A DNA stretch of 64,000 bases. Source: Labilithrix sp. GTDB taxonomy: Bacteria > Myxococcota_A > Polyangia > Polyangiales > Polyangiaceae. The stretch lies in assembly GCA_019637105.1 (NCBI GenBank), contig JAHBWF010000008.1:37226-101225 (forward strand). The letters run 5' to 3'. This document shows, in pieces, positions 1 to 64,000 of the stretch. The position numbers and the translations under genes were made by a program. Position 1 is the stretch's first letter, and every line of letters begins with the position of its first letter. Below the pieces are notes generated by a model. That model searched no databases and was not told the origin of the DNA. It saw only the letters and a program-made list of their open reading frames with translations.

Positions 1-2
1 GC

Positions 3-575
3 GACCTCGGGCGCGCCGCCCACGGCTTCGAGGAGACGCGCGAGCTCACGCGCGATCCGACCCTCGCGGCCGACGCCACGAGCGCGCTCGCGATCGTCCG
101 CTCGGAGGTGGCGCGCCGTCGCTCGCGCGCCGGCGAGTCGGTCGAGCTCCAGCACGGCTCGTCGCTCGGCCGGTCGATCGTCGAGCTGTTGCCGGAGAAC
201 GCGTGGGCCGTCATCGCCGCCGCCATGACGCTCGCGCTCTCCGCCGCCATCCTGACGCGCCGGCGCGCCGCGTTCCCGCGCGCCAAGGTCGCCGCGACGA
301 CGTCCGCCGCGATCGCCGGCGCGCTCATGCTCGGCACGTCGGCGCTGGCGTGGGCCGCCCGCGACGCGCGCCTGCACCTGCGCGAGGGCGTGGTCATCGC
401 GCCGAACGCGCGGCTCCTCGACGCCCGGCACCTCGCGATGGACGGCGTCGCCCCCGTGCCCGAGGGCGCGCGCGCGCGGATCGTCGACGAGAGCGCCGGC
501 TTCAGCCACGTCGTCGTCGGCGAGGCGGACGGCTACCTCCCGTCGAGCGCCGTCCTCCCGCTCGCCCGGCGCTAG
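3..575 (+). CDS. BatE-like TPR/SH3 protein, C-terminal part (5' truncated)
   Basis: The reading frame is open from the window edge, so only the C-terminal ~190 residues are present. The first visible stretch looks like the end of a tetratricopeptide helix pair. Two hydrophobic segments follow, at about 209-257 and 292-355 nt. A small extracytoplasmic domain closes the protein, containing GARARIVDESAGFSHV and DGYLPSSAV, which resembles a bacterial SH3 fold. TPR, two membrane helices and SH3 is the layout of BatE/aerotolerance proteins encoded with MoxR and vWA (BatA/BatB) genes. Those partners would lie upstream, outside the window, so the assignment is an inference from layout. The internal ATG near position 225 and the GTG at 108 are not the true start, because coding-like sequence continues to the edge. 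Confidence 0.6.
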   Translation, partial: DLGRAAHGFEETRELTRDPTLAADATSALAIVRSEVARRRSRAGESVELQHGSSLGRSIVELLPENAWAVIAAAMTLALSAAILTRRRAAFPRAKVAATTSAAIAGALMLGTSALAWAARDARLHLREGVVIAPNARLLDARHLAMDGVAPVPEGARARIVDESAGFSHVVVGEADGYLPSSAVLPLARR

Positions 576-655
576 CGGCGGCCGGCGGCGGCGACGGGAG
601 GGCGCTTGGCTCGCCGGTGTCTCGCGGTGGTCCGACGAACCATGGCCTCAGGACG

Positions 656-1543
656 CTAGAGCGTCTTGAACCAGGCCCACGAGTGGGCCGCCGCCTCTCC
701 GTAGAGCGGGTAGTGGGGCTGGTTGGGCACGACGCAGAAGACGACCGGCTTGCCCGCCGCGCAGCCGTCGTACGCCTCGCAGATCGCCGGAGACGACGGG
801 CTCCGGGTCTGCTGACACCCGGCGCGGCTCGCCCAGTAGGCCGCGCCGAACTCGCCGCCGCCGGGATCGTCGAGCGCGCCGTGCGTCACGAACGTCGCGA
901 GCCCGATCGCGTTGGGGCAGTCGACGGCGCCGGCGCCGTCGCGCGTCTGCGGCGCGCCGCCGGCGTGGATCGCCATCGCCGAGAGGAGGCCGGGCTTCTT
1001 GCAGGCGATCTCGTTGAGCTGGTAGCCGCCCTTGCTGTAGCCGAAGCCCCAGATCTTCGACGCGTCGATCGAGAAGCGCTCCTTCAACGCGAGGATCATG
1101 ACCTCGATGAGCCGCTGGTCGCGGTTCTGATCGTACGGCGTGAAGAGGTCCACCGAGCCCTCCGGGTAGGCGACGATCGCCTCGTCGCCGGTCGACGCCT
1201 CGAGCTTCGCGAACGCGACGAACCCCGCCGCGGTCCCGCCGTCGCCGTGGAGCGCGAGGATCAGCGGATAGGAGCGCGCGGCGTCGTACGTCTTCGGGAC
1301 GGAGAGGACGTACGTGCGCGGGGCGCCGTCGACGTCGATCGTCTCGGTCGTCGTGTTCATCTTCGACTCGGCCGGGGGCGGGTCGGTCGTCTCGCCGTCT
1401 CGCGTGCCGGAGTCGTCCTCGGGTCGGTCGCCGGCGTCGGCCTGCGACGAATCGCCGGGCGTGCTCGCCGGCTCGTCGTCGGAGCACGCTCCCATCAGGC
1501 ACAACGCGAAGACGGCGCTCAAGCCATGAAACCAAGATCGCAT
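656..1543 (-). CDS. Secreted esterase / PHB depolymerase-like lipoprotein (LpqC type)
   Basis: A 295-residue alpha/beta hydrolase. The start is the ATG at 1543, with GAAGGG just upstream and a lipoprotein signal ending LMGAC (Cys20). An Asp/Ser/Thr-rich linker of about 40 residues follows, as in exported myxobacterial lipoproteins. The catalytic domain shows the oxyanion-type ALHGDGG, the nucleophile elbow GYSKG (GxSxG) and a late NQPHYPLYG that would supply the His; the Asp is probably in HGALDDP. Such enzymes cleave feruloyl, acetyl or polyhydroxyalkanoate esters outside the cell, and the substrate cannot be told from sequence. It stands alone and is transcribed away from the 1709 gene; the two starts are about 165 bp apart. 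Confidence 0.78.
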   Translation of the reverse strand: MRSWFHGLSAVFALCLMGACSDDEPASTPGDSSQADAGDRPEDDSGTRDGETTDPPPAESKMNTTTETIDVDGAPRTYVLSVPKTYDAARSYPLILALHGDGGTAAGFVAFAKLEASTGDEAIVAYPEGSVDLFTPYDQNRDQRLIEVMILALKERFSIDASKIWGFGYSKGGYQLNEIACKKPGLLSAMAIHAGGAPQTRDGAGAVDCPNAIGLATFVTHGALDDPGGGEFGAAYWASRAGCQQTRSPSSPAICEAYDGCAAGKPVVFCVVPNQPHYPLYGEAAAHSWAWFKTL

Positions 1544-1708
1544 CCCTTCAGCGTAGTCATCTCCGGCCGGTTCGTCAGGGTCCAACCGGCGGCGGGGCGT
1601 CGCTCGATCGGACGACGCCCGCTCCCCGCCGCGCTCCCCCGACCCGTGCGCGGGCACGGGCTCCGAGCTTCGCCCACGGAGGCGTCGCAACTTGGTAGCC
1701 TGGTCGAG

Positions 1709-2554
1709 ATGTGGCCCCTGCTCCTCGGCGCGCTGGCGACCGCCGCGCCCGACCCGCGCGACACGGACGGCGACGGCATCCCCGACGTGGAGGAGGACAC
1801 GAACCACAACGGCGTCGTCGATCCGGGCGAGAGCGATCCGCGGAGCGCCGACACCGACCACGACAACGTCCCCGACGCCGTGGAGCGCGAGCTCGGCACC
1901 GATCCGCGCCGCGCGTCGGACGTCCCGCCGATCCCGGAGCCGCTCTACATCGATCTCATCCGCAACCTCGGCTCGGGCCGCGGCGAGCTCGAGGCGAACG
2001 TGCTCGCCACGACCTCGTTCGACGCGGTCGCGTGGGCGCCCGAGATCGAGTACACGCCCCTGCCCGGCTTTGGGCTCGAGCTCGAGCTCCCGCTCAGGAA
2101 CGGGGAGCTCGAGGCGATCAAGGGCGGCGCCCAGGCGACGCTCGGGTCCATCGACACGCGGCGGCTCGAGGTCGGCGCCCTCGGCATCTACGAGCACTCG
2201 CTCGACGGGCGAGAGCGGCGGGCGTCGCTCACCGCGGTGACCGGCGTGCGCTTCTCCCACATGCTGCAGGGGCTCGTGATCGTCGGGCCCACCGTCGACT
2301 TCGGGCCGTCGCGGCCCGCGCCGGGCGCGACCCTGCACCCGAGCCTCTTCGCGCAGGCGAGCCGCTACTTCACCGCCGGCGTCGAGCTCGGCTACCGCGT
2401 CGCGCGCGACGAGCGCACCGTCGCGACGGTGCTCCCCCAGGTCCACGTCAACCCGCTCTCTCAGCTCAAGGTGCAGCTCGGCATGGGCGTGAACGCGCGC
2501 GTCGGGCTGAACGTGCGTCCGCTCGCCGCCCTCCGCGTCTCGGTCGAGCACTGA
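1709..2554 (+). CDS. Exported protein with thrombospondin type 3 (Ca-binding) repeats and a beta-rich outer-membrane-like domain
   Basis: A 281-residue protein. The ATG at 1709 is followed by a short hydrophobic leader (WPLLLGALATAA). Immediately after come two Asp-rich calcium loops, DTDGDGIPDVEED and DTDHDNVPDAVE, typical of thrombospondin type 3 repeats. The remaining ~200 residues alternate polar and hydrophobic positions with many aromatic strand ends, for example GFGLELELPL, and the last residues are LRVSVEH. This suggests a small beta-barrel in the outer membrane, similar to transporter-like proteins of myxobacteria. The exact function is not recognised. No clear ribosome binding site precedes the start. 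Confidence 0.7.
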   Translation: MWPLLLGALATAAPDPRDTDGDGIPDVEEDTNHNGVVDPGESDPRSADTDHDNVPDAVERELGTDPRRASDVPPIPEPLYIDLIRNLGSGRGELEANVLATTSFDAVAWAPEIEYTPLPGFGLELELPLRNGELEAIKGGAQATLGSIDTRRLEVGALGIYEHSLDGRERRASLTAVTGVRFSHMLQGLVIVGPTVDFGPSRPAPGATLHPSLFAQASRYFTAGVELGYRVARDERTVATVLPQVHVNPLSQLKVQLGMGVNARVGLNVRPLAALRVSVEH

Positions 2555-2652
2555 CGGCGCGCCCGCGCCGGGAGGACGCGCCCGCGGACTTGCAGGGGCG
2601 CGAGACGCGCGTAGACTAACGGTAACTAACGACCGCTACCCTCCGCTAGTAT

Positions 2653-2674
2653 CCCGAGCCCGCAAGGGCTCGGG
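2653..2674. promoter_or_regulatory. Perfect 9-bp hairpin with GCAA tetraloop upstream of the RES/Xre pair
   Basis: CCCGAGCCC-GCAA-GGGCTCGGG is a perfect inverted repeat 47 bp before the antitoxin ATG and about 100 bp after the preceding stop. It has no T-run. It could terminate the upstream gene, act as an RNA leader hairpin (the loop is of the stable GNRA type), or be an operator bound by the antitoxin, as autoregulated toxin-antitoxin operons usually have palindromic operators. Confidence 0.45.
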
Positions 2675-2720
2675 CACGGGAAACGAGACTCAGGACGCTG
2701 GCTCTCGACCGTCCGAAGGC

Positions 2721-3485
2721 ATGACGATGACGACCCTCGCCGCGAAGCTCAGCACCCACGCCCAGGCGGAGCTCGTCGAGCTCGGCCGCGCCGCAGAGCG
2801 AGCGTCGCGCGGCCGGCCGGCGCCGGCCGAGGTGGGGCTCAAGGGCCGCTCCCCCGTCGCCGAGGACGAGGTCGTCGTGATCGTCCTGAGCCGCCACGCC
2901 GCGCTGGTGAGCCGCGTGACCGTCAAGGGGCGGGCGCTCGACGTCCGCGAGCTCCGCCGCCGCCTCGCCGGGGCCGAGGTCGCGGTGGAGCGCTTCGTCG
3001 ACGCGCACCGGGACGTCGCCCCGCCGCGGCTCGCGCGCAGCGAGGCGGCGATGCTCGACGACGCCGGCTTCGTCGACGCGACGACCGAGGCCGGCGGCGC
3101 GCTCGAGCGGTCCCGCATCGAGCTCGACATCCTGCTCGCCGAGAGCCTCACGCTCGAGGAGGCCGCCCGCGCGCTCGCGGTGAGCACCGGCCGCCTCCGC
3201 CAGCGGCTCGGGCCGACGTCGCGCACGCTCTACGGGATCAAGGACGGGCGGGCGTGGCGCATCCCGAAGTTCCAGTTCGCGTCGAAGGGCAAGCTGGTCC
3301 GCGGGATCGAGCGCGTCCTGCCGCGCCTCCGGCCGGACGCCCACCCGCTCGCCGTCGCGGCCTGGTTCTCGACCCCGCATCAAGACCTCGTCGTCGGCGA
3401 CCGTGAGGAGCGCGTCACTCCGCGCGCGTGGCTCCTCGCGGGGCGCGATCCGAACGTCGTGGCCGAGCTCGCCGAGGAAGTCTGA
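2721..3485 (+). CDS. Antitoxin-like protein partnered with a RES toxin (Xre/MbcA/ParS-type, long form)
   Basis: 254 residues, beginning MTMTTLAAKL. The likely helix-turn-helix or recognition region is the central LTLEEAARALAVSTGRLRQR, followed by RTLYGIKDGRAWRIPKFQF, which reads like an excisionase/MerR-type wing. The C-terminal ~70 residues (VLPRLRPDAHPLAVAAWFSTPHQDL, then TPRAWLLAGRDPNVVAELAEE) match the conserved C-terminal region of MbcA/Xre/ParS antitoxins, which fits over the active site of the partner toxin. The N-terminal ~110 residues are extra compared with the usual 120-160-residue antitoxins. The toxin starts 3 bp downstream, so the two are co-translated. The family call rests mainly on the C-terminal pattern and on the neighbour. 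Confidence 0.72.
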   Translation: MTMTTLAAKLSTHAQAELVELGRAAERASRGRPAPAEVGLKGRSPVAEDEVVVIVLSRHAALVSRVTVKGRALDVRELRRRLAGAEVAVERFVDAHRDVAPPRLARSEAAMLDDAGFVDATTEAGGALERSRIELDILLAESLTLEEAARALAVSTGRLRQRLGPTSRTLYGIKDGRAWRIPKFQFASKGKLVRGIERVLPRLRPDAHPLAVAAWFSTPHQDLVVGDREERVTPRAWLLAGRDPNVVAELAEEV

Positions 3486-3488
3486 CGG

Positions 3489-4103
3489 GTGGCGAAGCTC
3501 CCCGAGCCGCCCCGGCCGCTCACCACGCCTCCCGAGACGAAGCTCCTCCTCGCGGGCGCCCGCCTCTGGCGCATCTACATGCGCGGCGGCCGGCGCCCGA
3601 CGAGCTTCGGCGACTTCCGCGCGTTCGGCCCGACGAGCTCGCGCTTCGACCATCACGACACGCCGCCGCGCGTGCAGGCGAAGGGCATCCTCTACGCCGC
3701 CGACGATCCGACGACGTGCCTGGCGGAGGCGTTCCAGGCGACGCGCGTGATCGATCGACACGCGGGCGAGCCGTGGCTCGTCGGCTTCGAGACGGCGCGC
3801 GACCTGACGCTCCTCGACCTGACCGGCGCGTGGCCGACGCGCGCCGGCGCGTCGATGGCGATCAACTCGGGCCCGCGGCCTCGGGCGCGCCGCTGGTCGC
3901 AGGCGATCTACGACGCGTACGCGGGCGTCGAGGGGCTCTGGTACGCCTCGTCGATGCACGCCAACCGACCGTCGGTCGCCCTCTACGAGCGCGCCGAGGC
4001 GGCGGTGCCGAAGACGCCGTCGTTCCACCGCGCGCTGTCGGATCCGGCGATCCGCGGGCGGATCGACGCGGCCGCGATGCGCCTCGGCTACCGGCTCGTC
4101 TGA
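3489..4103 (+). CDS. RES domain toxin (NAD+-degrading family)
   Basis: 204 residues with a GTG start just after the antitoxin stop. The RES signature is complete: Arg28 in LWRIY, a second Arg/Ser/Phe block (FGPTSSRFD), ILYAADDPTTCLAEAF containing Tyr69 and Glu80, and LWYASSMHANRPSVALYE containing Ser154/155. Family members (MbcT, RES_Pp) fold like ADP-ribosyltransferases and destroy NAD+ when not held by their antitoxin. Length and gene order (antitoxin first, toxin second) match type II RES-Xre systems. Nothing looks missing, so the toxin is probably active. Confidence 0.88.
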   Translation: MAKLPEPPRPLTTPPETKLLLAGARLWRIYMRGGRRPTSFGDFRAFGPTSSRFDHHDTPPRVQAKGILYAADDPTTCLAEAFQATRVIDRHAGEPWLVGFETARDLTLLDLTGAWPTRAGASMAINSGPRPRARRWSQAIYDAYAGVEGLWYASSMHANRPSVALYERAEAAVPKTPSFHRALSDPAIRGRIDAAAMRLGYRLV

Positions 4104-4240
4104 GGGTCGGGATCGCGCCCTTCGACGCCCTGCGGCGAGCGCCCGGCCGCTCGGCCGTGACGCGGCGCCTCGGACGGCCGAGCCGTTCGTGCTCGCAACG
4201 ATGGACCTCTCGCGCGAGCTGATTCATAGTCCGGCCTTCG

Positions 4241-5872
4241 ATGAGCCCCGCGTTCGTCACAGAGTGGCTGAACTTGGCCGTCCGCTGGATCCACGTCATC
4301 GCCGGGATCATGTGGATCGGCAGCTCGCTGTTCTTCAACTGGCTCGACGCCAGGATCGAGAAGAACGAGCGCACCAAGGAGAAGGGCATCGAGGGCGAGC
4401 TCTGGATGGTCCACTCCGGCGGCTTCTACGACGTCGAGAAGACGCTCGTCGCGCCCAAGGTGATGCCCAAGCACCTCCACTGGTTCAAGTGGGAGGCGAT
4501 GTTCACGATGCTCTCGGGCTGGCTCCTGCTCGACATCGTGTTCTTCCAGGGCGGCGCCGTCACGCTCGTCGATCCGAACGTCTCCGACCTCTCTCCCGCC
4601 GCCGCGGTCGCGCTGTCGATCGGCGTGCTCGTCGCGTCGTGGTTCGTCTACGACCTGCTCTGGCGCTCTCCCTTGACGGCGAACGTGCCCGTCGGCGCGG
4701 CGATCACCTACGGCCTCGTCGTCGGCGTCCTGTTCTTCCTCGCCCACAAGGTCAGCGGACGCGCCGCGTTCCTCCTGACGGGCGGGATGATGGGCACGTG
4801 GATGGCGACCAACGTCTGGGTGCACATCATCCCCGCGCAGAAGGGCCTGGTGAAGGCCGTCACCGAGGGCCGGAAGCCGGACGAGAAGCTCGCCAAGCAC
4901 GCCAAGACGCGCTCGCGGCACAACAACTACATGACCTATCCCGTGGTGCTCATCATGTTGAGCAACCACTTCCCCGGCGTCTACGGCCACCCGCACAACT
5001 GGGTCATCCTCGCCGGGCTCATCGTCCTCGGCGCCTCCATCCGCCACCTCCAGAACGTCAAGAAGGAGCTCGCGCCGGGGATCCTCGTCGCGGTCCTCCT
5101 GGTGCTCCTGACGATCGCGCACTCGTCGCTCACCACGGCCCCGACGAGCGCGGGCGGCGCCGGCGCCGATCCGACCGCGCCGCTCACGCCGACGACGCCC
5201 CAGACGCAGGGCGGCCCGGAGAAGGTCGCCAACGAGTCGGTGGTCGGCGTCGTGAAGGGCACGGTGAACCTCGAGGGGACGCCGCCGCCGAACAAGGTCC
5301 TCAACGTCGGGACGTGCACGAGCGACGTCCAGGGTCCCGTCACCTCGGACGCCGTCCTCTCGAAGGACGGGAAGCTCCAGAACGCGTTCGTCTGGATCAA
5401 GATCGGGCTCGACGCCTACAAGGGCCCGGCCGCCCCCGGCGATCCCGTCGTCATCGACCAGAAGGGCTGCATGTACAAGCCCCACGTCGTCGGCGCTCGC
5501 GTCGGGCAGAAGGTCGTCTTCCTCAACAGCGATCCGGTCCTGCACAACGTGCGGGCGGTCGCGGAGACGAACGCGACCTTCAACGACATGATGCCGACGA
5601 AGGACATGCGCCTCGAGAAGGTCTTCGACAAGACCGAGGTCCCCGTCCGCGCGAAGTGCGACGTCCACCCCTGGATGAGCGCGTTCGTCGGCGTCGTCCC
5701 CCACCCGTTCTACGCGGTGAGCGGCGAGGCCGGCGAGTTCTCGCTCGTGAACGTGCCGGAGGGGACGTACGAGATCGAGGCGTGGCACGAGGTCTTCGGC
5801 CGTCAGACCCAGAAGATCACGGTCAAGGCCCGCGAGACCGCGCCGGTCTCGCTGACCTTCCGGGTCGAGTAG
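4241..5872 (+). CDS. puuD: PuuD-type membrane urate hydroxylase fused to a C-terminal cupredoxin
   Basis: 543 residues. Residues 1-300 are a polytopic membrane domain of the PuuD/DUF989 urate hydroxylase family, with WIHVIAGIMWIGSSLFFNWLD, WMVHSGGFYDVEK, HWFKWEAMFTMLSGW and HNNYMTYPVVLIMLSNHF. Known PuuD proteins oxidise urate to 5-hydroxyisourate and pass electrons to a C-terminal cytochrome c. Here no CxxCH is present. After a Pro/Thr linker (300-330) comes a plastocyanin-like domain with candidate copper ligands His435 (DPVLHNV), Cys473, His476 and Met479 (CDVHPWM). A short carboxypeptidase-regulatory-like beta sandwich ends the protein (about 490-543). The downstream uraH and alc-uraD genes process the product, which supports the urate assignment. 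A blue copper site replacing the heme is an inference from these ligands. Confidence 0.88.
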   Translation: MSPAFVTEWLNLAVRWIHVIAGIMWIGSSLFFNWLDARIEKNERTKEKGIEGELWMVHSGGFYDVEKTLVAPKVMPKHLHWFKWEAMFTMLSGWLLLDIVFFQGGAVTLVDPNVSDLSPAAAVALSIGVLVASWFVYDLLWRSPLTANVPVGAAITYGLVVGVLFFLAHKVSGRAAFLLTGGMMGTWMATNVWVHIIPAQKGLVKAVTEGRKPDEKLAKHAKTRSRHNNYMTYPVVLIMLSNHFPGVYGHPHNWVILAGLIVLGASIRHLQNVKKELAPGILVAVLLVLLTIAHSSLTTAPTSAGGAGADPTAPLTPTTPQTQGGPEKVANESVVGVVKGTVNLEGTPPPNKVLNVGTCTSDVQGPVTSDAVLSKDGKLQNAFVWIKIGLDAYKGPAAPGDPVVIDQKGCMYKPHVVGARVGQKVVFLNSDPVLHNVRAVAETNATFNDMMPTKDMRLEKVFDKTEVPVRAKCDVHPWMSAFVGVVPHPFYAVSGEAGEFSLVNVPEGTYEIEAWHEVFGRQTQKITVKARETAPVSLTFRVE

Positions 5873-5914
5873 ACCTTCCCGCGGGCCGTGGGCGACCTGC
5901 TATCGTCGAGCTCG

Positions 5915-6784
5915 GTGAGCCGTCGCGCGCGATCGAGCCCGGGCTTTCTCACGGCGGCGCTGCTCGCCGTCGCGGCGCCGGCGTGCTCGCTCCTGTTCGC
6001 GACCGACCTCGACGGCGCGCGCGGCGCGGCGGACCCCGACGCCGAAGCCGCCGAGGCGGCCGCCGACGCTCTGACCGACGGCGAGCGCGACGACGTCGCC
6101 CCGCGCGACGGCGGCGACGGCGGCGACGCCGACGCGGGCTCGCGAGGGTGCGCGTCGTACGATCCGGCTCCCGACTTCTGCGAGGACTTCGACGACGGGC
6201 CGCTCGCGCGCGGCTGGACCAAGCTCCAGGAGCAGAGCGGGACGCTCGCGTTCGACCCGCTCGCCTACTCGCCGCCGCGGTCGGGCCGCGCCAACCTGAA
6301 CGATGCGCCGAGCTGCTCGTACACGCGCTTCGAGCGGAGCATCTCCGGCGTCGGGTCGAAGCGCGTCGAGGTCCGCGCGCAGCTCCGCCCCACGGGGCCC
6401 TGGAGCCGCACCTTCACGCTCTTCACCGTGCACATCCGGTCGTGCGCCGTCCTCTTCTACGTCCACCCGAACGGCGCCGGGGCGATCGACAGCTCCTCGA
6501 TCAACATCCAGTCGGGCGACCCGTTGACGAACGACGAGCGCGACGTCAAGGGCGGCCCCAGGCTGAACGAGTGGACCGACCTCTGGTTCGAGGCCGTCCC
6601 GAACGCGACGAGCGGGAGCTCCCTCACGATCTCGTTCCACCACGAAGACGGCTCCGTCGAGGAGACGACCGTGAACGCGCCGCAGTGCCGGGTGGGTGGC
6701 GACCTCTTCGTCGCCCCGGGCTTCCACTGCGAGGACGGCACCGGCGAGGTCCGCTACGACGACGTCCGCGCCTACTGGGAGTAG
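5915..6784 (+). CDS. Secreted lipoprotein with a concanavalin/LamG-like domain
   Basis: 289 residues from a GTG at 5915; an in-frame GTG at 5888 is possible but puts extra polar residues before the leader. The signal SRRARSSPGFLTAALLAVAAPAC ends in a weak lipobox, and a long Asp/Ala-rich linker (about 30-85) follows. The globular part begins CASYDPAPDFCEDFDDG and runs GWTKLQEQSGTLAF to the end, ending GEVRYDDVRAYWE. It has paired Cys residues and the beta-sandwich pattern of LamG/glucanase-like carbohydrate-binding domains. These are common surface lipoproteins in Polyangiales, and the ligand is unknown. Placement between puuD and uraH looks incidental. It converges on uraH with only 6 bp between stops. 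Confidence 0.7.
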   Translation: MSRRARSSPGFLTAALLAVAAPACSLLFATDLDGARGAADPDAEAAEAAADALTDGERDDVAPRDGGDGGDADAGSRGCASYDPAPDFCEDFDDGPLARGWTKLQEQSGTLAFDPLAYSPPRSGRANLNDAPSCSYTRFERSISGVGSKRVEVRAQLRPTGPWSRTFTLFTVHIRSCAVLFYVHPNGAGAIDSSSINIQSGDPLTNDERDVKGGPRLNEWTDLWFEAVPNATSGSSLTISFHHEDGSVEETTVNAPQCRVGGDLFVAPGFHCEDGTGEVRYDDVRAYWE

Positions 6785-6790
6785 CGCCGC

Positions 6791-7129
6791 TCAGCTGCCG
6801 CGGTACGTCGAGTAGCCGTGCGCGCTCAGGAGGAGCGGCACGTGGTAGTGCGCGGCGGCGTCGCGGACGACGAACACGACGCTCGCCTCGGGGTAGAAGC
6901 CCTCGACGCCCTGCGCCGCGAAGTAGGCGCCGGTGTCGAACGTGACGCGGTACGTGCCGCTCGTGAGCTCCCCCTCCGGGACGAGCTCCTTCACGCGGCC
7001 GTCGGCGTCGGTCTCGGCCCGCCGGACCGGCGCGAAGACGTCGCCCTCCTTCTTCTCGAGCGCGACGGGCACGCCGGCGGCCGGGCGCCCGCGGTGGATG
7101 TCGAGCACGTGCGTCGAAACGGATTTCAT
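6791..7129 (-). CDS. uraH: 5-hydroxyisourate hydrolase
   Basis: 112 residues, the normal length for transthyretin-like HIU hydrolases. The N-terminus is STHVLDIHRGRPAAGVPV, whose first His is an active-site residue. The middle has RVTFDTGAYF, and the protein ends YHVPLLLSAHGYSTYRGS; the C-terminal YRGS tetrapeptide is the diagnostic signature of the family. The enzyme opens the ring of 5-hydroxyisourate to OHCU, the step after urate oxidation. Its ATG overlaps the stop of the upstream alc-uraD gene (ATGA), so the two are translationally coupled. Confidence 0.95.
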   Translation of the reverse strand: MKSVSTHVLDIHRGRPAAGVPVALEKKEGDVFAPVRRAETDADGRVKELVPEGELTSGTYRVTFDTGAYFAAQGVEGFYPEASVVFVVRDAAAHYHVPLLLSAHGYSTYRGS

Positions 7130-8685
7130 CCCTTCACCATCTTCTCGAGCCTGAGCTCGGTGATCTTGCGTTGCTCCTCGGCGGCGCGGCGGAGCTCGGA
7201 CTCGGGATCCGCGGTCATGCGCTCCTTCGCGATCGCGAGCATCTCCTCGGCGGACTTGCCCGTCGCGCACACGATGTAGATGCGGCCGAACCGCGCCTCG
7301 TAGGCCTCGTTCACCTCGCGGAGCTCGTCCAGCGCCGCCCGGCTCGCGCCCTCGACCCTGGCTTGCTCCTTGGCCGACCAGGCGCGCGCGACCTCGCCCT
7401 GGGGACCGTCGGCCTTCTTCTCGCCGATGCGCGGGTGCGCCGCGAAGGCCTCGTCCCAGTCGGCGGCGGCGAGCGCGCTCCAGCGATCGGCGGCGGCCTC
7501 CTTCAGGGCGTCGAGGCTCGCGAAGGACGCGGCGTTCGCCCTACGCTCGGCGACCATCGCGCGGACCCACGCGCGCGAGCCGCAGCACGCGAGCAGCGCC
7601 GCCTCGAGCTCGGGCTCCGGCATCGCGCGGACGTAGCGCATCCCCGAGCGCTCGCGCCCGGCTTCGCTCGCGACGCCGAGGAGACGGAGCCGGCTGACGC
7701 CGCCGTCGGGCCAGATGCGGAGCCGCGCGTGGGTCGCGTCGCCGGCGGCGAGGAGCGCGTCCTCGAACACGTGGGACGTGTGCGGCTGGAGGCTCGTCTT
7801 CGCGAGGAGCGGCCGCCAGCCGTCGTCCTTCGCGCCGTCGGGATCGCCGCCGGGGGACGTCGCGACGTCGAGCGCGCACGCGTCGGGGGCGTTGCCCTTG
7901 AAGTGGAGGGTGTCGACGATCGCGCGCTCGATCGCGCCCTCGGTCGCGAGGCGCACGACGACCCAGTCGGGGCCGGGGCGACGCGAGCGCTTCGTCTCCC
8001 AGCCGTCGCCCATGTTCACGCCGCGGCCGGGCATGATGAGGTTGTGCCGCGAGCCGAAGAACATGTCGTTGCACGCGACGACGAGCCCGCCGTGCTCGGC
8101 GGCGGCGAGATCGACGAGCTGCGGGCGGTCGCGCCGGCCCGCCCAGCGCGCGCCCGGCATCACGTCGCCGTGGACGCGCAGGCGCGCGACGCCGCCGTCG
8201 GGGTAGATGTTGAAGCGGAGGTGCGTGAAGCGCTCGGGGACGTCGATCTCGAACCGGTTCTTCGAGTCGCCGGCGAGCTCCGAGCGCGGGAGGATCTCGG
8301 TCCAGCGGACGTCGCTCGAGAGGAGCTCCGCGACGTCCGGGTGACCGTCGATGCTCGCGCCCTCGATCGAGCACGCCTTGGGGTAGTTGCCCTTGAAGTG
8401 CGCGGTGTCGACGACGAATCCGCGCACCACGCCCGAGAGGCCGAGGCGGATGATGCACGAGTCGTGCTCCGGATACGCGCGCGTCGACTCGGCGTACTGG
8501 CGCTTTCGGCGTGACTCCCAGCCGTCCATCCACTTGCCGCGGTCGGTGTACTTGCCCTCGATGAAGACGGCCTCTTGCGGCTTGAGGAGGTTCTCCTTCT
8601 CCGCGAAGAAGTCGTCCGTCGCCCAGAGGACGGAGCCGCCGAGGCGCTCCGCCGCGAGATCGATGAGCTCGATGAAGTCCGCCAT
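7126..8685 (-). CDS. alc-uraD: Bifunctional allantoicase / OHCU decarboxylase fusion
   Basis: 519 residues from the ATG at 8685. Residues 1-345 hold the two tandem jelly-roll repeats of allantoicase: VLWATDDFFAEKENLLKP and GKWMDGWESRRKR, then a second copy VVACNDMFFGSRHNLIMPG and MGDGWETKRSRR. Each repeat carries an NIYPDGGVARLR or RIWPDGGVSRLR element. Residues 355-519 are a complete UraD: AAHPRIGEKK at 416-425 carries the catalytic His motif, followed by WSAKEQARVEG. OHCU decarboxylase makes S-allantoin and allantoicase splits allantoate to ureidoglycolate and urea, so the fused steps are not consecutive; allantoinase (10683-12056) works between them. It is probably co-transcribed with uraH. 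Confidence 0.93.
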   Translation of the reverse strand: MADFIELIDLAAERLGGSVLWATDDFFAEKENLLKPQEAVFIEGKYTDRGKWMDGWESRRKRQYAESTRAYPEHDSCIIRLGLSGVVRGFVVDTAHFKGNYPKACSIEGASIDGHPDVAELLSSDVRWTEILPRSELAGDSKNRFEIDVPERFTHLRFNIYPDGGVARLRVHGDVMPGARWAGRRDRPQLVDLAAAEHGGLVVACNDMFFGSRHNLIMPGRGVNMGDGWETKRSRRPGPDWVVVRLATEGAIERAIVDTLHFKGNAPDACALDVATSPGGDPDGAKDDGWRPLLAKTSLQPHTSHVFEDALLAAGDATHARLRIWPDGGVSRLRLLGVASEAGRERSGMRYVRAMPEPELEAALLACCGSRAWVRAMVAERRANAASFASLDALKEAAADRWSALAAADWDEAFAAHPRIGEKKADGPQGEVARAWSAKEQARVEGASRAALDELREVNEAYEARFGRIYIVCATGKSAEEMLAIAKERMTADPESELRRAAEEQRKITELRLEKMVKG

Positions 8686-8873
8686 GTCGAGCCGCGAGGG
8701 TACAACACGCGCGCGCGTCCGTCCGCGACGTTCGCGCCGTCCCGCGTCGCGCCGGCGGCGCTCCGACCGCCTCGGGTCGCGGATCTCGACGCGCCGGTCG
8801 CGACGTTCGCGCCTCCGTCGCGACGCGCCGGTCGGGCGGCGACGCGGAGCGCGGCGTCGCGGGGCGCGGCGTG

Positions 8874-10532
8874 TCAATCCGCGACGATCACGCGGTTCCG
8901 GCCCTCGCGCTTCGCGCGGTAGAGGGCGGCGTCGGCGAGGCGGATGACGTCGTCGGACGTCGCTCCGTGCCTCGGGAACGCGGCGACGCCGATCGACAGC
9001 GTCACCGGCCCGATGTTCCGCCCCTCGTGCGTCACGTCCATCTGCGCGACCGCCTCGCGGATCTCCTCGGCGCGCTTGGCGGCGTCCTCGAGCGAGGAGC
9101 TCGGCATCACGAGCGCGAGCTCCTCGCCGCCCATGCGGCTGGCCACGTCGGCGCCGCGCGTCTTCTTGCGGAGGAGGGCGCCGATCGACGCGAGCACGTG
9201 ATCGCCCGCCTGATGGCCGAACGAGTCGTTGAACCTCTTGAAGAAGTCGACGTCCATCACGAGCACGCCGATCGTGCTCGACTCGCGCTCGGCGCGGCGG
9301 ATCTCGCGCTCGAGCGTCTCGTCGGTGTAGCGGCGGTTGTAGAGGCCGGTCAGCGCGTCGCGGATCGACTGGTTGCGCAGGGTCTCGCGGAGGCGCAGGT
9401 TCGACAGCGCCATCCCGACCTGCTCGCCGACGACCATCGCGCGGCGCTGGATCGGCTCGGCGTCGCCGATCTCGGCGACGTGCAGCGTGCCGATGACGTG
9501 GCCGTGGGCGAGCAGGGGCAGACACATCATGGCGGAGTGCGCCGCGCTCGAGTGCGCGCAGCGCACGCCGGCGTCCCCCTGCTCCGAGCGGTGCGGCTTG
9601 CCGCGCCGGAGCGCCCAGCAGTCGTCCGGCGCGAAGGTCTTGCCCTCGAGGACGGACTCCTTCCCCCACTCGACCTCGGCCTCGAGGAGGTTCTGCGACT
9701 CGTTGAGGATGCAGATCGCCCCCGACTCGTCGAGGAAGAACTGCGGCGCGAGGCGGCCGACGACCTCGGTCGCCTCGGCCACCGAGCGGCACGCGCTCAA
9801 GAGCTCCCCCATCTGCAGCATGAGGGCGGTCTCGCGGACGAGCTCGCGGAGGCGCGCGCCCTGCTCCTCGCTCGCGCGCTCCGCGCGGCGGCGGTTCTTC
9901 ACCTCGCCGTAGACGAGGAGGAACGCGGCGGCGACCAGGCTGATGCTCGCGAAGATGCCGAGCGGCGAGATCACGCGGATGCGTCGGATGCGCTCCTCTC
10001 GCGCGCTGCTCCGCCGATCGAGCAGGCGGAGCTCCTCCTGGACCATCTCGGCGGACATCGCTCGGATCTCGAGCGTGAGGTGCCGAGCCTCCGGGGCGAT
10101 CGCGCCGTCGCCCGACGTCGTGACGGCCTCGAGCCGCTCGCGGAGCAGCTCGAGCCGCCTCGAGACCTTCGGCGTGAGGAGCTCGAGCCGGCGGCGCTGG
10201 TCGGGGTTGTCCTTCACGAGCCCTCGCAGAGACCTGAGCGCCTCCTCGACCTCGCGCATCGCAGGATCGAGCTCGTCGAGCATGCCCTCGTCGCGCTTGA
10301 GCGCGTAGCCGCGGAGGCTGCTCTCGGCGACCGCGATGCCGGCGGGGAGCTTCTGCAGCTCCTCGATGACGACGTGCGTGTGCTCGACGAGCGAGGAGGC
10401 GACCTCTTGCTCGACGGTCTCGCGGTAGCTCACCCAGCCGAGCGAGACGAGCACGATGACGGCGACGACGAGGCCGACGAGGGGGAGGCGCAGCGGCGAT
10501 CGGAGCCTACGACGCAAGGCGTATCCCCTCAT
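8874..10532 (-). CDS. Membrane diguanylate cyclase (CHASE3-like / GAF / GGDEF)
   Basis: 552 residues from the ATG at 10532, which places the basic MRGYALRRRLR just before the first helix; an ATG at 10616 would add 28 charged residues. The layout is TM helix 17-35, a helical periplasmic sensor of the CHASE3 kind (36-187), TM helix 188-207, GAF domain (about 245-380) and GGDEF domain (385-552). The active-site loop is GGEEL (468-472), a functional variant. An inhibitory RxxD site (RGAD, 459-462) sits five residues before it, so product inhibition by c-di-GMP is expected. It lies between allB and alc-uraD on the same strand, with gaps of about 150 and 190 bp. Confidence 0.9.
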   Translation of the reverse strand: MRGYALRRRLRSPLRLPLVGLVVAVIVLVSLGWVSYRETVEQEVASSLVEHTHVVIEELQKLPAGIAVAESSLRGYALKRDEGMLDELDPAMREVEEALRSLRGLVKDNPDQRRRLELLTPKVSRRLELLRERLEAVTTSGDGAIAPEARHLTLEIRAMSAEMVQEELRLLDRRSSAREERIRRIRVISPLGIFASISLVAAAFLLVYGEVKNRRRAERASEEQGARLRELVRETALMLQMGELLSACRSVAEATEVVGRLAPQFFLDESGAICILNESQNLLEAEVEWGKESVLEGKTFAPDDCWALRRGKPHRSEQGDAGVRCAHSSAAHSAMMCLPLLAHGHVIGTLHVAEIGDAEPIQRRAMVVGEQVGMALSNLRLRETLRNQSIRDALTGLYNRRYTDETLEREIRRAERESSTIGVLVMDVDFFKRFNDSFGHQAGDHVLASIGALLRKKTRGADVASRMGGEELALVMPSSSLEDAAKRAEEIREAVAQMDVTHEGRNIGPVTLSIGVAAFPRHGATSDDVIRLADAALYRAKREGRNRVIVAD

Positions 10533-10624
10533 CGATCGCTCGGCCGCCAACGCTCGGTCCCTCTCTCCCCCTTTCGATCGACGATCGCCGCGCCCGGGGG
10601 AGCGCGCCTTCACCATCGACCCGA

Positions 10625-10637
10625 CCAGGATACCTGG
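10625..10637. promoter_or_regulatory. Short palindrome between allB and the diguanylate cyclase gene
   Basis: CCAGG-ATA-CCTGG is a perfect 13-bp dyad in the gap after the allB stop and upstream of the cyclase start. It could be a protein binding site or a weak hairpin. Its length alone does not make it significant. Confidence 0.2.
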
Positions 10638-10682
10638 AGGGGCGTGTCGTGGGATCGAAGAACGCCGCGACGCGCGGCGCGA

Positions 10683-12056
10683 TCAGGTGCGTCGGAGCCA
10701 GCGGCCGCGTCGCGGCGCGAACGTCGGCTCCGACCGACACCGCTCGTAGATCGTCTCGCCGCGGAGGATCGTGCGGAGGGTGGTCCCTCGCAGGGCGCGC
10801 GCCTGGTACGGCGTGATCTTGTTCTTGTGCTCGAGGAGCGCGGCGTCGACGGTGAAGTCGCCGTCGGGATCCCAGACGACGAGGTCGGCGTCGAAGCCGG
10901 CGGCGATCGCGCCCTTCCTCCCGTGGACGCCGGCGAGGCGCGCGGGGGCGGCGCTCATCCACTCGACGAGGTCGCGCACGCTCCGCCCGCGCGCCCGCGC
11001 CTCGGTCCACACGGCGGCGAGGCCGAGCTGCAGCGACGAGATGCCGCCCCACGCCTTCATGAAGTCGCCGGAGCCGGAGCATTTCAGCTCGGCGGTCGAC
11101 GGCGAGTGATCGGTGACGACCTGATCGACGAGCCCCTCGCGGAGCGCGTCCCAGAGCTTCTCGCGGTTGTTCCGCTCGCGGATCGGCGGCGCGCACTTGT
11201 ACTCGGTGGCGCCGTCCGGGATCTCCTCGGCGGCGAACGTGAGGTAGTGCGGGCAGGTCTCCACGGTGAGGCGCGTCCTCTCGTCGCGCGCCCGGCGGAA
11301 GAGGCCGAGCGCGTCCGACGACGACAGGTGCACGACGTGCGCGCGCGCGCCGGTCTCGCGCGCGAGGCGGAGGACGAGCTCGATCGCGGCGTCCTCGGCG
11401 CGGCGCGGGCGCGACGCGAGGTAGGTCGCGTAGCGGCGCGGATCGAGCCCCATCGCCGCCCGCTCGCCCTCGGAGAGCGGCTCCGGCAGCTCGGCGTGGA
11501 CGAAGAGCGGCGCGTCGACGCGCGCGAGCTCCCTCATCCCGGCGCGCAGCTCGGCCTCGTGCACGTGCGAGAACTCGCCGACGCCGCTCTCGGCGAGGAA
11601 GCACTTGAACGCGACCACGCCCTCGGCGAAGAGCTCGGCGAGGCCGCCCTCGTGGTTCGACGGCACGAGCCCGCCGCAGAGCGCGACGTCGACGTGAGAC
11701 TTCTCCTCGAGCGCGCGGAGCTTCGCCGCGAGGCCGTCGAGCGTCGTGGTCGGCGGGACGCTGTTGAGCGGCATGTCGACGAGGGTCGTCACGCCGCCGG
11801 CCGCCGCGGCGCGCGTCGCGGTCTCGAACCCTTCCCAGTCGGCGCGCCCGGGATCGTTGATGTGGACGTGGGTGTCGACGAGGCCCGGGAGCAGGCACAT
11901 CGAGCCCGCGTCGATCGTCTCGACGCCCGCGGGCGCGGCCGCGAGCTCGGTGACGGCGACGATCGTCCCGCGCGCCCGGTCGACGTGCACGGCGGCGGGG
12001 CGCTCGCCGACGGGGGTGAAGACGCGCTGCCCGCGGACCACGAGATCGACGCTCAT
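10683..12056 (-). CDS. allB: Allantoinase
   Basis: 457 residues, normal for a dihydroorotase/hydantoinase-type amidohydrolase. Metal and active-site elements are all visible: DTHVHINDPGR (His63 and His65), the carbamylated lysine Lys151 in AFKCFLAESG, His187 in FVHAEL, VVHLSSSDAL, and the late VVTDHSPS. LPGLVDTHVHINDPGRADWEGF and KCAPPIRERNNREKLW are allantoinase-like rather than dihydroorotase- or dihydropyrimidinase-like. It hydrolyses allantoin to allantoate between the two activities of the alc-uraD fusion. It is transcribed leftward, probably in one run with the cyclase, alc-uraD and uraH, and diverges from ssnA. Confidence 0.93.
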   Translation of the reverse strand: MSVDLVVRGQRVFTPVGERPAAVHVDRARGTIVAVTELAAAPAGVETIDAGSMCLLPGLVDTHVHINDPGRADWEGFETATRAAAAGGVTTLVDMPLNSVPPTTTLDGLAAKLRALEEKSHVDVALCGGLVPSNHEGGLAELFAEGVVAFKCFLAESGVGEFSHVHEAELRAGMRELARVDAPLFVHAELPEPLSEGERAAMGLDPRRYATYLASRPRRAEDAAIELVLRLARETGARAHVVHLSSSDALGLFRRARDERTRLTVETCPHYLTFAAEEIPDGATEYKCAPPIRERNNREKLWDALREGLVDQVVTDHSPSTAELKCSGSGDFMKAWGGISSLQLGLAAVWTEARARGRSVRDLVEWMSAAPARLAGVHGRKGAIAAGFDADLVVWDPDGDFTVDAALLEHKNKITPYQARALRGTTLRTILRGETIYERCRSEPTFAPRRGRWLRRT

Positions 12057-12368
12057 CGGTGAACGAGCCTAGAACGCATCCACGACCCGTGGCAGGCCGA
12101 AATCGGGCTCGCCCGGGGGCGAACGAGCCGGATTTCGGCCCGACTCCGGACGTCCGTTCATGGTCTCGGCTGCCCGACGAGCGCATTCGGTGACGAACGC
12201 GCTCGACTCCCTCGCCCCGCGAGGGGCTGCACGAGGCGAGATCCCCGGACACGTGGGGTGACGGGAGCTTCGTCCGGCGGCGCGATTCCCTCCGGCCGGT
12301 CGCCGTCCGCGCGGCCCGACGCGCAAGGTGGGATGCCCGGCCGCGGCTGGCCTATACTTGAGCCGGTC
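12057..12368. promoter_or_regulatory. Divergent control region between allB and ssnA
   Basis: This 312-bp non-coding stretch separates two oppositely transcribed purine genes, so it should hold both promoters. It contains the strong inverted repeat listed at 12095-12140. Just before ssnA is a slightly AT-rich patch (GGCCTATACTTGAGCC, near 12350) that could be a -10 region. No other structure is evident. Confidence 0.5.
12095..12140. promoter_or_regulatory. 17-bp near-perfect inverted repeat in the allB leader
   Basis: GGCCGAAATCGGGCTCG (12095-12111) is matched by CGAGCCGGATTTCGGCC (12124-12140), pairing 16 of 17 positions around a 12-nt loop. It lies about 40 bp upstream of the allB start, so it may be an operator for a dimeric repressor or a leader hairpin. 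A related half-site, GGCCGAAATCGG, recurs at about 19726. Confidence 0.5.
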
Positions 12369-13739
12369 ATGCTGCACTCCGAGAGCACGCTCCGGTCGGC
12401 CGCGCCCAGCGTCGGCGCCGACGAGGTCGCTCGGCTCACGGAGCAGGCGGTCGTCCTCGCCGGCGGGACGCTGCTCGAGCTGCACCCGACGCGGATGGGG
12501 AAGGCGGACGTCGTCCTCCGCGGCGCGCAGATCATGCAGGTGGGCGGACGGATCGCCGACGATCTGCCGCGCGTCGACGTGAGCGACTGCATCGTCACGC
12601 CCGCGTTCACCGTCGGGCACACGCACCTGTACATGGCGCTGACGCGCGGGATGCCGCCGCCCGCGTCCACGCCGCGCACGCTGACCGATCACCTCCAGTG
12701 GATCTGGTGGCCGCTCGACAAGGCGCTCGACGACGATCTCGTGCACGCGTCGGCGCTGGTCGGCGCGGCGATGGCGGCGAAGGCCGGCGCGGCGTGCGTC
12801 GTCGATCTGCACTCGTCGCCGCGCGCGATCGACGGCTCGCTCGATCGCATCGAGGCCGCGCTCGACGAGATCGGGCTCCGCGGCGTCCTCGCCTACGAGA
12901 CGAGCGACCGCGAGGGCCGCGCGCGCCGGGACGCCGCGATCCGCGAGAACCGGCGCTTCTTGAAGAGGGTGCGCGCCGGCGAGACGCAGCACCGCGCGCT
13001 CGTCGGCGCGCACGCGATGATGTCGCTGAACGACGACACGCTGGACGCCCTCCGCGGGCTCGCCGACGAGTTCGGCGTCGGGCTCCACCTGCACGTCGCG
13101 GAGGACGCGACCGACGCGCTCGACGCGACGCGGAACAAGCGGACGCGGCTCGAGCAGCGGCTCGAGCGGCTCGGCGTCGCGCGCCCGGGCTCGGTGATCG
13201 CGCAGGCCGTCGAGCTCGCGCCCGAGGTCGTCGTGGAGCTCGGGCGGGCCGGCGGGTTCGTCGCGACGAACCCGCGCTCGAACATGCGCCACGGCGTCGG
13301 GCTCTTCGGCGGCTCGGGCGACCACGTGGTGCTCGGGACGGACGGCCTCGACGGCGACGTCGTGGCGGAGGCGCGCGCCTACGCGTTCCGCCACGACGAG
13401 GCCAAGGACGGCCTCGGCCGCGAGGCCGGCGCCCGGATCGCCGCCGGACAGGCGATGGCGAGCCGGCTCTTCGCCGATCCGGCCCCGCCGCGCATCGCGC
13501 CGGGAGCCCGCGCCGATCTCGCCGTCCTCGACTACAATCCGTTCACGCCGATGAACCAGTCGAACGTGATCGAGCACGTCGTCCGCGGATGGTCGGCGAC
13601 CGGCGTGCGCCACACCATCGTCGGAGGCCGGTTCGTCGTGCGCGATCGCGCGCTGGTCAACGTCGACGAGCGCGCGCTCGTCGGTCGCTCGCGCCCCGCG
13701 GCCGAGCGCCTGTGGGAGAGGATGCAGGGGTACTACTGA
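12369..13739 (+). CDS. ssnA: SsnA-like metal-dependent amidohydrolase (purine catabolism)
   Basis: 456 residues from the ATG at 12369. A TRZ/ATZ-type amidohydrolase with GHTHLYMALTRGMP (metal His84 and His86), HLHVAEDATDALD, and FVATNPRSNMRHGVGL followed by VVLGTDGLDGD (late Asp). The spacing LQWIWWPLDKALDDDLVHASALVG and the DLHSSPRAIDGSLD block are characteristic of SsnA proteins. SsnA genes sit with molybdenum hydroxylases and purine or hydantoin genes in other bacteria, but the substrate is not proven. Here it diverges from allB, so deamination or ring hydrolysis of a purine-derived compound is a reasonable inference; guanine deaminase is an alternative. Its stop overlaps the kinase start (TGATG). 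Confidence 0.78.
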   Translation: MLHSESTLRSAAPSVGADEVARLTEQAVVLAGGTLLELHPTRMGKADVVLRGAQIMQVGGRIADDLPRVDVSDCIVTPAFTVGHTHLYMALTRGMPPPASTPRTLTDHLQWIWWPLDKALDDDLVHASALVGAAMAAKAGAACVVDLHSSPRAIDGSLDRIEAALDEIGLRGVLAYETSDREGRARRDAAIRENRRFLKRVRAGETQHRALVGAHAMMSLNDDTLDALRGLADEFGVGLHLHVAEDATDALDATRNKRTRLEQRLERLGVARPGSVIAQAVELAPEVVVELGRAGGFVATNPRSNMRHGVGLFGGSGDHVVLGTDGLDGDVVAEARAYAFRHDEAKDGLGREAGARIAAGQAMASRLFADPAPPRIAPGARADLAVLDYNPFTPMNQSNVIEHVVRGWSATGVRHTIVGGRFVVRDRALVNVDERALVGRSRPAAERLWERMQGYY

Positions 13740-14998
13740 TGTCCGCGACCGGTCCCCAGCTCAAGCCCGGCGACGCCCTGCCCGGCACCAAGTACCGCGT
13801 CGTGAGGTCGCTCGGCGCGGGCGGGATGGGCGTCGTCTACCAGGTCGTCAAGCCGCCGAACATCCAGGGCGTCCTCAAGCTGATGAGCACGGAGCTCACG
13901 CGGCACGAGGAGCACCGGCTCCGCTTCTTCGACGAGGTGCGCATCCTCGCGCAGCTCGATCACCCGAACATCGTCAAGGTGTTCGACTACGACGCGCTCC
14001 CGGACGGCACGCCGTTCTACGTGATGGAGCTCCTCAGCGGACGGACGGTGCGCGACGTCGTCACCACGATGGGCCGCGTGCCGCCGCGCGTCGCGTACGA
14101 GATCACGCGCCAGCTCCTCGAGGCGCTCCAGGCCGCGCACACGCACGAGGTGCCGGTCATCCATCGCGACATCAAGCCGGAGAACATCTTCCTCCACGCG
14201 CCTCGCCACGGCGAGCCGGTGGTGAAGCTGATCGACTTCGGCGTCTCGGCGGTCGCGGACCGCAAGCACGACGGCTCGTTCGTCGGCACCTGGAGCTACG
14301 CGGCGCCGGAGCAGATCCGCGGGGAGAAGCCGACGCCGGCGACGGACCTCTACGCGGCGGGCCTCGTGCTCTACGAGATGCTCGCGGGCGTCGGGCCGTT
14401 CGATCATCACCAGGACTGGACGAAGGTGTCGGAGGCGCAGATCAGCGAGCTGCCGGCGCCCGTGTCGAAGTTCGCGCCGTGGGTGCCGCCGTCGATCGTG
14501 GCGTTGATCCAGTCGGCGCTCGCGAAGGACCCGCGCGTGCGTCCGCGCGACGCGTACGCCTTCGCGGAGCAGCTGTACGAGCTCGAGTGGGCGAGCGACG
14601 GGAAGGACCCGCACGACTTCACCGCGGAGGGGCCGGGGCTCGCCTCGCCGGACGCCGGCGCAGCGCGCGGCGTCGCCGCAGGGGGCGCAGGCGGGGCCGT
14701 CGCGGCAGGCGCGGGGGCTGGAGGCGCGCTTTGGGCGGAGGCGGAGGCGTGGTCGGTCGCAGCGGCCGTGGCCGGCGCCGTTGTGGGCGGCGCAGCGCGC
14801 GGGAGGGCCCGGCGCGGTGGGGGTGGCGTGGTGGGGGTGGCGTGGTGGGGTGGCGTGGGTGGGCGGCGGCGTGGTGGACGGCGGCGACGGCGTGGTGGAG
14901 GGTCGCGGTGGGCGCGGGTCGGCGCGTCGCGCCGGAGGTGGGTTCGACGCGCTGGAAAGTCGCCGTGGGCGGAACGGGTCCGCTCTCGAAGGTGCTGA
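13739..14998 (+). CDS. Ser/Thr protein kinase (kinase 1); tail frameshifted
   Basis: The open frame encodes 419 residues and overlaps ssnA by one base. Residues 18-285 are a complete Hanks-type kinase: glycine loop LGAGGMGVVY, VLK47 as the ATP lysine, HRDIKPENI (142-150), DFG (166-168) and YAAPEQ (188-193). After about residue 300 the frame runs into Gly/Arg/Trp-rich low-complexity sequence (VVGVAWWGGVGG and similar) and stops. Normal-looking sequence resumes downstream in other frames (see next entry), including the membrane helix. The paralogous kinase 2 (23937-26294) keeps the whole tail in frame. So the catalytic domain looks functional, but the protein as read here would be soluble. Either the gene has decayed or there are assembly indels in G-runs. 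Confidence 0.8.
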   Translation: MSATGPQLKPGDALPGTKYRVVRSLGAGGMGVVYQVVKPPNIQGVLKLMSTELTRHEEHRLRFFDEVRILAQLDHPNIVKVFDYDALPDGTPFYVMELLSGRTVRDVVTTMGRVPPRVAYEITRQLLEALQAAHTHEVPVIHRDIKPENIFLHAPRHGEPVVKLIDFGVSAVADRKHDGSFVGTWSYAAPEQIRGEKPTPATDLYAAGLVLYEMLAGVGPFDHHQDWTKVSEAQISELPAPVSKFAPWVPPSIVALIQSALAKDPRVRPRDAYAFAEQLYELEWASDGKDPHDFTAEGPGLASPDAGAARGVAAGGAGGAVAAGAGAGGALWAEAEAWSVAAAVAGAVVGGAARGRARRGGGGVVGVAWWGGVGGRRRGGRRRRRGGGSRWARVGASRRRWVRRAGKSPWAERVRSRRC

Positions 14999-16082
14999 GC
15001 ACGATCACCTCGACGTCGAAGGTGCCGAGCAAGGGGACGGCGGCGGCGGAGCCGGCGACCGATCGGCTCGGCGACGTCCCGCGGATCGGCGTGCCGCCCG
15101 ACGCCGTACGTGCGGGGCCGACGTGGCAAGGCCTTGGAGGGCGGGACCACAACACGTCGCCCGGCACCGACACGCTGCTCGCAGGCCTCGGCGTGGTGGG
15201 CGGCAAGCCGCCGTCGAAGCGCGAGCGCGAGTCGAACCCGGACGCCCATTCGCCGGCTCCGGGTCACGTCGCGCGCGGCGGCGGTCGGCACGCGAGCGGC
15301 GCGGACGACGGCGGCCGACGATGCCCGCGCGCCCGCCAGCGCGCGCCAGGACTGCACGCCGGGGCCGCGAAGGCCGAGACGCTGAGACGCTCGACGAGGT
15401 CGTCCCGAGCGCCAGCGCCGTTGGCGCGCGACACGTTCTCATCGCAGTCGTCGGACGCTCGCCGCGCGCTGCCTCGCTCGCGCACGGGGTTCGTGGTCCC
15501 GCCGGCGTCTTGATGCTGCTCGGCGTCGTCGCGGCGGTCGTCGTGATCGTGCAGGGTCGCCGGCGACGGGCCGCTGCGCGAGCACCGGCGGCGCGACTTC
15601 GCGACGGTGCGGCCGGCACGCTGGCGGCGCTCCGGCGGGCACGAGATCGAGCGCGGCGATCAACATGGCGACGGCGCCCGGCGGCGCGATCGGAGGCGGC
15701 GACCGTCACGGCGACGGCGACGGCGACGGCGAGCAGCGGCGCGGCCGCGAACGGCGCGACGGCGACGAGCGGCGGCGCGACGGCAGAATCCACGCCCGCG
15801 AGCGCGTCGAGGCCGACGGACGACCCGACCGGTGCGGGAGCGGGCGCGAGCCCGACGTCAAGCGCGGACGTCGTCGCCACCGCTCCGCCGACCACGGCCG
15901 CGCACCCTCCAACGGCGAAGCCGGGGCACGCGGCGACCGCGCACGGAAAGACGACCGCCGCCTCACCGCCCCCGGGCACCTCGACGGCGTCGACCAGCCC
16001 CGCAGCGCCGAAGCCCCCCGGAACGAGCGCGTCGCCGCAGCCCAAGCCCACGACCAGCGGCGACTTCATCCGTCACTTTTGA
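14999..16082 (+). pseudogene. Out-of-frame remainder of kinase 1: linker, TM helix and Pro/Ala-rich tail
   Basis: Two blocks look like the missing C-terminal half of kinase 1. One, about 14960-15235 and one frame away from the kinase, contains TSTSKVPSKGTAAAEPATD and HNTSPGTDTLLAGLG. The latter resembles DNTSPGVYATVDHQ in kinase 2. The other, from about 15480 and a further frame away, has the membrane helix VLMLLGVVAAVVVIVQG and a Thr/Ala/Pro-rich tail ending TTSGDFIRHF before the stop at 16082. At least two frame changes are therefore needed, both within G/C homopolymer-rich DNA. The DFIR-type ending recurs in the 19890 protein. Confidence 0.6.
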
Positions 16083-16246
16083 CCCATTAGCCCTTTTCTA
16101 CGAATCGCGCTCACGCCGGCCGGCGAAGCTCGCTCGACGACGCGGAGCAACACGCGCGCATCCGCAGACACCTCGCAGCGCCCCGCCGACCGGGCGCGCC
16201 CAAAGCCGACTCGGAACGGCACCACGAGCGCACGCCGCCACGCTAC

Positions 16247-16711
16247 GGGCATCTCGCGTGCCCGCCGACGTCCGCGGCACCGTCGTGCTACCGCCATGAC
16301 GACGTGGCAGGTTCCCCGTGCCTGCCCCGCCAACGCGACGGGCATCTCGCGTGCCCGCCGACGCCCGCGGCACCGTCGTGCTACCGCCATGAGACGTGGC
16401 AGGTTCCCCGTGCCTACCCTGCCAACGTGACGGGCATCTCGCGCGCCCGCCGACGTCCGCGGCACCGTCATGCGTCCCGTCATGACGACGTGGCCGATCC
16501 CTCGTGCCTGCCTCCCAACGTGACGGGCATCTCGCGCGCCCGCCGACGTCCACGGCACCGTCGTGCGTCCCGCCATGACGACGTGGCCGATCCCTCGTGC
16601 CTGCCTCCCAACGTGAAAGGCATCTCGCGCGCCCGCCGACGTCCGCGGCACCGTCGTGCGTCCCGCCATATCGACTTGGCCGGTGACCCGTGCCTGCCCC
16701 GCCAATTCGAC
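16247..16711. repeat. Minisatellite of five ~93-bp units
   Basis: The block GGCATCTCGCG...CCGCCGACG recurs with starts at 16247, 16338, 16432, 16525 and about 16618 (spacing 91-94 bp). A diverged end lies near 16711. Units carry conserved GACGTGGC and GTGCCTGCC segments and differ by scattered substitutions and small indels. The mean period of 93 bp is a multiple of three, and frames are partly open on both strands, but the composition is Arg/His-rich and unlike neighbouring proteins. I treat it as non-coding. Confidence 0.85.
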
Positions 16712-17118
16712 GGACACTACGAGGCGCACTCCCTCTGGTGCCCGCCCGTCGCGCGCAGGTGCCCACCCGTCGCGCGCGCCCATCACGTCGAACGGCGAAC
16801 ACTGTCGCGCATGCCCGCCTATGCCAAATCGACGGCAATCGCGTCGCGCATGCCCTCACCCTTCGAACCGCATCCCTCGCGCCCGCGTGCCGAATCGACA
16901 GGCAACCGCCTCGCGCGTGCCGACAGCATGGTGGCTTGCAGGACGAGGCGGTCGTCGATGCGGCGCCGTCTCGGCGGATCGCCTCCGTAGCCCGTCCACG
17001 GCAACGACCCAGAAGACGGCGCGACGCGGCGCCCGCGCAAAACGATGCCTCGCGGAGGGGGGTGCGGTAGCCTTCCCGGGCCGATTTCCGGCGCTCCCGT
17101 GCCTTATTCCTTCGAGAG
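16712..17118. other. Gene-free stretch with degenerate repeat remnants
   Basis: Between the minisatellite and the next gene are about 400 bp with short repeated pieces such as GTCGCGCATGCC and CCGAATCGACAGGCAA. They look like decayed copies of a simpler repeat. No convincing coding region was found. The promoter of the 17119 gene should lie near the right end, where TTCCTTCGAGAG precedes the ATG. Confidence 0.5.
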
Positions 17119-18102
17119 ATGACGATGCGACGGTACGTCCAGGCTGCATGCGTTGTAACCGCGCTTGCGTTCGCGACGCTCGCGCACGCCGATGACGCGG
17201 CGATGGCCGAAGCGCAGGCGCGCTTCAAGGAGGGCCTCGAGCTCGCCGACAACGCCAAGTTCGACGAGGCGCGCCTCAAGTTCCTCCAGGCCTTCGCCGT
17301 CCTCAAGGCGCCCGCCGTCCTCTTCAACCTCGCCAGCAGCGAGCAGAAGACCGGACACGACGTCGACGCCATCGAGCACTACCGCGCCTTCCTCACGAGC
17401 AGCGCGAACGACACCCGCATCACCGACGCCATGCGCGACAAGGCGCGCGACAACATCGCCGCCCTCCTCACCAAGGTCGGACAGATCGACGTCGACGCCC
17501 CCGACGGCGCCAAGATCTCCGTCGACGACAAGCCGCTCGAGGGCACTCCCAAGGAGCCCGTCCCCGTCCCCCCGGGCAAGCACAAGGTCGAGGCCACCCT
17601 CGGCGGGAAGGTCAAGTCCGTCTCCATCGAGTGCATCGTCGGGCAGGTCACCAGAGCAACGATCGTGTTCGACACCACAGCCGACGACACCTACCCGCCC
17701 CCGCGAGGTGGGGATGGGGAGCGGACCACGGCGGGCTTGGTCGTGCCGATCACGCTCGGTGTTCTCGGCGTCGGCGGTATCGTCATGGGCGGTGTCTTTG
17801 CTTCTTCGTCTCAGGGGTCGAAAGACGACGCGGAGGCGCTTCGACGCGCCACACCGGGCCTGTGCGCACCGCCGGTCGGACAGGCGTGCAACGACTATGA
17901 CGCGAAGCGCTCGGACGCGGAGTCGCAGGCGACCCTAAGCTACGTCGGCTACATCGCCGGAGGGGCTTTGCTCGCTGGGGCAGTAGCCACTTTCGTATTT
18001 TGGCCCAAGTCGCGGAAGTCGACGACGCCCTCTCATGGCATGATCTTCACACCGGCCGTCGGACCACGCGCGGCGGGCGGGAGCATCCAGCTTCACTTTT
18101 GA
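17119..18102 (+). CDS. Exported TPR/PEGA-type membrane protein (copy 1)
   Basis: 327 residues (ATG at 17119, with a second in-frame ATG two codons later). A Sec signal (YVQAACVVTALAFATLAHA) is followed by a helical TPR-like region: ARFKEGLELADNAKFDEARLKF, then FNLASSEQKTGHDVDAIEHYRAF. A PEGA-like beta domain comes next, with IDVDAPDGAKISVDDKPLEG and VPPGKHKVEATLGGK. Two membrane helices follow: LVVPITLGVLGVGGIVMGGVF, and YVGYIAGGALLAGAVATFVFW. A short tail ends QLHF. This is a common myxobacterial layout with unknown molecular role. The same architecture occurs at 20919-22025 and 63077-63997. It is followed 17 bp later by the Gly-rich lipoprotein, so the two probably form an operon. Confidence 0.8.
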   Translation: MTMRRYVQAACVVTALAFATLAHADDAAMAEAQARFKEGLELADNAKFDEARLKFLQAFAVLKAPAVLFNLASSEQKTGHDVDAIEHYRAFLTSSANDTRITDAMRDKARDNIAALLTKVGQIDVDAPDGAKISVDDKPLEGTPKEPVPVPPGKHKVEATLGGKVKSVSIECIVGQVTRATIVFDTTADDTYPPPRGGDGERTTAGLVVPITLGVLGVGGIVMGGVFASSSQGSKDDAEALRRATPGLCAPPVGQACNDYDAKRSDAESQATLSYVGYIAGGALLAGAVATFVFWPKSRKSTTPSHGMIFTPAVGPRAAGGSIQLHF

Positions 18103-18119
18103 TCTGAGCGAGATCCACC

Positions 18120-19649
18120 ATGAAGCGATTGGGAGACTCGGGGATTCTCATTGGTCTGATGGGTATCGCGACGGCGCTCGCCGCATGCCCAGCCTCGCTC
18201 GATGATCGGTGCGCGGAGGGAGCGTGCCTTCCGGAGGGTGGCGACAGCGGCCTGGACGGCGCGGACGCCAACGCACCAGACGCGGTTGCGCCGGAGGACT
18301 GCGACGAGAACGCGGACGCGAACGCGCCCGAAGCGAAGGGGTGCATCGTCGATTCGTTCGCGCTCTTCGTCGACGGAGCCTCTGGCGTCGAAGGAAACGA
18401 GGGTACCAAGGCCAACCCGCTGAAGAGCATCTCGGCCGCGCTCGACAAGGTCGGTTCGACGGGGAAGCGCCGGATTTACGTCTGCGGAGAGGACGCCTAC
18501 GCCGAGCACGTCAAGCTCACCACGGCCGCCCATCTCTTCGGCGGCTTCGCGTGCGGGACATGGACCTATGCTGGCACGAAGACCAAGGTCATACCCACCG
18601 ATAACGGGTACGCGCTTCACGTCGAGGGCGTCAGCGCGCCGTTCGTCATCTCGGACATCGCTTTCCGTGCCGCGGACGTCGCCGCCGCCAACGACGGCTC
18701 CCACAGCATCGCCGGCTTCATCAACGGCTCCAACGTTACCCTTCGCCGCACCGACTTCGCCGCGGGGGCGCCTGCCGACGGGACGACCGGCCCCGAGGGC
18801 GGTGCCGGCGCCATCACGGAAGTCGCCGGCGGCGGCGCCAAGAACGCGGACGGGTACTCCGCCATGGGTGCAACCGGTGGCCCCCTGAAGACGTGCACCT
18901 GCTCCAACTCATCGCAGACCACGACTGGAGGTGCGGGAGGAGCGAACGCCACGGGCGGCGCGGCCGGTACTCCAAATTATAGCGTGAATCCACCAAACGG
19001 CGCTCCGGGTGCGGGAGCGACCGATTGTGGAGAAGGTGGCTCCGGCCGTAGGGGCGCGGACGCCCCTGCTGCGGCGAACGCCGTCGCCGTTACCGCCGTA
19101 GGCATCGTCGACGCCGACGGCTGGCGCGGCGCTCGCGGTCTCGATGCCACCGAGAGCGGAAAACCCGGACAAGGCGGAGGCGGCGGAGGCTCGTTCAACG
19201 TCTCAAACGGCGGAGGTGGCGGCGCCTGCGGTGGCTGCGGCGGATCGCCAGGTAAAGCTGGAGGCGCCGGGGGCGCCAGCATCGCGCTCCTCGTCCACGA
19301 GAGCACCGTCTCCCTCACGGCGGCGACGCTCTCCGCCAAAAGCGGCGCAAAGGGCGGGGCAGGCGGGGCAGGCGGGGCCGGGGTCGCGGGGGGGGCGCCC
19401 GGAGGCGGAAGCTGCAGCGGCGGCGCGGGCGGGCGCGGCGGAGACGGGGGAGGCGGCTCCGGGGGAGCGGGTGGCCTCTCCGTCGGGCTGCTCTACAAGG
19501 GCAATGCTCCAAAGCTCGACGCAGAGACGACAGCCGCCATCACGGTCGAGGGCCCGGGTGAAAAGGGCACCGGCGGAGCGCCCGGCGTGAACGACGGGCC
19601 GATCGGGGTCGCTGCGAAGGTTCAAGACGCCGACGCGTTGCCTCGATAG
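18120..19649 (+). CDS. Gly-rich surface lipoprotein (copy 1)
   Basis: 509 residues. The lipoprotein signal ends TALAAC (Cys23), followed by an Asp/Ala linker. A parallel-beta-helix-like region comes next, with ALFVDGASGVEGNEGTKANPLKSI, then HLFGGFACGTWTYAGTKTKV and SDIAFRAADVAA. The last ~250 residues are dominated by GGxG runs with scattered Cys (ACGGCGG, CSGGAGG). The DUF1565-like start (a fixed-width series of entries and FGGF) is frequent in myxobacterial polymorphic surface proteins. Several codons end in A or T around 18.1-19.0 kb, unlike neighbouring genes, which hints at a different history. Its paralogue on the opposite strand is at 22184-23692. Confidence 0.78.
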   Translation: MKRLGDSGILIGLMGIATALAACPASLDDRCAEGACLPEGGDSGLDGADANAPDAVAPEDCDENADANAPEAKGCIVDSFALFVDGASGVEGNEGTKANPLKSISAALDKVGSTGKRRIYVCGEDAYAEHVKLTTAAHLFGGFACGTWTYAGTKTKVIPTDNGYALHVEGVSAPFVISDIAFRAADVAAANDGSHSIAGFINGSNVTLRRTDFAAGAPADGTTGPEGGAGAITEVAGGGAKNADGYSAMGATGGPLKTCTCSNSSQTTTGGAGGANATGGAAGTPNYSVNPPNGAPGAGATDCGEGGSGRRGADAPAAANAVAVTAVGIVDADGWRGARGLDATESGKPGQGGGGGGSFNVSNGGGGGACGGCGGSPGKAGGAGGASIALLVHESTVSLTAATLSAKSGAKGGAGGAGGAGVAGGAPGGGSCSGGAGGRGGDGGGGSGGAGGLSVGLLYKGNAPKLDAETTAAITVEGPGEKGTGGAPGVNDGPIGVAAKVQDADALPR

Positions 19650-19889
19650 CTCGTCAGCTCGTCTCCGAGGCGCGGAGAGAGCCGCGAGGGCGCGCCACGC
19701 GCGTCGACGACGCCGCACTGGGGCCGAAATCGGTCGCTCGGTCCGGCGGATCGCGCGATCGCGTTGACGCGCCAGACCGTTCGCGCGCGCCGCGCGCATC
19801 GCGTCGCCGCGACCGATCGCCTCGCCGGGCGTGGGGCCCAGAAAGCTGCCCGGCTCGATCCGATGAGCTACGCTATTCGCTTGCAGCCG

Positions 19890-20561
19890 ATGGCTTCCGA
19901 CGGGACAGAGCACGACGAGCGTGGGGGACGCGCGGCGGCGGAGCTGAAGGAGACCGAAGACCTCCTCGCGGGCTTCGATCGGCCCGGTCGCACGCCCCGC
20001 GCGCCGCCGGCGGCCCGGGACTTCGTCGACTACCACCTCGGGAAAGGACGCTCGAGCCCGGAAGCCCGACGCGCCGCGCGCTCGCCCGACGTCGCGCGTC
20101 GCCACCTCCCGACCGCGATCATCCCGGGCCATACCCGGCGAACGCCGCCCTGGGCTCCGTGGGCCGCCATGTTCCTCGTCATGGCCGCCGGTGGGATCGG
20201 CGTCGCGGCCTTCGTCTCGACGCCGCCGAGCGCCCCCACGCCTCCGGCTTCGCTCGCCGCCAACGCGACGACGCTGGCTCCGAGCCCGCCCGCCGTCGAT
20301 CCGACGAGCGGCCCGGCGCGCGACATCCCTCCTCCGCCGCCCCCGAACGATTCGGTCGAGCCGAGCGCGACGGGCACGGCCGAGACGACGAGCGCCGACG
20401 CGCCGCGCGTCACGTCATCCCCTCCCTCCGCGACGGCTGCACCCGCCCCACGGCGCCCGCCCGCCGTCGGCCCCGAGACGCCCCCGTCGGTCGCGCCCAC
20501 CGAGCCTGCGCCCGCGCCGACGAACGTCACGCCGAGCGCCGACTTCATTCGCACGCTCTGA
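19890..20561 (+). CDS. Single-pass membrane protein with a kinase-like Pro/Ala tail but no kinase domain
   Basis: 223 residues from the ATG at 19890; an ATG at 19863 is an alternative. The N-terminus is charged and soluble (LKETEDLLAGFDRPGRTPR and VDYHLGKGRSSPEARR). One membrane helix (WAAMFLVMAAGGIGVAAFVS) and a Pro/Ala/Thr-rich tail end in PSADFIRTL. The ending and overall layout match the membrane-proximal and tail part of kinase 1 (TSGDFIRHF). No enzymatic motif is seen. It precedes the second PEGA protein by about 360 bp. It may be an anti-sigma-like or adaptor protein, or a kinase that lost its catalytic domain. Confidence 0.65.
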   Translation: MASDGTEHDERGGRAAAELKETEDLLAGFDRPGRTPRAPPAARDFVDYHLGKGRSSPEARRAARSPDVARRHLPTAIIPGHTRRTPPWAPWAAMFLVMAAGGIGVAAFVSTPPSAPTPPASLAANATTLAPSPPAVDPTSGPARDIPPPPPPNDSVEPSATGTAETTSADAPRVTSSPPSATAAPAPRRPPAVGPETPPSVAPTEPAPAPTNVTPSADFIRTL

Positions 20562-20918
20562 TCCGAGGTGACGACGCTCGATCCCAAATCGACGAGCGTG
20601 AAGCGCGATCCAACTTCGGCGCGCAAAGCGAGCGCCGCGTGGGGGCCCGACAACCGCGCTTTTCGGGCCAAGCGCGGCGCGGAGCCGGCCCGTGATGACA
20701 GACGCCAAATGAGCCGAGCAGGATCCCGAATCATGCTCGGCCCCTTCGGGCGCGTCGCCGTCCGGTTCTGGCCTAAATACCGGTTCCGTCATTTTGGCGT
20801 GAAGCGCGGGAACCGCGCGCCGACGAGTGATGGTAACGTGCACCGTCAGCGCTCGGGCCGCTCGCGTCGGGACCCGACGTTTGCGCGACGCGTGACGCTC
20901 GAGGGGAACGACCGGTTA
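20562..20918. other. Intergenic region with an AT-richer patch
   Basis: No coding region is apparent in these ~360 bp. Around 20765-20800 the sequence (CTGGCCTAAATACCGG, then GTCATTTTGGCG) is clearly more AT-rich than its surroundings and could hold the promoter of the PEGA gene at 20919. Confidence 0.35.
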
Positions 20919-22025
20919 ATGACTGCGCTGACACGAGCCGCTTCGACGAAGCGCGGCGGGCGCCGCTGGGCGAGAGCGGCGCGGGGATGGACGGTGTGCG
21001 CGCTGCTGACGGCGATGAGCGGGAGCGCCGCGGCGGAGCCGGTGAAGCCCGGCGCGAGCGCGGGGGACAGCGTCACGGCGGAAGCGCGGGCGCGCTTCGA
21101 AGAGGGCATCAGGCTCGCCGAGACCGGCGATCACGAGTCGGCGCGGCTGAAGTTCAACCAGGCGTGGGCGCTGCTGCAGACCCCCGCCATCCTCTACAAC
21201 CTCGCGCGCGCCGAGCACCTCTCGGGTCACCTCGTCGAGGCGCTCGCGCACTATCGGCAGTTCGTCAACATGCCGCCGGATCCCAAGGTCACCGAGGCGC
21301 AGCGGCGGCGCGTGACCGAGACGATCGTCGACCTGGCGAAGAAGGTCGCGCAGATCACGGTCGAAGCGCCCCCAGGCGCGCGCGTCACCGTCGACGGCCG
21401 GCCGATCGATCCGGGCAACACGGATCCGATCCCCGTCGCGCCGGGCAAGCACGTCGTCGAGTCGACCCACGACGGCACGGTGACGCGCGTCACCGTCGAG
21501 TGCACGGCGGGCTCGATCGCGACGGCGCGGCTGACGGAGAGCGCCGGCCCTCCCGACAGCGGACCTCCGGCGGGCCGTCGCTCCTTCGACCGCGCGACGC
21601 CGCCCGCGGAGGAACGGCCGGGCTTCTGGACCACCGGGCGCGCCGCCGGCCTCGGCGCCGTCGGCCTCGGCCTCGCCGGCGTCGGCGCGGGGATCGCGTT
21701 TCACCTGAGCGCGCGGACCGCGGGGGAGAACGCGGCGACGATCCGGCAGTCGCTCCCCGAGCCGCGCGAGTCGGCGTGCAGCGCCGGCGCGAACGCCGAG
21801 GCGAACCGAGACCCGTGCGCGCGTCTGCGGACGGAGACCACCAACCAGAGCACGCACGAGGACCTCCGCACGGCGTTCCTCCTCGGCGGCGGAGCGCTCG
21901 TCGTCGGCGGCGCGGTGCTGTTCCTCGTCTCGCCACCGGACGAGAAGCCGACCACGGGCACCGCACGCCTCCTCCCGTTCGCGAACGCGCGCGACGCAGG
22001 GCTCGCGATCGTCGGCGCGTTCTGA
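20919..22025 (+). CDS. Exported TPR/PEGA-type membrane protein (copy 2)
   Basis: 368 residues from the ATG at 20919. It has a long basic leader (STKRGGRRWARAARG), a hydrophobic signal segment (VCALLTAMSGSAAA) and TPR-like ARFEEGIRLAETGDHESARLKF. A PEGA-like part follows (ITVEAPPGARVTVDGRPIDP and VAPGKHVVESTHDGT), then two hydrophobic segments, AAGLGAVGLGLAGVGAGIAF and AFLLGGGALVVGGAVLFLV. It aligns along its length with the 17119 protein, including PAILYNLARAEHLSGHLVEALAHYR. It converges on the Gly-rich lipoprotein on the other strand. Confidence 0.8.
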   Translation: MTALTRAASTKRGGRRWARAARGWTVCALLTAMSGSAAAEPVKPGASAGDSVTAEARARFEEGIRLAETGDHESARLKFNQAWALLQTPAILYNLARAEHLSGHLVEALAHYRQFVNMPPDPKVTEAQRRRVTETIVDLAKKVAQITVEAPPGARVTVDGRPIDPGNTDPIPVAPGKHVVESTHDGTVTRVTVECTAGSIATARLTESAGPPDSGPPAGRRSFDRATPPAEERPGFWTTGRAAGLGAVGLGLAGVGAGIAFHLSARTAGENAATIRQSLPEPRESACSAGANAEANRDPCARLRTETTNQSTHEDLRTAFLLGGGALVVGGAVLFLVSPPDEKPTTGTARLLPFANARDAGLAIVGAF

Positions 22026-22176
22026 CCGCGCCTCTCGCCTCCGCGACGCCGCGGCCAAGAGCGACCGCCGCTCGCGTCCCACGCGCGGGGCTCGTCCGCG
22101 TGGGCGGACGTGTCCGTCGCCGCGCTCGTCGCCTCCCCGTGCTCGCCTTCACCGCGCTCGGCCCTCGTCGCGCGGC

Positions 22177-22250
22177 GAGCGGGTCAAGGGAGCACGAGCA
22201 TGGGCGGGGCGGTGAGCGGGTCAAGGGAGCACGAGCACGGGCGGGGCGGC
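22177..22250. repeat. 37-bp tandem duplication at the 3' end of the Gly-rich lipoprotein gene
   Basis: GAGCGGGTCAAGGGAGCACG and the following 17 bases are repeated once with two substitutions (22177-22213 and 22214-22250). Because 37 is not a multiple of three, the two copies present the same C-terminal codons (APPxLVLP then stop) in two different frames. Confidence 0.85.
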
Positions 22251-23692
22251 GAGCAGCTCGAGCCCGTCTTCTCCCTCGCCGCCCGCCGCGCCGTCGCCGC
22301 CGCCGGCGATCCCGGCGCGGCCTCGGGCGCCGCCCGTCCCCGACTCGAGCTCGGCGGTCTCGTCCTGGAGGAAAACGCCGCCCGTACGCACCACGGCGGT
22401 GGAGACGCCTCCGGCGCCGCCCGCGCCGGCGCCGCCGCCCGCGCCGTGACCGCCCGGGCTGCCTGAGCACACGCGTCGCTGCCCAGGCTGCCCGTCTGCC
22501 CGGCCTCTGCCTGGCCTCCCACGCCCGCGCCCGCGGTCGAGGCCACGAAGCGCCCGCCGACCAGCTTCACGTCCGCGTCGTAGAGAGCGAGCGCGATACT
22601 CGCCCCACCGCCCGGGCCCCCGACGCCTCCGTGGCCGCCGCATCCACCGCATCCGCCGCCGCCGCCGCCGAACCCCGTGTTGCCGCCGCCGCCCCCTCCG
22701 CCGGCGCCCGGATCGCCGAAGCCGCCGTCGCCGCCCCGTCCGGGAGCCCACCCCGTCTCGGAGAGCGCGCCGAGCGCCGGGGAGCGCTTTCCTCCGGCGC
22801 CCCCCCTACGCCCGTCCGCGCCGCGCCCACCGACGGTGCAGCTCGAGTCGCCGCCGCCTCCGCCCGCGCCCTGAACGGGCGGCTCGACGCTCCCCGGCGC
22901 TCCGGACGTGTTGAGCGCGCCTCCCTTTCCCCCGGTGCTCGCGCCTCGTTTCGCGCAGGCGCAGCGCTTCGCGTCGCCCGGATCCGCGCTCGTGCTCCCG
23001 TTCCCCTCGAGCGAGCCATCCCTCCGATTCGTGAGCGGCGGAGGAGGCGACGCGGCGGCGCCCTCCCCTGCCCGCGCGACGACGCGACGGAACGTCACCT
23101 TCGCGCCGGCGACGAACGCCGCGATGCTCGAGGCGCCGTCGCTGACGGCGTCTCGTGCGACGAGCTCGACGTCCGACACGACGACGTCCTTCGACGACGC
23201 GTCGACGCGCAGCGCGATCCCCGGATCGGCAGGCGCCACGCGAACGAGCGCCCCGGAGTAGCTCCACGTCCCGCAGTCGAAGCCTCCGACCAGGCTGACT
23301 CCCGGCGGCAAGCGGACGGCGTCCTCGAACGCGCCGCACGCGTAGATGCGCGGCCGGCCGGCGAGCGTGTCGATGTCCGTCGCCGCGCGGAGCGTGCGCA
23401 GCGGCGCGGTCTTCGAGCCCGCGCCGACGTCGTCGCCCGCGGTGGAGTCGACGAACAAAGCGTACGCGTCGTCGACGCACGCCGGCGCGTCCTCGGGATC
23501 GGCCGCGGGCTCGCATCCGGCGGGAGGAGGGACCTCCGGATAGACTGTCGCCGCCTCGGGATCGCCGGCGTCTGCCGTCACGGCGCAGGTGCTCGTCACG
23601 CTGCAATCCTCGTTCTCGCCGCACGACATCGCGGCCGCGGGCAGCCCCAGCGCGAGCACCAACGGCCCCCATCCCCACCGGCGATCGATCAC
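22184..23692 (-). CDS. Gly-rich surface lipoprotein (copy 2), with a probable 3' frameshift
   Basis: Read from the GTG at 23692, the open frame gives 502 residues. The signal ends AAAMSC (Cys24). DDAYALFVDSTAGDDVGAGSKTAP, then SLVGGFDCGTWSYSGALVRV and SDVELVARDAVSDGASSI mirror copy 1 residue by residue. Gly-rich Cys-containing repeats follow (GGGGGCGGCGGHGG). Near 22470 the open frame changes from Gly-rich to Arg/Pro-rich, while a neighbouring frame continues naturally as CSGSPGGHGAGGGAGAGGAGG and ends LELLAAPPVLVLP at 22221. One extra TG in GCGTGTGCTC explains the shift. Either form reaches a stop quickly because of the 37-bp duplication. Confidence 0.7.
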   Translation of the reverse strand: MIDRRWGWGPLVLALGLPAAAMSCGENEDCSVTSTCAVTADAGDPEAATVYPEVPPPAGCEPAADPEDAPACVDDAYALFVDSTAGDDVGAGSKTAPLRTLRAATDIDTLAGRPRIYACGAFEDAVRLPPGVSLVGGFDCGTWSYSGALVRVAPADPGIALRVDASSKDVVVSDVELVARDAVSDGASSIAAFVAGAKVTFRRVVARAGEGAAASPPPPLTNRRDGSLEGNGSTSADPGDAKRCACAKRGASTGGKGGALNTSGAPGSVEPPVQGAGGGGGDSSCTVGGRGADGRRGGAGGKRSPALGALSETGWAPGRGGDGGFGDPGAGGGGGGGNTGFGGGGGGCGGCGGHGGVGGPGGGASIALALYDADVKLVGGRFVASTAGAGVGGQAEAGQTGSLGSDACAQAARAVTARAAAPARAAPEASPPPWCVRAAFSSRTRPPSSSRGRAAPEAAPGSPAAATARRAAREKTGSSCSPPRPCSCSLDPLTAPPMLVLP

Positions 23693-23936
23693 CTCGGCGA
23701 GGCTACCACGAGGCCAACGGCGGCCACGCGCGATGCGCCCAGCCGCTCGCTCGCCTGGAAACGGAAGGCCGCCGTGCGCACGCGCGACGCGCGCCCACGC
23801 GCGGCGCTCACGCGCCTTGAACGGGACGGCCGCTCTGCCCATGCGCGATGCGCGCGCGCTCGGCCTGGAAAGGGGTGGGCCACGCGTGGATCGAGCGCCG
23901 CGACCGGCGGCCGATTCTGGTACTCTTCTGCGGCGT

Positions 23937-26294
23937 ATGGGGGTTCTTCGTCCGGGCCAGATGCTCGAGGGAACGAGCTACCGGGTCGTTCGCGAGATCG
24001 GCGCGGGGGGGATGGGCGTCGTCTACGAGATCGAGCACGTCCGGCTGAAGAAACGCTACGTCGCGAAGGTCATTCACGATCAGATCCGCGACGACGAGGG
24101 CGCCGCGAAGCGGATGGAGCGCGAGGCGCAGGTCCTCGCGGGGATCAGCCACCCGAACGTCGTCCAGGTCCATGACATCGGGACCACGCAGGACGGCGTG
24201 AGCTACTTCGTCATGGAGAAGCTCGAGGGCGTCGATCTCCGCCGCACGATGAAGCGGGTCGGCGTGACGCGACTCCGCGCCGTCGCGATCATCACCGACG
24301 TCCTCGCCGCGCTCGAGTACGTGCATCGCCGCGGCATCGTCCATCGCGACATCAAGCCCGAGAACATCTTCCTCGCGGAGCAGCCGCACGGCACGGTGAC
24401 GAAGGTCCTCGACTTCGGCATCGTCCACATCTTCGACGGCGACGGCCGCGTCTCGCAGGGCCGCATCACGAAGACCGGCGGCTTCATCGGCACCCTCTAC
24501 TACGCCGCGCCGGAGCAGATGCAGGGCAAGACCGCCGGGCCTCCGAACGACGTCTACGCCGCCGGGCTCGTGCTCTTCGAGATGCTCGCCGGAAGGGGAC
24601 CGTTCGACGACGATCCGGGCGTCGGGCTCTCGCGCTGCTTCAAGCCGGCGCCCCTCCTCACCGAGCTCCTTCCCACCGCGCCCCCCGAGCTGAGCCGGGT
24701 CGTCGCCCGGGCGCTGGAGCAGGACCCGGCGCGCAGGCCGAGCGCCGGAGAGCTCGCCGCGGAGCTGCGCGACGTCCGCGCCACGCTCGAGAGCGCGCCG
24801 GGCAGCGACGACGACGAGGCCGTCCGCGCCGAGGTCGAAGACCTCCTCCGCCACATGGCGCCCGCGTCCGCGCCGAGGCCCGCGGCGGGTCGCGCGCCGA
24901 CCGGCGACGTGCCGAGCGTCGCCGTCGATGCGACGGCGACGCCGCCGACGCCCGTGATGGAGGGAGCTTTGCGGCGCGCGCCGACCGATCCGCGCCTCGC
25001 GCTCGAGGCGACCATGGCGTCCCCCGTCGGCGAGCCCCCCGCTCCGGCGGCCGTGAGCCCCGCGGCGGTCGTCGCGGTCGAATCGGTGCGCGCGCCGCAT
25101 CCGCCGACGATGCCCGGCGCCGGCGTCGCCCCCGCGGGAGGCGACTCCGCGGGGGCGCGGGGTGCTTCGCCGACGCTCGGCTCACCGCGCGCCCACCGCG
25201 GCGCGCCGCGCGGCGCCGAGCAGCCACCGCTCGCGGGCGCGCACGCCGGCACGACACCGCCGCAGAGCGACACACAACACGTCGACGCGCCGTCGCCGCT
25301 CGCGGGCGCGCACGCCGGCACGACACCGCCGCAGAGCGACACGCAACACGTCGAAGCGCCGCGGCTCGGCGCTCCACCGCACGTCGTTGCGCCGTTGGAC
25401 GGCCACGTCCTGCCGCGGACGCAGACCGGACCGACACCGCAGCTCCTCTCGGAGCTCGGCGCAGGACCGGTCCTCGCGATGCCTCCACACGTCAGCGCGT
25501 CTCGCTCATCTTCGGAGCCCGACGTCGCAGGACCGATCCTCGCGGCGCCTTCACACGCCGTCGCGCCTCGCTCACCTTCGGAGCCCGGCGTCGCAGGACC
25601 GGTCCTCGCGGTGCCCTCTGCCGCCAGCGCGCCTCGCTCACCGTCGGCGCCCGACGTCGGCCCGAGTCACGCCGGGCCCGCGCAGCGGTCCGGGTCGACG
25701 ATCCCGGCGCAGCCGGCTCGACACGAATCGATCGCCGGCGCGCCCGCGCGGCAGAGGGACAACACGTCGCCCGGCGTGTACGCGACGGTCGACCACCAGG
25801 CTGTCGCCACCTCGATCCGCGCGCCCGTCCGACCTCCGTGGGGCGCCATCGCAGGGCTCGGCGCCGCCGTCGTCGTCCTCGCGCTCGTCGGCGGAGCGTT
25901 CGCGTACCGCCACAAGGCGCCCGCGACCGAGAGCCCGTCCGCGGCGACCACGGCCGAGAGCACGTCCACGGCGCCGGTGACCGCTCCGATTCCGACCGTC
26001 GAGACCGCGGCGTCGACCTCCGCGCCCACGCCACCGGCCGCGAGCGCGAACGAAGCGACGGCGACGCCCGTGAGCGCGACGAGCGAGCCGCACGTCGCCG
26101 CCGGATCGCGCGTCACGGGAGCCGCCGCGACGACGGCGAAGCACGCGCAGCAGCCGCCCGCGCAGCCCGGGCGCTCGGCCACGCCGGCGTCCCAGCTCAC
26201 GACGGCCGCGAAGGCGAGCGCCCCGGCCAGCCCGCGCGCCTCGAGCAACGCGAACAAGCCGAGCGCTCCCAAAGACGGCTACATGCCCTGGTGA
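23937..26294 (+). CDS. Membrane-anchored Ser/Thr protein kinase (kinase 2)
   Basis: 785 residues from the ATG at 23937. The kinase domain is residues 15-285: IGAGGMGVVYEI, ATP lysine Lys44, HRDIKPENIFL (137-147), DFG (159-161), GTLYYAAPEQ. Residues 300-630 are a Pro/Ala linker with two internal repeats. One is a 22-23-residue unit, LAGAHAGTTPPQSDTQHV, twice in tandem. The other is a ~20-residue unit (GPVLAxP...RSPSEPxVA) about three times. One membrane helix (635-656) leads to a Thr/Pro/Ala tail ending KDGYMPW. Signalling to an extracytoplasmic tail is typical of myxobacterial Pkn proteins. It diverges from the Gly-rich lipoprotein, with starts about 245 bp apart. Confidence 0.92.
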   Translation: MGVLRPGQMLEGTSYRVVREIGAGGMGVVYEIEHVRLKKRYVAKVIHDQIRDDEGAAKRMEREAQVLAGISHPNVVQVHDIGTTQDGVSYFVMEKLEGVDLRRTMKRVGVTRLRAVAIITDVLAALEYVHRRGIVHRDIKPENIFLAEQPHGTVTKVLDFGIVHIFDGDGRVSQGRITKTGGFIGTLYYAAPEQMQGKTAGPPNDVYAAGLVLFEMLAGRGPFDDDPGVGLSRCFKPAPLLTELLPTAPPELSRVVARALEQDPARRPSAGELAAELRDVRATLESAPGSDDDEAVRAEVEDLLRHMAPASAPRPAAGRAPTGDVPSVAVDATATPPTPVMEGALRRAPTDPRLALEATMASPVGEPPAPAAVSPAAVVAVESVRAPHPPTMPGAGVAPAGGDSAGARGASPTLGSPRAHRGAPRGAEQPPLAGAHAGTTPPQSDTQHVDAPSPLAGAHAGTTPPQSDTQHVEAPRLGAPPHVVAPLDGHVLPRTQTGPTPQLLSELGAGPVLAMPPHVSASRSSSEPDVAGPILAAPSHAVAPRSPSEPGVAGPVLAVPSAASAPRSPSAPDVGPSHAGPAQRSGSTIPAQPARHESIAGAPARQRDNTSPGVYATVDHQAVATSIRAPVRPPWGAIAGLGAAVVVLALVGGAFAYRHKAPATESPSAATTAESTSTAPVTAPIPTVETAASTSAPTPPAASANEATATPVSATSEPHVAAGSRVTGAAATTAKHAQQPPAQPGRSATPASQLTTAAKASAPASPRASSNANKPSAPKDGYMPW

Positions 26295-26313
26295 AGATCT
26301 CGCGCACCGCGTG

Positions 26314-26540
26314 CACGACATGGGCGCGCCCCGCGGGACAACGGCAACCCGCGCACACGACATCGGCGCGCTCACCAGGACGACGGCGCACCCCGCGCAC
26401 GACATCGACGCACCCTCGCGGAACAACGGCAACCCGCGCACAGGACATCGGTGCGCTCCACCAGGACGACAGCGCACCCCGCGCACGACATCGGCGCACC
26501 CCCGCGGGGACGACGCGCACGACATCGACGCACCCCGCGC
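26314..26540. repeat. Tandem array of ~42-bp units after kinase 2
   Basis: CACGACAT (once CAGGACAT) followed by a GGCGC/GACGC block recurs at 26314, 26356, 26398, 26441, 26484 and 26518. A higher-order unit of about 85 bp alternates ACAACGGCAACCCGCGCAC with CCAGGACGACGGCGCACC. No reading frame looks protein-like. The rest of the 26295-26705 gap shows only a possible promoter for the next gene. Confidence 0.8.
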
Positions 26541-26705
26541 AGGTACCTGCGCACGCGGCGTCTCACACCCCGCGCGCTCCGCACGCGGCGCATGCGCGCG
26601 TGGGGCCCTCCACGTCACCTGCGCCCTCGCTCCATGGTTGAGCTCTGCCGGAGAGGGACGAAGACCGCGATGGCGGAGGTACTCCCGACGTCGTAGGGTC
26701 GCGTC

Positions 26706-27029
26706 GTGAAGCGAAAGCTCTTCTCGTCGTTCACCGTGCTCCTCGTCGTGCTCTGCGCGTGGACGGCCTACGCCAACGTCCTTTCCGACGACACCGCCGT
26801 CCGCGCGCAGGCGCGCGCCGCCGTCGACCAGGCCGCCGGCTGCGGCGACGACTGCAAGCTCGAGGGACTCCGCGGCGATCGCGGAATGTTCGAGGAACGC
26901 ATCGAGTACGACGTCGTGAAGCGCGGACGCTACGTCGTCGTCTGCCGCCGCGCGTTCATCGTCGCCGGCGACCACCGCTGCGAGGTGACCGAGCGACCTC
27001 CCGCGACGCCGTCGACCGCGCGCCCGTGA
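26706..27029 (+). CDS. Small secreted protein of unknown function
   Basis: 107 residues with a GTG start. It has a clear Sec signal (KRKLFSSFTVLLVVLCAWTAYA) and then a short polar domain with three or four Cys (GCGDDCKLEG, VVCRRAF, HRCEV) that could form disulfides. A Pro/Thr tail ends the protein. No family is recognised. It sits between two tandem-repeat arrays. Confidence in its being a gene comes from the signal peptide and Cys spacing. Confidence 0.55.
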   Translation: MKRKLFSSFTVLLVVLCAWTAYANVLSDDTAVRAQARAAVDQAAGCGDDCKLEGLRGDRGMFEERIEYDVVKRGRYVVVCRRAFIVAGDHRCEVTERPPATPSTARP

Positions 27030-27085
27030 CGAGCACGGCGAAACGCCGTGTCGACGACGCCTCCTCCACGCCCGTCGCCGCGCGC

Positions 27086-27340
27086 CACGCGGGCTCCGAC
27101 GCCGTCTCCACACCCGAGACCGCTTGGGCCGGCGCCACGCGGGCTCCAACGCCGTCTCCACCCCCGTCGCCGCGCGTCACGCGGGCTCCAACGCCGGTCT
27201 CCACCCCCGTGATCGCGCGGACCGCGCCACGCGGGCTCCAACGCCTCCTCCACGCCCGTCGCCGCGCGCCACGCGGGCTCCAACGCCGTCTCCACGCCCG
27301 TCGCCGCGCGCCACGCGGGCTCCCGACGCCCTCTCCACGT
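27086..27340. repeat. Second tandem array of 42/50-bp units
   Basis: CACGCGGGCTCC(A/C)ACGCC recurs at 27086, 27136, 27178, 27228, 27270 and 27312, with spacing alternating 50, 42, 50, 42, 42 bp. Most units include CTCCACGCCCGTCGCCGCGCG between cores. The 27030-27440 gap holds nothing else that looks coding. It lies just downstream of the xanthine dehydrogenase stop. Confidence 0.85.
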
Positions 27341-27440
27341 CCGCGACGTGCGCGCCACCACGCCTCCTCGCCGCGTCGCGGTCGCGCGCTTCACGCGACG
27401 TCGTCGCGCGCGATCGCGGCCGGGCGCGGCTTCGCGCGCG

Positions 27441-31322
<3,882 letters not shown>

Positions 31323-31498
31323 CCGGCGATGATACGCCGACCCGCGAGCTCGAGGGGGGACGAACGGGGCCGGCGCGCGGCGCCTGGACGAGCCGCGAGC
31401 CCGGTGCGACAGGCGCCCGCCGCGATGGCGCTCGCCGCGACCGGCGCGCGGCGCGCCGATGGCATCCACCTCGCAAGCGGCCGGCGAGGAGACTCGTC

Positions 31499-32050
31499 AT
31501 GACCAAGCTGATCTCGACCAGGGAGCGGGGAGAGCTCCAGCGCGAGCGCCGCGCCATCCTCGCGACTCCGACGGACCTCGATCGCAAAGCGACCAAGGAC
31601 ATCGCGGCGACGATGAACGCCGTGCTCGCGGACGTGTTCGCCCTCTACGTGAAGACGAAGAACTTCCACTGGCACATGAGCGGGCCGCATTTTCGCGACT
31701 ACCACCTGCTGCTCGACGAGCACGCCACGCAGGTGTTCGCGATGACCGATCCGATCGCCGAGCGCGTCCGGAAGATCGGCGGGCAGACGCTGAAGTCGAT
31801 CGGCCAGATCGACAAGATGAAGCACGTCCTCGACAACGACGCCGACTACGTCGAGCCCTCGGACATGCTGGCCGAGCTCCGCGAGGACAACAAGGCCCTG
31901 GCGTCGAGGTTGCGCGAGGCGCACGGGATCTGCGAGGACCACGAGGACTTCGCGACGACGAGCCTCATCGAGGTCTGGATCGACGAGACCGAGCGGCGGA
32001 TCTGGTTCCTCTTCGAGGCGAGCGGGCGCCCGGACTCCACGGGGCACTGA
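31499..32050 (+). CDS. dps: Dps/ferritin-like DNA-protecting protein
   Basis: 183 residues. A good ribosome binding site (GCGAGGAGACTCGTC) precedes the ATG. The Dps core is plain: YVKTKNFHWHMSGPHFRDYHLLLDEH with His57 of the ferroxidase site, then AMTDPIAERVRKIGGQTLKSI. The protein stores iron by consuming H2O2 and may coat DNA. It diverges from xdh across 176 bp; starts in opposite directions suggest shared control. A link to oxidant made by xanthine dehydrogenase is an inference. Confidence 0.93.
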   Translation: MTKLISTRERGELQRERRAILATPTDLDRKATKDIAATMNAVLADVFALYVKTKNFHWHMSGPHFRDYHLLLDEHATQVFAMTDPIAERVRKIGGQTLKSIGQIDKMKHVLDNDADYVEPSDMLAELREDNKALASRLREAHGICEDHEDFATTSLIEVWIDETERRIWFLFEASGRPDSTGH

Positions 32051-32092
32051 CCGCGGCCGCGACGCCGGCCGCGCCGGGAGCTCGAGGCCGGC

Positions 32093-33025
32093 TCAGCGCT
32101 GCTTGCGCCAGGCGATCATCTCGGCGGCGATCGCGACGGCGATCTCGTCGGGCGTCCGCGCGCCGATGTCCACGCCGATCGGCATGCGCACGCGCGCGCG
32201 GTCGGCCTCGCTGAAGCCCTTCGCCTCGAGGCGCTGGCGCGTGCGCTCGGCCTTCGCCCGGCTGCCGACGCCGCCGACGTAGGCGAAGCCGCGCCTGAGC
32301 GCCCACTCGATCGCGCGCTGGTCGAGCGCGTGGTCGTGGGTCATCACCAGGCAGACGCCGCGCGGATCGACCTCGCGGCCGACCTCGTCGAACTCGCCGG
32401 CGACGGAGCGCACGCCCTCGAGGCGCCCCTCCTCGCCCCAGGCGTCGCGCGCGTCGACGACCGTGACGGCGAAGCCGACCCTGGCGAGCAGGGGCGCGAG
32501 CGCCGTCGCGACGTGCCCGGCGCCGACGACGAGCGACGGGACCAGGCCCGCGATCGGCTCGAGGAGGACGACGAGCCGCCCGCCGCAGCACATGCCGAGC
32601 TCGGGGCCGAGCTTGAACGTGCGCACCTCGTGCTTCGCGTCCGCGCCCGCGGCGAGCGCCACCAAGGACTCGAGGACCGCGCGCTCCACCGCGCCGCCGC
32701 CGACCGTCCCGACGCACGCGCCGTCCTGCGCGACGAAGAGCTTCTGGCCGGGCGTGCCGGGCGCCGAGCCGTGGCGCTCCAGCACGGTCGCCATCGCCCC
32801 CGGCACGCCGCGCGCGGACGCCGCGGACGCGGCCGCGAGCACCACGGCCACGTCCCCCGGCGACGGCGCCGGGAGGTCCGCGGCCGACGAGGGCTGCCCG
32901 CGCGCTCCCCGAGCCTCGGCGGCCGGCTCGGTCGAGGCCGGCTGCGGCACGAGCGCCAGCACCGCCGGGGCGGCGCGGTCTCCGTCGGGGCTCGCGGGGC
33001 CGTCCGGTGCGCGGCGCTTCGTCAT
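32093..33025 (-). CDS. xdhC: XdhC-like molybdenum hydroxylase maturation factor
   Basis: 310 residues. The XdhC/CoxF core has VVLERHGSAPGTPGQKLFV-type sequence, CVGTVGGGAVERAVLE, then ELGMCCGGRLVVLLEP, and a Rossmann-like SLVVGAGHVATALAPLLARVGF. VMTHDHALDQRAIEWAL, YVGGVGSRAKAERTRQRL and PIGVDIGARTPDEIAVAIAAEMI complete it. XdhC proteins bind Moco, help add the essential sulfur ligand and insert it into xanthine dehydrogenase. The first ~60 residues are a Pro/Ala-rich extension. GAGGG lies about 8 bases before the start on the coding strand. It is separated from xdh by dps. Confidence 0.93.
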   Translation of the reverse strand: MTKRRAPDGPASPDGDRAAPAVLALVPQPASTEPAAEARGARGQPSSAADLPAPSPGDVAVVLAAASAASARGVPGAMATVLERHGSAPGTPGQKLFVAQDGACVGTVGGGAVERAVLESLVALAAGADAKHEVRTFKLGPELGMCCGGRLVVLLEPIAGLVPSLVVGAGHVATALAPLLARVGFAVTVVDARDAWGEEGRLEGVRSVAGEFDEVGREVDPRGVCLVMTHDHALDQRAIEWALRRGFAYVGGVGSRAKAERTRQRLEAKGFSEADRARVRMPIGVDIGARTPDEIAVAIAAEMIAWRKQR

Positions 33026-33082
33026 CGACCCTCATTCTACCTCCCGAACGCCGACAGTTCGCCTTATCCTGCAAGCCCGCTC

Positions 33083-34363
33083 ATGGCCGTCCTCGGTCCC
33101 ACCTACGATCCCAGCCAGGTGCTCGTGATGATCCTCGCCGGCGGCGAGGGCAAGCGCCTCTATCCGCTGACGCTCGATCGCGCCAAGCCCGCGGTCCCGT
33201 TCGCGGGGCGCTACCGCATCATCGACATCGTCCTCTCGAACTTCGTCAACTCGGGGCTCGCGCGGATCAAGGTCCTCACCCAGTACAAGAGCGCCTCGCT
33301 CGAGGAGCACATCGCGCGCGTCTGGCGCCTCTCGCCGATGCTCGACCAGTTCATCGAGGCCATCCCGGCGCAGCAGCGCACCGGCCTGTCGTGGTTCAAG
33401 GGCTCGGCCGACGCGGTCTACCAGTGCCAGCACGTCATCACGGACGAGCGCCCCGACATCGTCGCCATCTTCGGCGGCGACCACGTCTACAAGATGGACG
33501 TGCGGCAGATGATCAACGCGCACGTGGCGCGCAACGCCGCGGCGACGGTCGCCGCGATCCCGGTGCCGAAGCGCGAGGCCAGCGACTTCGGCGTCCTCGA
33601 GATCGACCAGAACGGTCGGATCATCGCCTTCCACGAGAAGGTGAAGAACCCGCCGACGATGCCCGGGTCGAGCGACATGTGCCTCGCGTCGATGGGCAAC
33701 TACGTCTTCCGGAAGGACGACCTCATCCGCGAGCTGAACCGCGACGCCGCCGTCGAGACGAGCAAGCACGACTTCGGGCACGACATCCTGCCGCGCATGG
33801 TGACGGACGGGCAGGACGTCTACGTCTACGACTTCGCCAAGAACGTCGTGCCCGGCGAAGAGGAGCGCGCGCACGGGTACTGGCGCGACGTCGGGACCAT
33901 CGAGGCCTACTGGGAGGCGCAGATGGATCTCATCTCGATCCACCCGCTCTTCAACCTCTACAACGACCGCTGGCCGATCCGCACCGGGGTCACCCACGAC
34001 CCGCCGGCGAAGTTCGTCTTCCGCGACGAGGCGCACGCGCGCGTCGGCATCGCGACCGACTCGATGGTCAGCCACGGCTGCATCATCTCGGGCGGCCGCA
34101 TCCACCGCAGCGTGCTCAGCGTCGGCTGCCGCGTGAACTCGTTCGCCGAGATCGAGGAGAGCGTCCTGTACGAACGCGTCCGCGTCGGGCGCCACGCCAA
34201 GCTGCGGCGGTGCATCATCGACAAGGACGTCGAGGTGCCGGCCGGCGTCGAGGTGGGGTTCAACCTCGACGCGGACCGCAAGCGGTTCTTCGTCACCGAC
34301 AACGGGCTCGTCGTCATCCCGAAGCGCGCGAAGCTCGACGACGAGAAGATGTGGCGGCTCTGA
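33083..34363 (+). CDS. glgC: Glucose-1-phosphate adenylyltransferase
   Basis: 426 residues from the ATG at 33083. The nucleotide-binding start is MILAGGEGKRLYPLTLDRAKPAVPFAG. GSADAVYQCQHVI, FGGDHVYKMD, RDVGTIEAYWEAQMDL and the left-handed beta-helix end (GCIISGGRIHRSVLSVGCRV) are all in place. It makes ADP-glucose, the glycogen precursor. It starts only 57 bp from the divergent xdhC start, so the promoters must overlap. Other glg genes are not in the window. Confidence 0.95.
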   Translation: MAVLGPTYDPSQVLVMILAGGEGKRLYPLTLDRAKPAVPFAGRYRIIDIVLSNFVNSGLARIKVLTQYKSASLEEHIARVWRLSPMLDQFIEAIPAQQRTGLSWFKGSADAVYQCQHVITDERPDIVAIFGGDHVYKMDVRQMINAHVARNAAATVAAIPVPKREASDFGVLEIDQNGRIIAFHEKVKNPPTMPGSSDMCLASMGNYVFRKDDLIRELNRDAAVETSKHDFGHDILPRMVTDGQDVYVYDFAKNVVPGEEERAHGYWRDVGTIEAYWEAQMDLISIHPLFNLYNDRWPIRTGVTHDPPAKFVFRDEAHARVGIATDSMVSHGCIISGGRIHRSVLSVGCRVNSFAEIEESVLYERVRVGRHAKLRRCIIDKDVEVPAGVEVGFNLDADRKRFFVTDNGLVVIPKRAKLDDEKMWRL

Positions 34364-34367
34364 ACGA

Positions 34368-34394
34368 CCGAGCGTGATCATCGATCACGCTCGG
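34368..34394 (+). terminator. Perfect 12-bp hairpin right after glgC
   Basis: CCGAGCGTGATC-ATC-GATCACGCTCGG begins four bases after the glgC stop codon. It is a perfect stem with a 3-nt loop and no following T-run. A transcription-stopping or mRNA-stabilising role is likely. Confidence 0.6.
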
Positions 34395-34587
34395 CCCGGT
34401 TCGACGCCTGCGCGTCACGAGCGGCTCGCGCCCGGAAGGGCGCTCCGGGCCTCGACGCTCCGCGGGCTCCGCGCGCGACTCCGGGTCGAGCGTCACGTGC
34501 TCCGATCCGGCCCGGCGGGTCGCGGGACGCTCGACGCTCGGCGGCGGCTGGAGCATGCTCGAGGGGAGTCGGACGAGGAGAGGAACG

Positions 34588-35319
34588 GTGCGCACGGTCA
34601 TCGTCGGTGATGTGCACGGCTGCGCGAGCGAGCTCGACGCGCTGCTCGACGCCGTGGCGTTCACGAGCGGCGACCGCCTGGTCTTCGTCGGCGATCTGAT
34701 CGCGCGCGGCCCCGACTCGCTCGGCGTGCTCGACATCGCGCGCACCACGGGCGCGATCGTCGTCCGGGGCAACCACGAGCAGAAGCTCCTCGACTGGCGC
34801 GACGGCCGCGAGCGCTGGATCCGGGGCGAGGCCGCCGCGCGGCAGCCGATCGGCAAGCTGCACCGCGACCTCGGGCGGGCGCTCCGGCCGATCGACTGGT
34901 CGCTGCTCGAGACCTCGAAGACGTGGCTCGACCTCCCCGAGCACGACGTCCGCGTCGTCCACGCCGGGATCGATCCGAGCGTCCCGTTCGAGCGGCAGTC
35001 GCCCGACACCTTGATGCGCATCCGCACGGTGCTCGCCCCCGGCCCCTCGCGCGGCAACCGGTTCGTGCTCTGGGGCGCTCGCTACGAGGGACCTCCGCAC
35101 ATCGTGTTCGGCCACAACGCGGCGCCGGGCCTCCAGCTCCACGAGTGGGCCACCGGGCTCGACACGGGCTGCGTCTACGGCGGGCGCTTGACGGCGATGG
35201 TGCTCGCGAACGGGCAGCGGGTCCCGCGCGCGGTCGCGGCCCGGCGGGCGCTGCTCGTCTCGCAGCCGGCGCGCCGCGTGTGGTTCGTCCCTGCCCAGCG
35301 GGCGGCCGGCTCCGAGTGA
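34588..35319 (+). CDS. Metallophosphoesterase (PrpE/symmetric Ap4A hydrolase-like)
   Basis: 243 residues. The GTG at 34588 is preceded by a strong site (GAGGAGAGGAACG). The five calcineurin-like motifs are present in order: GDVHGC, FVGDLIARGPDS, VRGNHEQKLL, VVHAGIDPS and VFGHNAAPG, plus TGLDTGCVYGGRLTAM. This layout fits small bacterial phosphatases of the PrpE/ApaH branch, acting on phosphoprotein or dinucleoside tetraphosphates. The precise substrate is open. Confidence 0.88.
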   Translation: MRTVIVGDVHGCASELDALLDAVAFTSGDRLVFVGDLIARGPDSLGVLDIARTTGAIVVRGNHEQKLLDWRDGRERWIRGEAAARQPIGKLHRDLGRALRPIDWSLLETSKTWLDLPEHDVRVVHAGIDPSVPFERQSPDTLMRIRTVLAPGPSRGNRFVLWGARYEGPPHIVFGHNAAPGLQLHEWATGLDTGCVYGGRLTAMVLANGQRVPRAVAARRALLVSQPARRVWFVPAQRAAGSE

Positions 35320-35379
35320 CCGGCGCCCACGTCGGTCCGGTGGTGACGCGCGCCGGGCCGCGCGCTAAGGTCGCTCGAC

Positions 35380-36336
35380 ATGATGTCGGGTCCGCGGAGA
35401 CGTCTGTCGGCGTGCATTTCGCTCGTCCTGTGCGCCCAGCTCGCGCTCCCCGGCTCGCTCGCGTTCGCCCAGCCCAAGCCCGCCCCGGCGAAGCCCGCGG
35501 GCCCGGCCGCGCCCCCCGCGCAGCAGCCGCCGCAGGACCTGATCGCCAAGGGCCAGGAGCTCTTCGAGGATCAGCAGTACGAGGACTCGATCCAGACGCT
35601 CTCGGCCGCCCTGCTCCGCCCGAGCAACACCAAGGAGCAGAAGGTCGAGATCTACCGCCTCCTCGCGCTCAACTACATCACGCTCGGCCGCAAGGACGAG
35701 GCCGACAACGCCGTGCGCGGCCTCCTCGTCGCGCAGCCCGACTACCAGCTCCCGGCGAACGAGTCGCCTCGCTTCCGCGACTTCTTCAAGGACGCGCGCG
35801 CCAAGTGGGAGGCCGAGGGCCGGCCCGGGCTCGTGAAGGAGGAGCCGACCGAGGCCCCCGTCGTGATCCGGCACGGCTCGCCGTCGTCCGCCGAGCGGAA
35901 CAAGCCGATCGACCTGCGCGCGAAGCTCGAGGACCCCGACGGCCGCACCGGCACGGTGAAGCTCTACTTCCGCACCGGCTCGAAGGGCGACTTCACCGAG
36001 GCGGTCGCCGACGTCGACGGCGAGAACGTGCGCGCGCAGATCCCGGCCTCGGCGGTGAAGCCGCCGCTGATGGACTACTACTTCGAGGTGCTCGACGGCG
36101 GCGGCGCCGTCATCGCGTCGCGCGGCGACTCGCAGGGCCCGCTCCGGATCGCGATCCCGGACGGCGAGAGCTCCGGGTGGGTGCTGCCGCTGGCGATCGG
36201 CGGGGGCATCCTCGGCGCGGCGGCGATCGTCGGCGGCCTCGCGCTCGCCGGCGTCTTCAAGAGCTCGAGCCCGCCGGCGGGCCGCGGCAATTCGACGGTG
36301 ACGGTCAACGTCGGCGAGGCCGGCCTTCGCTTCTGA
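35380..36336 (+). CDS. Exported TPR protein with C-terminal membrane helix
   Basis: 318 residues (ATGATG start). A Sec signal ends SLAFA, followed by a Pro/Ala linker and a TPR-like stretch: LIAKGQELFEDQQYEDSIQTLSAAL, then YRLLALNYITLGRKDEADNAV. A beta-sandwich region (RHGSPSSAERNKPIDLRAKLEDPDG and VKLYFRTGSKGDFTEAVA) follows, then a C-terminal helix, GWVLPLAIGGGILGAAAIVGGLALAGVF. The layout parallels the PEGA family proteins of this window, but PEGA itself is not clear. Unknown envelope function. It precedes prmA by about 50 bp. Confidence 0.72.
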   Translation: MMSGPRRRLSACISLVLCAQLALPGSLAFAQPKPAPAKPAGPAAPPAQQPPQDLIAKGQELFEDQQYEDSIQTLSAALLRPSNTKEQKVEIYRLLALNYITLGRKDEADNAVRGLLVAQPDYQLPANESPRFRDFFKDARAKWEAEGRPGLVKEEPTEAPVVIRHGSPSSAERNKPIDLRAKLEDPDGRTGTVKLYFRTGSKGDFTEAVADVDGENVRAQIPASAVKPPLMDYYFEVLDGGGAVIASRGDSQGPLRIAIPDGESSGWVLPLAIGGGILGAAAIVGGLALAGVFKSSSPPAGRGNSTVTVNVGEAGLRF

Positions 36337-36384
36337 GGGCCGCCGCGAGCCGTTCGACCGCTCCAGGACCGAGCAGGAGAGATC

Positions 36385-37263
36385 GTGAGCGAGCCTCGTT
36401 ATCCGTACGTCCACGTCGACGTGGCCCCGGAGGCCGTCGACGAGACGAGCGCCCTCCTCTTCGAGCTCGGCGCCGAAGGCGTCGAGGAGCGCGACGACGG
36501 CACGCTCGCGAAGTCGGCCGCGAGCGGCAAGGTCACGCTCGTCGCCGCGTTCGCGACCCGCGCCGAGGCCGACGACGCGATCGCCGCGCTGGGCCCCGAG
36601 CTCCCGGCGCGCTACGAGGAGATCGTCGGCGACGCCTGGCGCGACGCCTGGAAAGAGCACTACCGCCCGTTCACGATCGCGCGCGCCGCGGACGGGCGCG
36701 CGGTGGTGGTCCGGCCGCCGTGGGAGCCGCGCGAGCCGAAGGAGGGCGAGCGGGTCCTCGAGCTCGAGCCCGGGCGCGCCTTCGGCACCGGTCTCCACGA
36801 GACGACCCGCCTCGTCGCGCAGGCGCTCGCCGACCACGCCGGCGAGCTCGACGGCGTCACGTTGCTCGACGTCGGGTGCGGGAGCGGCGTGCTCGCGCTC
36901 GTCGCGCTCTCGCTGGGCGCCGCGCGGGCGGTCGCCGTCGACGTCGACCCCGAGTCGATCGACGTGACGCGCGAGAACGCCGCGCGCAACGCGATGAGCG
37001 ACCTCGTCGACGCCAGCACGACGCCGATCGAGGCCGCGGAGCTCGTCTCTCCGGTCGTCGTCGCGAACATCGAGGCGCGGGTGCTGATCCCGATGGCGGC
37101 GGAGCTCGCGCGCCACGTCGCCTCCGGCGGGCTCCTCCTCCTCTCGGGCGTCCTCGTCCCGCAGCGCGACGAGGTCCGCGCGGCGTACCCGGGCTTCGAG
37201 CTCCTCGCCGCCCCCGAGATGGGGGAGTGGACCCTGCTCGCGCTCCGGAAGCGCGGACCGTGA
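36385..37263 (+). CDS. prmA: Ribosomal protein L11 methyltransferase
   Basis: 292 residues with a GTG start and AGGAGAG six bases upstream. The SAM motif is LLDVGCGSGVLALVALSLGA. RAFGTGLHETTRL and VVANIEARVLIPMAAELAR are PrmA signatures, and the N-terminal WRDAWKEHYRPFTIA is typical. It methylates L11. Its stop overlaps the rsmE GTG (GTGA), a common prmA-rsmE arrangement. Confidence 0.95.
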   Translation: MSEPRYPYVHVDVAPEAVDETSALLFELGAEGVEERDDGTLAKSAASGKVTLVAAFATRAEADDAIAALGPELPARYEEIVGDAWRDAWKEHYRPFTIARAADGRAVVVRPPWEPREPKEGERVLELEPGRAFGTGLHETTRLVAQALADHAGELDGVTLLDVGCGSGVLALVALSLGAARAVAVDVDPESIDVTRENAARNAMSDLVDASTTPIEAAELVSPVVVANIEARVLIPMAAELARHVASGGLLLLSGVLVPQRDEVRAAYPGFELLAAPEMGEWTLLALRKRGP

Positions 37264-38006
37264 CCGTCCGCGCGCCCGTCTCCGATCTCGCGGAGGGCGA
37301 GCGGGCGCTGCCGGCGGAGACCTCGCGCTACCTGTGCCGCGTCCGGCGCCTCGGCCCCGGCGACCGCTTCGTCGCCTTCGATCCCGCCGCCGGCGCGGAG
37401 GCCGACGCGACGATCGTCGAGGCGTCGGCCGACGCCGCGCGGGTCGTCGTCGGCGCCCCGCGGCCCGCGCGCGTGCTCGCGAGCGCCGGCCTCGTCCTCG
37501 TCTACGCGCTGGCGAAGGGCGACAAGGTCGACGCCGTCGTCCGCGACGCGACGGAGCTCGGCGCGACGCGCGTGCTCGTGACGCGCACCGAGCGCGCCGT
37601 GGTGAAGGCGTCGGGCGAGCGCGCCGGCGACAAGCTCTCGCGCTGGCGGCGCGTCGCCGAGCAGGCGGCGCGTCAGTGCGGCCGATCCGACCCGCCCGCG
37701 ATCGACGGCGTGCTCGCGTGGGACGAGGCGCTCGACCGCGTCGCCGGCTGCGAGGCGCGCTTCTGCCTCGATCCGCGCGCCCCCGACGCGCTCGGCGGCG
37801 CGCTCGCGTCCGCGATCGAGCGCGGCGCGTCGATCGCGTTCGCCGTCGGCCCCGAGGGCGGCCTCTCCGCCGCCGAGGTCGACCTCGCGCGCGCGAAGGG
37901 CTTCCTCCCGGCGTCGCTCGGAGCCTTCGTGCTCCGCACCGAGACCGTCGCGGCCGCCGTCCTCGGCGCGGTCCGCGTGCTCGAAGACCGGCAGCGCCGG
38001 CCTTGA
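37260..38006 (+). CDS. rsmE: 16S rRNA (uracil-1498-N3)-methyltransferase
   Basis: 248 residues; the GTG overlaps the prmA stop. It has an N-terminal PUA-like part (SRYLCRVRRLGPGDRFVAFD) and then the SPOUT/RsmE core: VYALAKGDKVDAVVRDATELGA, WRRVAEQAARQCGRSDPP, FAVGPEGGLSAAEVDLARAKGF and LGAFVLRTETVAAAVLGAVR. Knot residues are intact. Confidence 0.95.
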   Translation: MTVRAPVSDLAEGERALPAETSRYLCRVRRLGPGDRFVAFDPAAGAEADATIVEASADAARVVVGAPRPARVLASAGLVLVYALAKGDKVDAVVRDATELGATRVLVTRTERAVVKASGERAGDKLSRWRRVAEQAARQCGRSDPPAIDGVLAWDEALDRVAGCEARFCLDPRAPDALGGALASAIERGASIAFAVGPEGGLSAAEVDLARAKGFLPASLGAFVLRTETVAAAVLGAVRVLEDRQRRP

Positions 38007-38019
38007 CGAGCCGTCCGGG

Positions 38020-39418
38020 TCAGGCCATCGCCGGCAAGAGCTCGCGGGCGGAGGCGGCGGGCGCGGTCGGGAGCTCGAACCAGAAGACGCAGCCGGCCCC
38101 GGGGACGGAGCGGACACCGACGCGCCCGCCGTGCGCCTCGGCGAGGCGCTTCACCGTCGCGAGGCCGAGGCCGATGCCGGGCTCCGTGGCGCTGTGCGAG
38201 CGCGCGTAGGGCTGGAAGATGTGCGGCTCGACGTCGGGGGCGAGCCCGGGGCCGGTGTCCTCCACCTCGACGTGGACGAGCTCGGCGCAGTGCTCCGCGC
38301 GGATCTCGATGTGCCGGACGGGCCGGTCACCGATGTACTTGATCGCGTTCCGCGCGAGGTTCGCGACGAGGCTCGTGAGCACGCCGGCGTTGCACCGCGC
38401 GAAGCAGACGCCGTCCTCCTTGATCGCGAGCTCGATCGAGCGCTCGTCGGCGAGGGGCTGGAGCTCGCTCGCCACGTCCATCAAGGTCGCGCGGATGTCG
38501 GCGCGCGCGTCCGGATCGGGCGTGGCCCCGGCGCGCGCGAAGTCGAGCAGGCCGTCGACGAGCCGCTTCACGCGGTTCAACGCCGCCGTCCCGCGCTCGA
38601 CGATCTGCGCGCGCTTGCACGTGTCGATCTCCTGCTGACTCGCGAGCTGCAGCGCGAACGAGACCGCGCCGAGCGGGCTCAAGATGTCGTGCGCGACGCG
38701 CCCGGCGAACTGCTCGAGCTCGAAGGCGCGCTCCCCTTCGAGCTCGCGGTGGCGCTCGACGAGCTCGGCGTGGTCGCGGATCACGCGGCGCAGCATCACC
38801 GCGCCGGTGACGGCGATCACCGTCGCGAGCGCGTCGAGCCCGAACGCCGCGTAGGTCGCCCGGCTGCGGATCTGCTGGATCTCCATCGCGAGGTCGTGGG
38901 CGTGGGTCGCGTTGACCTCGATCACGTCCATGATCGCGGCGCTCAGGTTCGTCGCCGCGGTGCCGAAGTCGAGCGCGAGCGTCGAGGTCGCGTTGGGGAC
39001 GTCGGCCCGCGCGGTCTCCTCGAGGAAGCGCGTCACGGCCGCGTCGAGCTCCTTCTGCGTACGAGACGTTGCCCCAGAGCGTCTGCTCCGCCGGCCCACC
39101 GGGAGCGTGAGGTAGACGTCCATCTCCTGCTCGATCCTGCCGCGAATGCGCGACGGCGCGCGGATCGGCGCGTTGACCGCGCTCGACGCGGTCGAGCTCG
39201 TCGCGCATCAAGAACTGCAGGTTCCGGATCTCCGCGCGCGCCGACGTCAGGTGCTCGATGCTCGGCGCGGTGTTGTACGCGATCTCGCGAGCGGCCCGAT
39301 CGGTCGCGAACGACTGCCACTGCGAGACCGCCGTCGCGCCGAGAAAGCTCAGGATCACGACCGCGAAGATCGCAGGCAGCCACACCGTCCATCGGGGCCG
39401 TTCCGTTCGCACGTCCAT
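38020..39418 (-). pseudogene. Membrane sensor histidine kinase, frameshifted near its N-terminus
   Basis: The kinase core and second membrane helix lie in one frame from 39123 down to the stop at 38020. Visible are FAGRVAHDILSPLGAVSFAL with the phosphorylated His, NLARNAIKYIG (N box), VEDTGPGLAP (G1) and GIGLGLATVKRLAEAHGG (G2). The start, with the first membrane helix (WTVWLPAIFAVVILSFLGATAV) and IRNLQFLMRDELDRV, is in the adjacent frame from the ATG at 39418. Sequence between 39195 and 39055 switches frame at least once and probably three times: IRGRIEQEMDVYLTLPV in one frame, GGPAEQTLWGNVS in the other, then RTQKELDAAVTRFLEE. Either the gene is decaying or there are assembly indels. The open kinase frame alone would give 367 residues. 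Confidence 0.65.
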
Positions 39419-39450
39419 CCGTCGTTAGCGCTCGCAGCTCGACGCGTCGA

Positions 39451-39579
39451 GCGGGCCGTCGCTTTCTTCGCCGACGTCGAGCCCGGCCGCGCCGGCCACG
39501 CGCGCGCGCGGCGCGCGGCGCGTGAGCGCGGGCCGTCGCTTTCTTCGCCGACGTCGAGCCCGGCCGCGCCGGCCACGCG
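39451..39579. repeat. 52-bp direct repeat upstream of the radical SAM gene
   Basis: GCGGGCCGTCGCTTTCTTCG and the next 32 bases occur at 39451-39502 and again, identical, at 39528-39579, separated by 25 bp of alternating GC. It lies in the 215-bp gap between the divergent histidine kinase and radical SAM genes, so it may duplicate a promoter or regulator site. Confidence 0.8.
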
Positions 39580-39633
39580 GACGAGCTTCGTCGCATGCTC
39601 TTCCGCGTGGCTCGCGGTAGCATGCTCGCGTCG

Positions 39634-41007
39634 ATGCGCGTGCTCCTCATCAGCGCGAACCGCGAGCGGTACCCGGCGCCCGTCGTACCGCTCGGCGTGC
39701 TGTCGGTCGCCGGAGCGGTCCGCGACGCGCACGCGGTCCGCGTGGTCGACCTCTGCTTCGAGGAGGAGCCGCTCCGCGCCGCGGGCGAGGCCGCGGCGAG
39801 CTTCCGGCCCGACGTGATCGGGCTCGGGCTCCGGAACCTCCACGACAACGCGTACGGCTCGTCCGAGCCGCTCCTCGCGTACTACGAGGACGTCGCCCGG
39901 GCGATCCGGGCCGCGTCGCGCGCGCCGCTCGTCCTGGGCGGCGCGGCGATCACCCTCCAGCCGAGCGGGCTGCTCGCTCGGCTGGGCGCCGACCACGCGG
40001 TCGTCGGCGAGGGCGAGCTCGCGTTTCGCGCGCTCGTGAGCGGGATCGACCGAGGCGAGCGGCCGCCTCGCGTGGTGCGGAGCGCCGTCGCCGAGCGCCG
40101 CCTCGTCCAGCTCGACGCCAAGCTCGGCCTGCGCGCGCCGCCCGTCCCGGCCTCGGATCTCGACGCGCTCGCGCCGCCCGCGCGCGACCTCGCGGACCCG
40201 CGCTATTTCGACGTCGACGGCACCGAGAGCTTCCAGACCAAGCGCGGCTGCGCGTTCCACTGCGCCTACTGCGACTACCCCGACCTCGAGGGCCGCAAGG
40301 TGCGCCTGCGCGATCCCGAGCGGGTCGCCGACGAGATCGCCGAGCGCGCGCGCGTCCCCGGCGTGTCGTACGCCTTCCTCGTGGACAGCGTCTTCAACGT
40401 CCCGCGCGCGCACGCGCTCGCGGTGTGCGCGGCGCTCGAGCGGCGGGGCGCGCCGCTGCCGTGGGTCTGCTACGCGACGCCGGCGACGCTGGACGACGAG
40501 CTCGTCGCCGCGATGCGGCGCGCGGGCTGCGCCGGCGCCGAGCTCGGCACGGACACCGGCACGCCGCGCGTGCTCGCGCGCCTGCGCAAGCCGTTCGATC
40601 TCGACGACGTCCGGCGCGTCCGCGCGTCGTTCCTCCGTCACGGGATCGCCGACGCGCACTCGTTCGTCCTGGGCGCCGAGGGCGAGACCGTCGAGGAGGC
40701 CGAGGGCACGCTCGCCTTCGTCCGCGAGCTCGATCCCGACGTCGCGGTCTTCGTCGTCTTCATGGAGGACCGCGAGGAGCGCGCGACCGGCCGCGCGCCG
40801 CATCACGAGGCGCTCCTCGAGCTCCTCGCGCGCGAGGCGCCGAAGCACCCCGGCTGGATCGTGCCGGAGCTCGGGATCCGCTTCGGCGAGAAGGTCCGCC
40901 GCCTCGTCGCCGGCCGGAGGCTGCGCGGGCCCGCCTGGCTGCACCTCGCCGCGGCGCGCCGGCGCGCGGCCGGGCGCGCGAACGAGCGCGGCCCCGTCAG
41001 AAGTTGA
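39634..41007 (+). CDS. B12-binding-type radical SAM protein
   Basis: 457 residues from the ATG at 39634 (MRVLLISANRERYPAPVVPL). Residues 1-140 form the cobalamin-binding-like Rossmann domain (FRPDVIGLGLRNLHDN, LVLGGAAITLQPSGLL, GEGELAFRAL), without the DxHxxG of base-off binders. The radical SAM core starts at SFQTKRGCAFHCAYCDYP, with Cys206, Cys210 and Cys213 holding the 4Fe-4S cluster; a later FVLGAEGETVEEAEGTL is typical of the family. These enzymes often methylate or rearrange lipids, hopanoids or natural products. The reaction here is unknown. Its 3' end overlaps the convergent acyltransferase by 11 bp. Confidence 0.9.
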   Translation: MRVLLISANRERYPAPVVPLGVLSVAGAVRDAHAVRVVDLCFEEEPLRAAGEAAASFRPDVIGLGLRNLHDNAYGSSEPLLAYYEDVARAIRAASRAPLVLGGAAITLQPSGLLARLGADHAVVGEGELAFRALVSGIDRGERPPRVVRSAVAERRLVQLDAKLGLRAPPVPASDLDALAPPARDLADPRYFDVDGTESFQTKRGCAFHCAYCDYPDLEGRKVRLRDPERVADEIAERARVPGVSYAFLVDSVFNVPRAHALAVCAALERRGAPLPWVCYATPATLDDELVAAMRRAGCAGAELGTDTGTPRVLARLRKPFDLDDVRRVRASFLRHGIADAHSFVLGAEGETVEEAEGTLAFVRELDPDVAVFVVFMEDREERATGRAPHHEALLELLAREAPKHPGWIVPELGIRFGEKVRRLVAGRRLRGPAWLHLAAARRRAAGRANERGPVRS

Positions 41008-41860
41008 ACCACTGCGACGGGTGCGCGCGTAAAAAGGCCGTGATGCGGTCGGCGACCGACTGCGCGGCGCGGGCGGTCGCCTCCGGCGGGTCCGCGCGGT
41101 CGAGGCGGATCGGCTCGTGGATGACGACGCGGTAGCGGCGAAAGCCGGTGCGCGCGCAGAAGATCGGGAGGATCGGCGCCCGCGCGAGCCGCGCGAGCCG
41201 GAACGGTCCCTCCGGGAGCGCGGAGGCGGCGCCGAAGAGCTCGACGGGCACGACGCGCATCCCCGGCGGCGTCCGATCGAGCTGCATCGCGACGACGCCG
41301 CCGCCGCGCAGCTGGCCGAGGAGCGGCAGCGCGTCGAGCGCGTCGTCGCCGACGTGGACCACGCGGACGCGCATCTTCCCGCGCGCCTCGTCGTGCAGGC
41401 GCTCCGCCTCCGCGTGGGCCTCGTGCGCCATCACGAGCACGACGTCGAGCGCGAGGTCGCCCGTGAGCAGCGCGCCGAGCACGTCCCAGCCGCCCGAGTG
41501 GATCGTCCCGATGATGAACGGCCCGCCGAGCACCGCGCGCAGGTGCTCGCCGCCCTCGATGACCGGCTCGAGCGGGCGCTCGTTCTTCGAGCCGGTGGCG
41601 AGCGACTCGCCCAGGGCGCCGGCGAAGCTCGCGAACGTCCGCATGGTGTCGACGGTGTCGCGCCACGCCGGGGCCGCGCCGCGGACGCGACGGAGGTTGT
41701 CGATCACCCGCCGGCGGGCGTCCTTCGAGAGCAGCGCGGCCGTCCAACCGACGACCGGCGGGGTGTAGCGGAGCACCCAGAACGGCGCGCGCGCGGCGCC
41801 GAGCCAGGCGAGCCTTCGGAGGAAGACGGAGTGTCGCGACACCGCCATACGCAGCGGCAT
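40997..41860 (-). CDS. LpxL/HtrB-like lysophospholipid/lipid A acyltransferase
   Basis: 287 residues from the ATG at 41860; a second in-frame ATG is four codons on. The catalytic HX4D motif is HSGGWD in FIIGTIHSGGWDVLGALL. Also visible are GGEHLRAVLGG, VVAMQLDRTPPGMRVVPVELFG and FRLARLARAPILPIFC. C-terminal YRVVIHEPIRLDR and ITAFLRAHPSQWFNF are typical of LpxL/LpxM. It would transfer an acyl chain to lipid A or a related lipid at the inner membrane. It is not clearly one of the canonical lipid A enzymes, so no symbol is given. Confidence 0.85.
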   Translation of the reverse strand: MPLRMAVSRHSVFLRRLAWLGAARAPFWVLRYTPPVVGWTAALLSKDARRRVIDNLRRVRGAAPAWRDTVDTMRTFASFAGALGESLATGSKNERPLEPVIEGGEHLRAVLGGPFIIGTIHSGGWDVLGALLTGDLALDVVLVMAHEAHAEAERLHDEARGKMRVRVVHVGDDALDALPLLGQLRGGGVVAMQLDRTPPGMRVVPVELFGAASALPEGPFRLARLARAPILPIFCARTGFRRYRVVIHEPIRLDRADPPEATARAAQSVADRITAFLRAHPSQWFNF

Positions 41861-41904
41861 TGTCGCAGGGTCCGGATCCGCGACGAGCAAAAACGATCGC
41901 GCCG

Positions 41905-41951
41905 CCGAGCTCGACCTCGGGCCCGCGACCGAGCTCGACCTCGGGCCCGCG
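41905..41951. repeat. 23-bp direct repeat between the acyltransferase and desaturase genes
   Basis: CCGAGCTCGACCTCGGGCCC plus GCG occurs at 41905-41927 and 41929-41951, period 24 bp. The copies lie in the 274-bp divergent gap, so they could be tandem operator sites. Simple slippage is the alternative. Confidence 0.6.
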
Positions 41952-42134
41952 GCCGAGCCCGCGCCCGTCGAAGGGCCGCCGATCGCTCGGCAGGCCGCGC
42001 GCCGCGGAGGCCGCCGGCTCGCCGGTCGAGCTCCGCGGGGCGGCTCGGCCTGACCGTTTCCTGACGCCGCCGGCGAAAGCTGACCGAACGATGGCGGGCG
42101 CGCGGGCGACGGGGTCGTACAGTCGCGCCGAACC

Positions 42135-42908
42135 ATGGCGATCGCGATCTTCTTCGTCGGGCACTGGGTCTCGTCGGTCTTCTTCCAGACCTTCTTCCTC
42201 CACCGCTACGGCGCGCACAAGCAGTTCACGATGTCGAAGGGCTGGGAGCGGTTCTTCCACCTCTGCACGTACCTGTCGCAGGGCTCGAGCTTCCTCAGCA
42301 CGCGCGGCTACGCGATCCTCCACCGGATGCACCACGCGTACAGCGACGGGCCGAAGGATCCGCACTCGCCCGAGAACCACTCGAACGTCCTCACGATGAT
42401 GTTGGCGACGAAGCGCCGCTACGACGCCTTCGCGTACCGCCGCGAGGAGCCGGAGGCGAGGTTCGCGAAGGGCATCCCCGACTGGCCCGCGCTCGACCGC
42501 CTGAGCCAGTCGTGGCCGGCGCGCGTCGTCTGGCTGGCGGGCTACACGCTCTTCTACGCGGCGTTCGCGAGCCACTGGTGGATGTGGCTCTTGCTCCCCG
42601 CGCACTTCGTCATGGGCCCGATCCACGGAGCGATCGTCAACTGGTGCGGCCACCGCTACGGCTACCGCAACTTCGAGAGCGACGACGTCTCGCGCAACAC
42701 CCTCGTCTTCGACTTCTTGACGCTGGGCGAGCTCTTCCAGAACAACCACCACCGCCACGCGATGCGCCCGAACTTCGGCGTGCGCTGGTTCGAGATCGAT
42801 CCCACGTGGCAGGCGATCCGGCTCTTCGCCTGGCTCGGGATCGTCGAGCTCCGGCCCGCGAACGAGCGGGTCGACTCGGACGACACGATCCCCGCCGAGG
42901 CGGCGTGA
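42135..42908 (+). CDS. Membrane fatty acid (acyl-CoA type) desaturase
   Basis: 257 residues. The three His boxes of the integral membrane di-iron desaturases are present: HRYGAH (23-28), HRMHH (63-67) and NNHHRH (203-208). Hydrophobic helices lie at the N-terminus, at about 132-147 and at 148-165. It is shorter than the usual 300-residue enzymes, mainly at the C-terminus. It should insert a double bond into a fatty acyl chain. It diverges from the acyltransferase gene, consistent with a membrane-lipid role. Confidence 0.92.
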   Translation: MAIAIFFVGHWVSSVFFQTFFLHRYGAHKQFTMSKGWERFFHLCTYLSQGSSFLSTRGYAILHRMHHAYSDGPKDPHSPENHSNVLTMMLATKRRYDAFAYRREEPEARFAKGIPDWPALDRLSQSWPARVVWLAGYTLFYAAFASHWWMWLLLPAHFVMGPIHGAIVNWCGHRYGYRNFESDDVSRNTLVFDFLTLGELFQNNHHRHAMRPNFGVRWFEIDPTWQAIRLFAWLGIVELRPANERVDSDDTIPAEAA

Positions 42909-42953
42909 CGGCTCGCGCCGCGCCGAGCGCCGGCGCGGCTCCCGCCCTCGGGC

Positions 42954-43829
42954 TCAGCGCGGCCCGATCGCGGGGTCGAAGGCGTTCTGGTAGCGGCGCG
43001 CGCAGTAGTTCTCGGGGATCGTGCGGGAGCCGTTGAGCTCGCGCTTGTTGAGCGGGCACACGAACGCGGCGAGCTGGTCGGCGGACCACGACGGGAACAT
43101 CTTCACGTCCGGGCCGGTGGGCCGCGTGACGCCGCGCGCCGCGGGGTAGTTCACGTCGACCTGCTTGCCGTTCCAGACGTCGGGCTTGCGGATGACGGTG
43201 ACCGGCACGTTGAGGCCCGTCGTGGCGTCGCCGCGGTGGACCGTCGTCGTCATGTCGACGCCGATGAGGTGCGCGAGCTCCGTCACGTGCTCGCCCTGCA
43301 TGCGGTTGCAGCCGTGCGAGACCGGACCGCGGATCAGCTTCCACTCGCCGTCGCTCGCGGTGATCGGGCCGTGGAAGGCGATGCCGCGGTTGTACGGGAT
43401 GAAGGGGAAGCCGCCCCAGGTGGCCGCCGAGTTCGTGGGGACCCACGGCGAGACGCGGCTGATCGAGTAGCTCGTGCCCTGCGAGTTGACGCTCGAGCCG
43501 GTGGCGATCGGATAGACCACGGCGACCTTCGTGCGGCCGCCCTCGGTGATCGTGTCCGCGTAGTACGGGAGCGGCTGGTTCCAGCCGGCGGGGACGAACC
43601 CGGTGACGCGCGCCGTGTGCGCCGTGAGCGAGACGGTCAGCGACGGCTGGTCGAGCTGCGGCATCGTCCCGTTGTAGACCCACTGCTCGGCGGCGCCCTT
43701 GCGCAGCTCGTCCTCGGTCACCTCGCCGTCGCTCACGTCCTCCTCCTCGCCCTCCGCGGCGCAGCCGACGAGCGTGGACATCGCGAGGGGCAGGGCGGCG
43801 AGCACGAACCAACGAGAGAGCGAGATCAT
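42954..43829 (-). CDS. L,D-transpeptidase (YkuD) lipoprotein
   Basis: 291 residues. A textbook ribosome binding site (GGAGGACTTCG) precedes the ATG at 43829. The lipoprotein signal ends TLVGC (Cys23). The catalytic domain has IAFHGP (His153) and the SHGCNRM motif with Cys174. It crosslinks or modifies peptidoglycan, or attaches proteins to it. It has extra sequence after the catalytic Cys (about 110 residues, ending YQNAFDPAIGPR) beyond the minimal YkuD fold. It converges on the desaturase gene. Confidence 0.92.
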   Translation of the reverse strand: MISLSRWFVLAALPLAMSTLVGCAAEGEEEDVSDGEVTEDELRKGAAEQWVYNGTMPQLDQPSLTVSLTAHTARVTGFVPAGWNQPLPYYADTITEGGRTKVAVVYPIATGSSVNSQGTSYSISRVSPWVPTNSAATWGGFPFIPYNRGIAFHGPITASDGEWKLIRGPVSHGCNRMQGEHVTELAHLIGVDMTTTVHRGDATTGLNVPVTVIRKPDVWNGKQVDVNYPAARGVTRPTGPDVKMFPSWSADQLAAFVCPLNKRELNGSRTIPENYCARRYQNAFDPAIGPR

Positions 43830-43847
43830 CGAAGTCCTCCGAACCGG

Positions 43848-43860
43848 GTGTGTTGCACAC
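43848..43860. promoter_or_regulatory. GTGTG-TTG-CACAC palindrome in the L,D-transpeptidase leader
   Basis: A perfect 5-bp dyad, 20-30 bases upstream of the start. It is followed further out by an AT-rich promoter-like stretch (TTGTAACGTATTGAAATCGC on the coding strand, near 43900-43920). It may be an operator or the 5' end of the leader RNA. Confidence 0.35.
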
Positions 43861-44088
43861 TCGAGCACACACGATGCCACCTCTCGGCATTCGTACGAAC
43901 AAGCGATTTCAATACGTTACAACGATGATCCGCTGAAAAATTTGAGCCAGAGCCGATCCAGCCGCGCCGGCGTTCGACCGGTGCGGCGATGTCCCAGCCT
44001 CCGGGGCGCGCGCCGGAGGGCCCACCGGCGTCCGCGAGCGACCTCGGGCCAAGCGGCGTCGTCCGTCTTGTATGCTGTCGGCCCTCGC

Positions 44089-45624
44089 ATGCTCGAACGC
44101 ATCGCGCTCCACCAGACCCGCCTCCGCACCCCGGGCCTCGGCCTCGAGGGCAAGGGCGTGGCGCTCGGCGCGAAGGGGCTCGTGCTGCTGCCCTCGCTCG
44201 ATCGCCTGGTGGCGTGGCTCAGCGTCTACACGCGCGAGCACTCGCTCGAGGACCTGATGCCGAGCCTCGTCATCGAGATCGTCCAGAGCAAGCTCGGGAC
44301 GAAGGAGATCACGCTCTCGTTCGCCGCCGAGTCGAGCGACCGCATGGACCGCGTCGCCGAGACCGCGCGCCTCGTCGGCGGCTTCACCTTCACGGGCACG
44401 AGCCGCCACTTCGTCCAGTACCGCGACGCCGCGGCGCCCTTCGGCTACGACGCGACGCAGCTCATCTCGACGGACGCGCCGCTCGTCCTCTACCACGATC
44501 GCTTCACCCAGGTTTACGGCACGGACAAGGAGGTCACCCTCCGCTCGCTCCTGCTCCGCCTGATGCCGCACGTCGATCCGTCGACGAACGACGACAGCGG
44601 GCCCCGCTTCATCGTGGCCGAGCAGGGCCTCGGCCCGGCGCTCATCCACTACTTCGTCCGGTCGCGCGTCGAGGGCGAGGTCGCCGTCGGCGAGTGGCCG
44701 CCCGAGAGCGCGTTCGACGAGGGGCCGGTGCGCCGCTACGTCATGCGGATCCCGGAGCTGCCGAAGCGCATGCGGCCGCTGATGGCGCGGACCCCCGGGC
44801 TGACGACGTTCTTGCCCGCGGGCCCCGGGGTCGCCGTCGAGATGGGCTACCGCCACCCCGTCGCCCTCCGCGCGTGCCCCGTCTTCGATCCGAACGGCCT
44901 CGTGCTCCTGCGCGGGCGCGGCGACGAGCCCTGGACGCTCGAGAAGACGCCGCAGATGGGCGACCTCCGCGCCTTCGCGCGCGTGGAGCTGCGGAGCGAG
45001 AGCGGCGCCGACACGCTGACCGCGCGCGCGACGCGGCTGCCCGATCCGGTGCGCGTCCCGCTCCGCGTGGTCCCCTCGCCTTCTCCGTGGCGCAACGTGA
45101 CGGCGACGTGGATCCAGCCGCAGCAGCTCTCGCTCCTCCGCCGCATCGCGTACGCGCTCCCGCACCAGACCATCCTGCGCACGCAGGTGGCGCTGACGGA
45201 GAAGGGCGCGTTCCTCCGATCGAGCCAGGGGATCGAGGCGGTCCCGCTCGGGATGTTCTTCGTCGAGATCCACCCGAACCTCTACATCCCCGCCGGGTAC
45301 GACGTGACGCCCGCGGTCGCGCCGGAGGTCCTCTACCGCGCGCTCGGCGCGTCGGCCGCGCAGGTGCTCTTCATCGACACCGGCGCGCGCGCGATCGCCG
45401 TCGAGGAGGGCGCGTTCTCCCCGCTCGAGACGGCGCTGCTCGAGGCGCAGGCGTGGGAGCCGCTCGTCGCCGACGCCATCCACCGCGCGCTCGAAGAGCG
45501 CCCCGTCGACCTCAAGCTCGAGCCGCTCGGGATGTTCGCGCTGAGCCAGGTCGAGCCGCCGCCGGAGCCGGCCGATCCCGGCGTCCCTCAGCTCGCGGGC
45601 CCCGGGCGAGAGCCGCCTCGTTGA
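44089..45624 (+). CDS. Large soluble protein of unknown family (first gene of a two-gene operon)
   Basis: 511 residues from the ATG at 44089. No signal peptide or membrane helix. Composition is well-folded alpha/beta with no low-complexity tracts until the Pro-rich end. Distinct stretches are SLVIEIVQSKLGTKEITLSFAA, RHFVQYRDAAAPFGYDATQLI, LIHYFVRSRVEGEVAVGEWPP, and IAYALPHQTILRTQVALTEKG with GMFFVEIHPNLYIPAGYDVTP. The repeated style 'xxxYxPLGMFF..IHP..Y.PAG' suggests a structural or binding module rather than an enzyme. I recognise no family. The next gene starts 6 bp after the stop. Confidence 0.75.
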   Translation: MLERIALHQTRLRTPGLGLEGKGVALGAKGLVLLPSLDRLVAWLSVYTREHSLEDLMPSLVIEIVQSKLGTKEITLSFAAESSDRMDRVAETARLVGGFTFTGTSRHFVQYRDAAAPFGYDATQLISTDAPLVLYHDRFTQVYGTDKEVTLRSLLLRLMPHVDPSTNDDSGPRFIVAEQGLGPALIHYFVRSRVEGEVAVGEWPPESAFDEGPVRRYVMRIPELPKRMRPLMARTPGLTTFLPAGPGVAVEMGYRHPVALRACPVFDPNGLVLLRGRGDEPWTLEKTPQMGDLRAFARVELRSESGADTLTARATRLPDPVRVPLRVVPSPSPWRNVTATWIQPQQLSLLRRIAYALPHQTILRTQVALTEKGAFLRSSQGIEAVPLGMFFVEIHPNLYIPAGYDVTPAVAPEVLYRALGASAAQVLFIDTGARAIAVEEGAFSPLETALLEAQAWEPLVADAIHRALEERPVDLKLEPLGMFALSQVEPPPEPADPGVPQLAGPGREPPR

Positions 45625-45630
45625 CGAGCC

Positions 45631-46764
45631 ATGGCGAAGGACGATCCGCAGGCGCTCTGCGAGCGGCTCTTCTCGACGTTCCTCGGGCCGCTCGTGGTGG
45701 GCGGGACGATGCTCCCCGGCAAGCTCTTCGGCGGGAAGAACGCGCTCGCGCTCGGCGACCACCGGCAGCCGAGCGACGTCGACCTCCTGTCGCGCTCGGA
45801 GCTCGCGCGCGTGCGGATCGCGCGGCGCCTCGCGCCGATCGACACGCTCTCGCCCGCGCCGAGCGGCAGCGAGTGGGCGCTCGCCGCGTGCCTCCACGAC
45901 ATCGTGCAGGCGACGCACCCGGGCTTCGACGCGGTCTTCCGCCGGAGCGGTCCGAGGCGGATCCTCGACGTCGTCGAGAAGACCCTCGCGCGCGTCCCGG
46001 CGCCGCTGAACGTCGGCGACGCGCTGTCGAGGCACACGTGGTTCTCGCGCATGTTCGATCTCGCGCGCACCGACGTCGATCTCCGGTGGTGGACCGGCTC
46101 GGAGCGGTTCCTCGGCACCGAGCCGCCGAAGCGCCTGACCGCGTGGCCCGAGCTGAGGCGCGTGACCGAGACGCGCACGCCGCGGCCGCTGATGGAGCTG
46201 CCGGCGAGCAGCTCCGCCGTCGAGCTCACCGCCTTCACGGCGGCGATGGAGGCCTTCCTCAGGAAGACGCCGCTCACCGACCTCGCCACGATGACGCGCG
46301 CGGCGCCGGCGTTCGCCTGGACGCACGAGAGCCTCGCGCTCGCGGCGACGCAGGCTGGACGAACCATCGTCGGGCGCGCGCTCGCGCAGCTCCCTCAGCG
46401 CGCGGTCGACACCGCGCTCGGCCGGGCGACGCGCCAGCTCTTCGCCGCCAAGGCCACGCGCGCGCTCTTCGTCGCCGTCGATCTCCTGCGTGACCGCGCG
46501 CTCCTGGCGGCGAGCGCGCGCCTCTCCGGCGCCGGACGGATGAACGGGACGGCGGGCTCGGCGGACGAGCCGGAGCCCCTCGCGATCGGCGCCGAGTCGA
46601 CCGACGCCGCGTTCGCCGTCGGCGCGGGCGCGCTCGTCGCGAGCCACTGGATCGCGCAGACCGGCGGCGGCTTCGGCGAAGCCGAGCGCCGCGCGATGCT
46701 CCAGGTCCTCGCGCCGGCGGCGCAGTCGGCCGCGGCGCGCGACGTGAAGGCGCTGCTCGGCTGA
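45631..46764 (+). CDS. Unknown soluble protein (second gene of the operon)
   Basis: 377 residues with an ATG start. Helix-rich. Features include LERLFSTFLGPLVVGGTMLPG-like sequence at the N-terminus (residues 9-30), DVVEKTLARVPAPLNVGDALSRHTWFS, TDVDLRWWTGSERFLG and WTHESLALAATQAGRTIVGRALAQLP. The C-terminus ends FGEAERRAMLQVLAPAAQSAAARDVKALLG. There is no catalytic motif or membrane segment. Its tight link to the preceding gene implies a shared job, which I cannot name. Confidence 0.7.
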   Translation: MAKDDPQALCERLFSTFLGPLVVGGTMLPGKLFGGKNALALGDHRQPSDVDLLSRSELARVRIARRLAPIDTLSPAPSGSEWALAACLHDIVQATHPGFDAVFRRSGPRRILDVVEKTLARVPAPLNVGDALSRHTWFSRMFDLARTDVDLRWWTGSERFLGTEPPKRLTAWPELRRVTETRTPRPLMELPASSSAVELTAFTAAMEAFLRKTPLTDLATMTRAAPAFAWTHESLALAATQAGRTIVGRALAQLPQRAVDTALGRATRQLFAAKATRALFVAVDLLRDRALLAASARLSGAGRMNGTAGSADEPEPLAIGAESTDAAFAVGAGALVASHWIAQTGGGFGEAERRAMLQVLAPAAQSAAARDVKALLG

Positions 46765-46823
46765 GCGCGGGCCGCGACGACGGCGACGGGCGCCGAGGCT
46801 CGCTCCCGAGCGCCAAAACGACG

Positions 46824-46854
46824 ACGCCGCGCGCGACCCGAGTCGCGGCGGCGT
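46824..46854 (-). terminator. Hairpin terminator between convergent genes
   Basis: ACGCCGC (46824-46830) pairs with GCGGCGT (46848-46854), enclosing GCGAC-CCGA-GTCGC. On the minus strand the stem is followed within a few bases by CGTTTTGG. It therefore best fits termination of the 46893-47612 gene and may serve both sides. Confidence 0.55.
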
Positions 46855-46892
46855 TCGACGGACGGCCGGGCGCGGCGCGGGCCGCGCGACGG

Positions 46893-47612
46893 CTACTTGC
46901 TGCCGGGCTTGTTCTTGAAGGCGATCGGCGCCGGCGCGGGCTCGACGTACTCGATCTTCTCGTACGTCATGACGCCGTTGACCGGATCGGACACGAGGCC
47001 GGTCGACGACTTCGAGAAGACGAAGCCGTACTTGCCGGTGACCTTCACCTTCGCGCCCACCGCCGGGAGCGGGTACGGGACGTCGACGCTCCAGATCTCG
47101 TCCTTCACGAGATCCTTCTCCGGGTTCTTGATCTCCTTGAGGTTCTTGTACTTCTCGAACGCCTCGAAGACGGTGGCGTAGTTCTTCGCCCAGCCGAGCA
47201 CGCGGACGCGGGGCTTGTCCTTGCCGGCGCCCTTCTCGTCCGCGATCCAGAACGACGGGATCTCGATCGCCGGCTGGCCCGGGGCCGGGCAGTTCTCGGG
47301 ATCGGCCTTGCCCATCTTGTGGAGCGCGCAGCCGGGCGCGTCGGTGACGTTCTCTTCGACGATGTAGCCGACGATCGTGATCGGCGACTTGGTGACGTCG
47401 GCCTCGTGGAGCCGGCTCCGGAGGTGGTGCGAAGCGCCGTGGATCGTGTAGGCGTCGCCGACCTTGATCGGCGCCGAGCTGAGCGTCGGCGGAGGCGGCA
47501 GGCTCGGCTTGCGACCCGACCACTCCGGAGCGGGCTTGTACGGTTCGTCGGCGCCGCTCGAGCAACCCACGACGAGGACAGCGAATGCGAGGCCGAGACG
47601 CCAGGGCTTCAT
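46893..47612 (-). CDS. Lipoprotein of unknown function
   Basis: 239 residues from the ATG at 47612. The signal ends LVVGC (Cys17), then a Pro-rich spacer. A beta-rich domain follows with KVGDAYTIHGASHHLRSRLH, VTKSPITIVGYIVEENVTDAPGC, EIPSFWIADEK, RVLGWAKNYATVFEAFEKYK and VPYPLPAVGAKVKVTGKYGF. Two Cys (APGCALHK and ENCPAPG) could form a disulfide. The OB-fold-like alternation is noticeable, but no family is recognised. Confidence 0.72.
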   Translation of the reverse strand: MKPWRLGLAFAVLVVGCSSGADEPYKPAPEWSGRKPSLPPPPTLSSAPIKVGDAYTIHGASHHLRSRLHEADVTKSPITIVGYIVEENVTDAPGCALHKMGKADPENCPAPGQPAIEIPSFWIADEKGAGKDKPRVRVLGWAKNYATVFEAFEKYKNLKEIKNPEKDLVKDEIWSVDVPYPLPAVGAKVKVTGKYGFVFSKSSTGLVSDPVNGVMTYEKIEYVEPAPAPIAFKNKPGSK

Positions 47613-47839
47613 GGGGCCGAAGGAATACCATGGCCAAAACGCGCCCGACAAGCGCGGATCCGGGCGCCTCCGGTCGAGTTTTGCCGACGGATCTCGCCGA
47701 TCTGACGTAGATCGCGGCCACGACGCGCCGTTCCGGCGGCGCGTCTCCACGAGGTCTTCTTTCGACGCCGTCCACGCCCGGCCGCGGTCCCGCTTGGACC
47801 GCGCGCCCGGCTCGCCGCCCGGGAGGGGCGGCGCCGCGA

Positions 47840-50263
47840 TCACTTCACGTTCGGATCAGGGCGCGTGCACTTGTTCGCGATGCACTGGAACTTCGGGTCA
47901 CAGCAGTCCGCGTCCACCGTGCACTTCTCGAACTCCTGGACGCACTGGCCGCCCGGCGGCTTGTCCTTGCAGACGAGCTCGCCGCTCTGGGCGTCCTTGC
48001 GGCAGAAGCCGTTGCAGCACTCGTCGCCGGTCTCGCAGCTCTGCCCGTTCGGCTTGCACGGATCGACGGCCCAGAAGCCGCGCGTGTTGCCGGCCTCGAG
48101 CTCCTGGCCGGGGAGGTAGAACGCCGGGTGGCTCGGATCCGCCGTCGGGTTCGGGTTGTTGATGTCGATCGCCGCGACCCAGAGCTTCTTGATGCGGCCG
48201 CCGGTGGCGCCGTTCGCTCCCCACGGCTGCCCGGTGAGCAGGTTGCCGTAGAGGCGGCGCGACGTGAAGACGACCCAGTAGTAACCGCCGGAGGCGACCG
48301 GGTTGACCGTCGGCTGGTAGTTGACGATCGAGTCGTCCGGGTGGGCCGCGCTGGTCGGCAGAGCCCCGCCGCTGCCGTTGGCCGCGTCGAGGCGGCGCGC
48401 GTTCTTCGTCGCGCCGTCGCGCGCGATCCAGAGCTCGGACGTCGCGCGGTACCAGGTCGTGAGCTGGCAGTTGCTCGTCGAGTTCTTGTACGGGATGTAC
48501 TCGCCCGTCACCGGGTCCTTCGTGTTGTTCGGCGCGGCGGGGGCGCACTCGCCGCCGTGGTTCGCGTTGTGGAACACGATCGCGTTGCCGTCCGGGACGA
48601 AGCTCGGCCAGCCGGGCCACCGCCCGGCGTCGCGGTAGACCTCGCGTACGTTCGAGAACGCGCGCGTCGACCCGTTGCACGCGACCGAGCCGGCCGCGGC
48701 GCCGCAGGCGAAGTCCATGATGGCGAGCGAGTGGCCGGCCCCCGCGGTCACGCCGCCGGCGCCGGCGCCCTCCCAGAAGTTGAAGGCGACCTTGCGGCCG
48801 TCCGGCGCGAACGCGGGCGTCACCGCGTTCGACACCACGTTGGTGAAGCCCGTGCTCGCGACCGCCGCGCCGCCGACGCGCGCGAAGAGCTGCGAGGTCG
48901 TCTGCATGTAGGCTTCGCGCGCCCAGTGCGAGCTCGCGAGCGCGAACGAGCCGTCCGGGTACGGCGCGGACCAGACGAACTTGCGGTTCTGCGCGGCGGT
49001 CGTCGCGCCGGGGTACTCGTTGGTCCGGGCCGCCGTGGCGAGATCGTAGGAGGCGCCGTTGCGGTAGTCGTCGGTCGCCGCGTTGAAGTCGATCTTGCCG
49101 TCCTGGACGAAGAGGGTCGAGCCGTCGGCCGAGACCGAGTGGCAGACGTGGCACTTGCCCGCCATGTTCGGGATCGCGAGCTCCGGATCGGGGGAGCGCG
49201 GCTTGATCTTGATGACGCCGCCGGTCTCGCCGCTGCCCCCGGTCGTGATGAGCGAGTCGTAGGAGTTGTAGTAGACGGTCCCGCGGAGGACGCCGGGCGC
49301 GACCTTCCAGGTGCGCTTGATCGGGCCGTAGACCTTGTCCTCGGACGGCGCGTAGATCTTCACCTCGAGCTCGAGGTCGTCGCCCGAGTTGCCCTGCGTC
49401 GCCATGCGCCAGGGCGTCTCCTCGAGGCGGACGCGCTTGCGCGCGTCGCTGCCGGCGCCGTGCTGGCTGACCATGTACGTGCCCTCGAAGCTGTAGTTGC
49501 CCTGCGAGAGCTTCACGTAGACCGCCGACGCCTCGTGCGTCGTCTGCCACATGAGGAGCGGCGGGAGGAGGCCGCGCGGCCAGACCGTGAGGTCGTACGG
49601 GTAGAGGAAGCCGAGCTCCTCCGCGCTCGCCGGCGCGTTCGATTGGGTCTTCAGCTTCGTCACGACGCTCGCCCCGACCTCGGGACCGAGCGGCTCGCCG
49701 CCGACGCCGCCGAGACCGCCGAAGCCGCCCCCGCCCGCGTCCGCGCCCGCGCCCGCTGGCGCGCCGTTCTGCGTGGCCTTCACGACGATCTTGACCGTCG
49801 CCGTGCCCTCGCGCGCGCCGTAGCGCGCCGTGACGATGCCCTCGCCGACGTTGGTTCCGCTCGCGGTGAAGACGCCGGTGTTGCTGACGTCCCCGAGCTC
49901 GCCGCGGTCGAAGAGCCACGTGACGCCGGTGACGGCCTGGCCGTTGTACGACGCGGTGAAGGTCTGCTTCGGGACCGTGACGACGCCGTTCACGATCGTC
50001 ACGTTGATGGTCGCGGTGGCGGGCGAGACGTCGAGCACGCCGGTCGCGTCGACGTTGCCGGAGCTGCTGCCGGGACCGCCGTCGCCGTCGCCGTCGCCGA
50101 AGCCGGGGGGCAGGTCGCCGGACGACGTGCCGTCGGGGTCCTCGGCGCCGGGCGCGAAGGTCGAGCCCGTCGTGTCGCCGCAGCCCGCCTGGAGGGCGGC
50201 GACGGCGACGGAGCCGAACAGGAGGCAAGCAAGCGTGCGGCGCAGCGTAAGCGGAGAACTCAT
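47840..50263 (-). CDS. Large lipoprotein with Ig-like, c-type heme-motif/beta-propeller and Cys-rich domains
   Basis: 807 residues. The signal ends LQAGC (Cys28), followed by a Gly/Asp linker. An Ig-like repeat (VTVPKQTFTASYNGQAVTGVTW with GVFTASGTNVGEGIVTA) is a Big_2-type fold. A large middle part includes MAGKCHVCHSVSADGSTLF, whose CHVCH is a CxxCH heme-binding motif, and TolB/WD-type strands such as FAPDGRKVAFNFWEGAG and FVPDGNAIVFHNANHGG. The last ~60 residues are Cys-rich, in the style of Dickkopf/knottin tails (SCETGDECCNGFC and CTVDADCCDPKFQC). Surface electron-transfer or scaffold roles are possible; the function is unknown. Confidence 0.8.
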   Translation of the reverse strand: MSSPLTLRRTLACLLFGSVAVAALQAGCGDTTGSTFAPGAEDPDGTSSGDLPPGFGDGDGDGGPGSSSGNVDATGVLDVSPATATINVTIVNGVVTVPKQTFTASYNGQAVTGVTWLFDRGELGDVSNTGVFTASGTNVGEGIVTARYGAREGTATVKIVVKATQNGAPAGAGADAGGGGFGGLGGVGGEPLGPEVGASVVTKLKTQSNAPASAEELGFLYPYDLTVWPRGLLPPLLMWQTTHEASAVYVKLSQGNYSFEGTYMVSQHGAGSDARKRVRLEETPWRMATQGNSGDDLELEVKIYAPSEDKVYGPIKRTWKVAPGVLRGTVYYNSYDSLITTGGSGETGGVIKIKPRSPDPELAIPNMAGKCHVCHSVSADGSTLFVQDGKIDFNAATDDYRNGASYDLATAARTNEYPGATTAAQNRKFVWSAPYPDGSFALASSHWAREAYMQTTSQLFARVGGAAVASTGFTNVVSNAVTPAFAPDGRKVAFNFWEGAGAGGVTAGAGHSLAIMDFACGAAAGSVACNGSTRAFSNVREVYRDAGRWPGWPSFVPDGNAIVFHNANHGGECAPAAPNNTKDPVTGEYIPYKNSTSNCQLTTWYRATSELWIARDGATKNARRLDAANGSGGALPTSAAHPDDSIVNYQPTVNPVASGGYYWVVFTSRRLYGNLLTGQPWGANGATGGRIKKLWVAAIDINNPNPTADPSHPAFYLPGQELEAGNTRGFWAVDPCKPNGQSCETGDECCNGFCRKDAQSGELVCKDKPPGGQCVQEFEKCTVDADCCDPKFQCIANKCTRPDPNVK

Positions 50264-50601
50264 CTGGACGGCCGGCTACCTACCGCTGCTGCCCTCGATC
50301 CGCAACGGCACACCGCGTATTTCCCCGTCTTTCAGCGCGTTCGTTACGCAATCGAGACGCCGTCGGCTCGTCGGGTGAGGCCGACGCGGCTCCGTCGCCG
50401 GCTCGTCCGGCGCTCGCCGAACCGCGGCGCGCACCCCACGCGCGGGAGCGGCGAGCGCGAGCGCGACGCCGTCCGCCGCGCTCCGGAGATCGCGCGATCG
50501 CCCCGGCGCCGCATCGCGCGGGAGCCGGGATCGCCGCAGCGCCGCGCGCGAAGAGCTCGCCGACAGGGGAGCGCCATTTCTGCTAGCGTCGCGGCGCGAC
50601 G
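50264..50601. promoter_or_regulatory. Divergent region between the 807-residue lipoprotein gene and glyS
   Basis: In these 338 bp no gene is visible. It must hold promoters in both directions. An AT-richer stretch (GCGTATTTCCCCGTCTTTCAG, around 50310-50335) could serve the lipoprotein. The glyS side is very GC-rich with no clear promoter motif. Confidence 0.4.
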
Positions 50602-52728
50602 ATGGGAAAATCCCTCCTGCTCGAGATCGGAACCGAGGAGCTCCCCTCCTCTTACGTCGACGCGGCGCTCGCGGCGCTCCCGGGCCTCGCCCGCACGAAG
50701 CTCGAGGCGCTGCGCCTGGCGCACGGCGACGTCCGCGCGCTCGGCACGCCGCGGCGCCTCGCGCTCCTCGTCGAGGACGTCGCCGAGCGCCAGCCCGACC
50801 TCGACGAGGAGGTCGTGGGGCCGCCCGAGACCGCGGCGTACAAGGACGGCAAGCCGACGAAGGCGGCCGAGGCGTTCGCGGCCAAGCTCGGCGTCCCGCT
50901 CGAGCAGCTCTCGGTCGTCGACCGGGCCGCGTCGGGCAAGCAGAAGGCCGGCCGCTACCTCGTCGGGCGCCGGCAGGAGCGCGGGCGCGACGCGCGCGAG
51001 CTCCTCGGCAAGGCCCTCGCCGAGATCTGCGCGGAGATCCCGTTCCGCAAGTCGATGCGCTGGGGCTCGGGAGACGCGACGTTCGGCCGTCCCGTCCAGT
51101 GGCTCGTGGCGCTGTCCGGCGCCGACACCGTCGACGTGTCGTTCGCCGGCGTCCGCTCGGGCCGCGCGACGCACGGGCACCGCTTCCTCTCGCCCGGCAA
51201 GCTCGAGCTCGCCGACGCCTCGACCTACGTGGACGCGATGCGCGCCGCGAACGTGCTCGTCGATCGCGAGGAGCGCGCGAAGGCGATGATGGATCGCGTC
51301 GGCGCCGCCGCGAAGGCGGCCGGCGGCGTCCACGATCCCGATCCGTACCTCGTCGACGAGAACGCCTCGCTCGTCGAGGATCCGCACGTCGTCACCGGCT
51401 CGTTCGACGACGCGTACCTGAACCTGCCGGCGTCGGTGATCCGCGCCGTCGCGCGCGGCCACCAGAAGTACTTCTGCGTCGCCAAGCCCGGCTCGGGCGA
51501 CGAGCTCTTGCCGCGCTACCTCACCGTCGTGAACACCGCGCTCGATCCGGCGCGCATCGCGAAGGGCAACGACCGCGTCATGCGCGCGCGCCTCGCCGAC
51601 GCCAAGTTCTTCTACGAGGAGGACCGCCGCGCGAAGATCGAGGACCGGGTCGCCAAGCTCCAGGGCATCGTCTTCCACAACCGCCTCGGCACGGTGCGCG
51701 AGAAGGTGACGCGCCTGGAGGCGCTGGCGACGAAGATCGCCGCCGCGATCGGCCTGCCCGAGGAGCGCGTCGCGCTCGTGCGCCGCGCGGCGCACCTCTG
51801 CAAGTTCGACCTCGTCTCGCTCATGGTCGGCGAGTTCCCCGAGCTCCAGGGCGAGATGGGCCGCGACTACGCGCTCTACGCCGGGGAGCCGGCCGAGGTC
51901 GCGGGCGCCGTCCGCGACCACTACCGGCCGATCGGCGCCGAGGGGCCGGTCGCCGAGGACGACGTCTCGGCCTGCGTCGCGCTGGCCGACCGCCTCGACA
52001 CGCTGGCCGGCTGCTTCGCCGTCGGGCTCTCGCCGACGGGCGCCGCCGATCCGTTCGCCCTCCGCCGCGCGTGCATCGCCACGCTGCGGACGCTGCTGGA
52101 GAGCTCGAAGCGCGCCCCGGCGTACGCGGCGCTCCGCCTCGCCGACCTCTTCGCGTGGGCCTACGACGGCCTCGCCGAAGGCCCCGCGGCGAAGAAGCTC
52201 GACCTCTCGAAGGAGGAGACGATCAAGAAGCTCCGCGATTTCACGCACGAGCGCCTCCGCGGCGTCGTCGCCGCGCAGACCTCGAGCGCGGCCGCCGACG
52301 CGGCGTGCGCGGGCGGCGATCTCGATCGCCCTGCGCACGTCCTCGCGCGGGCGAAGGCGCTCCACCGCGCGGTCAACGAGGGGCGCGCGTGGCTCGAGAA
52401 GGCGCGCACCGTCGCCAAGCGCCTCAGCGGGATCTCCAAGGAGGCGAAGCCCGTCCTCCACGGGAAGGACGCCTTCGAGAAGCCCGACGACCACGCGATC
52501 GTCGACGTCATCGTCAAGGTCGACGCGTCGACCACCGCGCTCGAGAGCGAGGAGGCGGTCACCGCCGCGCTCGCGGGCGCCGAGGACCTCGCGGCGCGGC
52601 TCGACGACGTCTTCACGCGCACGCTCGTCAACGATCCGAACGACGCCCGTACGCCGAAGCGCCTCGAGCTGCTCTCGCACGGCGCGCAGTGCATGCTGCG
52701 CATCGGCGACTTCTCGCGCCTCGTCTGA
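50602..52728 (+). CDS. glyS: Glycyl-tRNA synthetase beta subunit
   Basis: 708 residues, the normal length. It starts SLLLEIGTEELPSSYVDAAL, as in GlyS. RSGRATHGHRFLSPGKLELA, VVTGSFDDAYLNLPASVI, VFHNRLGTVREKVTRLEALA, LVGEFPELQGEMGRDYAL (as printed LMVGEFPELQGEMGRDYAL) and the anticodon-binding C-terminus are all present. It works with an alpha subunit (GlyQ), which is not adjacent and not in the window; glyQ usually precedes glyS. Confidence 0.96.
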   Translation: MGKSLLLEIGTEELPSSYVDAALAALPGLARTKLEALRLAHGDVRALGTPRRLALLVEDVAERQPDLDEEVVGPPETAAYKDGKPTKAAEAFAAKLGVPLEQLSVVDRAASGKQKAGRYLVGRRQERGRDARELLGKALAEICAEIPFRKSMRWGSGDATFGRPVQWLVALSGADTVDVSFAGVRSGRATHGHRFLSPGKLELADASTYVDAMRAANVLVDREERAKAMMDRVGAAAKAAGGVHDPDPYLVDENASLVEDPHVVTGSFDDAYLNLPASVIRAVARGHQKYFCVAKPGSGDELLPRYLTVVNTALDPARIAKGNDRVMRARLADAKFFYEEDRRAKIEDRVAKLQGIVFHNRLGTVREKVTRLEALATKIAAAIGLPEERVALVRRAAHLCKFDLVSLMVGEFPELQGEMGRDYALYAGEPAEVAGAVRDHYRPIGAEGPVAEDDVSACVALADRLDTLAGCFAVGLSPTGAADPFALRRACIATLRTLLESSKRAPAYAALRLADLFAWAYDGLAEGPAAKKLDLSKEETIKKLRDFTHERLRGVVAAQTSSAAADAACAGGDLDRPAHVLARAKALHRAVNEGRAWLEKARTVAKRLSGISKEAKPVLHGKDAFEKPDDHAIVDVIVKVDASTTALESEEAVTAALAGAEDLAARLDDVFTRTLVNDPNDARTPKRLELLSHGAQCMLRIGDFSRLV

Positions 52729-52792
52729 CGCGCGCGCGAGCTCACGGCGGAGGCGGGCGCGCTCGTCCGTGGGCGACGGCGCGCGCGCCGGA

Positions 52793-53650
52793 TCAGCGGG
52801 CGTCGTAGTGCGCCTTCACCCGTTCGGGAGGGAGGGCGTGCGCGTAGACGGCGACCTCGTCGATCGGCCCCAGGAACGGCTCGACGCCCGCGCCGATGAG
52901 CAGGGGGGACGAGCTCGACTCGAGCTCGACGTCGGTGTCCGCGGCCGCGGACCTCACGCCGTCCACGTAGAGGACGACGGTCTTCCCGTCGTAGGTCGCG
53001 ACCACGTGACGCGTGCCGTCCAAGGGGAACGCCTCGCTGGACTCGGTCGAGACGCTGAACGCGTTGTCCGAGCGCTGCCGTACGAAGCGAACCGTGTCGG
53101 ACACGAAAAGGCCGTAGCCGCCGCCGTTCGGGAAGTTCCGCACGCCGTTCGCGAAGCGGCCGAGCACCACGCCCTCCGTCGGCGACGCGGGCCGCCCCTG
53201 GATCCAGACCTCGACGGACATCGCGCGGGCGCCTGCGAAGGCGAGCGACATGGCCGCGTCCGACGCGACCGAGACGCCCGTGCCCGCGCTGTCCACCTCG
53301 AACTTGCGCGCATGACCTTCCCCCGCGAGCCCCCGGACGATCGTCGAAGGTCCCTGGTACACGCCGGGGTGCGCGCCCATCTCGTCGATCGCGCTCGTCG
53401 CGTCGCTGTCTTCCTCGAACCGGTAGTAGGCGACCGGCTCGTCCGCCATCACCTCCGCGTGGTAGTCGCGCCCGCCTTCGATCGCCGCCTCCACCGTCGC
53501 TCCGTCGGCGGCCGCGTCCGCGGCGGGGGGCGCCGCGTCGCCGCCGTCCGCGAACGAGGCGTCGTCCTCCGGGAGCATGGTGCCACACGCCGCCGCCGTC
53601 CCCAGCGCGAGCGCGACCGCGGCGGCCGAGGGGACGAGTCGAGACCTCAC
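52793..53650 (-). CDS. LamG-domain lipoprotein
   Basis: 285 residues. The signal ends TAAAC (Cys22), followed by an Asp/Ala linker. A LamG/concanavalin-like domain begins YHAEVMADEPVAYYRFEEDSDATSAIDEMG, a common start of LamG-type folds. It continues with MSVEVWIQG, HVVATYDGKTVVLYVDGVR and the closing GPIDEVAVYAHALPPERVKAHYD. It probably binds carbohydrate or a protein partner on the cell surface. It resembles the 5915 gene in layout. Confidence 0.85.
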   Translation of the reverse strand: MRSRLVPSAAAVALALGTAAACGTMLPEDDASFADGGDAAPPAADAAADGATVEAAIEGGRDYHAEVMADEPVAYYRFEEDSDATSAIDEMGAHPGVYQGPSTIVRGLAGEGHARKFEVDSAGTGVSVASDAAMSLAFAGARAMSVEVWIQGRPASPTEGVVLGRFANGVRNFPNGGGYGLFVSDTVRFVRQRSDNAFSVSTESSEAFPLDGTRHVVATYDGKTVVLYVDGVRSAAADTDVELESSSSPLLIGAGVEPFLGPIDEVAVYAHALPPERVKAHYDAR

Positions 53651-53700
53651 GGCTCGAGCTTAGACGCCCGGCGCGGCGACGGCCAGCCGTCACGCGCAGG

Positions 53701-53771
53701 CGGGCGCTCGACGCGACGCGGTGCTCGCCGCCGCGCGCGGGCCGGGCGCTCGACGCGACGCGGTGCTCGCC
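53701..53771. repeat. 29-bp direct repeat with 42-bp period
   Basis: CGGGCGCTCGACGCGACGCG plus GTGCTCGCC occurs at 53701-53729 and at 53743-53771. The 42-bp period equals that of the arrays at 26.3 and 27.1 kb. It lies in the ~230-bp divergent gap before ppdK. Confidence 0.7.
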
Positions 53772-53878
53772 TTCGACGACGCCGGACGAGGCCGGTCCGG
53801 AGGCTACGGCTGGGGCAGCCCGCCCCCACGCGACCAGCGCCCCCGCGAGCCCGCTTCTTGTGTAAAGTGCGGCCCGCC

Positions 53879-56638
53879 ATGAAGCTCGTGTTTTCATTCG
53901 GTGACGGCAAGGCCGAGGGAGATCCCACGCGTCGCGACACGCTCGGCGGCAAGGGCGCCGGGCTCGCGGAGATGACGTCGCTCGGGCTCCCCGTCCCGCC
54001 CGGCTTCACGATCTCGACGGAGGCGTGCCGCGCGTTCACGGCGACGGGCGCGATGCCCGCGGAGCTCGGCTCGGAGGTCGACGAGGCCCTCGCGCTGCTC
54101 GAGAAGCGCATCGGCATGCGGTTCGGCGATCCGAAGGCCCCGCTGCTCGTGAGCGTCCGCTCCGGCGCGCGCGCGTCGATGCCCGGGATGATGGACACCA
54201 TCCTCAACCTCGGGCTCAACGAGACCACCGCGAAGGGGCTCATCGAGCGCACGGGCAACAAGCGCTTCGTCTACGACGCCTACCGCCGCTTCGTGGCGAT
54301 GTACGCCGACGTCGCGCTCGGCGTCTCGCGCGAGCACTTCGAGCACGCGCTCGACGAGCTGCGCGCGCGCATCGCCAAGGAGCGCGACGTCGACGCCACG
54401 CGCCTCAACGCCGAGGAGCTCCGCCGCAAGGTCACCGACGCCGACATCCCGGCCGACGACCTCGAGGCCCTCGTCGTGACGTTCAAGGCGATCGTCAAGG
54501 AGAAGACGAAGAAGGACTTCCCGGAGGACCCGAAGGAGCAGCTCTGGTGGGCGATCCGCGCCGTCTTCAAGTCGTGGAGCAACCCGCGCGCCGTCGTCTA
54601 CCGCAAGATGCACGACATCCCCGAGAGCTGGGGGACCGCGTGCAACGTCCAGGCGATGGTCTTCGGCAACCTCGGAGAGACGAGCGCGACCGGCGTCGCG
54701 TTCACGCGCGACCCGTCGACCGGCGAGCGCGTGCTCTACGGGGAGTGGCTCCCGAACGCGCAGGGCGAGGACGTCGTCGCCGGGATCCGGACGCCGATGC
54801 CGATCCGCGCCGGCGGCAAGAACGACGACGAGTCGCTCGAGCGGCGCATGCCCGAGGCGTTCGCGACGCTGGTGTCGATCGGCGCCCGCCTCGAGAGGCA
54901 CTTCCGCGACATGCAGGATCTGGAGTTCACGATCCAGGACGGCCACCTCTACATGCTCCAGTGCCGCTCGGCGAAGCGCACGAGCCCGGCCGCCGTCCGC
55001 GCCGCCGTGGAGATGGCCAAGGAGGGCCTCATCACGCGCGACGAGGCCGTCTGCCGCGTCGATCCGTCGTCGCTCGACCAGCTCCTCCACCCGACGCTGG
55101 ACCCGAGCGCGCCGAAGAAGCTCCTCGCGCGCGGGCTCTCCGCGAGCCCGGGCGCCGCGCAGGGCAAGATCGTCTTCAGCGCCGACGAGGCCGAGCGGCG
55201 CGCCGGCCAGGGAGAGGCCGTCATCCTCGTGCGCGTCGAGACCTCGCCGGAGGACATCCACGGCATGAAGGCCGCGCGCGGCATCCTCACGGCGCGCGGC
55301 GGGATGACCAGCCACGCCGCCGTCGTCGCGCGCGGGATGGGCAAGCCGTGCGTCGCCGGCTGCTCCGCGCTCGCGGTCAGCTACGCCGAGCAGATGGTGA
55401 CGGTCACGCAGTACGACGAGGCCGGGCGCCCGACCGAGACGATCACGCTCAAGAAGGGCGACGTCGTCACGCTCGACGGCGGCGCGGGTCACGTCTACCT
55501 GGGCGCCGTGCCCACCGTGAGCGCGGCGCTCACCGGCGAGTTCGCCGAGCTGATGGCGTGGGCCGACAACGTCCGGACGATGAAGGTGCGCGCCAACGCC
55601 GACACCCCGCTCGACGCCCGCACCGCGCGGAGCTTCGGCGCCGAGGGCATCGGTCTCTGCCGCACCGAGCACATGTTCTTCGACGAGGAGCGCATCCGCG
55701 CGGTCCGCGAGATGATCCTCGCCGAGGACGTGAAGGGCCGCGAGATCGCGCTCGCGAAGCTCCTCCCGCATCAGGAGCAGGACTTCGTCGAGATCTTCCG
55801 CGAGATGCGCGGGCTCCCGGTGACCATCCGCCTGCTCGATCCGCCGCTCCACGAGTTCCTCCCGACCGAGAAGAAGCAGATCGAGGAGCTCGCCGGCCTC
55901 CTCGGCGTCTCCGTCGTCCGGCTGGAGCAGCGGATCAAGGACCTGCACGAGTTCAACCCGATGCTCGGACACCGCGGCTGCCGCCTCGCGATCACGTACC
56001 CCGAGATCTACGCGATGCAGGTCCGCGCCATCCTGCAGGCCGCCGCCGACGTCAGCGCGGAGGGCGCGACGGTGCAGCCCGAGATCATGATCCCGCTCGC
56101 GATGACCCGCGAGGAGCTCGCGCGGATGCGCCAGATCGTCGACAAGGTCGCGGAGGAGGTCTTCGCGAAGCGCCCGAAGGTGCCGTTCTCCTTCGGGACG
56201 ATGATCGAGCTGCCGCGCGCCGCGCTCCGCGCGGGCGAGCTCGCCCAGGGAGCCGACTTCTTCTCGTTCGGCACGAACGACCTCACGCAGTGCACGATGG
56301 GCCTCTCGCGCGACGACGCGGGCAAGTTCCTCCCGGCGTACGTCGAGACGGGGATCCTCCCGAAGGACCCGTTCGTGACGATCGACGTCGACGGCGTCGG
56401 CGCGCTGGTCCGCCTCGCGGTCGAGCGCGGGCGCCAGACGAAGAACACGATCAAGCTCGGGATCTGCGGCGAGCACGGCGGCGATCCCGAGAGCATCCGC
56501 TTCTTCCGCGACGCGAAGCTCGACTACGTGTCGTGCTCCCCCTTCCGCGTGACGATCGCGCGCCTCGCCGCGGCGCAGGCCGAGGTCTCGCACCGGAAGG
56601 GCCGCGCGACGATGTCCGCGGGGCCCGGCAACGCCTGA
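53879..56638 (+). CDS. ppdK: Pyruvate, phosphate dikinase
   Basis: 919 residues from the ATG at 53879. The ATP-grasp start is LVFSFGDG, then GGKGAGLAEMTSLGLPVPPGF; SVRSGARASMPGMMDTILN is a PPDK hallmark. The swivelling domain holds the phosphorylated His in RGGMTSHAAVVARGMGKPCVAG. The PEP/pyruvate barrel is complete, with RTEHMFFDEERI, LEQRIKDLHEFNPMLGHRGCRLAITYPEIY and the late KLGICGEHGGDPESI. It interconverts PEP, AMP and PPi with pyruvate, ATP and Pi, serving gluconeogenesis. Confidence 0.97.
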   Translation: MKLVFSFGDGKAEGDPTRRDTLGGKGAGLAEMTSLGLPVPPGFTISTEACRAFTATGAMPAELGSEVDEALALLEKRIGMRFGDPKAPLLVSVRSGARASMPGMMDTILNLGLNETTAKGLIERTGNKRFVYDAYRRFVAMYADVALGVSREHFEHALDELRARIAKERDVDATRLNAEELRRKVTDADIPADDLEALVVTFKAIVKEKTKKDFPEDPKEQLWWAIRAVFKSWSNPRAVVYRKMHDIPESWGTACNVQAMVFGNLGETSATGVAFTRDPSTGERVLYGEWLPNAQGEDVVAGIRTPMPIRAGGKNDDESLERRMPEAFATLVSIGARLERHFRDMQDLEFTIQDGHLYMLQCRSAKRTSPAAVRAAVEMAKEGLITRDEAVCRVDPSSLDQLLHPTLDPSAPKKLLARGLSASPGAAQGKIVFSADEAERRAGQGEAVILVRVETSPEDIHGMKAARGILTARGGMTSHAAVVARGMGKPCVAGCSALAVSYAEQMVTVTQYDEAGRPTETITLKKGDVVTLDGGAGHVYLGAVPTVSAALTGEFAELMAWADNVRTMKVRANADTPLDARTARSFGAEGIGLCRTEHMFFDEERIRAVREMILAEDVKGREIALAKLLPHQEQDFVEIFREMRGLPVTIRLLDPPLHEFLPTEKKQIEELAGLLGVSVVRLEQRIKDLHEFNPMLGHRGCRLAITYPEIYAMQVRAILQAAADVSAEGATVQPEIMIPLAMTREELARMRQIVDKVAEEVFAKRPKVPFSFGTMIELPRAALRAGELAQGADFFSFGTNDLTQCTMGLSRDDAGKFLPAYVETGILPKDPFVTIDVDGVGALVRLAVERGRQTKNTIKLGICGEHGGDPESIRFFRDAKLDYVSCSPFRVTIARLAAAQAEVSHRKGRATMSAGPGNA

Positions 56639-56659
56639 TCGACGCCGCCGCCGCCGACG

Positions 56660-57700
56660 TCAGCGCGCGGCGGCGCGGGCGGGCTCTCCGGGGACGGCGC
56701 CCCGGCGCGGGGCCGGAGCGGCGACGCACATCGCCGCGGCGTGCGCGCCGAACGTGTCGGAGATCGACGGCAACCGCTGGCTCTCGCCCGGCGCCTCGCC
56801 GTCGCGAACGGCCGCGACCGCGGCGCCGAGGAAAGGGACGAGCAGCGGCGAGCCGAGGGCGCCGGGGGTGTCTCGCTCGAGGGCCTCGAGGCGCGCGCGC
56901 TCGCCGGCGGTCCGCGCCGACCACAGGAGCGACCCCGAGGTGGGATCGGCCTCGCCGCCCGCGAGCGTCACCGTCTTCCCGGCGCCGCACATCACGATGC
57001 GCGTCGCGTCGCCGGCGCCGTCGAGCGAGACGCGGAGCGACGCCATCGCGCCGCCCGCCAGCCGGAGGACGCCGACCGCCGCGGTCTCTCCCTCCGGGTC
57101 GACCTCGCCGCCGCGCGCGCGGCGCGACGACGTGAGCCCGGCGGCGCCGTCGACGTCGCGCCCGAGCGCCCACGCCACGGCGTCGATCGCGTGGATGCCG
57201 ATCGAGAGGAGCGCCCCGCAGCCCCAACCGCGTCGGACCGCGAAGTAGCCGTCGTCGCGCGCCCACGCGAGATCGCACGACGCGACGGGCGCGGCGCCGA
57301 GCTCCCCGTGGGAGACGGCGCGCCTCAGCGCGCGGAGCGCGCGGCCGGCGCGCCACTGGAGGACGGGCACGCAGCTCGGGAGGGCGCGGATCCGCTCGAG
57401 CTCCGCGAGCGTCGTGGCGACCGGCTTCTCCACGAGCACGATCCGGCCGGCGCCCGCGGCGGCGAGGACCTCCGCCTGCGCGACGTGCACGCTCGGCGGC
57501 CCGCACACCGCCGCGATCGCCGCGTCGACGGAGGCCGCGGACGCGAGCGAGTCGACGGTCTTCGCCCCGCACGCGTCGGCGAGCGCGCGCGCGCGCTCCG
57601 CGTCGGGATCGAAGATCGCCGCGACGCGCACGCCCGCCGCGCGGAGGGCGAGCGCGTGGAGGACGCCGGAGGCGCCGGCGCCGAGGATGACGGCCTGCAC
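56660..57700 (-). CDS. Gfo/Idh/MocA-type NAD(P)-dependent oxidoreductase
   Basis: 346 residues from a GTG at 57700 (QAVILGAGASGVLHALALRAAG). The Rossmann motif GAGASG is at the very start. The family's conserved VEKPVATTLAELERI supplies the catalytic-site EKP. SIGIHAIDAVAWALG and MASLRVSLDGAGDATRI are in the C-terminal domain. A sugar or inositol dehydrogenase role is likely; the substrate is unknown. Its stop is 21 bp from the convergent ppdK stop. No ribosome site is seen before the chosen start. Confidence 0.8.
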   Translation of the reverse strand: MQAVILGAGASGVLHALALRAAGVRVAAIFDPDAERARALADACGAKTVDSLASAASVDAAIAAVCGPPSVHVAQAEVLAAAGAGRIVLVEKPVATTLAELERIRALPSCVPVLQWRAGRALRALRRAVSHGELGAAPVASCDLAWARDDGYFAVRRGWGCGALLSIGIHAIDAVAWALGRDVDGAAGLTSSRRARGGEVDPEGETAAVGVLRLAGGAMASLRVSLDGAGDATRIVMCGAGKTVTLAGGEADPTSGSLLWSARTAGERARLEALERDTPGALGSPLLVPFLGAAVAAVRDGEAPGESQRLPSISDTFGAHAAAMCVAAPAPRRGAVPGEPARAAAR

Positions 57701-57834
57701 GCGAGGAGGATGACGCCCGCGACGCGACCGCGCCGCTGACAGGAAATGAAACGCGGGCTCGGAACCTGGCCGCGAGCTCCCTTGGCCAGACTCTCCTCTC
57801 GTCGTCTCGGGAGGGGCTCGCGCGCCCTCCCGCC

Positions 57835-57856
57835 CCGAAAAGCCTATTCTTTTCGG
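57835..57856 (-). terminator. Hairpin downstream of hemL
   Basis: CCGAAAAG-CCTATT-CTTTTCGG is a perfect 8-bp stem about 60 bp after the hemL stop. The A/T content of the stem is unusual for this GC-rich DNA, suggesting a functional transcription stop. Confidence 0.6.
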
Positions 57857-57917
57857 CACCGAACACCCCTCCGCGACAGCTCCGCTGCGCGTCGCCGACG
57901 GCGAATCCGGTCGACGC

Positions 57918-59207
57918 TCAGCCGGCGGCGGCGGCGGCGAAGGCCTCGGCGGCCGCCGCGACGGTCGCGTCGACGTCGGCCTCGGTGTGCGCCGCGCTGA
58001 CGAAGGCGGCCTCGTACTGCGACGGCGGCCAGTAGTGCCCGCGCGCCAGCATCGCCGCGTGCCAGCGGCCGAAGCGCGCCGTGTCCGATTTGACCGCGTC
58101 GCCGAACGAGCGGACCGGCCCCCTGGTGAAGAACGGCGTGATCATCGAGCCGACGCGCTGCACGCAGACCTCGACCTTCGCCGTCCGAGCGCCGTCGACG
58201 AAGCCTTGCTCCAGCCGCGCGCCGAGCGCCTCGAGCTTGTCGTAGACGCCGGCGTCGAGGCGCTCGAGCAGCGCGAGCGCCGCGCTGACCGCGACCGGGT
58301 TCCCGCTCAGCGTGCCCGCCTGGTAGACCGGTCCGACGGGCGCGACCTTCTGCATGATCTCGCGCCGGCCGCCGTACGCGGCGAGGGGCATGCCGCCGCC
58401 GACGATCTTCCCGAGGCACGTCATGTCGGGCCGCACCTTCGCGCGCTCCTGCATGCCGCCGCGCGCGACGCGCGATCCGCTCATGACCTCGTCGAAGATC
58501 GACACCGCGCCGTGGTCCTCGCAGAGGCGGACGATGGCCTCGAGGAAACCCGGCTCCGGGGGGACGACGCCCATGTTTCCCACGACGGGCTCCACGATGA
58601 CGGCGGCGATGTCCTCGCCGCGCTCCGCGAAGATCGCCTCGAGCCCCGCGACGTCGTTGTACCGCGCGGTGATCGTCGCCTTCGCGGTGAGGGCCGGCAC
58701 GCCCGCCGAGTCGGGGACGCCGAACGTGAGGGCGCCCGAGCCCGCCTTCACGAGGAGGAAGTCCGCGTGGCCGTGGTAGCAGCCTTCGAACTTCACGATC
58801 GCCTCGCGGCCGGTGAAGCCGCGCGCGACGCGGAGCGCGGCCATGCACGCCTCGGTGCCGCTCGAGACGGCGCGGACCATCTCGATCGACGGGTACAGCT
58901 CGATCACCTTCTCGGCGAAGCGGACCTCGAGCTCGGTGGGGGCGCCGTAGCTCGTGCCGTTCCTCGCGGCGGAGACGATCGCCTCGACGACCGCCGGGTG
59001 CGCGTGGCCGAGGATCATCGGTCCCCACGAGCCCACGTAGTCGGTGTAGCGCTTGCCGTCGGCGCCGAAGAGGTACGCCCCCTCGGCGCGCGCGACGAAG
59101 ACGGGGCTGCCGCCGACGCTGCGGAACGCGCGGACGGGGCTGTTCACGCCGCCCGGGATGACGCGCTCGGCGCGGGCGAGCAACTCGACGCTCTTCGGAT
59201 CGGACAT
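57918..59207 (-). CDS. hemL: Glutamate-1-semialdehyde 2,1-aminomutase
   Basis: 429 residues. AGAGGAG precedes the ATG. The sequence is canonical: [54 protein letters not shown] and [20 protein letters not shown]. The PLP lysine is in [17 protein letters not shown]. One family block reads [11 protein letters not shown] where FDEVMTGFRVA is usual. It makes 5-aminolevulinate from glutamate 1-semialdehyde for tetrapyrrole synthesis. Confidence 0.96.
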
Positions 59208-59379
59208 GTGACTCCTCTGCCTCGAGGCGGGACGTTACCAGCCAATCGGCGGAGCGCGAAGGCGCCAGCTCGCCCTCGGCAGAGAGCGGCCCGGCGCGAC
59301 GAGGCTCGAGCGGCCGCGACGGCTCACCGTCCGCGACGCGACCGCCTCGAGCTCGACCTCCGGCGCGCGGCGACGAGCG

Positions 59380-59967
59380 CTACTTCCGCGTTCCTTTCAG
59401 CGCGCCCTTGATCGTACACGGCAGGCCCTCGGCCTCCGTCGCGCTCGTGACCTCCGACGTCGTCTCCCCGGAGAGGTCGTCCCCGGAGATCGCGATCACG
59501 AGGCTCGGCTCGATCTTGATCTCGATCTCGCCGCCGCTGCCGTCGTCGATCGTGAACGTGTCGGCGCTCTGCTTGCCCGACAGCTCGCACTTCGCGGCGT
59601 CGAGCGTCAGCGAGTCGGGCTGGCCGTCGGCGTCCTCGGTCGACCGGTAGGTCCCGTCGGCGTTCTTGGCGACGGTGACGGTCTCCTCCTTGGCGATCTG
59701 GTTGGCCTGCTCGGCGAGGGCGTCGCAGACCTTGCCCCCGCTCGAGGTCCACACAGGCTTCGCCATCGCGTAGTCGCCCTCGGGCGCGCACGCGCCGCCG
59801 TTCCCGCCGCCGTTGCCGCCTCCGTCGCCGCTCGAGCCGCCGTCGCTCTCCGAGCCGGTCGCTCCGCCGCTCGTGCCCGTCGTCTCGTCGTCGCTGCACG
59901 CGGCGGCGACGACGCCGAAGAGCGCGACGAGGCTGGCGCACGTGAAGCTGCGAATCGTTCCTCTCAT
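59380..59967 (-). CDS. Small lipoprotein of unknown function
   Basis: 195 residues with a very strong ribosome site (GAGGAGGT). The signal ends VAAAC (Cys24), and a Ser/Gly/Asn-rich spacer (GDGGGNGGGNGG) follows. The domain from about residue 58 (CAPEGDYAMAKPVWTSSGGKVCDALAEQANQI) has a Cys pair, then beta strands with FTIDDGSGGEIEIKIEPSLVIAIS. The C-terminus reads LPCTIKGALKGTRK. No family is recognised. Confidence 0.72.
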   Translation of the reverse strand: MRGTIRSFTCASLVALFGVVAAACSDDETTGTSGGATGSESDGGSSGDGGGNGGGNGGACAPEGDYAMAKPVWTSSGGKVCDALAEQANQIAKEETVTVAKNADGTYRSTEDADGQPDSLTLDAAKCELSGKQSADTFTIDDGSGGEIEIKIEPSLVIAISGDDLSGETTSEVTSATEAEGLPCTIKGALKGTRK

Positions 59968-60034
59968 GATCCGACCTCCTCAGGTTGGCGCGCGAGGATA
60001 CGCGACGACGGAGACCGGAGCGAGTCGGCGGCGA

Positions 60035-62959
60035 TCACTTCGGGCGCTGGCTCTCCTGGAAGGTCACCTCGAGCTTCGTCTCCTTGCCGTCGCGGACGAC
60101 GATCGCAGGCACCGTCTCGCCCGGCTTGCTCGCGTTGAGGACGAACATGAGGTCCTCGACGCTCGCGATCTCGCTCTTCCCGAGGCGGACGAGGACGTCG
60201 CCCTTGCGCATCCCCGCCTTCTCCGCTGCGCCGCCCGGACGCACGCCGGAGAGGAGCACGCCCTTCTTGCCGGCGCCCGGCCCGCCGTAGTCGGGGATGG
60301 TCCCGAGCGAGGCGTTGAAGCTCCGCATGTCGCCGTGCGGCGCGGGGCCCTCCGCGTCGGCCTTGAAGGAGAGCGGCGCCTCGCGCTGCGACGTCGTGAG
60401 CGCGACGCTCGCGCAGATCTTCCCCGTCTGCATCGCGCCCGCGGCGTTGACCTTGTCCGCCGTGTCGGACGGCTTGTGGTAGTCCGTGTGCGTCCCCGTG
60501 AAGAAATGGAGCACCGGTACGCCGGCCGAGAAGAAGTTGATCTGATCGCTCGGGCCGTAGCCGTCGCCGCTCGGCGCGCACGAGACGCGGCTCGCCTCGC
60601 AGGCGGTCGTGACGATCTCCTTCCACTCCGTCGCCGTCTCGGCGCCGAGGACCTGGAGGCGGTTTTCGCGCATGCGCCCGACCATGTCCATGTTGAGCAT
60701 CGCGTAGATGCCCGTGGCCTTGTCCGACGCCTTCGCGGCCTTCGCGTTCTTGGGCTTGCCGGCGTTCTCCGCCGCGATCCACTTCTGGACGAAGTGCGCG
60801 GAGCCGAGCACGCCCGACTCCTCGCCCGAGAACGCGACGAACACGACGTCGCGCCGGAGCTCGCCCTTCTTGGCGGCGAGCTCGCGCGCGACCTCGAGCA
60901 GCGTCGCCGCGCCCGACGCGTTGTCGTCCGCGCCCACGTGCGGCGCGTCGGCGTGCGGGGCGAGCGAGTGCCGGCCGCCGCGCCCGAGGTGATCGTAGTG
61001 CGCGCCGATCACGATCACGCCGGGGAGCTTCTTTTGGTCCTTCGGCTCGGCGACGAGGCGACCGGCGACGTTGAACGCCTGGGAGCTCACGGGCGAGAGC
61101 GCGACGTCGATCTTCGCGCGCGTCGCCTGCTTCTTCTGGAGCCGCTCGACGAGCGGCTGGCCCGCCGCGCGCTTCAGCACGAGCACGGGGAGGCCCGCGT
61201 CGGAGTAGCCCTCCGGCTGGAGCGCGGGGAGCTTCGCCTCCTCCGGCGGCTTCCAGTCGGCGGGCGCGTCCGCCGGGCGCGCGGGATCGTCGACGACGAC
61301 GAGGCCCGCCGCGCCCTTCTCGCGCGCCCAGAACGCCTTCCTGCGGATGTCGCCGAAGCGCCGCTGCGCGTCGGGGGTCGCGAACTTGCCGTCGCCCGGG
61401 ACGAAGCGGCGCACGACGACGACCTTCTTCTTCACGTCGAGCTTGGCGTAGTCGTCGCGCCCCAGGTCCTTCGCGACGATGCCGTAGTCGGCGAACACGA
61501 GGTCGCCGGCGACGTTCGCCTTCTGCGGCGAGTACCCGAGGACGACGAAGTCCTCCTTCGCCACGGGCTTGCCGCCGATCTCGAGCGCCGTCGCGTCGTC
61601 CTGCTTCAGGTTCGTCACCACGGGGAACGGCTGGCGGAAGGCGGCGTCGTCGCCGGCGGGCTGGAGGCCGAGCGCCTTCATCCGGTCCTCGATGTACTTG
61701 CCGGACGCCTCGAGGCCGGGGAGGCCGACTCCGCGGCCCTCGCGCGCGGGATCCGCGAGCCACGCGACGTCCTTCTTGATCCGATCCGCGCCCGTCTCGA
61801 CGATCTTCGGGGCGCCGACGTCCTCGATCCATTTCGCGAGGAAGACGTTGGTGTCGTGCTTGCCCGGCGCGGTCGCCCGGTTCGACGCGAACGCGAGCAG
61901 GCTCCCGTCGGGCGAGAACATCGGGAAGCCGTCGAACCCGCCGGCGTACGTGACGCGCTCGAGCGCCGTGCCGTCGACGTTCACGGCCCAGATGTCGAAC
62001 TCGCGTCCCTTCGGATCGCCGTAGTTGGTCGAGAAGAGGAGCCGCTTCTGCGACGGGTGCCAGTACGGCGCGAACGACGCGGCGTCGAGGTACGTGATCT
62101 GCTGGGCGTCGCTGCCGTCGGCGTTCGCGACGTAGAGCTCGAGCTTCGAGGGGCGGACGAGCGGCGGGCTCTGCCCGAGGAGGCGCTTGAAGTCGTCGAG
62201 CTCCTTGCCCGGCTTCGGGCGCGAGGCGCGCCAGACGATCTTCGAGCAGTCGGCGTTGAAGAACGCGCCGCCGTCGTAGCCCGGCGTGTTGGTCAGGCGC
62301 TTGACGTTCTTGCCGTCGGCGTCCATCCGGTAGAGCTCGATGTCGCCGTCGCGCACGCTCGTGAAGACGATCGACCCGTCCTTCGCGCAGACCGTCGCCT
62401 CGGCGTCGTAGCCCTTCGCGTCGGTGAGGCGGACGACGTTGCTGCCGTCGGCGTCGGCCTTGAAGATGTCGTACGAGTCGTAGAGCGGCCAGACGTAGCC
62501 CTGGCTGTGATCGGGCTTCGGCGGGCAGGCGTCGCCGCCGAGGTGGGTCGACGCGTAGATGACCTTCTGATCGCCCGGCATGAAGTACGAGCACGTGGTC
62601 GCGCCCTTGCCGCTCGACACGGGGATGAACGGCGGCAAGGTCTCGCGCGCTCCCGGCGCCGCGCCGAGGACGCTCGACAGCGGCATGCGGTAGATGCGGT
62701 CGCAGTCGGCGTCGCCCGTGCGCGACTGCAGGACGAGCTCGCGACCGCCGAACGACCAATAGGCCTCCGCGTTCTCGCCGGCGAGCGTGAGCTGCTTGAC
62801 GTCGCCGAGGTGCGTCTCCTCGGCGATCGCCTTGGTCGGAGGCAGCGGCGCGCCGGGCGGCGGGGCGGGCGCCTTGGGCGGAGGAGGATCGCTCCCGCAC
62901 GCGGCGACGAGGAGAGCCAACAGACCCGAGGACCCGAGGACGAGGGATGCGCGCTTCAT
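60035..62959 (-). CDS. Lipoprotein M28 aminopeptidase with TolB propeller, PA and PDZ domains
   Basis: 974 residues. The signal ends LVAAC (Cys21). Residues ~50-385 are TolB-like propeller blades, with YDSYDIFKADADGSNVVRLTD, IELYRMDADGKNVKRLTN and FSPDGSLLAFASN. Residues ~390-640 hold a PA-like insert (KGAAGLVVVDDPAR). The M28 metallopeptidase core has GAHYDHLG, GADDNASGAATLLEVA, FVAFSGEESGVLGSAHF and MLNMDMVGRM for two zinc ions. A C-terminal PDZ domain (GVRPGGAAEKAGMRKGDVLVRL) ends the protein. It should cleave peptides at the outer surface or in the periplasm. Confidence 0.92.
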   Translation of the reverse strand: MKRASLVLGSSGLLALLVAACGSDPPPPKAPAPPPGAPLPPTKAIAEETHLGDVKQLTLAGENAEAYWSFGGRELVLQSRTGDADCDRIYRMPLSSVLGAAPGARETLPPFIPVSSGKGATTCSYFMPGDQKVIYASTHLGGDACPPKPDHSQGYVWPLYDSYDIFKADADGSNVVRLTDAKGYDAEATVCAKDGSIVFTSVRDGDIELYRMDADGKNVKRLTNTPGYDGGAFFNADCSKIVWRASRPKPGKELDDFKRLLGQSPPLVRPSKLELYVANADGSDAQQITYLDAASFAPYWHPSQKRLLFSTNYGDPKGREFDIWAVNVDGTALERVTYAGGFDGFPMFSPDGSLLAFASNRATAPGKHDTNVFLAKWIEDVGAPKIVETGADRIKKDVAWLADPAREGRGVGLPGLEASGKYIEDRMKALGLQPAGDDAAFRQPFPVVTNLKQDDATALEIGGKPVAKEDFVVLGYSPQKANVAGDLVFADYGIVAKDLGRDDYAKLDVKKKVVVVRRFVPGDGKFATPDAQRRFGDIRRKAFWAREKGAAGLVVVDDPARPADAPADWKPPEEAKLPALQPEGYSDAGLPVLVLKRAAGQPLVERLQKKQATRAKIDVALSPVSSQAFNVAGRLVAEPKDQKKLPGVIVIGAHYDHLGRGGRHSLAPHADAPHVGADDNASGAATLLEVARELAAKKGELRRDVVFVAFSGEESGVLGSAHFVQKWIAAENAGKPKNAKAAKASDKATGIYAMLNMDMVGRMRENRLQVLGAETATEWKEIVTTACEASRVSCAPSGDGYGPSDQINFFSAGVPVLHFFTGTHTDYHKPSDTADKVNAAGAMQTGKICASVALTTSQREAPLSFKADAEGPAPHGDMRSFNASLGTIPDYGGPGAGKKGVLLSGVRPGGAAEKAGMRKGDVLVRLGKSEIASVEDLMFVLNASKPGETVPAIVVRDGKETKLEVTFQESQRPK

Positions 62960-63076
62960 CGGCGCGTGAACTCTAGATCATCCCGGGGCCTCGAAGGACG
63001 GTCGATCGAGACAGTCCAGCTCTTTCGGCGCTCATCGGCGCCCCAAGGCCCCGCTCGGACGCTATCGTGTCCGTCG

Positions 63077-63997
63077 ATGCGCCGGATCGGGCTCGCCCTC
63101 GCTTGCCTCGCGTGCGTCGCGCTCGGCGCCGCGCCGGAGGCGCGCGCCGAGGATCCGCGGCAGGCCGCGCAGGCGCAGTTCGCGGAGGGGCAGCGGGCCT
63201 TCGCCGCGGGCGACTTCCGGCGCGCCGCGGCGGCCTTCGAGGAGGCGTACCGGACGAAGCCGCACCACTCGCCGCTCTGGAACGCGGCGCGCTCGTGGCA
63301 GAAGGCCGGCGAAGGCACGCGCGCCGCGAACCTCTACGCGCGCTACCTCGAGGAGGCGCCGGCCGGCGCGCGCGATCGCGATCAGGCGACGGCGGCGCTC
63401 GCCGACCTCGCGTCGAAGCTCGGCCGCCTCGTCGTGCAGGCGGGCGGCGCGGCCGACGTCCGCGTCGACTCCGCGCCGCTCGAAGGCGACGGCGTCTACG
63501 TCCCGCCGGGCGAGCACGTCGTCGAGGGGACCTTCGACGGTCGGCCGGCGCGCCGCGTGGTCCGCGTCGACGCGGGCGGCGAGCTCAGCGTCACGCTCGA
63601 GCCGCCGGCGCCCGAGCGCGCGGCGGCGCCCGCCCTGGCTCCGCCGCCGGCGGACACCTCGGGCGTTCGCCTCCCCTGGACCGTCGTCCTCGTCGGCGGC
63701 GTGCTCACGGCGGCCGCGGGCGGCGTCACGATCTGGTCGGGCCTCGACACGAACGCGAAGCGCGAGGCCTTCGACGACGCGCCGACGCAGGAGAACCTCG
63801 ACGACGGGAAGGCGCGCCAGCTCCGCACCAACGTCGCGCTCGCGGTCACCGGGGGCCTCGCGGTGCTCACGGGGGCGGCGGCGCTCTTCGTCGATTGGTC
63901 GGGCGGCGCGAGGCGCTCCGGCGACGCGACGATCTGGGCGCGCCCGTACGGCTCGCTCGACGGCGGCGGCGTGGCGCTCGGCGGCCGATTGCCCTGA
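63077..63997 (+). CDS. Exported TPR/PEGA-type membrane protein (copy 3)
   Basis: 306 residues. A Sec signal (RRIGLALACLACVALGAAPEARA) is followed by a TPR-like segment (AQFAEGQRAFAAGDFRRAAAAFEEAY, then WNAARSWQKAGEGTRAANLYARYL). A PEGA-like VQAGGAADVRVDSAPLEGDG and VPPGEHVVEGTFDGRP follow, then two membrane helices, LPWTVVLVGGVLTAAAGGVTI and VALAVTGGLAVLTGAAALFV. The order of parts matches the genes at 17119 and 20919. It diverges from the M28 peptidase across about 120 bp, and the stop is at the window edge. Confidence 0.82.
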   Translation: MRRIGLALACLACVALGAAPEARAEDPRQAAQAQFAEGQRAFAAGDFRRAAAAFEEAYRTKPHHSPLWNAARSWQKAGEGTRAANLYARYLEEAPAGARDRDQATAALADLASKLGRLVVQAGGAADVRVDSAPLEGDGVYVPPGEHVVEGTFDGRPARRVVRVDAGGELSVTLEPPAPERAAAPALAPPPADTSGVRLPWTVVLVGGVLTAAAGGVTIWSGLDTNAKREAFDDAPTQENLDDGKARQLRTNVALAVTGGLAVLTGAAALFVDWSGGARRSGDATIWARPYGSLDGGGVALGGRLP

Positions 63998-64000
63998 CGG

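Follow-up and report, generated by a model that had tools for sequence, protein, structure and literature searches.

A PuuD-type membrane urate oxidase with a predicted cupredoxin domain at the place of the cytochrome c tail in Labilithrix sp. and other bacteria

The stretch of Labilithrix sp. DNA analyzed here (64,000 nucleotides, referred to as the window) carries at 4241..5872 on the + strand a gene for a 543-residue protein, in which a PuuD-type membrane urate oxidase domain is followed by a cupredoxin-containing C-terminal domain. The membrane domain, recognized by Pfam and in the predicted structure, corresponds to Urate_ox_N (PF06181), which covers residues 5-291 (4253..5113; E 2.7e-105) and is predicted to contain eight long helices. 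It is followed by a linker, residues 299-334 (5135..5242), of which 299-312 and 330-332 are low-confidence parts of the model, and by a beta domain spanning residues 335-543 (5243..5869), delimited by predicted structure and profile homology. A motif check of the whole protein found no CxxCH, and the cytochrome c tail of PuuD, with CxxCH and a downstream axial Met, is absent from it; PF01014 was not among its Pfam matches, and NCBIfam gave no useful match. The membrane domain and the missing CxxCH had both been proposed in a previous sequence-only reading of this gene, and are borne out by the Pfam match and the motif check.

Genes for further steps of urate catabolism are found downstream on the - strand. 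They comprise the HIU hydrolase of the next pathway step (UraH, 112 residues, 6791..7129; Transthyretin family, E 6.2e-37), its start being set at an internal methionine of a longer open reading frame (6791-7270), a single frame encoding an allantoicase fused to OHCU decarboxylase (UraD) (7126..8652; E 5.1e-96 and 3.4e-41), and an amidohydrolase recognized by Pfam (10683..12056), probably an allantoinase judging from its context. The co-occurrence of HIU hydrolase and OHCU decarboxylase with the membrane oxidase is a PuuD trait, and the assembly from which the window derives (91.5% complete) yielded one PF06181 match and no PF01014 uricase, the same PF01014 search giving matches in 2 of 14 control genomes. 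Regarding other neighbors, a CHASE3-GAF-GGDEF diguanylate cyclase (8874-10616, -), with its GAF part below its cut-off, lies between the allantoicase and allantoinase-like genes. A RES-domain gene (3489-4103, +; E 1.8e-13) closely precedes the PuuD gene and itself follows a frame without Pfam match (2721-3485, +) that may, as a guess, encode its antitoxin. Directly 3' of the PuuD gene, a 298-residue frame (5888-6784, +) also lacks a Pfam match, and its N-terminal part appears lipoprotein-like by eye.

Residues H18, H58, H80 and H243 of the membrane domain are invariant in all 60 PuuDs aligned, the three tail classes taken together (the window protein, 35 of 36 fusions, 10 tail-less and 14 of 31 heme forms, from the best 80 of 583 confirmed relatives), and the membrane core is therefore retained. 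These histidines, together with HemJ, which the PuuD membrane domain presumably resembles, led us to consider a heme b or other relay within this domain. Lys and Arg residues concentrate in loops predicted to be inside, hence the C-terminal domain is predicted to be outside. Position 179 is Leu in the window protein (codon 4775-4777) versus His in 54 of the 60; the other five without His are those of loci L043, L045 and L046, the tail-less L119 and the heme form L094.

The predicted structure of the C-terminal domain displays a cupredoxin fold, with a core at residues 402-486 (5444..5698) matching plastocyanin and amicyanin, and profile homology relates the domain to amicyanin with an E of 5.5e-7, so that the cupredoxin-like character previously ascribed to it is supported by modelling. 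All structural matches listed fall on this cupredoxin, the membrane domain being barely probed for structural relatives. Single-sequence comparison yielded weak matches, namely PDB 5fc9 (E 0.0023), the Nmar1307-type purple cupredoxin of Nitrosopumilus maritimus, whose aligned ligand loop is CxxHPWR, without the Met present here, and amicyanins (E 0.1-0.8). Copper-bind stays below the Pfam cut-off on the window protein (E 0.12); at E up to 0.01 it was found in 7 of 37 members, and Cupredoxin_1 in two. Residues 491-539 (5711..5857) form a carboxypeptidase-regulatory-like (transthyretin-like) part, PF13620, that is also under its cut-off in the window protein (28.2 bits vs 32.3) and reaches E up to 0.01 in 35 of the 37 fusions.

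The predicted copper ligands are His435 (codon 5543..5545), assigned by motif position and alignment, and, within the aligned loop Cys473-Asp-Val-His476-Pro-Trp-Met479 (5657..5677), the residues Cys473, His476 and Met479, all four standing at the positions that had been proposed. They constitute a His-Cys-His-Met set with a CxxHxxM loop, as in amicyanin-like type 1 copper sites, and such a complete set in the amicyanin arrangement is typical of electron-transfer cupredoxins. The search of PuuD homologues for cupredoxin fusions suggested by the sequence-only reading revealed recurrent fusions, and the four ligands are invariant in 37 of 37 (the window protein and 36 fusions from the best 80 of 583 relatives, the incomplete L076 being omitted). 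So are N436, P477, W478, C359 (5315..5317), C410 (5468..5470) and H488, with Cys359 and Cys410 as a possible disulfide. This invariance excludes a chance occurrence of CxxHxxM, even though the motif itself defined a fusion. Moreover, among the best 80 of 583 relatives a long heme-free tail is accompanied by CxxHxxM at every such locus except L076, whose contig ends ahead of the motif position.

The fusion had been regarded as a single odd gene. On the contrary, it proves to be a recurrent architecture of several bacterial phyla, with homologues of 90-93% identity in Labilithrix and near relatives and of 35-54% in other lineages, a recurrence that also rules out an artefact or a wrong reading frame. 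Within a sample of relatives (97 genomes, including that of the window), PF06181 was detected in 41, whose tails are cupredoxins in 11, CxxCH tails in 28 (one of them, L041, a contig-end fragment) and neither in two (L038 and L040). The genus of the window contains PF06181 in 10 of 13 genomes, nine with a cupredoxin and one, G012, with cytochrome c. This cytochrome c PuuD (L002, 1207-2412) sits on a long branch of the membrane tree and is possibly a horizontal replacement. Of 377 genomes sampled across the phylum, at least 10 have a match spanning the membrane and copper domains, and at least about 90 further genomes match the membrane part only. According to record titles, fusion carriers include Labilithrix, other Myxococcota, many Bacteriovoracaceae and Bdellovibrionales, one Acidobacteriota, one Planctomycetota and one 'Lysobacteraceae', most of the genomes being metagenome-assembled. 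The PuuD of the latter (L049, 8983-10596) falls inside a Bdellovibrionota clade, reflecting either a mislabelled bin or a transfer. The best 80 of 583 confirmed relatives comprise 37 cupredoxin tails (L076 included), 31 heme tails and 12 with neither, proportions that are no frequencies because this list, ranked by likeness to the fusion and with KCDVHPW as one of its two scan patterns, is enriched for cupredoxin members.

Urate neighbors were scored by blastp at E 1e-4 within retrieved flanks of up to 9 kb at the 37 cupredoxin loci in that list, HIU hydrolase being present at 35, allantoicase at 33, OHCU decarboxylase at 32 and allantoinase at 14. At the two loci without HIU hydrolase, L073 and L076, contigs end inside the gene, leaving one side unseen, and L073 gave no urate-gene hit in about 9 kb upstream. 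HIU hydrolase was found near 8 of the 31 heme loci and 9 of the 12 tail-less ones of the same 80, some of their contigs being short. Among the genome entries with a cupredoxin fusion, 51 in number, every one contains a single full-length PF06181 match, as does G012 (52 entries in all). The 51 represent 46 distinct genomes, since in five of them two routes led to the same coordinates (such as G425, the Labilithrix MAG ACE_MYX5, and G004, a member of the genus of the window). No PF01014 uricase was detected in any of the 46, in a search confined to that family, which is distinct from the flavin uricases HpxO and HpyO. Some fusion genomes, of Bdellovibrionota and others (loci within L048-L085), show extra partial PF06181 matches in frames of 196-275 residues; a four-helix PuuD-like gene is described for pqqAED-puuD-serC-pyrD clusters in the accessible text of PMC12423496.

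Both parts also occur as separate genes. At L038, in genome G015, a tail-less PuuD is found next to a divergent cupredoxin gene whose product has an N-terminus resembling, by eye, a lipoprotein signal, in the order allantoinase, cupredoxin, PuuD, allantoicase-OHCU decarboxylase, HIU hydrolase; the allantoicase-OHCU decarboxylase fusion (4844-6361) is the same as in the window. Its membrane part groups with those of the fused L039, L083 and L129 in the membrane tree (support 100), and its cupredoxin groups with the cupredoxins of the same three in the copper-domain tree (support 100). At the level of sequence, this split pair is the clearest sign that the membrane and copper parts would work together.

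Complete PuuDs without any tail were identified at 11 loci among the best 80 of 583 relatives (L088, L090, L093, L099, L105, L111, L113, L115, L119, L120 and L121), eight of them labelled Acidobacteriota; a twelfth, L108, is cut off by its contig end. HIU hydrolase lies near nine of the 11, the exceptions being L113 and L099, where little of the contig follows the gene. Within 3.5 kb of the 11, no gene with CxxCH turned up, some contigs ending soon, and at nine of them (all but L115 and L120) none of the nearby frames was marked as carrying CxxHxxM. A fused acceptor is thus usual, not universal. Several tail-less PuuDs in urate clusters (L090 8983-9807, L111 3445-4257, L121 8980-9792 and others) belong to Pyrinomonadaceae and other Acidobacteriota. 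A different case is that of L040 (3869-5468) and L153 (4526-6168), which encode PuuD-like proteins without the MVHSGGFY loop and His80, each directly followed by a cupredoxin gene with a lipoprotein-like signal by eye; no urate genes were found in the stretches around them, and they are perhaps related oxidases for another substrate. G056 and G212 were evaluated as split urate oxidases and rejected, their PuuD-like proteins lacking, by eye, that loop and His80; blastp with the urate proteins of the window found no urate genes in 6.3 and 8.5 kb.

The history of the tails was explored with a membrane-domain tree of 127 rows, which excluded L041, L076 and L108 (contig ends), L040 (a paralogue), L001 and L042 (copies of the window gene) and further rows with identical membrane parts. 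On these rows a single cupredoxin clade is rejected (AU p 0.00125) and a single heme clade is not (p 0.181), so that one exchange and one tail loss would suffice. Upon removal of 21 rows, long branches and near copies picked after the first tree had been seen, both monophylies are rejected (p 3.6e-6 for cupredoxin and 0.008 for heme), and the cupredoxin forms L057, L060, L068, L069 and L070 appear within a starred clade whose other members are heme forms. In the copper-domain tree, from which the incomplete L073 was omitted, 46 of 47 fused domains group (support 82) with L038, L040 and L153, three solo domains adjoining PuuD or PuuD-like genes, and stand apart from 23 other solo homologues and the fused L128. 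The copper sequences thus lean towards few origins, while more than one tail exchange is likely. A tentative extension, which we put forward as a conjecture less probable than its contrary, is that PF06181 constitutes a general oxidase module with an interchangeable periplasmic acceptor (cytochrome c, a cupredoxin either fused or as a separate lipoprotein, or no acceptor), exchanged more than once, by which urate catabolism might have been freed from cytochrome c maturation. As part of this conjecture, since L040 and L153, outside urate clusters, adjoin cupredoxin genes that group with the fused domains, the association with a cupredoxin might equal in age, or predate, that with cytochrome c.

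PuuD of Agrobacterium fabrum provides the closest reference. In the accessible text of Doniselli et al. (2015; PMC4562309), all full-length members are said to contain cytochrome c, which is called invariant and probably essential, its role as electron acceptor or superoxide scavenger being left open; the tail-less Acidobacteriota proteins contradict this ever-present cytochrome. PuuD and the window protein share the eight-helix PF06181 domain, the urate cluster, a variable linker and a C-terminal periplasmic one-electron domain, this being in PuuD a cytochrome c with CxxCH and axial Met and here a cupredoxin with His-Cys-His-Met. Classical uricase, Uox (PF01014), catalyzes the same reaction step, and is described in that source as soluble, cofactor-free and producing H2O2. 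Amicyanin (PDB 1aac, 1sf3), the acceptor of methylamine dehydrogenase (1mda), is a separate small protein, unlike the cupredoxin described here, which is attached to a membrane enzyme and embedded in a more extensive beta domain. The choice between a fused cytochrome and a fused cupredoxin, here in a urate oxidase, is already known from nitrite reductases, the class III three-domain NirK family containing both according to the available text of PMC6400189. Its examples are the enzymes of Ralstonia pickettii and Thermus scotoductus (6hbe, also a structural match of the window protein); NirK is nonetheless an unrelated enzyme that receives electrons, while the tail described here would take them from the membrane enzyme. 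A cupredoxin-tailed PuuD was not described in the literature searched, comprising the accessible portions of PMC4562309, PMC12423496, PMC11698098 and PMC12021255 among others, with subscription papers and domain-architecture databases outside that scope, and the previous statement that no such fusion was known holds to this extent.

Considering (i) the architecture, (ii) the conservation of the ligands, (iii) the predicted fold, (iv) the gene cluster, (v) the absence of PF01014, and (vi) the split relative, all of them computed here, the protein is probably a PuuD-type membrane urate oxidase that uses a type 1 copper cupredoxin as periplasmic acceptor instead of cytochrome c; from these we infer copper loading, urate activity, electron path and final acceptor. 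Urate would be oxidized at the conserved cytosolic face of the eight-helix domain, as Doniselli et al. propose for PuuD with the cytochrome outside and transfer through the membrane domain (PMC4562309, accessible text). Electrons would then cross the membrane domain to a copper at H435, C473, H476 and M479 in the tethered periplasmic domain, and pass on to a soluble carrier or terminal oxidase, while HIU would be handed to the neighboring HIU hydrolase and OHCU decarboxylase. In its position, membrane side, tether and ligands, the cupredoxin as modelled would suit the role of the cytochrome, and the copper form would presumably be independent of heme attachment. The rewiring of the electron exit to blue copper, as first proposed, is supported in part, an amicyanin-type ligand set and predicted fold replacing the cytochrome c tail at the same end, on the same predicted side and in a urate cluster, and the different terminal acceptor suggested with it would be a further possibility. 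Its supposed consequence, the avoidance of H2O2 release by the copper domain, does not follow from that domain, as the available text of PMC4562309 reports no catalase rise in wild-type A. fabrum with the cytochrome c form.

The cupredoxin might instead be an accessory, for example a superoxide scavenger as Doniselli et al. raised for cytochrome c (PMC4562309, accessible text), with the membrane domain alone oxidizing urate and electrons going elsewhere. Tail-less full-length PuuDs are consistent with this, being mostly in urate clusters (HIU hydrolase at 9 of 12 loci among the best 80 of 583, L108 being cut off). We consider it unlikely, since all copper ligands are strictly conserved and the tail is a cytochrome c or a cupredoxin in 39 of the 41 PF06181 genomes of the relatives sample and at 68 of 80 loci of the cupredoxin-enriched list of the best 80 of 583. 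The swap nonetheless only weakens it, both domains sharing one-electron transfer and both being able, in principle, to meet superoxide.

Lower still is the probability of a domain that serves to sense, store or deliver copper or another metal, or of a structural beta-sandwich without redox role. The full His-Cys-His-Met amicyanin arrangement, placed at the same protein end as the cytochrome c tail, argues against it, even if part of the domain resembles the structural carboxypeptidase-regulatory fold and the phylum sample often contains homologous domains standing alone, with no PuuD match beside them. That the membrane domain acts on a substrate other than urate seems very improbable, given HIU hydrolase at 35, allantoicase at 33 and OHCU decarboxylase at 32 of 37 fusion loci (best 80 of 583) and no PF01014 uricase in the genome of the window or the 46 fusion genomes. 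In its favor are PuuD-like relatives outside urate clusters (L040, L153) and the short forms described in the accessible text of PMC12423496.

With the acceptor role of the cupredoxin as the favored reading, the natural heme-to-copper swap, together with the split-gene and tail-less versions, makes the choice between acceptor and scavenger a runnable comparison. Urate oxidases of Bdellovibrionota, Myxococcota and other groups would escape a search that requires CxxCH. The cytochrome c PuuD could not be overexpressed in E. coli by its authors (PMC4562309, accessible text), and we would guess that a copper-tailed urate oxidase, if free of heme attachment, might express more easily. Finally, two solo copper-domain homologues, L172 and L173, lack the CxxHPWM loop and display a CxxCH motif in their open frame.
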